This document shows positions 1 through 39,725 of a stretch of 39,725 nt of DNA, piece after piece. The notes beneath the pieces are model-generated. The model saw only the letters and a list, made by a program, of their open reading frames with translations. It was not told the origin of the DNA and did no database searches. Position 1 is the first letter of the stretch. Every line of letters begins with the position of its first letter. The DNA comes from Saccoglossus kowalevskii. Taxonomy: Eukaryota > Hemichordata > Enteropneusta > Harrimaniidae. The DNA is taken from the NCBI RefSeq assembly GCF_000003605.2, contig NW_003123414.1:333541-373265 (forward strand). Reading direction: 5' to 3'. A program made the translations under genes and the position numbers.

Positions 1-421
1 CCCGAACAGTGTAACAAGATTAGCCCTACGTGTGTAACATATATAAATTTGGTTGTTCAGGATTACTTCAAAGTTGAGTTTGTGTTGTTTTCTCAAATTT
101 TCACCGGCTCGACCGGCGTTCTACAGCAGCGCGCACAGAGCCCATAGAAATGCATGGTACAGTGGTGCGCGTCTTAGCAACGTGGAACGTCTGTGACGTG
201 GGTCCGCCCCCGAGGATTGCTTTACTTTACCACAGTCCCTCCTTGAGGGACTGTGACTTTACTTACTCCTGTCCAAAGTCGAATAACAATCGCTGAAAAA
301 AACATCACGTATGTTGTATTAAACGGGTGGAAGTCGTCGCAACGCACCGTGATATGATCACGGTATAATACAAGATCATTGTGAGTTCCATGTGACGTGT
401 ACAGCCCGTTGTAATTGAGTG
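1..421. other. Non-coding stretch, no gene seen
   Basis: No convincing exon or RNA gene is visible. The right-hand part is locally GC-richer (about 100-215) and runs into the first TTAA-flanked inverted-repeat element. The long reading frame on the minus strand through 222-635 is mainly the inverted-repeat element read as protein. Confidence 0.5.
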
Positions 422-587
422 TTTCAAGCAGGAGGGTCGTCACCTGCGCACGCGCGAGAATTGAGTCCCAAGCGACGATAACAACATACGCTAAAAACGC
501 AAAGACCCATGGGTAGACGCTTGTTTGTAAACAGTGGCACGCTATGGCCATCTGACGCATGCGCGGGTGACGACTCCCCCGATTTAA
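422..587 (-). mobile_element. TTAA-type MITE, copy 1
   Basis: A ~165-bp non-coding element with terminal inverted repeats. The left end contains GGGTCGTCACCTGCGC and the right end GGGTGACGACTCCCCCGATT, which are inverted copies of each other. The right end abuts TTAA; the left flank reads TTTCAA, a probably mutated TTAA. Copies at 31102-31265 and 35552-35718 share the same ends and body (for example the block GCATGCG-TCAGATGG) in the opposite orientation. TTAA target sites are typical of piggyBac-type elements, so this is most simply a non-autonomous piggyBac-like MITE. No transposase is present in the window. Confidence 0.7.
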
Positions 588-729
588 ACCAACACGCATT
601 CGCGTTGCAACGACGGCCACCGAAAAATAAATCACGAATATTTCAAATGTTGTTGTAAATGTGTAAATTGTTCTTTTTATTTTTCTTTCTCCGGAAACAA
701 AGCCGAGTATGAAATCTCATTATCCTGTT

Positions 730-2002
730 TTAATCATCCATTCCAGATCCACATTCCTCGGTCTCCATATCAATAGACATGGTACTGGTAAACTGAGACC
801 CTCTAACTATGCCATGCGACGTATGTTTGTTTTCACCTTCCTCTTGTGTCTCGTTGGGAGGTTTCTCCTCTGTACAATACCGTTGGATGAAAACAAGTAA
901 CAGAAGAGCGCCACCTATCCCCACGGGTATCATTATCTTTACTATAGGATCTGCAAATGGTATAAAAAGTGATATAAGGTAATGACGTCAAATATCCTCG
1001 GGGCGGAGCTACGTCACAAGACGTGTAATGTAATTCATTAAATAACATTACAGTGAATTTCAATGATAGCAGGAAAACGTATTATCGTGGGATATGCATA
1101 CGTTTTCCTGCTATATTATCATCACAATACTACATTATCACACATTTCGTGCATAAATGAAATAAGCATGGACAAAATATTTCATTTTGAAAAAATAAAG
1201 TGTTGCCAGTGAAATTCACTGTAATGTAATTCAGTTAAATGAATTTATTCCCGGGGAAAATATAGAACACGAGAGTTTACCAAACGATTCGGTCCATTCA
1301 ACTAGAGATCCCATGTTATGCGTGAAATCGAACGAAACGAAACCAAAAAATCAGGGTAAACAAATTTCGTGGCGTCCGAGTCGCTGTGGCGTAGTGAACA
1401 TCGCGTGGGGCTCTTCAAACGCTCAATAATGTGCTATACACATTTGACCAATTTTGATGAAGTACCGATACAATGTATCTCAACGAATATTTCACTCAAT
1501 ACGCGCAGTGAACGGAAAGTCACCCATTATGTACCTAGTCCACCGCCTTCTTCAGCTTCACTACCATGTTGTTGAGCATCGTAACCACCTGTACAAATCA
1601 ACAAAAACAACACACACTGTTAATACAACGTTTACATGTTCTCAGATTCCCCACGCATCAGACATATAATTAACTATTTGTTCTACATGTAGTTTAGAAT
1701 ATTGGAGATAATCATTAATTTAACCATCTGTTTATTAAAAATTGCAATGACAATCATTGCACAACAAATTATACAGACATTACGTTTCTGATCACGAAAA
1801 GGGTTGGACATTAAGGCAGATAAAATGTTAGTGCCCGAAAAAAAAAAAAAACAAGATGTCGTCACTTTCACAAAATTTGCATTTACATCTACACGAATGC
1901 TTACCATTTTGTTGCCCGTAAGCTGAGAGTATTCGTGACGTCATGCAGTAAAACAGAAACCAGATTATGGCTGGCATTGTGGTATGATCCATCGCAAAGA
2001 AT
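730..2002 (-). CDS. Small single-pass membrane protein (three exons, assembled by hand)
   Basis: I do not recognise a family. Coding exons on the minus strand are 1992-1905 (the exon starts at 2002), 1588-1535 and 950-730. All introns are phase 1, with good acceptors (TTTTTAG, TTTGTACAG, CCATTTGCAG) and donors GTAAGC and GTACAT. The spliced frame is 363 nt, open, 120 aa. Residues 1 to ~25 form a signal peptide with hydrophobic core AIIWFLFYC. Residues ~26-50 are a short ectodomain rich in Gly, Gln and Glu. Residues ~53-70 are a transmembrane helix (IMIPVGIGGALLLLVFI). The ~50-residue cytosolic tail is polar and acidic and ends GSGMDD. Phase-1 introns flanking the signal-peptide and transmembrane exons are usual for metazoan surface proteins. 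Further extracellular exons could lie in the introns and have been missed. The architecture is clear if the splicing is right, but no homolog or transcript supports it here. Confidence 0.45.
1024..1226. repeat. Nested inverted repeats (fold-back element)
   Basis: Two perfect 17-bp inverted repeats are nested. The inner arms are 1066-1082 (ATAGCAGGAAAACGTAT) and 1098-1114, separated by 15 nt. The outer arms are 1046-1062 (CATTACAGTGAATTTCA) and 1210-1226. A smaller GTAATGT/ACATTAC pair sits at the left edge. The block lies wholly in the second intron of the small membrane-protein gene. It could be a fold-back MITE or a structured intronic RNA; no target-site duplication is obvious. Confidence 0.6.
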
Positions 2003-5000
2003 CTAAAAATAATTAATTCAGAGAAACGAAAAAGAGATGAACATTGTTGGCGCATGATGTCAAAATTACTATTTACTATTTTCAGGAATGGGCGAAGCTT
2101 GATTCAACCAAGAAGTGGGTAAACCGTTGTTCTGTGTTCTTTATTGCCCCTTTAAGGTTAAGTCTGTGTTCACTGTCACACTAATATTGAATACGATTTT
2201 CACTGTATTATTGCGCTGGGTGAAATAGCTAAAATACACACAAATATTGACACTTATTATAGTCATAATTAACGGTAAATACAGGGAGATACAAGCCGAC
2301 AATACACGTGAATACACGTGATTAAGTGAAAATACATATCCTGTATTTATGCCTTTATTCAGCTGTATTTGCAATCCAGGAAATACATGGTGAATATACC
2401 GTAAATACAGGTAAATAATGCTTGTAAATACATGGTTGAATTATGATAATAACAATTGGTCCAAAATATGCAGATCGCAGAGGTCGTCATATCCCCAATA
2501 CTTCCATCCATCTTTAAGATGTAAGTTACAAAAAGTATGCTATTTCAGTGATAGAGCCCAAGTGTATTGGTTAACTTATTCAAATCTTTTCTCAGCCACA
2601 CGTGTCTTTGCACTGTTACTATCTCTAACCCTTCGTCTGGTTTCAAGTATTGTTGACTTGTAATGCAATACTAAAACGCACATTTTATATTTGTGATTTC
2701 GAGGGGATTAGTTAAGAATAAAGACTTTCGTTATAACTGTGTATATTGCCTGACATGGGCGTTCTCAATTAATGTTCTGTGTATAATTATAATAGCACTA
2801 CGTCACATTATTATTTTCTACACACACACCATATATGCGCAAAACAGCAAGAAGTAAGTTTAAACAGTTCATGCAAGTGTTATTCAACCAAAACAACTTA
2901 ATTTCACCTATATACACATATTATTTCTTTCAGCAGGAACGATTGAGATCATACCCGTTATAAAGTTGTGACAGATGGTTTAGTACTTCGAACAATGTTT
3001 TTTCACCATTGTATTTACGGATAACTCACGGGTCTCACATCCATACGCAGAGTATGAATAAATTACACGTACTGGTCACACTTTTTACTAACCTTCTATC
3101 AAGTATAATATATTTCCAAGTTCGATTCAGTGAAACGCACGATGACAGAAACGCACCATACAAAGAAGACAAATAATATATGAACATATGGACGGAGAGT
3201 GTCTGAAAGGAAATTAAAGGCCAGAGGGTCATTTACTAATGGTTTATTTTATGTACTGAGTTACGATGGAAATATCTTCCAAACAACTGCGTAGTACTGT
3301 ATTAAAAATGATAGGATAAGGCCAGTCTACAGTGGCAATCTCTAAAAAAAATCTCTATAAAAAATATAAAAAACATTGCGTGGTCGTTTTTTTTACCGAG
3401 GACTCAGAAATCGTAGATTTGCTTCATAAGTTTGTAGGCTAAACGTACGTTCGGGAATCGTTACCAGGTCGTAAGGGTATACACATTGAGATACGAATAG
3501 TCCAGCATGTAACGCTTAGTAGGTATATTCTTAATATATGAAATGACAGAAAGCGAGGGGGTGATTTTACAACCGATCGTCCGTTGCCTGTTTTCACCAG
3601 CTGAATGTACATGCTTGTCTGTTGCCCCCTTCCATGAATATATATAAGACGTACGGACATGTACACTATGGAGATATTTTGGATATTTTGTTTTCATTCA
3701 TTTTGAGTGCACACATGTAAAACACGTTTTCTATATTTTATGAAAAGTTTATATACTGATGTCTACAATATGTAATCAATATGTGCGGTACAAACAGAAA
3801 CTGGTATAAAAATAATAACTGCCTAAAACTGCGTATTTCAGCTGGCCGGAAGTGAATTAAGTCCATTTCGAACCCGTCACGCGCGCATGGTAGCTTAGCA
3901 ACCAGGAAACTTCGGGAACCCTAACAGGCCTATATTGTATTCTCTATGGACGCGTTGTATAAATAAGTGTTACACAGCATATATGTAATTGTTTGGTTCA
4001 CGATATAAAAAGCTTTCGATTTTTCAATAATAATAAATTGAATTAATATGTAACTATATAAGACATGGCATGCATGGCTGCAATCGATTCATAACATACA
4101 TTAACACACAAAGATTTCTACATTACGCTATTCATATTTATTTGGTGCATGAATTATTTGTGTTATGTGACTGACAACAGTTGCATGGTTTGTGACATAT
4201 TTGATAATGGAAACAAATTATTAATAAGATGATTCTTACATTTAATACTATTCACATAGTAGTCATATATACTATGATAAATTGACACCCCAGATTGCCG
4301 TCTCGGACAAGAGAATACATTTCACAGTGACTGAGCGACGGATACGTTCTATTTCCCTTGTAGTTGTTGATGAGATTAAAAATATCTAAACATTATTCTT
4401 ATTATCCGTCTTTACTGGAACAGTTATGTTAGACACATTGTGTCTCATGCCAGGAGATTGCATGGGTGTATGGAGAGGGGTGACATATTATGCCCATTTG
4501 TTGTCTTTATAAATCGCTACAACTTTTAATTTTAGAATATGACTTATCCAATAATAAGAATATTTGGAGCGTGTCCAGTGCACATCGTATGGAAATACCA
4601 TACAGAGTCAGATTGCATGCACTGAATTGGTTTACTCTTGATTCTATTAGTTAGCATTGTTGCGTTTTTATAAGTACCCAACAGGGACATCTAAAAATAT
4701 TGTGCCAAATTGGCGTCATAGTGATGATGTTAATTTTGTTCACTTTTCTGCGCAAGAACATCAGTTACAATGTTTCCCTTTTCACGTATTTCTCCGTATA
4801 TGGGTTGGAAGACCATGCCTGCATCGTCTCAACATCGTTTTATCGCCACTCAATATTTGGTTAACTAGATTGGAACAACACATTCTATCCAAGTGACTGT
4901 ATTTTGTAGCTTTTAAGTCCTTCTTCTTTTTATATTGTACACTTGGAAAAAGGCGTATTACTGCAAGCCAACATTTGCATAAATTGAGGATGACCGTATA

Positions 5001-5133
5001 AGGAATGTGAAATGTGGCTATAATTTTAGTAATTCATTCTCATTGGTTACAAAAGTAATCCGATTGTATAATAAGTGCAAATTTTGTACAAAATGCTAGT
5101 CAAAAATACTTAAATATACAGTAAAGTAAATAC
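2003..5133. other. Long AT-rich intergenic region
   Basis: No exon with credible splice sites or protein-like composition was found on either strand. Short reading frames here (for example around 3035-3697 and 4657-4896) lack family-like composition. The region may hold 5' untranslated exons of the small membrane-protein gene and the 3' flank of the GPCR gene, but nothing specific can be shown. Confidence 0.4.
2274..2437. repeat. Cluster of GTAAATACA-type short repeats
   Basis: The motif GTAAATACAGG and variants (AATACACGTG twice in tandem, GAAATACATGG, GTAAATACATGG) recur in direct orientation. Inverted copies (CCTGTATTTA, GCTGTATTTGC) are mixed in. This looks like a degenerate minisatellite with hairpin potential. 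No gene is present. Confidence 0.35.
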
Positions 5134-6135
5134 TCAAGTAATTACGCTGAGTATATTCAAAAACACATTCCTGATTTCCTTCCTAAATGTTGATTGGCGG
5201 AGAACATATGAAATCGGGCCCAGTGATACAAAGCTGAAAACAAAGAAAAATATGGACATCACTGTTCCTAATTGGTCACGGGAAAGTTCAATTGATCTAT
5301 GATTGAGTATTTGTATTGTCACGAGGGATGGTCCCCAACTAAAAACTACAATGAGCAAAATAATCATTAAACTAATCGTACTTTTACGATGAATATTCAG
5401 TTTTGTTGTTGGCGGTCCGTTTATTATAAAGTGTATACTATGAATTTTCCTTGCGAACAATTTTGCTTTGTATATCATATGAAAGTTCAGTATGATCATT
5501 ATCAAAAATGAAGGCAACAGAAAGACATAAAACACGATATAACGATGGATGTCCGAGTACACAGCAGTAGGGGTACACGACCCATTCACAGTGGTTAACT
5601 CGCTACAGCCATATGCCGGCGCAAACCCGGTCAATACTGAAACCACCCACACTACAATGATTAAGACCAATACAAGTTTCTTCTTCAGTCGCTCATGCTT
5701 AAAAGGATAGAATATTTTGAAATACATATCCAACGTCCAAGCCAACATACTGAGGACGAAAGAAAGGATACAGAATATGGGAGTGAAGGCCACCAGTATG
5801 CATGGGAATATATTCGTGAAGTACAACACAGATGTAAACATAATCCCATTGAGCGGGACGGTGAAGACACCCTGGAGCACATTGGCAATTGTAAAATTAA
5901 TAAAGAAAAAATGTTTTTCATCTCGGAGATTTCTTCTCAGTACAATTGTCAGTAAAACAAGCAGATTGGTAGCTAGGATAGTATAATTGATGACGTATGC
6001 TGAGTACAGTATCCATGTGATGATGGGAAATGTGGGAACATGGGACCCATCGTTAGCAATGTAAGACTCCGTAGATGACATGTTTGTTCCGAGCATGGCT
6101 AAAGTTTCATCTTTTAAGGCGGCCACATTCAGCAT
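5134..6135 (-). CDS. Orphan rhodopsin-class (class A) G protein-coupled receptor
   Basis: An intact single-exon gene for 333 aa. It has a short N-terminus with an N-glycosylation site (N18) and seven hydrophobic segments. Class A landmarks are present: N57 in TM1 (1.50), C112 at the start of TM3 with a partner Cys in extracellular loop 2 (C177 or C187), D136-M-Y in place of DRY, W163 in TM4, P208 in TM5, and FSWGPS in TM6 in place of CWxP. Two switch residues are unusual: the TM2 sodium-site Asp (2.50) is Asn85, and TM7 has GPxxY (306-310) instead of NPxxY. The C-terminal tail is very short. Single-exon, lineage-expanded orphan receptors of this kind are common in marine invertebrates. The ligand cannot be inferred. 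The start is the first Met of the frame; Met15 and Met19 are alternatives. Confidence 0.85.
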   Translation of the reverse strand: MLNVAALKDETLAMLGTNMSSTESYIANDGSHVPTFPIITWILYSAYVINYTILATNLLVLLTIVLRRNLRDEKHFFFINFTIANVLQGVFTVPLNGIMFTSVLYFTNIFPCILVAFTPIFCILSFVLSMLAWTLDMYFKIFYPFKHERLKKKLVLVLIIVVWVVSVLTGFAPAYGCSELTTVNGSCTPTAVYSDIHRYIVFYVFLLPSFLIMIILNFHMIYKAKLFARKIHSIHFIINGPPTTKLNIHRKSTISLMIILLIVVFSWGPSLVTIQILNHRSIELSRDQLGTVMSIFFFVFSFVSLGPISYVLRQSTFRKEIRNVFLNILSVIT

Positions 6136-6990
6136 ATAGCAACTCCTACATTCCTTCGTTGTTCCTTTGTGACTTTACCGAAAACCAGTAATTGATGGTG
6201 AATGATATACTTCGTCTCGGTACATTGTATCGATGCAGCAAACTTCAGTTACAGTGGAGATTACTGTCAAAGATGCAAGAGCCAATTTGCGTAAATATTC
6301 AAGTTCACCTGGTATACTGAATCTGCTAACAGAGCTCACAGAAATACGCCTGGCAGCCTCGATTGTCAGTGTGTAATTGACGACTGTTACTGTGTATCTG
6401 TAAGTATATGAGAAATTTGATCGTATCGAGATCACTGCCAATCATAAATGTCTTTGATACGAAGTTTACTTTCAACAGTCGATACATACATACAATCTAA
6501 CCATGTCCCTTACGAATATGAAATACACATAATAATGCAAACCTTGTAATATCAGACTAATAAACATGGAACTTGATTAAAAAGAAAAATCGAAACATAT
6601 CGCGTATCACGTTGCTGTTTTTTTTCTCAACGTGACCATTGACGGTCCATACATTGTGCGTATCTGTTTTTCAGTGGACTTAACCCGAGATGAGGGCGGT
6701 GTAATACAATAAAAAACGAAAGAAAAAAAACGAGTGAAAATAACTGACGTTGATCATGGATAAATGAATATGCCGTGTATTTCCCGCGAAAGAAAATATT
6801 CCATTGCAAGTATGATGTTCTAAGAGAGTGAATTTAACCAGTGGTGATTCGGAATACGCTGATTTACCACTGACGTTATAATAGTATTCATGAAAGTTGA
6901 ATACATACATTCTCTCGAAACAGAGAGAGGGGATACGAAATATCAGCCAACAATTTCAACACTATTAGCGATTGTCACGTGTCTAAATGT
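6136..6990. other. Intergenic, upstream of the GPCR
   Basis: This should contain the promoter and 5' untranslated sequence of the minus-strand GPCR gene. No coding exon, tRNA or defined repeat was recognised. The minus-strand reading frame at 6175-6441 has no recognisable domain and is not called. Confidence 0.35.
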
Positions 6991-6993
6991 AGC

Positions 6994-7087
<94 letters not shown>

Positions 7088-7098
7088 TAATAATAATG
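6994..7098. repeat. (ATA/TAA)n trinucleotide microsatellite
   Basis: About 105 bp of nearly uninterrupted TAA repeats with a single break near 7085 (AAAAA). It reads as a poly-tyrosine frame on the minus strand, which is a composition artefact rather than a gene. Confidence 0.97.
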
Positions 7099-7849
7099 AA
7101 ATAATATATATATTATTAACACGAAATATTGTAGTAATGACACAGTGTTTTGTGATAAAAATTGTCTGGTTTTAAATGTCTCCAATAGGCTTTCGTAGTT
7201 TCTGGTCATTGATGGTTACTGTCTTCGTCAACTACGAAATGTTCCACGACCAAGAGCGCGTAAGTTCTCACAGTAGGTCTCGCGTGCATCTATAGTTATT
7301 TTCGCTGAAGGAATGATTCAGTGAAAATAAAATCCAGGGATATAACTTTTTTCTATATTTTTATATTCAACTCGCCAAGAATCAGTGAAATTAAACTCCA
7401 TACAAAACACCAAAAAGGTCTTTTTGTGAATATTAATTCCGGCTAAAATAAAGTCTTTAACAGTATTTGATTGACAGCCACGGGTATTATACGACAGCCC
7501 CGTGATATCGCGCCATTTCTTTAATGAATTTCGGTATTTTGACTCCTAAAAATAATCAATGCGCTCAATGCATAAACTCAGTCGACGAGATTGGCCGCGG
7601 ACAATAGAAGAGCAAACAGATAAATAAGCAATGAATGCATAAACAAACAAACAAACAAATAAATAAATAAAATTGTGTACACACATGTAAATAAGGAACG
7701 CCGGAGATTTAGGTCGCTATGCATGAATTGTTAGTCGTGTGTTTTGATGTGAATTGTGTTGAGGTATTGTCCCGCATTGAAATCTATCTTTCATTGTTAT
7801 TTTAATATGACCCCATGTGAACCAGGATAAGGCAAATCACGACGTCTAC
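7099..7849. other. Intergenic region, no gene seen
   Basis: Apart from a short AAAC/AAAT simple repeat at about 7640-7672 nothing is recognisable. This leads into the 208-bp tandem triplication. Confidence 0.4.
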
Positions 7850-8473
7850 CTGGCAGACTTCCAGTCATCTCCAATGTATTTTCAACGTCAACATCGTGTT
7901 CTTAATCTTGGAATTATTCAACCGCCAAGGTAAGACAAACTGTTGGTCGGTCTTACGTTGTTCAATTCAGTTTGTGTCCATGTGTGGGGAAGAGTTGGGT
8001 GGAGATACATATATGAGTGTGTATATGGGAGTCCTGATATATTTATGTTACAACTATCTGGCAGACTTCCAGTCATCTCCAATGTATTTTCAACGTCAAC
8101 ATCGTGTTCTTAATCTTAGAATTATTCAACCGCCAAGGTAAGACAAACTGTTGGTCGGTCTTACGTTGTTCAATTCAGTTTGTGTCCATGTGTGGGGAAG
8201 AGTTGGGTGGAGATACATATATGAGTGTGTATATGGGAGTCCTGATATATTTATGTTACAACTATCTGGCAGACTTCCAGTCATCTCCAATGTATTTTCA
8301 ACGTCAACATCGTGTTCTTAATCTTAGAATTATTCAACCGCCAAGGTAAGACAAACTGTTGGTCGGTCTTACGTTGTTCAATTCAGTTTGTGTCCATGTG
8401 TGGGGAAGAGTTGGGTGGAGATACATATATGAGTGTGTATATGGGAGTCCTGATATATTTATGTTACAACTAT
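7850..8473. repeat. Three tandem copies of a 208-bp unit
   Basis: Copies lie at 7850-8057, 8058-8265 and 8266-8473, each beginning CTGGCAGACTTCC and ending GTTACAACTAT. Reading through them I see only one difference (CTTGGAATT in copy 1 against CTTAGAATT in copies 2 and 3), so amplification is recent or the array is homogenised. Each unit contains a strong donor-like site, CCGCCAAG|GTAAGAC, preceded by an acceptor-like CTATCTGGCAG. The unit could therefore be a multiplied exon as well as a minisatellite. The candidate exon (~73 nt) shows no recognisable peptide and 208 is not a multiple of three, so coding is not supported. Confidence 0.95.
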
Positions 8474-9529
8474 AATTTAAAATTCATTATATTACGTAGA
8501 AAGAAGCGAACTTTGTAGGATTGTTAATAGTAATTCTTTTAAAATTAATTTTATTTAAATCAAATTTGTGTAGTGTGCGAAATATCGCCGTATTTTCAAC
8601 TTTTCATCACCAGTTCCCTCTTTTCACCACAAATTCACAAAATAGTCCCGTTCATAGTCTGCATTTCCCTTCAGAAGATTAAGACAAAAATAGCCACATT
8701 TTTTGAGTGAAAACTGAAAATTGAGTCAATTTTTTTGTTGGCTGCAAAAACTAGGGCTCATTCCCGGAATTATTGAAGAATATAAAAAAAAAAGTGCAGA
8801 AAAATTTGGGCGAGAAAATCTGGTGGCGAATACGTTAAGTCACAGTACACTGTTACAGTGTCCGCATGACCCATTGTTATTCGTGTCGTGTTCTGTTTAA
8901 GCAACAAACAACTAGTACAAAGGTGTCACATAAAACCATTAACTCCAGAGTTATTTTAAGAATATACTTTAATACCATCACAAATATTTATGTGACAATA
9001 TGACGATGATTTATATAAAATATTTTGGTAGCGAATCAGTCCATGTAATAATGAGATTTCTACTGCCTGGGACAATACCATCTCAACTTTTGTATTAACA
9101 ATGGCAGCAATGCTTCGTCATTTAAATCTGACCTCCCGCGATAGAAATCCTTTTCTTCATATTTAATTACGCGGAACTACTGAGATTTGGCATTGTTGGT
9201 GTTGTTAGTTCTGTCTCATGTCACCATCGAGGAAGTCACGAAAGCATTTGATCTGTCACATCACAATTTTACCCAAGTCATTATTGCAATGTTTTCGATC
9301 TCTGTATTTTTATTCAACGTAGCTGGATGAATATACCTACACATTGATATCTCTTTCTTGAAAGACGTAATCACTGTAGCATAAGGACGACACTGTGGAG
9401 TCGACACATTCTGTGTAAGAATCTGTGGCTATTTACATACCTTGATTTCGAAATAGGAAGACAAATGGGTGTTTAATGGCGTCGTTGTCGGCGGGATAGC
9501 AAACTTACACAGTTGCAAAATGAAAAGGT
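8474..9529. other. Intergenic region before the segmental duplication
   Basis: AT-rich, with no coding exon or RNA gene recognised. Its similarity to the sequence upstream of the second duplicate (before about 22540) is not evident, so the left edge of the duplication is placed near 9530. Confidence 0.35.
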
Positions 9530-11799
9530 GGCGAAATATTTTTCCCTAATGGACGGCGACATTGAGTCTTTAAAAAGGGTGTAAATCAAGTCCCGCGACT
9601 CAGATACGCTACCAGTTTTCTCTGAGCAGCGCATTTGTTTAACGAGGACACGAAGCATGACCCACTGTTCGCTGTCCTTTCGATAGTGTGAACCAGTGAC
9701 AGTGGAAATCAACATTAATGATTAACTCTCTGTTCTAAAACTGTCTATATGTAATTTTAGACGTCTGCCTTGACTGGTTAGTAACAGGTCCTACAAGCTC
9801 ATCAGATTTTAATTGGCGCATAGCTGTTCTTCCTGTTAGGTTATTTTTCGCATTTTTTGGACATGGTCCGATGGTCCATGTATTAATGTATTATCTCCCC
9901 ATACATAATAAATACGCTTAGTTTGACCTAAAAATGCACACTATTGGCTGTTTTCAAGTATTCACACACCATACTACTCAGTTCTATAACTAAGTTACTG
10001 GGATTTTACGTTCTTGTGTGTTCCATGGCTTAGTGTTTATGCAGTCAGCAGCGTCATGATACAGTAGCGCCCTCTATAGTTCTTATATACTTGTGCGAGA
10101 ATCTCAAGTATCAGGGTCATAGGTCAGATAAAGTAGTTCTACACCTTGTAATCGGTGGCGCGTGGTTGTGTTTCTTCCATACTCAAATCCTACACATAGA
10201 ACACACAAGAAAACCCCCTGTCTGTGTATCAGATAGGCACCATTGTGACTCTAGTGGCTTGGTCCTAATAACCTACAAGTTGGAATATCTGCATTATTTG
10301 GCTTTATGTCTTGAAAGCGCTGGATGAGGCATGATAGGGTTAGACCGTCGTGTGACAGGTTAATTTTACCCTACTGATATTTATGTATAATTTGACGACA
10401 GTAAATAATACGATTTAAAAGTATAACAGGAAGGAAGCCACGACAATCAGAGAACTACAAATAATGCAAATATCTAAAATTCCCTCGAGAGGGCGCTATA
10501 ACATGTAATTACATGAAATAAGATCTCTGTAACACTGAAATCGTACTCATACACCTCCCTAAATGTCATGATCTAATACAAATACAATTTACATGAAATT
10601 GGTTTGATGAAAATCATTGCATATATTAAGCTACCTGCAAGGTCATAATGATTTCTAGGCTTAATTTGAAGGAGATAATAAGACATATCAATACACTTGC
10701 ATAAAATTTACTTTTAAATCCGACTTTAATTACATACATTAACCCATCATTACTTGCTGTTATAATCCTATTACCTACCTTGACTAATATTACTATCACC
10801 ATCTTGTGTAAAACCATTCCCTATTATACGATCGTGTAATACATTATTTTTTTAATTTCTACTTGACTGCTTCAAACCATGCACAGATTTGTTTAATTTG
10901 TATACTGATTTCTTTTCATATTCAGATTGAATCTTAATACCCCCATGCTGCTCCATGTAAGTTTCGCATACCATTGAAATATTAAGATAGGCAGTTAACA
11001 TCCATTTGATGAAAAATCAAATTATTTTGTGCTGCAATTTGAATTAAAGCATACACTGAGGTTATATCAGCAGTAGGGAAAACATCTCTCTACAATCCAC
11101 CCCTTCAAACTGGTTTTAACCCTTAGCAACATATTGTATGTCAGAATCACTTGACCCTTCTCTAATAGCATAAATCCAACGACCACCTACTAAATTGCGA
11201 CCGTTGGGTAAAGTACATAAAGATAATGTATTGTTTACTTTAAGAGAGTTCCTTTCCTCATTCATAGCCGATTGTCAATGTTCTGAGTCAGTGTAATTTA
11301 TAGCTGCTTCATATGGCTGTTGTTCATTTTTGTATTGCACTTCACAACTCTGTATTTAGACACTTTGTCAGTTTCAGGAAAGTATAGTAGTAAGGCAGTA
11401 CTGCATTTTGTGCATCGCGTGTCTGATTACGAATATGGTTGATTATTACATTTAGAGGTGGCACAGATATAAGTATTGTCCCATTGGCGGAGTGGTAAAG
11501 GCATTATGAAGAACGTTAGCAACTGTAAAATTAATAATGGTCGTTTCAAAGCCAACCAAACACCGCTAAGTGACTTCCAATGGAAATTAATGGGTGTTAG
11601 CAGCTTTCTTGATCAGTTTATTTTGGTGTCCGCTATAAATAGATTTGTGAACAATAGACATAATGATAATATTAAAACGTATTATTCGGTCTATTGTCAC
11701 CACTGAGGAAAGCTGGTAGGGACTTACGAAACGTTTAAGCGGAGTAACAGCCCTTATGACTAATTAATAATAGTTTTAGTTGTTCTTAGAGTTACCTAT

Positions 11800-11935
11800 T
11801 TGATATAGTTTTCTATCGTTTATTTTCACCATGCGCAATAACAGTTTCTGCCATTGGTTCCAGAGAGCATCGACGTGACCCTTTGCCTGAGCTGGATCAT
11901 CGTTATCATGTGGGAGAATTGGTATCTTTGAAGAG
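11800..11935 (+). promoter_or_regulatory. Conserved 5' block of PIDD-like gene A (possible 5' UTR exon)
   Basis: This stretch is strongly conserved with 24540-24640 upstream of gene B, while the flanks are less so. It contains a polypyrimidine/acceptor-like CATTGGTTCCAG followed by ATCGACGTGACCCTTTGCCT in both copies. It may be a 5' untranslated exon or a proximal control element. No TATA box or transcript evidence can be given. Confidence 0.35.
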
Positions 11936-11978
11936 AAACAATTTATCTTAATCTAATTGTAATGAATTGTACTTAAAG

Positions 11979-14900
11979 ATGAATCTACTCCAGTATTGCG
12001 ACCGGTCTAGTGAGAAATTATGTTTTACCTCAATAACACAATTACCACCATCAATAGTAGAATTCCATCGTCTACGAGAACTTGTGTTGGCAAATAATCA
12101 GCTAAAGACGTTACCAGAAGAATTGGCTAACTTGCAAAACCTTAAGATATTGGATGTATCACACAATGCATTGACGAAGTTCCCGTCTGTTGTTTGTAAC
12201 TGCCTAACATTACACGGTTTAAGCGTTGCAGACAATAAGTTGAAAACAATACCTGCAAATATTTCCAGATTGCAACAACTAAACCACATCGATGTTTCAT
12301 ACAACCGCATCAAGTCAATACCGTCAGAACTTTGGACATTAAGACAGCTTAAAGTGGTTAATATGAATAACAATTTAATCTCATCTATATTACCGAATAT
12401 ACGGAGACTATGTCAACTTTATTGGCTGGGACTAGCTAACAATGTCATCCAATCAATCCCTGATGAAATAGGTATGTTCACCTTTGTTATTAATAATTGT
12501 GAAATGTTTTTAAAAAATCAGATCCGTGAATGAATCATGATCATGTTACATGCTTGGTTTAATACAAATCGCAGCACCAATACTATACTTACATACCATA
12601 TAACATACATATATACTGTTTGTCTTCAAATGATTTAACTAGGAAACCTCGACCATCTTCGGTTTTTGGATCTGCGAAACAATCGTCTACATGGAGTACC
12701 ACAAGGAATATACGATATTATAAGTTTGGCAACGCTGTTACTCGATGGAAACCCAATGTACACACAAACAAGACATTATCCAGGTAACACGTTATATGCT
12801 TAAGTGTACAACTAGAGCACGCTAATTCCGTCATGTGTTTTGTGGATCTGTCTCAATTATAATACTTGAATACACTTGAAAGTCCTGTACACTTATCACA
12901 TTCAGTTAAAAAGAAAATATGTTTTTCAGAAGCAGAAAAAAGACCCACATAATCTGTCAAAAAAGCATCAATACCGACAGATATGATTCAATCAACAACA
13001 CACATTTCATTTCTCAGTAAGTGCACGTGTCATTTCATTGGCAGACATGATTTCTGTTAATACAATGCTCAACATAATTGAGTGAATAAAACATAACACG
13101 GGTTGCGTGGCACAGTGAGATGAACGTCTGCTTTCAGTGGCGAAGTGTTTATTCATGGTTGTGAGCTCTATCCCTGTGTGTGTGTATCTTAGTAATATGC
13201 CTTTTATTATATTTACCTTATTGTGTATATCTTTTCCCATGCACCATGTTTTACTAGTGAAATCAAGTGTTATGACCTTTGATCTTTGATCATTGCCTGA
13301 TCTTGCACATGTCGACAAGACTACGAAATGACACAATAGTGTTGAAATCTGCATCGTTGTGAAAAACAATTTGTCATCATATAATTTATATTTATTCTCT
13401 AATTATTTAGTGAAAACGACAGAGAAAGTAGTCACCGTGGAGTTAGACAATGAGGTAATGAGTTAATAAGCTATATACACACGATATCAAGGTTATTGAA
13501 GCGATTATTCTGAACGCAGCTATTCAATAGCACGTCTCTTGAAAATATATCATTTTTAATCGCCGGCCCCAAATACATAATCGCCATTCATTCGATTAAT
13601 GCAAAAATTGTCATCTTGTTTTACAGAAAACTGTGTCTTACAGTATCGGAAATGGATTTTCCCTTTCGGTTCCTCCTGGATCAGTTCAGAGTCCAATTCA
13701 TCTGACTATCACAACATTACAAGACAATTGTTTAAAGAAAATGTTGGGTGACTACGAAATGATTGAATCAGACATAATTGAAATCTCGCCTAATACATAT
13801 GAGTTCATACAACCAGTAACACTAGGATTTAAATGTCCATCTATGAATTCGAAATCGCTCTGTATTAAGACAATCGGTGGTAGGAAGAAATGGAAAAATG
13901 TGTCTACAAAACAGGTGATTAGATGCATGAATGTTCTAACTGTTACAGCGCATTAGAGTAAGACTTCCCAAATGCCTCGATTCTACCTCATAACAAATAG
14001 AACAAAACAAATACACATGTGACAGAACAAATACACATGTGAAACTCAGTTTTATTAATGACTGCGTGAGTGAACATTTAACCTGTCATAATGGCTTCTA
14101 TTTCCATATCATATCATATTGTCGAAAGCACTGTGCCAATGTTGCAATTTGTATCACTACAATGTTGACTTAATCAGAAGGATTTACTGAATTCCAAGAA
14201 GTAACCTAAACACATTTATTTATTTATTATTATTTTTCTTTTGGTTATTGTTTTAGACAACAGATGGTGTGTTAGCAAAAATACGTAAATGTGCCATGTT
14301 TGTCGTGTTATCAACTCCTAAAGTGCAAAAGTGTAACGTTAATGATCAAGGTGGTAGAATTGTATCTGAAATTACAGAGGATGTAGTTATTGACTTTCCC
14401 CCAAATGCTGTAATGGATGACATGTGCCTGTCTATGACGGTAAGAAATCGTTGAGTAGACATGCAATGACAGTTATATGTTCAACTCTCACTGATAACGA
14501 GTCAGTTTTGGGATGATATTATAAGAAGAGACATTCTGAAATATATTACATGCCCTATCCACGATACCGATCCCAGAATACACTCTAAGGGATGGTCGGG
14601 TTATCTTACACTATGGATTGACCATACATATGAGTCATGTGAAGGATAATTAAATACTACATGTGAAGAATTGTCCCTAACCAATCAAAAGTCCAAATAT
14701 GACTGAATTAGTTGATCACCGTTTATGTATACCAATGTCGAGCTTTAGGTATGTTTCTCCACTGAAACTACGATAACATTATTCTGCACAATTTAAATAA
14801 CTACTACAGTGTATTATGAGAACGATCAGCAGCATACCACGTTCATTTTCGTAAAGACGTGAAACAACCTATTAATAATTTACATTATCTCTTTTTACCC

Positions 14901-17900
14901 CCCCCCCCATAAATACATATTTGCTATACACTGCTGTAGGTACATATTCCTGACCCAAGCTTAACAGTGACTCATGACTCGTGTATCAAAGATAATGTTA
15001 TATTCGGTCCAATTGTTCAAATAAATGAGAAGAATAAAGAAAAGATACGCTTTGAGAAAGATGTAAAGTTCAGTCTTCCTGTGCCACCGTCAAAAGAAGA
15101 TCAGTTCCAACCACGAACTGTAATGGTGTTTTGTGATTCTGGTGATGGTCATTGGAAATTGATAACAAAAGAACACATGGTTGGCTCAGAGAAGACCACT
15201 GAATTCAACGTACGCCATTTTTCAGGGTAAGACATTATAAATGTACTTAAAGGAAAAAGATTTAAATGTAGAATGGAAAAAGCTGTTAGAGGTGTAATAT
15301 GTTGCCCCTGCCATATTCACAAACAAAATACAATCGTGCTTCTGGAGTAGACCCAAATCTGTATGCAGTTGATCTGCAGGCATGCAACAAATATGTCATT
15401 GTGTTGCTGATAATAATATTGTACTTGCTTGTAGAAGATAGTATTATGAATGTTTAATCAAAGAACCTGGTTTCACTGATGCATTTAATAATTCTGCCTT
15501 CAAACACTCTACATTCATCCAGGATGAAACTCCTGTTTTGCAAGCTGCTCTATCAAGTTTTTTTGGAGAAAACAGCTTATCTCAACATTCAAGCATTTAT
15601 ATGGCAGACACAAAAAATTGTGTAGACAGATGATCTTTGGTTGCTTTAACATCATTTGTCCTATGTCGAAGTTTTCTTTATGAATAGACTACTTATATTT
15701 ATATATGGCGAGTGTTATCAGTAGGAAAGGATATTCTCACTATTTTGTAAACACCTGATATCACTTCTTGGTCTTAAATTTGAAGCACTTATATCGTTCT
15801 TCTGTACACACATTTATGTGAATGCTTTGTGACCAATCATTTAATCTTGTGTAGCACATTAATTTATGCAATACTATACTCATTGTCCTATGTATGTGCA
15901 CATATGTACATTGTCCACGTATATTGTTATAGAAGATATTAAAACATATTACCCTGCTTTATTACACTGAACTGCCATGATATACGGGTAAATATATATA
16001 ATGATTCGTTATTCACAGATACACATCGATATCAATGCCTCGGAGATCATCCAGCTCTAAATGGCTGACAAGAAAATGTGAAAAACTGTTAGAAGTTATA
16101 AAATTGGGCGTTTTTAAAGTACAGCTCATTCTTATGCAAAAGAAAGATAACCCGAGGATGTTAGTCCTCAGTTTAGTGAAAGTACGTGAACTTGACACGA
16201 AGCTTAACAAGTTAAAAGAACTTGGATATAATAACAACGGACTACCATACAGCAATGTTTTTGAGATGGTGAATGGAGATATGATATCGATTGCTGTTGA
16301 TGAGAGATTTGTCATTGAGTCAGCCGACACACCCACATTTACTGAAAATGGATTAAATGATTATGAAATAATAGTAAGTCTGAAGTCACATAGAAATAGC
16401 AGAGTTCAAGGTGGTGTGATTGGTCACTTGGAATGTACATATGAAGGAAAGGAACAACAACAGGAAAGAACTAAATGTTGTGGCATTAGTGATTCTATGG
16501 GCGAGACACTGACTATGAAGTTATCATTCTGCCTTCCACAGGTTCGTCACATCATATCAATTATGGGTATTATAACCCCGATTATTTGTTGTAATATTAC
16601 GAATTACATATAATTACATGCACTCGAGAACGACATATTCCCTGACTCTGACACTCTACTAATTGATTTCATTACGTTTGTTCATTCATTATAGAATGCA
16701 TGGGTTGCATCAAACACGAGTAATGGTGAGTGATTCTGCAATGATGGTTCTCGTAACGGTTCGAAAATGATTTTGTATTATTTTTTGTGATCAAACGAAT
16801 CATTACATGAATTGGCCATTAAACAGGTGCTCTTAATACATCCACATGTTAGGAATATTGGAAAACACAATTGCTGAACACAATTCTGGAAAGTAATTAT
16901 GTTATTTATTATTAATATTATTTATTTATTATTTTATTTATGATAAAATTACAATTCTTGCAATATTTAGATATGGTTACTGAAAATTGTTCATAATATA
17001 TAGCTTATATTCAATATGTCTGCATTCAATGATTATTTTGTCTCGTTAATTTTCTCTTAAAAAGTTGAACCAATGGTACCCTTGATAGATACACGGTACA
17101 CTAACTCTGATAACAATGAGGCAGGTATGTTAAACATAAATTGTGATCAGGACAATATAATTTAAAAATAGATATATTGGAAAATTATTCTGATTTATTG
17201 TCTTGTTTGCAGTTGGTTTACTGGTTTGTTTTATTTATGTCAAGTTTTGTTCATTTTTTCAACAGATGTGGAGCCACGAAATAATAATGACAATGAATCA
17301 GGTTGGTTCAATGCTGCTATTTATTACTATTTTTTTGGAAAAACGAGTTTCGAGTTTTCCGTTATTTGCAATTTATCACTTTGTTCACTGACCCAGATTC
17401 TTCCCAAGAAGACCTGCATACCATAAATGGATTAATAATCGGCAGTCAAGAAGATCAGGATCTCACTGAGTCAGCTGGTATTGTTTTATGTTATTATATA
17501 TCTGTCACCGTAATGCCACAAGTTACAGCGTGTCGTAATTTTGCGTTTTTTTACGGAATATTTTTCATCCTACCATATAAGGAAATGCAAATTCCAAATA
17601 TGGAACGCAGCCCCCAGGGTTTGATCATACCCAATACAAGGAAGTTCGCTCAATCTGTTCTAAACTTTTTTTATTTGAAAAGGAAAAGATGTATAATAAT
17701 AAGGTTATTACAAGGATACCGAAAGGTATGCACTCAGACAGTATCAACCTTCCTTTCATGTCAGGTCTATATTCCCACTATACTGTCTTTGTGCATACTT
17801 TTCGGTGTCCTTCTAATAACCTCATATTATTTGTAACAGTATACACATCAACCTCAACCATTCATTCCCAAATGATCGATGATAAATAAATTACTCGTCG

Positions 17901-18301
17901 TCTTTTGTTTTACGTAATCGTTGAAATAACATATTTTAATTAATATATTAAAACCAATAAAACATAATTAAATAAATGCTTTTTTTAACAGCTGACTAAT
18001 GTTTCATTTTGTCTCTTTAGGTTTGACAGCGTTAACAGATTTAGTATCCAGAGAGCTTCCTCTTCATGAATGGAAGAGCTTCGGTCGTCTGAGACTTGGC
18101 TTGAAAGACATAGAATTAGAAAATATTGCCTATGATTATCGTGATAGTGTGCTAGAGCAGAAATACCAAATGCTTTACCTTTGGACGCGAAAAGTCGGAA
18201 ACGATGCGTCTGTTTGCAGACTATATTCTTATCTACAAGAACATAAACTGTGCAGAGCTGCTGACAAGTTGAAACAATTCGTAACTGCAGATAAAAACTA
18301 G
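11979..18301 (+). CDS. PIDD1-like: PIDD1-like protein A: LRR - ZU5 - ZU5 (HFS autoprocessing) - UPA - Death domain
   Basis: Twelve coding exons: 11979-12471, 12643-12783, 13411-13454, 13627-13914, 14257-14439, 14940-15226, 16019-16541, 16695-16725, 17065-17124, 17266-17301, 17397-17477, 18021-18301. All junctions are GT-AG in matching phase and the sum is 2448 nt, giving 815 aa. Residues ~35-205 hold seven or eight LRRs of the LxxLxLxxNxLxxLP type. Residues ~215-340 are the first ZU5 and ~341-480 the second, ending in the autoproteolysis motif H476-F-S478. Residues ~480-653 are UPA, ~654-722 an acidic linker of small phase-1 exons, and 723-815 the Death domain. This is the domain order of vertebrate PIDD1 (910 aa in human), the scaffold that activates caspase-2 through RAIDD. 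The first autoprocessing site is lost: K333-C-A335 stands where HFS is expected. The ATG at 11979 is preferred because it matches that of gene B. Confidence 0.87.
13097..13290 (+). mobile_element. Possible tRNA-derived SINE in intron 2 of gene A
   Basis: Intron 2 of gene A is 627 nt against 286 nt in gene B; the extra sequence lies roughly between 12990 and 13290. Inside it an A-box-like GTGGCACAGTGAG (~13108) is followed about 50 nt later by a B-box-like GGTTGTGAGCTCTATCCC (~13156), the spacing of a tRNA-like pol III promoter head. No clear target-site duplication or A-rich tail was found, so the assignment is tentative. Confidence 0.33.
14272..14304 (+). other. Degenerate first autoprocessing site of PIDD-like A (KCA in place of HFS)
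   Basis: Just upstream of the second ZU5 the chain reads K333-C334-A335-M336-F337. In vertebrate PIDD1 the corresponding HFS-W-F marks the first self-cleavage point (Ser446 in human). The downstream S-x-P block aligns without a gap, so H, F and the nucleophilic Ser appear substituted. Cleavage here is predicted to be impossible. Gene B has the same change (K332-C-A334-K). Confidence 0.7.
15215..15226 (+). other. Intact second autoprocessing site of PIDD-like A (HFS)
   Basis: The end of exon 6 encodes R-H476-F477-S478-G479, with the Gly codon split by the intron. This corresponds to the second PIDD1 self-cleavage point (Ser588 in human), which releases the UPA-Death fragment that drives caspase-2 activation in mammals. 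His and Ser, both needed for the ZU5/UPA N-O acyl-shift mechanism, are present. Confidence 0.8.
17490..17690. repeat. Dispersed repeat, copy in intron 11 of gene A
   Basis: A stretch beginning TATATATCTGTCACCGTAA and containing AAGTTACAGCGTGTCGT and AATTCCAAAT-ATGGAA also occurs at about 24381-24511 upstream of gene B. The two positions are not equivalent within the duplication, and intron 11 of gene B lacks the sequence. It therefore behaves as an independently inserted element of unknown type. It covers much of a 177-residue open frame at 17303-17836 that is not protein-like. Confidence 0.55.
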
Positions 18302-18480
18302 TTTAAAGAGCGCATCTGTTTACAGGAGCAATGCATAATGCCCTGGTCGTGAGTTTGAAAATATAAAGATTTGAATAATAATAATAATACAACATTTTGA
18401 TTCGCCTGACATTATGGTAAACATTCCCACATAATAATTTATTCTATTTTAGATTCCTGTCACACAGGAAACAAACACTC

Positions 18481-18486
18481 AATAAA
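18481..18486 (+). terminator. Candidate poly(A) signal of PIDD-like gene A
   Basis: An AATAAA hexamer stands 180 nt after the stop codon of gene A, in a region with T-rich flanks. Chance occurrence is easy in this AT-rich DNA. Confidence 0.3.
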
Positions 18487-18659
18487 CGTAATTAAATATC
18501 TAATTGTGCACTTTTATCATAATAAACTAAACAATATGAAGATTTGTTATGAATGCAAGTACTCTGTATCTCTGTGAACAGATTGTAAATTGACAGTAAA
18601 TTTTAACCAGGAATATCTGTGAGAAATAGTCTTGTCTGTATATGCATCGATACAGTGAT

Positions 18660-18968
18660 AACATTGGGTGGTAGTGCATTAGTGGAGCAATAAGCTTAGC
18701 TGGATATGCACTGATGATCCAATAATCTTGGCTGTCTTTGACTGTGCACTTTGACTTGTTTGGCTTTGACTGGTTGTGCACTGATGGAACAATAACCGTG
18801 ACTGGCTGTACACCATTGGAGGAATAACCCTGGTTGGCTGTTCACTAATGGAGAAATAACCTTGGCTGGCAGTAGTGTGGGCAATAAACTTGGCTGGCAA
18901 TAAACATTGTAACCTTGTACTGATGGGATAATAATGTTGACTGGCTCTACACCAGTGTAGCAGTGACT
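18660..18968. repeat. Degenerate ~32-bp minisatellite downstream of gene A
   Basis: About nine imperfect copies of a unit resembling TGCACTGATGGAGCAATAAC plus CTTGGCTGGCTG. The same family, with about 18 copies, lies downstream of gene B at 32395-32990. The array was therefore part of the duplicated block and has since changed copy number. Open frames through it on the minus strand are by-products of the repeat. Confidence 0.88.
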
Positions 18969-18984
18969 GTTGATATTTCAAATT

Positions 18985-20600
18985 GTTTCACTGTATAAGG
19001 AACAGGAGAACAGGATAGTGTTTGCCAACCCAAAAGTCCTGACCCAGATGGATTGGGAGAGGCAGAAATCAGCCACCATCTGTCACATATGCACAAAGCT
19101 ACTTAATGGTGACTCAGTTCATTTCCATTGTCACTGGAAAATACCGAGGTGTCACCCACAATGCATGTACCTTTAAGCTGAGATCACAGACATTCGAATC
19201 GTTTCACAGAGAAGCACAAAGAAGTATGTCTTCATCTCCCCAGGCAGTCTTCTGTATTATATAGCTCAATATGAGTGATGATCACTGTTGCTGTGGAAGG
19301 GTATCTTTTCATATGAGTATATGGTCCTTTGGCAGTAGTTAGCAGATTCACAAATTCCTCAGGGCGTTATGCGAAGACTAACAACCCACTAGCAGAGGGC
19401 TATAACAATTCTAAGCCAAACTATATCCTCCACTTAGATGCCAGCAACATTTATGCCTGGGCAATCAGTTACCTGCTGTGGAAGTTGGCTTCAAGTGGGT
19501 TTGCAGGGGCCAAATTAAGTCTTGCAGCAGTCAGGTCAGAGGGCTTGACCTCGATTACCCAGACGAGTTACACGATATGCACAATGCCTACCGATTGGTG
19601 CTAGAGCACATAGTGGTTCAGAAAGAGTGGATGATCCCATGGGGTGTTAGGGTGGCACCGAACAAGTTCGAAAAGCAGATTTCCAACCTTTATGATAAAG
19701 AACAGTATATACTTCATTATCACAATCTGCAGCTCTATATATCCTTGGTATGTTTTTGTGACAAATTAAGCAAGCTTTGGCCAGAGGCCTTGACTGGGGC
19801 CTTATATCAAAATGAATACTGAGCTTTGAAAGAAGGCAACCAATGACATCGAGAAGGATCTGCACAAGCTAATGAACAACTCAGACTTTGGGAGAATCTC
19901 TGCAAGTTAGTTAATGTCAATCTTGAGGACATATTAAAGTGCCAGTAAGACATCGCATTCTTTGCATGAACCATTATCTTTGAGGATGAGCTTACGGCCC
20001 AGTTCCATAAGAACCATTTGGTGTTTAACCAGCCTTTATATGCGTGTGTGAGTATTCTTGACTTCATTCCTTATGTATATATTACAACCAGGTAAACACC
20101 TTTTATGGAGAGCATCGTCAGCTCATATATACAGTCACTGACGTTTTCCTACTTGCAACCAATGCAGAAGATGTCTACAAGAACATGGCCAAGGACATGA
20201 CATATATGATACATCTGATTTCCTGTACAGCACAACACGTTTTATAGAACGGGTGTGCTGGATGTCCCATGTTGGGCTGCACACCAAGATGTAGCCGATT
20301 CTAGAGGTTAGTGGAGGAAACATCAGAGAGGGTGTGAAAAAACATTTGGCATGAACATTATCAAGGGGTCCTCTTTGGCAGAAGAGTCTTCCGCCATGTA
20401 ATGCATGTGCTATGGTCTGAGTCAACTGAATCTACATGCAGCACCTGAATAAGGTATCACTGTGTTCCTTTGGAGTATTAAATAAGAGACTGTATAACCC
20501 TGTTCGTCGGAAGTTTAGTGTAAGGCAGCATCAGAAGGTGCTCATCCTTAATAAATCAATGAAGTGTCCCATCTAACAGATAATACAATATGGGCTTGTC
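18985..20600 (+). pseudogene. Decayed Polinton/Maverick-type family B DNA polymerase
   Basis: Fragments in several frames match the conserved layout of protein-primed family B polymerases of Polinton-type elements, in the right order on the plus strand. At ~19078-19150 there is a Cys/His zinc or endonuclease-VII-like segment (CHICTKLL, FHCHW). At ~19419-19461 there is a polymerase motif (LDASNIYAWA). At ~19829-19885 the KLMNNSDFG block appears, and near 20200-20225 a YDTSD block. Stops and frameshifts separate them, so the gene is dead. No integrase, packaging ATPase, capsid gene or terminal repeats of the element were seen. It sits between the two duplicated units. Confidence 0.62.
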
Positions 20601-22544
20601 AGCCTTGATAATGGAGCATCGAAGTCAGAATTAACCACACCAAATTAGTTTCCCTCTGGTGGCTGCCCTCCAGTTTGCCAGGCGGGAGGAGGTATCAAAC
20701 CACAACACCAGAGAACTTATTTTGGTCTGCTAAACTGAGAGGGCATCCAAAATGTGTAGAAAGGGCTTTTGGTTGATATCTATGACCATCATGCCTGTAT
20801 CACAGGGCGTGAAGTCAAGCTTTGGAATACATTTCCAATAACCATCCAAAAGGGTGCATTTTCGCTCAAAAGTAGACATATAGAAATTATCCGTATTTGG
20901 TTCCATGTTTACCAGGTGGTGGTTTTGTATGCATATCGTTCTTAGGGAGGAGATCAAAATCAAACCAGCGGTTTCTGGCCCGCGGAGCTTCCTGGAGCTG
21001 CGCGCATTATGCAAATGTTTGCAAGAATATTCATAAGCTGACAATTCAGTGCGGCGCCTCTTTTTCGCGGGTGGACTGGAACGAATTGAAAACCCATTGT
21101 TTAACTCTGAAATATCATTAAATCTGTATAAAAACCAAGAAAAAATCAATAAAAAAAATCATGGACGCTCGTACGTTTGTACATTTTTAAGGATATCGTT
21201 GTATAAAGGTTTCTGCTGAGCTATTTCTTAGCGTCGCGTAAACAGCGTGTGTTTATCAAAGCGTCGATTTCGCAAAATTGCTGGCCGTAAAAAAATGCTG
21301 TTTCACGTTGCTTTACCGTTGTAAGCACAGAACGAATTGCGGTGTAGCTAGCTGTTTTTAATGTAAAGAAAACCGAACTATGCGTCCAAATCGGGGTCAG
21401 AAGTCAAAATACTTGTCAGCGATTTTCTCTATTAAATTCACGTAATAATAATGTCTCCATGAACACTTTTGCGTAGATTTCACAAAATTTCGGGCCGTAA
21501 ATATTTGGTGTGTTACGTTGCATTGTTGACGTAAAACATCGGAAGACTGTTATTATAATATCTTGCTCTGATTTGAATAAAATTATTGCCAAATAAAAAC
21601 GAACTTTAGTGGATCGCACTGAAATAAAAACTCACATTTTGACTATGTGTTCCCGCAGTAGGTCAGAAGTTCAAATACCTATCAACGACTATCTCTAAGT
21701 CACGTAATAATACTGTTTCTATGACCACATTTGTCGATTGCAAAATAATACCGGATGTGTTTATGTGTCCAAAATGAATGCGATGTAGCGATTGATATCA
21801 GCAATGTTTCACTGAGAGCAAGTTCAATAATTCTCAATATTTACTGAGAGTTCGTTCATATTAAACTCACATTTTACATACACACTTCAACAGACTATCA
21901 AACACTAACCAGAAGAATAAAATGTAGATTAACAGTAATTATTCATAACATCGTAACTACACAACTTTGATAATACGCTGGATCGGCTGTACACAGTTTC
22001 CAAAGTATAAAATATACCATTACGGACGCCCGCATTCTACAAATATTCACAGCTATAATTATAGTAGCAATGGGATTATCTAACGCCGTAATTCATAACA
22101 TTGTGACTACACGACGATTCATTTTTCCCGAGGTACCCGTCAAACCATCGAGGTCTATCTGCGTGAATATATTCAAGACGCTTTCGTTGACTTGGACGCA
22201 CAGGCACTAAAACAAATTGGAATTCTCTAACAGGACAGGAATTTCGGCTTCCTGAACTTTGAATCAATTTATATTAATTTGTCAAACACAGACATTTGAC
22301 AGTTACATTTTCTAGTTAAACCTGATGGTATTCGGACATTAAAAAAATCGTTTCCGGGTGACCTAATAACCTAAGCAAATTAGTGAAATCGGCGGAGCTC
22401 TTCTGACGATATAGTAGCCCCCCGGAGATAATTACACACAATGAATTATAGGACAATTGACAGTTTACGGTGTAATTGTGGACGAGGAAGCAAACCCAGG
22501 CACCTGCATAATTAAAAAAAAACACCTCTGAGTGGTCCTCTACT
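20601..22544. other. Intervening region with degenerate repeats, no gene
   Basis: Contains possible remains of the Polinton-type element at its left side. A minus-strand frame of 139 codons at 20730-21149 carries a basic cluster (PPAKKRRR) but has no recognisable domain; I leave it uncalled. From 21166 a loose tandem repeat is present. Confidence 0.4.
21166..21780. repeat. Degenerate ~210-265-bp tandem repeat, about three units
   Basis: Recurring landmarks are a CGCAAAATT/CACAAAATTTC...GGGCCGTAA block at ~21268 and ~21479, and CACGTAATAATA...CTGTTTCTATGA or GTCTCCATGA blocks at ~21439 and ~21703. GGTCAGAAGTCAAAATAC and GGTCAGAAGTTCAAATAC occur at ~21395 and ~21661. Unit length varies and identity is low. 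Confidence 0.5.
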
Positions 22545-24087
22545 CAAAGGTAGCGGAACAATTTACCCTAATTGACGGCGTTATTGGGTCCATAAAAAGG
22601 AATATAAATCAAGCATCGCTGCTTAGACGCACTACTGCGGTTTTCTCTACGCAGCACTGTTTTTTAACAAGCTCATTGTGAAATGTGACCAAGTGTTCGC
22701 TGCCTGGCGATGGTGGAAGACTACGTTGAAGATTAACTTTCCGTGTTACAACTGAGTATATCGCAGCTAATACGTCTGCCTTAGTATTGTTAAGCGACTG
22801 TGAGGACTGGCGACAGTCAAACTATATTGAAGACTATCGTCACATCTATATGAAACGCCTGCCTTAGCGTGAAGCAACTGGTTAGTAACAGGTCCTTCAA
22901 ACACATTACACTAAGCCGCATAGTTCTTCTACACATTTATTTTTTCGCATATTATGGATATGGTCCAAATGCTCGCAGTCTGTGCCAATTCTAAGTAGCT
23001 GAGTGATATAAAAGAGAGTCATGCCCTGGTATGTATCATTACCCCCCCCCCCAATAAATGCGGTTAGTTTGACCATAACAAGTAAATTATCGTTTGTTTT
23101 ATGCATTAACAGCACATACCAACTTGTTCTATAACTACGAGTTATTGTAATGGTATTCTACGTTCTTTTGTGTTCCGTAGACATCCATGCCCTGTCTGTT
23201 TATCAGATAGTCGTCGTTATGAATCTAGTTTATGTCTTGGTCCCAAGAACCCACGTGAGTTGGAATTATCTGCATTACTTGGCTTTAAATTATTCTTCTA
23301 GTCATATTATTTTATCCATCATTGTGGTTTGTAGTGTCCTATAATCTATACTGCATTTTTCACTGGAAGTCAATTCCGGCAGCACCACAAAACCCAGTTA
23401 ACGTAAATGATCTTGTATATGGTTCCAGAGCTTTCAAATTCACGTTATTCACGAATGCATTAACGAATATATTGTTGGTTTCGAAAATAGTTTTCAATTA
23501 TTTTATTCAAGTTAAACCTGTGACATCTTGACAATCATTATGCCGATTTTGTGTGTAAATTGTATAAGAACAATGACTACAGACTAAAATGCATTAACGC
23601 AGTGTGGTAATACACGGTATTGGACTTTTACAGCTTATATGGCGAAAGAAAAAAACATGGCTCCCTTTCCCATAGCAAATTTCGTGTAGAATTGTTGGCA
23701 GGAGCTAATAAATGCCTCACAAATATTAAAAATTTCCCAGGATACATGATACTGGGTTGTGATTTTTAGTCACCCCTTGCACCTGAAAGACCCCCACCAC
23801 CACCATATTTCTAACTCGAATGACCTCAAATTAAGACTTCGCACGTATTGACACAAACGCCTATAAATGTATGAACAAAACAATAATTGATTGACCGTTA
23901 TAACAAATAGGGTTAATCTTTATTACAAATAGGGATGTTATTACAAATAGAGTTAATTGCTATTGGAATAAAGTTGATTTATACATTTAAGGGTGACATA
24001 TATGTAATTGTAAAATTAATTATTACAAATGTTCGCAATTCTTCTTGGAACAAATATTCTGATTGGTTGTTTTTCGCGTCAATGCGT

Positions 24088-24137
24088 NNNNNNNNNNNNN
24101 NNNNNNNNNNNNNNNNNNNNNNNNNNNNNNNNNNNNN
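24088..24137. other. Assembly gap of 50 N
   Basis: Fifty unknown bases. It interrupts the 5' flank of gene B; the true length of missing sequence is unknown. Confidence 1.
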
Positions 24138-24380
24138 TGAGTGACTCATCCATGCATAGAAAAATCATCTTGTATTGGTATGCTAATAAAACGTTTCTTC
24201 CAAGGGAAGACGGCCAACTGGTAGGAACTGTATGAAAAGTTTGAGCGGAGTACCAGCCAATCTTTCTAATTCATAATAAAACTAGATTTGACATCTTAGA
24301 TTGCTGAACAGTAGACAAACACTAAGTAAAGAGGACTTGTGTGTTTGTGTTACCATTATCATATTCAGAACTATTAAAAC

Positions 24381-24511
24381 ATATTATTATATATCTGTCA
24401 CCGTAACGCCATAAGTTACAGCGTGTCGTCATTTCGCGGTATTTTCATCTTAACACATTAGAAAAAATGCGAATTCCAAATTATGGAATGATTACCCGCG
24501 TAAGGAAAAGA
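24381..24511. repeat. Dispersed repeat, copy upstream of gene B
   Basis: Matches the element in intron 11 of gene A: TATATATCTGTCACCGTAA, AAGTTACAGCGTGTCGT and AATTCCAAAT-TATGGAA in the same order. It is placed about 200-330 bp upstream of the gene B start codon. Confidence 0.55.
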
Positions 24512-24704
24512 TGTAGACAGTAGTTCGCTACGCATCGACCTCCGCTGTTTCTATCATTTGTTTCACCATGTCTAATAACAGTATCTGCCATTGGTTCCAG
24601 TGAACATCGACGTGACCCTTTGCCTGAGCTGGATCATCATTACCACCCTTGAATAGAAACAATTTATCATAATCTAATCTGATTGTAACGAATTCTACTT
24701 AAAG

Positions 24705-27700
24705 ATGGATCTACTCCAGTCTTGCGACCCGTCTATTGAGAAATTAACTCTTAGCTCAAGAAAAATACCACCATCAATAGCAAAATTCCATCACCTACGA
24801 GAACTTGTGTTGGCAAATAATCGGCTAAAGACTCTACCAAAAGTATTAGCTAAATTGCAAAACCTTAAGATATTGGATGTATCACACAATGCATTGACGA
24901 AGTTGCCGTCTGTTGTTTGTAACTGCCTAACATTACACGGTTTAAGCGTTGCAGACAATAAGCTGAAAACAATACCAGCAAATATTTCCAGATTGCAACA
25001 ACTAAACCACATCGATGTTTCATACAACCGCATCAAGTCAATACCGTCAGAACTTTGGACATTAAGACAGCTTAAAGTGGTTAATATGAATAACAATTTA
25101 ATCTCATCTATATCACCGAATATACGGAGACTATGTCAACTTTATTGGCTGGGACTAGCTAACAATGTCATCCAATCAATCCCTGATGAAATAGGTATGT
25201 TCACTATTTTATTGATAATTGTGAAATTATTTTAAAAAATCAGATCCGTGAATGAATGTTACATGCTTGGTTTCATACAAATCGCAGCACTAAATTCGGT
25301 AGTATATTGTCACTATACATATATACCATATAACATACATATATACTGTTTGTCTTCAAATGATTTAACTAGGAAACCTAGACAATCTTCGGTTTTTGAA
25401 TCTGAGAAACAATCGTCTACATGGAGTACCACAAGGAATATACGATATTATAAGTTTGACAACGTTGTTTCTCGATGGAAACCCAATGTACACACAAACA
25501 AGACATTATCCAGGTAATATAAACATGATTAAATGTATAACAATAACAATTCCGTAAAATGTTTTACGGATTTGTCTCAATTATATTTTGGAATTTGAAG
25601 AGTTATGTACACTTTTAGCTATAATGAACATTTTCTTTCTGAAAGTGAAAAAGACCATAATCATTTTCATTTCAAATGAAATGCATCTCAACTCCTGGTC
25701 TTGCAAATGACAGCAAGATCACGGAATACCATATTAACAACGTTTTGAAAAACAAATTGCGATCACCTTATAATTTATCTTTATTGTCGAATTATTTAGA
25801 GAAAAAGACCGAGAAAGTAGTCATCGTGGAGTTAGACAATGAGGTAATGAGTAAATAGCTATATACACACGATATCAAGGTCTTTGAACGAAGTCATTCG
25901 ATAGCACGTCTCTTGAAAATATATCATTTTAAATCGCCGGCCCCAAATACGTAATCGCCATTCATTCCTTTGATGCAAAAATATTCATCTTGTTTTACAG
26001 AAAACGGTGTCTTACAGTATCGGAAGAGGCTTTTCCCTTTCGGTTCCTCCTGGATCAGTTCAGAGTCCAATTCATCTGACTATTACAACATCACACGATA
26101 AGAGTTTGAAGAAAATATTGGGTGACTACGAAATGATTGAATCAGACATAATTGAAATATCACCTAATACATATGAGTTCATACAACCAGTAACACTAGG
26201 ATTTAAATGTCAATCTATGAATTCGAAATCGCTCTGTATTAAGACAATCGATGGTAGGACGAAATGGAAAAATGTGTCTACAAAACAGGTGATTAGGATG
26301 CAATATTAGCGGATAGATAGAAATGTTGCTTCTACTTGTTCGTTGCAACGCAATATAGTAAAACAAAATTAATTCTATGTGTAAACATTTAACCTACAAA
26401 AATTGTCATGATGGCTTCTATTTCCGGCATATCACAATGTTATGAAACATTAGAGTGCCAGTGTTCCAGTTTGACGTATCACTACAATGTTCACAAGGTT
26501 TTATACTAAGAAGTATCCTAGACCCATTTATTTATTTATTATTTTTCAAATGGTTATTTTTTTAGACAACAGACGGTGTGTTAGCACAAATAAGTAAATG
26601 TGCCAAGTTTGTCGTGTTATCGACTCCCCGAGTGCAAAAGTGTAACGTTAATGATAGAGGTGGTAGAATTGTATCTGAAATTACAGAGGATGTAGTTATT
26701 GACTTTCCCCCAAATGCTGTAATGGATGACATGTGCCTGTCTATGACGGTAAGAAAGCATAGGGGAGTTTATATACTACATGTGAAGAATGTTACCCAAC
26801 CAATCAATAGGCCAAACATAACTGAATTATTTGATCGTGTGCCTTCTACGTGATTTAAAACACAGATTTATTTTCGCAAACACGTGAAAAAACTCTTTAT
26901 ATTTACATTATCTCTTTCTATTTCCCCCCTCCATACACTGCTGTAGGTACATATTCCTGACCCAAGCTTAACGGTAACTCACGACTTATGTAAAGAAGAC
27001 ATTATATTCGGTCCAATTGTTCAAATAAATGAGAAGAATAAAGAAACGATACGCTTTGAGAAAGATGTAAAGTTCAGTCTTCCTGTGCCACCGTCAAAAA
27101 AACGTCAGTTCCAACCAAGAACTGTAATGGTGTTTTGTGATTCTGGTGATGGACATTGGAAATTGGTAACAAAACAAGACATGGTTTGCTCAGAGAAGAC
27201 CACCGAATTCAACGTACGCCATTTTTCAGGGTAAGACATTAAGATTTTCAGTTAGCGCTGTCACACTCTGAGATTGAGATACAAGATGGAATGTACTAAT
27301 ACCAAATGAATTTACAACAGAATCTTAACAAAGGTTTCTGTAACATATTTTGACACATAAGCTTGAAAAGCATATTGAACCTGACATACTTTCAGAATGG
27401 ATAAGGCTATGTAGTATGCCGCCTCATGTTATTGTGTCTGCTGAAAAAGTGGTTAATAATAATGTGTTTGTATGTAGGAGATAATATTATGAATTTTTAT
27501 TCAAGAAACCTGGTTTCTCTGATGCATCTAGTAATTCTGTCCATGAACACGCTACATTCAGACATGATGAAAGTAAAGTAAAATAAATATTTGCTGAGAG
27601 AACGTCTTATATTGATATTCAAGCGTTTCCATGTCAGAAAAAATACGAAAAGTCATTGAGGCATATGTCTCTGGTTACTTTAACATCATTTGCCAAATCT

Positions 27701-30700
27701 ACCTTCATGAATTTTCTACTTAGATATGCGTCAGGTGATAGTGGTAGGGCAGGATATGCTTAGTCTTGATATCAATTCCTGGTCTTACCTGTGAGATCCA
27801 TATATCATTCATTTGTATATACCTTTATGTGAATTTTCAGAGACAGATAATTTCATTTCGTACAGCACATTAGTTTATGTAGCACTGTACACATTTTCCT
27901 GTGTATAACACTGCGATAAAAATTGTGAAATTCTTTCGTTTTTATGCAGAAAATACAATATTTTTAACAAGGGAAGTCATATTTATTAAAGTTATTGTTC
28001 ATATATAGTTTGTAATTTTATTCAGCTTCTTTCAGTCATAACAAATAAAAAGCAAAAATATTGAGAATATGCAAATTATCTTTTTTTTGTAATATTCTTG
28101 TGTAACCGGTAATTGTGAAAATTATTTATGGGGCACAGGGAATACATTTCGTTATGAATTATTCTTGATATTTTCTTGTCAAAATATTGTTTTTTCATGT
28201 GTTGTTTTCTCACAAAAAAAGAAAGAATTTCACAAATTCAAAAACGGAAAGTCTTTATCGTAGTGTTGTTTGTGCATAAACATACTTTGTATGTTGTTGG
28301 TGGTATAGAAGGTATATAAAGTTATTACACTGAACTGCCATGATATATGGGTAATTATATATACCAGTATACTCAATATTGCACAATTCACTCCATGTAT
28401 GCACTCGCCTGTGTCAATATATATCAATATATGTATACCCACCTTTGGCCGGGGGGTTATTGCTTGAATATATACAATAATTTACTATTCACAGATACAC
28501 CTCGATATCAATGCCTCGGGGATCATCCATTCCGAAACGGCAAATAAGAAAAATAATAAACAAAATTTTAAGAATGTTAAACGTGTTTGAAGTACAGCTC
28601 ATTCTTATGCAAAAGAAAGATAACCCGAGGATGTTAGTCCTCAGTATAGTGAAAGTAGATGAACTTGACAGGAAGCTCAACAAGTTAAAGGAACTTGGAT
28701 ATAATAACAGCGGACTACCATACAGCAAAGAGTTTGAGATGGTGAATGGAGATAAGATATTGGTTGACGTTGATGAGGGATTTAAGATTAAGTCAGCAGA
28801 CACACTCACATTTACTGAAAATGGATTAAATGATTATGAACTAATAGTAAGTCATAGAAATAGCAGAGTTCAATGTAGCGTGATTGGTCAATTGGCATGT
28901 ACATATGAAGGAAAGAAACAACAACAGGAAAGAACTGAATGTTGTGGCGTTAGTATTTCTATGGGCGAGACGCGGACTATGAAGTTATCATTCTGCCTTC
29001 CACAGGTTCGTCACATCATATCAATTATGGGTATTATAACGCCAATTATGTGCTGTAATATTACGAATTACATACGAATCATAGAATCAAGAATCAAACA
29101 TTCCCCGACACTCACACTTTACTAATTAATTTCATTACGTTTGTTTATTCACTATAGAATGCATGGGTAGCATCGAGCACAAGTGATGGTGAGTTTTTTT
29201 GCAATGACGGTTCTCGTAACGGTTCAAAAGTGATCAATTGTGTATTATTTTTTGTAATCAAACAAACCATTACATTTTTCTGCATTTATTCTTAATTATT
29301 CTTACATCCACATATTAAGTGTACTAGATTAATTAAAAGTGTTCATACCTTGTAGGTTTCATTCAATATTCAATATTTCTGCACTTAATGAATAGTTTAT
29401 GTTTTTCATGTTTCCATAAAAGTTGAACCAATGGTCCCTTTGTTGCACATGAATCCACGAGACACCGACACTGATGACAATGTATTCGGAGAGGCAGGTA
29501 TGGTATATATTATTTATGTTCTGGACAATATCTTCTTTATCATTTGTCGCGAAGAAGAATACTTGGCTCCCTGGTTTGTTTTATCAATATCAACTTTTGT
29601 CTAATTTTGACAGGTGTGGAGCCAAGGAATACTGACGAATCAGGTTGGTTAAATACTCACATTTTTTTCTATGTTATTGCAAATACATATGTAATTAACG
29701 AGTTTTAATTTTATGTGTGAAAAGGGGGGCGATTTGTAAATTGCAATATCATTTATTTCATTTTGTAATGCATTATAGTTGTGCAGGGCAGATAAATTGG
29801 AAAATTGTTCGAATTGATTTTTTTGTCGGATGTGGGTTGTTCCCTTAATTATTTATAGCTTAATGTACGTTTCCCCTTTCAGCAGTGCCCAACATGTTTG
29901 ATGATGTAGAACCAAGAAATAATATTAATGAATGTTTACAACCAGGTTTGTATTCATTACTTATATTTATTACTATTCTGTTTTAAAATACGTATGTGAT
30001 TATGGTTTTATTGAATACATTGCATACTATTGAATATATTTTCTTCCGTTATTTGCAATTTATATCTGTTTTAACAGACCCACATTCGTCCCACGAATAC
30101 CTGCATACCATAAATGGATTAATAATCGGCAGTCAAGAAGATCAGGATCTCACTGAGTCAGCTGGTATTGTTTTATATTATTCGTAATAGTATATATTTT
30201 ATATATAGTATATTTAGTATATTATAGCCATTCACTTCCAAAGATAATTGTTAACCAATGCCATGTTATTTCTTGCAGTGTGTGCTCAGACAAACTGCAT
30301 ATATATATCACGACTAGTATTTTAACGTGGGAATGAGTTGTTTACTTATTTTAATAATCCCCCGACATTACGAAATCACCAGCAAAGTTGTGATCGGTAT
30401 TCTGTTCACATATGTAATAGTACGCTTATTCAGAAAGATAACGTTAAGCTGCATCGGAAACGCGAACATCACACAAATAAACCGCATTGATGTTCATATA
30501 TATTACTCTTATAATGGTTGATGATAAATAAATTGCTCTTTATATTTGGATTGACGTGATTATTTTAATAACATATCTTCATCCATCTTCACAAACAACG
30601 AACAACTAAAATAATTTACTTTGTATTTATTTATTCAAATTTCATTCCAATAAAGTTAAATAAATATGTTTACAATTGGCTAATGTTTCTATTTTTTCTC

Positions 30701-30981
30701 TAGGTTTGACAGCATCAACAGATTTAGTATCCAGAGAACTTCCTCTCCGTGAATGGAAGAGGTTCGGTCGTCTGAGACTTGGCTTGAATGACATAGAGTT
30801 GGATGATATTGCCCGTGATTACTGTGATAGTGTACAAGAGCAGAAATACCAAATGCTTTACCTTTGGACGCGACAGGTCGGAAAGGATGCGACCGTTTGT
30901 AGACTATATTCTTATCTACAAGAACATAAACTGCGCAGTGCTGCTGAAAAGTTGAAACAGTTTGCTACTGCAAAACACTAA
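24705..30981 (+). CDS. PIDD1-like: PIDD1-like protein B: LRR - ZU5 - ZU5 (HFS autoprocessing) - UPA - Death domain
   Basis: Thirteen coding exons: 24705-25194, 25373-25513, 25800-25843, 26001-26288, 26566-26748, 26947-27230, 28495-29005, 29158-29188, 29423-29497, 29614-29643, 29886-29945, 30078-30164, 30704-30981. They are GT-AG, phase-consistent, and total 2502 nt, giving 833 aa. Domain order is as in gene A, with the intact H474-F-S476 site and the first site changed to K332-C-A334. Relative to A it has one additional linker exon (29886-29945) that duplicates its neighbour. A NAGNAG acceptor (CAGCAG) there could include or omit one codon. The C-terminal two-thirds of the LRR exon is almost identical to A, while the first ~30 UPA residues differ strongly. 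This suggests patchy gene conversion plus divergence. The role inferred is a Death-domain scaffold for a caspase, as for PIDD1. Confidence 0.87.
29423..30164 (+). other. Linker cassette exons of gene B, all phase 1
   Basis: The four exons 29423-29497, 29614-29643, 29886-29945 and 30078-30164 all begin and end in phase 1. They encode short acidic or polar segments with a repeated VEP(M/R) start (VEPMVPL, VEPRNTDES, DVEPRNNIN). Any can be skipped or duplicated without changing frame. The third resembles the second, and the intron sequence before it resembles that before the second, so an exon-plus-intron duplication is likely. Confidence 0.6.
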
Positions 30982-31101
30982 AGAATTTAAAGTATGTTTA
31001 CAGAGATAATTTGCCATAGTCTTGAGTTTGACTATTGTGGGCTTTTATAATAGCCAAAATAATTTCACAATTGCGATGTTTGTGTGCCTCATGGTCATAT
31101 A

Positions 31102-31265
31102 TTAAATCGGGGGAGTCTTCACCTGCGCATGCGTCAGATGGCAATAGCATTTCATTGTTTAAAACAAGCGCATACCCATTAGCTTTTGCGTTTTTAGCGT
31201 GTGTTGTTACCGTCGCTTAGAACTCAATTCCCGTGCGTGCGCAGGTGACGACCATCCCGCTTTAA
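31102..31265 (+). mobile_element. TTAA-type MITE, copy 2
   Basis: Complete element flanked by TTAA at both ends (31102-31105 and 31262-31265). The left end is TTAAATCGGGGGAGTCTTCA and the right end GGTGACGACCATCCCGCTTT before AA. It is absent from the equivalent position after gene A, so it inserted after the segmental duplication or was lost from A. Confidence 0.8.
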
Positions 31266-31339
31266 AGAAAACGAAAATGCATTAAATAATTAATAACTGG
31301 CTCGCGATTAATAATTCGCCATAACCAGATTTATAAATT

Positions 31340-31760
31340 ATGGTGAAATGTGATCACAGTATTCGCACAGGCAGTAGTGAATCACTGACTTCAAATTTTA
31401 TCACTAATTTAAAAAAATGATTTACACAGATGACTTGTGATGTCACCAATTCAAATCAAACCACATAAGTGGCAGTGGCACTCCTAATTCAAATCCACAA
31501 GGTAGAGGTATCACTAATTCAAATCTAATCACACAGGTATAGAGTGATATCATTGATTCACATCAATTGACATTGGTGGTAGTGATAACACTATTTCAGT
31601 TCAATTCACATAGCTGGCAGTCGATCACCAAAATCAAATAGTGGCGACACGGGTTGACGTGATAACACTAATTTAAACCATTTCATAGTGGTGGTGGTGG
31701 TGGCGTTATCAGTAATTCAAATCAATTGACACAGGTGGTACTGACTTAAGATGATTATAT
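31340..31760. repeat. Degenerate minisatellite of AATTCAAATC units
   Basis: A loose repeat of about 45-55 bp. Each unit has CTAATTCAAATC or a variant, then a CACA(T/A)AGGTGG-like part and GTGATATCA or GTGATAACA. It includes a short (GTG)n run near 31687. No coding potential is seen. Confidence 0.55.
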
Positions 31761-32394
31761 ATATTGCCAAATTATGGTTCGCATGAAATTTTGGTAAATA
31801 TATCTAATAATAATTTAATCTATTTTGGGTTATTGTTATACTTTATTTACAAAAAAAATACATACAAAATTAAGTAATTAAATCCTACTGTGTATTTTTG
31901 TCATAACGAACTTAAAACTATGAACATTTGTTTTTTGAATGTATATTATATATAGAATAAAGGAAGTTGAGTGTAAGTGAATAAAAAAAAACTTTATGGA
32001 ATTATTACTGTCCTGTAAAAAAAAATATCAGCCTGAAAGCTACAAAGCAAGGCAGAACAGGATGTGTCATCATCTTAAAAATAGGCGTCTGCATTGTCAT
32101 TTGTAAGACAATTAAATAAACAACTTTTTAACCAGGAATATGTGAAATGTGTAATTGGTTCACACAGAATTATGAAAACAAATTATTGCTCAACACGAAT
32201 TTGTGATACAAATAAAGCAGGATAATGTTGAAGTTATTAATATCATTGGTTTCACGTACTGAATAAATAAAACATATGCAACTACTGTTTTATTAGTGAA
32301 AAATATGTCTATAGATATTTAGAACAGTGAATTTTGCCACAATCACATTTCGAGCTGATAAAAAAAGCATGTTGCATTGTATTTACACGTAATG
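31761..32394. other. AT-rich 3' flank of gene B
   Basis: Partly alignable with 18480-18640 downstream of gene A (shared CCAGGAATAT and TTTT-TCATAA blocks). No gene seen. Confidence 0.4.
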
Positions 32395-32995
32395 CCAATG
32401 AATGTGCACCAATGAAGCAATAATCTTGGCTGGCTGTGTACTAATGAAGCAATAACATTGACTGCACGTGCAATGATTGAGCAATAACCTTGGCTGGCTG
32501 TGCACTGATGGAGCAATAACATAGTCTAGCTATGTACTGATGGAGCGAAGAACTTGACTGGCTGTGCACTAAAAGGGCATTAATTCACAGGGCGTGTACT
32601 AATGGTGTAATAAGTTTGGCTGCATGTGCACCAATGAAACAATAACCTTGGCTAGCCGTGCACTAATGTGGCAATAACCTTGGCTAGCTGTGCACAGATC
32701 GAGCACTAACTTCGGCCGTCTGTGCACCAATGGAACAATAACGATGACTGTATGTGCACCAATGGAGCAATGACCTTGAATGGCTGTGCATTGATAAAGC
32801 AATAACTTTATCTGGCCGCTCACTGATGGGGCAATAACATTGACTACATGTGCACTAATAGAGCAATAACTTTGTCTGGCTGTGTCCCGAAAGAGCAATG
32901 ACATTGACTTGGTGTGCACAGGTGGAGCAATAATCTTGGCTGGCTTAGCCGCTGATGGAGCAATAACCTTAGACGACTGTGCACTGATTACTCAT
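32395..32995. repeat. Degenerate ~32-bp minisatellite downstream of gene B
   Basis: About eighteen imperfect copies of the same unit as at 18660-18968. Successive GCA(A/C)TGAT landmarks at 32470 and 32502 give a 32-bp spacing. It marks the right end of duplication copy B. Confidence 0.9.
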
Positions 32996-33294
32996 AGTTA
33001 AGAGCTCCTCCCCAGATGTTGAAAAAGTTGGTTCGTCTACAACATTAAACTCACCAGGTTGAGACTCTAACAACTGGACTCTACTAAGGTTCTGGACTAT
33101 AAAAGGTATCAGAAAGGTCATTTCAATGTAAAGTAGTTTTCATTGAATTATTCATGGAAAAGGCAAAAGCCGGTGGAATACATCATATGTATGTAGGTAG
33201 GTAAATTAACGCATGTTCAGCGCTGTGTACTGATGATGTAACTTATTGCCGAATCTTTCAATTTTTATCTTTTTTTGTGTCTGTGGGCTTACAG

Positions 33295-33435
33295 ATATAA
33301 ACCCACTCTTGTTTGTGGTGTTTTTAATACAAACTCGATGTGCTCTGATGGGAATGCAATGTACAAGTCTTCTGTACAAGATTTCTATAATGCGTGGAAG
33401 GATTTATCATTTGGTAATATACACAATAAAGCCAG
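33295..33435 (+). other. Orphan exon candidate
   Basis: A 141-nt segment with a strong acceptor (long T-rich tract, then GGGCTTACAG) and a strong donor (GCCAG|GTAAGT). One frame is open for 46 codons and looks protein-like, with two Cys, one Trp and a charged C-terminal part (start YKPTLVCGVFN, end NIHNKAR). It would be symmetric (codon split after two bases at both ends). A second frame is also open, and no neighbouring exon or family was recognised, so this may be chance or a lone relic. Confidence 0.28.
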
Positions 33436-34902
33436 GTAAGTTTTTACAAGTTTATATATTTGTAGTTTATTTCGGAAAAGGAGTTAATGCACATTGTTGA
33501 AGTGACATAAAATGAAATTACAAACAAAAACTTTTTTCAAATTCAGCTTACATACTGATAACACATTGCTCCTCGATTCCTGTGCCCTACACTGTTTACA
33601 GATACCTCAGAAATGGAAACAGTCATAATTACAGACTAGCTTCGGTATTATCAGTTTAGTAGTGACGTTAAGACACAATCCTGTGTTTATCTCTTCCCAA
33701 TTCATTGATTCCAGTTTATAGTCCCATTGATAAAAGTAATCTAATCTTAGTGCTATATAAAATGATTTTTATTCCAATGACTTGTATAAAACATTATAAT
33801 CTAATCTACAATTAAATGCGCCCATGTTCGCCGTAAAAGTAAAATTTGACAAAATTATTTGAAATTATATCATCAATTATATCATTCCATATCATGGGAT
33901 AATATGAAATTTTGAGCACTTGTTTATTTCAATTCACTGTGGATTTGAATATTTGTTTGCATTTCAGAACAGTGTCTTTCTCTACTAATGTCAAAATTAC
34001 GTATACGGGTTAAGGCAGTGACTTTCAAATCAACCAGTGTGTTGTAGGGTAGGGGTTCATCATCTGGAATATAGTAAAATCACTTAAAAAACTAATTTTA
34101 ATTGTTTGACAACTACAAGTTGAACGTACTTATTATATGTTAATGCCATTTGAATACCGCTAAGCAAAGAGACCAAAATGAGATGGAAATTACGACAATT
34201 TGAATTGTTTCACTGCTTTCCATAAAGAAATAATTATTTCTTTATACCTAAAAATTTGTTTACGTAACATAGGATGAAAAAAGTCGTATAAAATTCTTCT
34301 AGTATTTTAAAAACATGTCTAAAAATAACATTTAGTTAAGTGAATTTTCAGTGTGGTAATAACAGAATGACATAATGCCATGGCCTCGTTCCGACGTTTG
34401 CGGGGTGTGAATTACGAGTGATATGGTGTATACTTGATCGTGGTTGGGTCAACAATATATTCAGTTTTTGTGAATTTTTGAAAGTCAGACTTGTACATGT
34501 ACTCGCACGTTAAAACACGTATCCACAGCTATGGTAAGATCAGACCCGTAACAAATTGTAGCAGTCTTGATTCTGATTGGTTCATAGAGTTATGAGCTAT
34601 GAGTAGGGAGTGGAAATCCTTAAAATGACGCCTGCTATCGTGATTTGTGATAGTTCACCTTGCGCTAAACATGTAATAAAGACGATTTAATTGAATAAAA
34701 CACAATAGCATATTTGAAATTCAGGAACGAACTGAATCACAATTAAATAATATTGAATCAATAATAGGAATGAATATCACAGTTATAATTAGGGAAATCA
34801 TAGTGGACTAGTCTCCTTCTCATCCAGAAACTTCCGTATTTTCTGTCACAGTGGTGTTCCACTACCTTTGACAATGTTGTACATACTTTGACATATCATG
34901 CA
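33436..34902. other. Intergenic region between duplication B and the LRR-caspase gene
   Basis: AT-rich, no further exon recognised. It should include the 3' untranslated part of the minus-strand LRR-caspase gene. I could not choose a poly(A) signal with confidence. Confidence 0.35.
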
Positions 34903-37441
34903 TTATTTAAACCATACTTTGCTACGAAGAGTATAGGTGGGGGCAGGAACTGTAGTATAAATCATATCGACCACCATATTTGATACAGCCTCGTTAACTC
35001 TCGTCATCATGTCCAGTAAATGTTCCTCGTCACTATACTGTTCCATGACGTCAACCAGTTTGCTGATATAAAAGCTGCCGTTGTTTTCGTCACGGTAGGA
35101 TACATATCCAGGTACGGTACTATAGCCTAATAGGAAGTCAGCCTCGCTCGGGATCAAAGATCTGATTTCATCGTCACCATCTGTCTCGACACCGGTCATG
35201 TTAGTCGTTCCCTGACACGCTTGAATGAAAAACAGTTTAGGTTTCCCCGCCAAAGTTGGACACCATGGCGATGTGAACAGTTTGGTCAGCTCTTTTATCT
35301 CGACATCCCGGTTATCTATACCATAGACTTTACCCAGTGCGCCATGGGATAGAATACAAACAACCAGACAGTCAAACCTCTTGTGGCTTTCTTTACTGAA
35401 TGCCTTCAACACCAATGTCATTTCCTCTGCTCCTAAGTTTGTATATTCGTGAACGCGAAAATGTAGGTTCGTGAACAGATGATACAGCCGTTCTGAAAAA
35501 GTACCAAAACGTCAACATTTAAAAAAATGTTCAGTATTGTTAATGCATATGTTAAAACGAGGGAGTCGTCACTTGCGCATGCGTCAGATGGCCATAGCGT
35601 GTCATTGTTTACAAACAAGCGTCTACCCATGACCCTTTGCGTCTTGTGTGTGTGTGTTGTTATCGTCGCTTGGAACTGGATTCCCGCGCGTGTGCAGGTG
35701 ACGACCCTTCCGCTTTAATTCTGCCACAACAATATCATATTGTTGGGAATGTGTCTTTTTGAGTTTTCTTAAATTCAAGATGGGGGCCAATCCACATGGG
35801 GAGACGTAAAACAATTATAAAACAATATTACACTTGGTACATACGTGCTGCAAGCCAAATTTAAGATCAAGGTGTTTAAAACGCGAGATTCGTCAGCTGC
35901 GCACGCCAGGGAATTGAGTCCTAAGCGACGATAACAACACACGCTAAAAACGCATTGGGTTCTATCAGTATACAAAATTTTAGATCAGGCCAAGGGGTGA
36001 TAATAGGGCCCACCCCTATTGATATGTATAGCTTATTGCCAACGTTCTCGTCGTCACATAAACTGCATATGTCAAGATTATTACTCGTGATCATACATAA
36101 TTGAATTCTGTAATTGAGATTATCATCTAAATAATGTAGCATACCTGCATCAACATCTGATCCTTTCCTTTCACGACCTGGTTCCATAAATTTCACATTA
36201 TTGATGATTATTGCTTCACCACGTGGTCGACGGTTCATAACATAACTATCACCTTGACTTGTGCTTCTTTTAGTTCTGGTGGGTGGGTTAGTTACATCCT
36301 GCATGGTCGCTGTATTCAGCTCACGCTGATGTGCTTGGACTTCAGGCCTTTGTGGCTGGACTTCTTCTGTAGGTGGGTCCTCAAACGGGAACGCGTCAAC
36401 ATCTTGCTGTAGCTTTGGATCCCCATCAAGGTCTACCCGATGCCGTTCATGGTCCGATCCCTTGGCGTCCGACTGATGCTCATCCACTTTTAAATTTGAC
36501 AAATCTTGCAAAGATCGTTGTTGTTTTTCATTCTGTGAGTAGTATCTTTGTACATCGCTGAGGCAGTTTTCTTTTTGACATATATTCTGTGGTGGTACCT
36601 TAAGTTGATTGTTTTGCAAAACCAGTTTTCGCAGTTTCCAAGTGCATAACTGGTGCGGGAATTGTTCAATGTTATTGTTGCTGGCACGTAAAATTACCAA
36701 CTGTTCACAGTTACGTAACGATTCTGGCAAAGCAGAAAGTTGATTGTAGGACACATTTAATTCGGTCAGTGACTGTAACATTGACATATTTGCAGGTAAA
36801 TGGGTCAGTTTATTGTTCTCCAGGTTCAGTACTTTCAGAGATGTGAATTTCAGGACAACTATCGGCAGCTCAGTGAACAAATTTCGCGCCAAATACAAAT
36901 GCTTTACTTGTGTCAGTACTTTCATGTTGGTTGGGAACGTTGTCAAATAGTTTTGGTTCAGCAATACTGTCTCGACTTGTCTGTACTTGGGATTCATCCA
37001 TATTTCATCCGGAACCTTTGTTATACGCTGGTTTTCTTTATCGTAGATACCTTCTGTTAGTTCTTCTTCTTCTTGGTGTTGGTATCGATATGACGAACTG
37101 ATGTTTTCACAGTAAGACCTCGATGAAGTTGTCTGTTTGTCGGAGTAGGTATGGGTGGATGGCTCAAGAGGGAAACCGATATTCTCGCAGTATGATGTCG
37201 ACGATGGTGTCTGTTTGTCGGAGTATGTGTGGATTGGTTCACGAGAAGAACTGAAACTGTCAGAATAACACTTCGGTAAAGTTGTTTGTTTGGCGGCGTT
37301 TGCTAACGTTGTTGGAGTCGTTGGATGAGGGTAGCTCAGACTGTCGGTTAATGAAGTTGGGTACTTGTAGTAAGGCGTCGAACAGAATGGACTTTTCGTA
37401 TTACCGGCTGCGTTTGCATATGGGTTAGGATAACTTGACAT
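34903..37441 (-). CDS. LRR-caspase fusion protein (complete caspase catalytic domain)
   Basis: Two coding exons on the minus strand, 37441-36145 and 35492-34903, joined in phase (1887 nt, 628 aa). The intron has donor CAG|GTATGC and acceptor TACTTTTTCAG. Residues 1-135 are Ser/Thr/Tyr/Pro-rich with a twofold repeat (HTYSDKQT...SYCENI). Residues ~153-290 are about six LRRs of the LP type. Residues ~300-400 are a charged linker, and ~405-628 a full caspase domain. The domain shows RGEAIIINN at 407, R425 in ERKGSDVDA, H482 in SHG, C525 in QACQG, VETD at 534-537 before the small subunit, and R566 in VSYRD. These cover the catalytic dyad, the S1-pocket arginines and a likely interdomain cleavage site. 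No CARD or DED is present. The intron cuts the conserved GxDVDA motif, which ties both exons to one protein. An acceptor at 37466 implies an upstream, probably untranslated, exon. Substrate Asp specificity is expected; the biological role is not known. Confidence 0.87.
35552..35718 (+). mobile_element. TTAA-type MITE, copy 3, downstream half of the LRR-caspase intron
   Basis: Complete element with TTAA at both ends (35552-35555 and 35715-35718) and the family ends GAGGGAGTCGTCACTTGCGC and GTGCAGGTGACGACCCTTCC. It lies within the intron of the LRR-caspase gene about 60 nt from the caspase-exon acceptor. Confidence 0.82.
35876..35953 (-). mobile_element. TTAA-type MITE, truncated copy 4
   Basis: Only one half of the element remains: TTAAAACGCGAGATTCGTCA, then the body GAATTGAGTCCTAAGCGACG and GCTAAAAACGCA as in copy 1, ending abruptly near 35953. 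It is also in the LRR-caspase intron. The frame of the LRR exon, if the intron is not removed, stays open into this element and stops there. Confidence 0.72.
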
Positions 37442-37769
37442 ATTGTTTGTATCCACGTGGTCGAGCTGAAGAAAAACAAACTTTGTATAATTAATTTTCT
37501 CAGTACAATTGACATTAGTACAAAATACAAAATAATATGTATTCATAGAAAACATCCATATCACGAGTTGGTCTGATAGCACCAGAAAAACGCGGAGTTT
37601 CAGCATTTCTGGGTTAATTATTGAGACATCCAATTTAGATCTATAACATGCACTTAAAAAGATTCCTAGTTTTGGATTCAATGCAAAGTTACTTGAGGGT
37701 TAACAATTTGAAATCAAAGAGGTTGGGTGATATATTTTTATTTTCCTGGTATGTGTTTTTTTTCAACAT

Positions 37770-38300
37770 GATGTATATTGTAGTTGTAAAGTTTCACAGC
37801 AATCAGTAAGGGCATTGCAGCGTTTATGTCATTTGAATAGCTTTCATAATACAAAATGTCCGTTAGTCGGCTATTTTGATTCTGATCTGAAAACAATAAT
37901 GACGTACAAGAAGGTCATGTTATGTTCAATGTATGTGCAACGTTTGAAAATCTGCTGTCAATGTATAACCAGAATTTGTGATTAAAATTGATTTTAGTGC
38001 ATTTCTAAAATAAAAATGGCCGCTATTCGACCATCTTGAATTGGATTATTAAACAAATGCATGTACATATGTGTTTCGTGGTGTGTGATTTGTATATCAA
38101 GTTTGAGCAAAATCAGTCGAGGAAAATCAGGGCTATGTCCCTGGAATAGCATTCATCAGGGAAGAATGGCAACCAGACGGTCATTTTGAATTCAATCTGA
38201 TAAACACAATCCTATAATTTAAGTTCCTATAATGTCCAATGTAAGTACACGTTTTGAATGAATTTCATCTATACATGACCGTGATTCAGTTACGGAACGG
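37770..38300. repeat. Degenerate ~155-bp tandem repeat, at least three units
   Basis: The block AAAATGTCCGTTAGTCGGCT followed by ATTTTGATT recurs as AAAATGGCCGCTATTCGACC at 38013 and GAATGGCAACCAGACGGTCA at 38164. Spacing is about 158 and 151 bp. Each is preceded at a similar distance by an AATCAGT-like segment. This looks like an old satellite or an internally repeated mobile element. Confidence 0.5.
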
Positions 38301-39014
38301 TTCCGGCAAAAATGCTTAATTTTCATAGTTTTTTAAACAATAAAATTACCATCATTTGGCTCACATGAATATGGACTTCAAACGAATACACCTAATGTTA
38401 AACTGCTCTATAAGATACACATGTGCAGGTGATATATAAAATGTTGTTTTCTATTTTAATGTTGTTTTTGTAATGCCCATGTATTACATCAGACGCATAA
38501 TAAACTAGAAGGTATTGCCACCATGCTATCATGATGTCCTGTTAGTATCTATTCAAATGCTAAAGTGAAAAAAAAAATATTGTATATATCACTGAATTAG
38601 CATATATGCGGTTACATGGCGCCCTCTGATTTCCAAACTAGTATTTATTGTATGCGTGAAAAACTAAAACGTTATATAAATGTATATATTCTACTGACAG
38701 ATTGTTAATTTAAATGTAAAGGCTGCAGTTGATGAATTGACACCACGCAAAATAACAATTTCTATATGAAACAATTTATTTTTTAAATAAAATCAATGAC
38801 ATCAATGCTTTGACAATCTATAGGCTACTCGAGGGGTGATCGAATGCTGTGACCGAGGGAACCAGTTCACCGGTAACTGGAGCGTGAAGCTCGCAACTCG
38901 AATGTATGATCAGTTGAAGTAAACAACTATTTAAGGGTTAATTTGTTTATGCACGATTCACTATTCATAGCTGTATTGAATGGAATGTCGGAAGCTCGAG
39001 GCGTCTTCAACAGT

Positions 39015-39147
39015 TTAAAGGGCGGCAATCGTCGTGCCGCGTCCTGTGCGATATGGGACTCATAGCGACGTATACAACGCGTGTGAAATACATTGTTTAT
39101 TTACATGAAATTCGAACACGCGCTGCTCGACGACCACCGCGATTTAA
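39015..39147. mobile_element. Second TTAA-type MITE family, 133 bp
   Basis: Flanked by TTAA at 39015-39018 and 39144-39147. The left end is TTAAAGGGCGGCAATCGTCG; the right end, reversed, is TTAAATCGCGGTGGTCGTCG. The ends resemble those of copies 1-4 (TTAAATCGGGGGAGTCGTC) but the body differs, so it is a related subfamily. Confidence 0.6.
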
Positions 39148-39725
39148 TGCCAGGCGCGCAATGCACTTTATAATAATTATTTTTCACCGCAGGTTTGAGT
39201 TGCCTTATGTAGACTGTCTCAGTCTGGTGAACATGCTCATACAAGTAAGTGCATCACCATGACATCTATTCGTGGTAATAGCGATGCTATTGAATGGGAA
39301 GACAAAGAAATCAGTATCTCTAGTGGACTTTGAAATAAAGAAGAAGAAAAAATGTGGAAAAAGAATTTTGTAAAATTCTGTTCTGGAGGATCTTGGAGTT
39401 TTTCGAACTAATAAAAACGATGACATATAGCCTCGTACAAGTACAATCTGCGTTTGCTTTTATCAACGAGTTAGGGTACACTATCCCGTGTTATAGGACT
39501 ATTATGTTAATTTACAGTGACATGTGTTACGTCATAGAGGGCGCTATATGAGACATGAAATAGAGACGGCAGGGTTGAATTAGAGTTATGGGTGAGGGGC
39601 TCTAAGGAAGTCTTACCCAACGGCCATTGTTCATACCCAATGGTTTTGCTCCATTTCGAACTGGCAATTCTAATGCATGGAATTTTCTTACTAGTTACTA
39701 ATACTACAGTATGACTTGTAGTCTG

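Follow-up and report, generated by a model that had tools for sequence, protein, structure and literature searches.

A predicted protein of Saccoglossus kowalevskii that joins leucine-rich repeats to a complete caspase domain, encoded beside two PIDD-like genes

In a stretch of 39,725 nucleotides from the genome of the hemichordate Saccoglossus kowalevskii ("the window"), we found a minus-strand gene whose two coding exons, as read from the genome sequence, specify a product of 628 residues. The product is probably an intracellular LRR-caspase, that is, a procaspase of the apoptotic group that carries a low-complexity head and six SHOC2/LRRD1-like leucine-rich repeats (LRRs) in place of a death-fold domain. 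The gene model is sound: it places the LRR region and a complete caspase in one predicted protein, and we consider this architecture to be real at the level of the genome sequence.

Coding exon 1 (36145..37441, minus strand) encodes the head, the six LRRs, a linker, and the first strand of the caspase through the motif GSDVDA, as identified from its open frame and from Pfam matches to LRRs and to the caspase. Coding exon 2 (34903..35492, minus strand) encodes the remainder of the caspase domain and includes the stop codon; it was identified from its translation, Pfam, and the positions of motifs. These coordinates (37441..36145 joined to 35492..34903, giving 628 amino acids) were proposed in an earlier note on this DNA, and both they and its reading of the gene are correct. 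The start codon at 37441 lies within a minus-strand open frame that spans 592 codons, from 37699 to 35924 (its stop ends at 35921). Given the frame's own base composition, the probability that it would stay open by chance is about 6e-17. About 210 bases past the stop codon of the gene, there is an ATTAAA (34686..34691, minus strand), which is a possible poly(A) signal.

Pfam and a pattern search bear out the order of parts that the earlier note gave, with a Ser/Thr/Pro-rich head, six LRRs, and then a complete caspase domain in one chain. The profile search that it asked for on the 628-residue product matched Peptidase_C14, LRR_4 (5.4e-11), and LRR_8 (9.8e-10), all in Pfam. The pattern search of the 628 residues located six LRR units, which start at residues 156, 179, 202, 225, 248, and 270. 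Together with LRR_4 and LRR_8, these define a repeat region from residue 156 to about residue 293 (36563..36976, minus strand). Among the best 60 of 246 matches to solved structures, the top-scoring chains for the LRR part were LRRD1 and SHOC2, but this ranking is only a guide and a weak indication of where in the cell the protein resides, as the score of each chain is a sum over several repeat matches and as extracellular-type receptors are also among those 60. LRRD1 and SHOC2 are intracellular proteins and, unlike the LRR-caspase, they are not known to have a caspase domain. A crude hydropathy scan, which cannot stand in for a signal-peptide predictor, found no strongly hydrophobic N-terminus or membrane-like stretch. 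(In NCBIfam, the only matches for the LRRs were to bacterial LRR proteins, and every one was under the curated cut-off, so we disregarded them.)

The head (residues 1-125, with the boundary being our choice; 37067..37441, minus strand) is 43% Ser, Thr, or Pro. A segment that we summarize as TYSDKQT...SYCENI occurs in it twice, and each copy contains YCEN (residues 84 and 110). We judged this duplication by eye from the translation; TRF (at a score of 30) reported no tandem array in the DNA of this region. YCEN resembles the phospho-Tyr-x-Asn motif that SH2 domains bind.

The match to Peptidase_C14 (PF00656; E = 1e-56) spans residues 408-623 and covers positions 2-230 of the 233 in the profile, and the predicted domain appears to include the complete caspase fold, with both a large and a small subunit. 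In exon 2, on the minus strand, the motifs are SHG (codon from 35349), QACQG (from 35223), VETD (from 35190), and YVSYRD (from 35106), and all four could be aligned to chains of caspase-3, an ancestral effector caspase, and caspase-8. The chain thus contains both SHG and QACQG, and in caspases SHG and QACXG hold the catalytic His and Cys. The Arg preceding GSDVDA and the Arg of YVSYRD align with Arg in a caspase-3 chain, and these are presumably positions of the P1 pocket. VETD lies within the 22 residues that separate QACQG from ADF. Because SHG, QACQG, the two aligned Arg, and VETD between the subunits are all there, the LRR-caspase is likely to be active as a protease.

How might such a protein work? 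We suggest that it would be made as a cytosolic zymogen, and that its LRRs might bind a partner (a scaffold, a ligand, or a second protein with LRRs). Binding of the partner would gather copies of the LRR-caspase or would position the protease, and a cut in the VETD linker would then yield the active enzyme. The earlier note inferred that the protein might sense a ligand directly and be activated by proximity with no separate adaptor. The effector-like scores described below, together with the 22-residue linker, are as compatible with a cut made by another caspase as with activation by proximity.

The earlier note also took it for granted that this is an initiator caspase, which the comparisons with solved structures do not show (these are pairwise scores, not a tree). 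For the large subunit, among the best 60 of 181 matches, the ancestral effector caspase-3/6/7 scored highest (107.4 bits), followed by caspase-8 (102.0 bits), caspase-9 (95.7 bits), and caspase-3 (83.9 bits). For the small subunit, among the best 60 of 153 matches, the ancestral effector was again first (61.1 bits), caspase-3 and caspase-7 scored about 53-54 bits, a caspase-9 chain scored 50.9 bits, and there was no caspase-8 chain. These results raise a substantial possibility, albeit one that we do not favor, that the protein is a caspase of the executioner type. Its LRRs would then direct it to a site or to its substrates, and an upstream initiator would activate it by cutting at VETD, in place of activation by its own clustering. 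The stretch between QACQG and ADF, with 22 residues as compared to 25 in a caspase-3 chain, also fits an executioner. On the other hand, across the full domain, the best chains of caspase-3, caspase-8, and caspase-9 were nearly tied (153.2, 150.8, and 149.6 bits, among the best 60 of 227 solved chains; the ancestral effector caspase was solved as separate chains and was therefore left out of this ranking). Also, among the best 60 of 153 matches to the small subunit, a caspase-9 chain covers it whole while most caspase-3 chains cover only residues 1-59; the active site reads QACQG, as in caspase-8; and the N-terminal part, at about 400 residues, is long. The executioner reading differs from our preferred explanation in the mode of activation and not in the identity of the gene. 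Either way, we place the catalytic domain, from its sequence, in the apoptotic group (caspase-3/6/7/8-like). With caspase-8 and with the effector caspases-3/6/7, the LRR-caspase shares the catalytic domain, the active-site motifs, and the cleavage site in the linker. Caspase-8 has a pair of DEDs, which the LRR-caspase lacks, and effector caspases have a far shorter N-terminal part.

According to the earlier note, LRRs have replaced the recruitment domain. The part of this claim that stands is that, within the window, we found no recruitment domain: neither the 628-residue chain nor the upstream sequence has a Pfam match to a CARD, a DED, or a death domain, and so the CARD or DED prodomain that would mark an initiator was not seen in either place. 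For the upstream sequence, we searched all 37 same-strand stop-to-stop fragments of at least 20 amino acids between 37440 and 39725, although the window stops at 39725, which is 2.3 kb upstream, and smaller exons, or domains too finely split for Pfam, would escape this search. Thirty-six of the fragments gave nothing at E = 1 or better; for the remaining one, Pfam reported a sub-threshold match to a transporter (E = 0.082). The part that is less certain is the replacement itself, as there is likely an upstream exon, perhaps a non-coding one, before the ATG. We say this because a polypyrimidine-AG ends at 37466, just 24 bases 5' of the ATG (the candidate 3' splice site, polypyrimidine-cag, is at 37466..37480, minus strand).

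If that exon, whether beyond the window or undetected within it, encodes a death-fold domain, then the LRRs would be an addition and not a replacement. The quality of the candidate 3' splice site, the frame that remains open across it, and the end of the window only 2.3 kb upstream all leave room for this. Against it are the results for the 37 fragments and the ATG itself, which has an A at -3, and we consider a hidden death-fold domain to be rather unlikely.

The sequence supports the join of the LRR and caspase parts well, as the earlier note had argued. As the first caspase strand and GSDVDA are encoded in the same exon as the LRRs, the fusion does not depend on the intron call alone, and two genes are unlikely to have been falsely joined here. 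The intron (35493..36144, minus strand) is of the GT-AG type and interrupts a codon behind its first base, with CAG/GTATGC at the donor and TTTTTCAG/AAC at the acceptor (the slash marks the boundary). We compared it to the other GT-AG pairs whose donor lay in the open frame beyond about 36280, whose acceptor lay no further down than 35370, and whose intron had at least 60 bases. This gave 702 pairs, of which 443 yielded at least 60 amino acids. The proposed splice ranked first, with a summed score of 572 versus 502 for the runner-up; the score is the similarity to three caspase references, taken from the alignments with solved caspase chains, so it measures likeness to a protein and not the strength of the splice sites. 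That an LRR gene and an adjacent caspase gene were mistakenly joined is very improbable, because the LRR exon runs in frame into the N-terminal strand of the caspase and GSDVDA, and the frame of exon 2 has no ATG before the caspase residues ERLYHL, so that its first Met is inside the domain.

Beside the LRR-caspase, on the plus strand, are two tandem PIDD-like genes (11810-18298 and 24548-30978), and the second of these and the LRR-caspase are arranged tail to tail. The pair have 16 aligned DNA blocks in common, with 74-95% identity, and in the five blocks that hold the LRR, ZU5, HFSG, 16-kb, and death-domain stretches the identity is 86-93%. Each gene has an LRR stretch, a ZU5 stretch (3.7e-06 and 7.2e-06 in Pfam), an open stretch that ends in HFSG, and a death domain, matched in Pfam at 2.6e-12 and 5.8e-15. 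HFSG is the motif of PIDD self-cleavage. Several points speak against a close match. HFSG was found only once in each of the genes; six other matches to HFS or FFSG, from a scan of all plus frames in the window, look like chance, so by itself the motif is weak. In the stretches of these genes that we submitted to Pfam, neither a second ZU5 nor a UPA domain was recognized. Of the two death domains, we compared that of the second gene; chains from RIPK1, TRADD, and TNF receptors came ahead, and PIDD was last of 24. Judging from their sequences, then, we describe the neighbors as PIDD-like in layout, and we do not claim orthology to PIDD1. Similar 32-base tandem repeats lie behind both genes, at 32403-32985 (18.2 copies) and 18767-18874 (3.4 copies), and are perhaps part of the duplicated unit.

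PIDD1 has the architecture LRR-ZU5-ZU5-UPA-DD, is not known to carry a caspase domain, and recruits caspase-2 through RAIDD. Its likeness to the LRR-caspase is that it is an LRR protein of a caspase-activating network, and it is genes with a PIDD-like layout that adjoin the LRR-caspase. It is conceivable, albeit quite improbable, that the LRR-caspase belongs with the two PIDD-like genes to a single cell-death cluster, in which the LRR-caspase would correspond, as one chain, to the relay from PIDD through RAIDD to caspase-2. In such a cluster, sensor and protease would meet through pairing of their LRRs, with no death-fold adaptor. We also considered whether the LRRs of the LRR-caspase and of the PIDD-like genes share an origin, and we rejected their similarity as evidence for this: the best matches are 32-34% identical, which is ordinary for LRRs.

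Elsewhere in the window, a single open frame of 346 residues (5137-6174, minus strand) matches a rhodopsin-type seven-helix receptor (7tm_1, 1e-18). At 19317-19819 (plus strand), there are frames that we take to resemble the remnant of a protein-primed DNA polymerase; in Pfam, 19317-19601 matched nothing, and 19415-19819 (plus strand) matched DUF1186 alone, below the threshold.

The earlier note presented the arrangement of LRRs and a caspase as new, which it is not: LRRs-caspase hybrids of amphioxus have been in print since 2008 (Zhang et al., PMC2575513). In the accessible part of that paper, "LRRs-caspase" is listed among the hybrid genes, the hybrid proteins are said to retain QACXG, and a direct link from recognition to apoptosis, a "shortcut," is proposed for them, which is the same reasoning as in the earlier note. 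That part names cDNA support for other hybrids and states none for LRRs-caspase (PMC2575513). Comparing by description only, what the amphioxus hybrids and the LRR-caspase have in common is LRRs joined straight to a caspase with QACXG. The LRR-caspase of S. kowalevskii is therefore of the LRRs-caspase kind described from amphioxus, and it is another example and not a new kind. Xu et al. 2011 (PMC3196919) cite at least 45 caspase genes in amphioxus, and the main text of that paper, as far as it was available, does not contain "LRR" or "leucine." The same two words are absent from the available text of a survey of bivalve caspases (PMC7836458), and the available portions of PMC10155998 and PMC2246300 hold nothing on LRR-caspases.

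Overall, the interest of the LRR-caspase lies chiefly in how cleanly the gene can be modelled and in its PIDD-like neighbors. It adds a member to a kind of protein that, in the accessible parts of the open-licence literature that we found, is otherwise reported only from amphioxus. If it works, it would offer a natural test of whether binding by LRRs alone can activate a caspase without death-fold assemblies.
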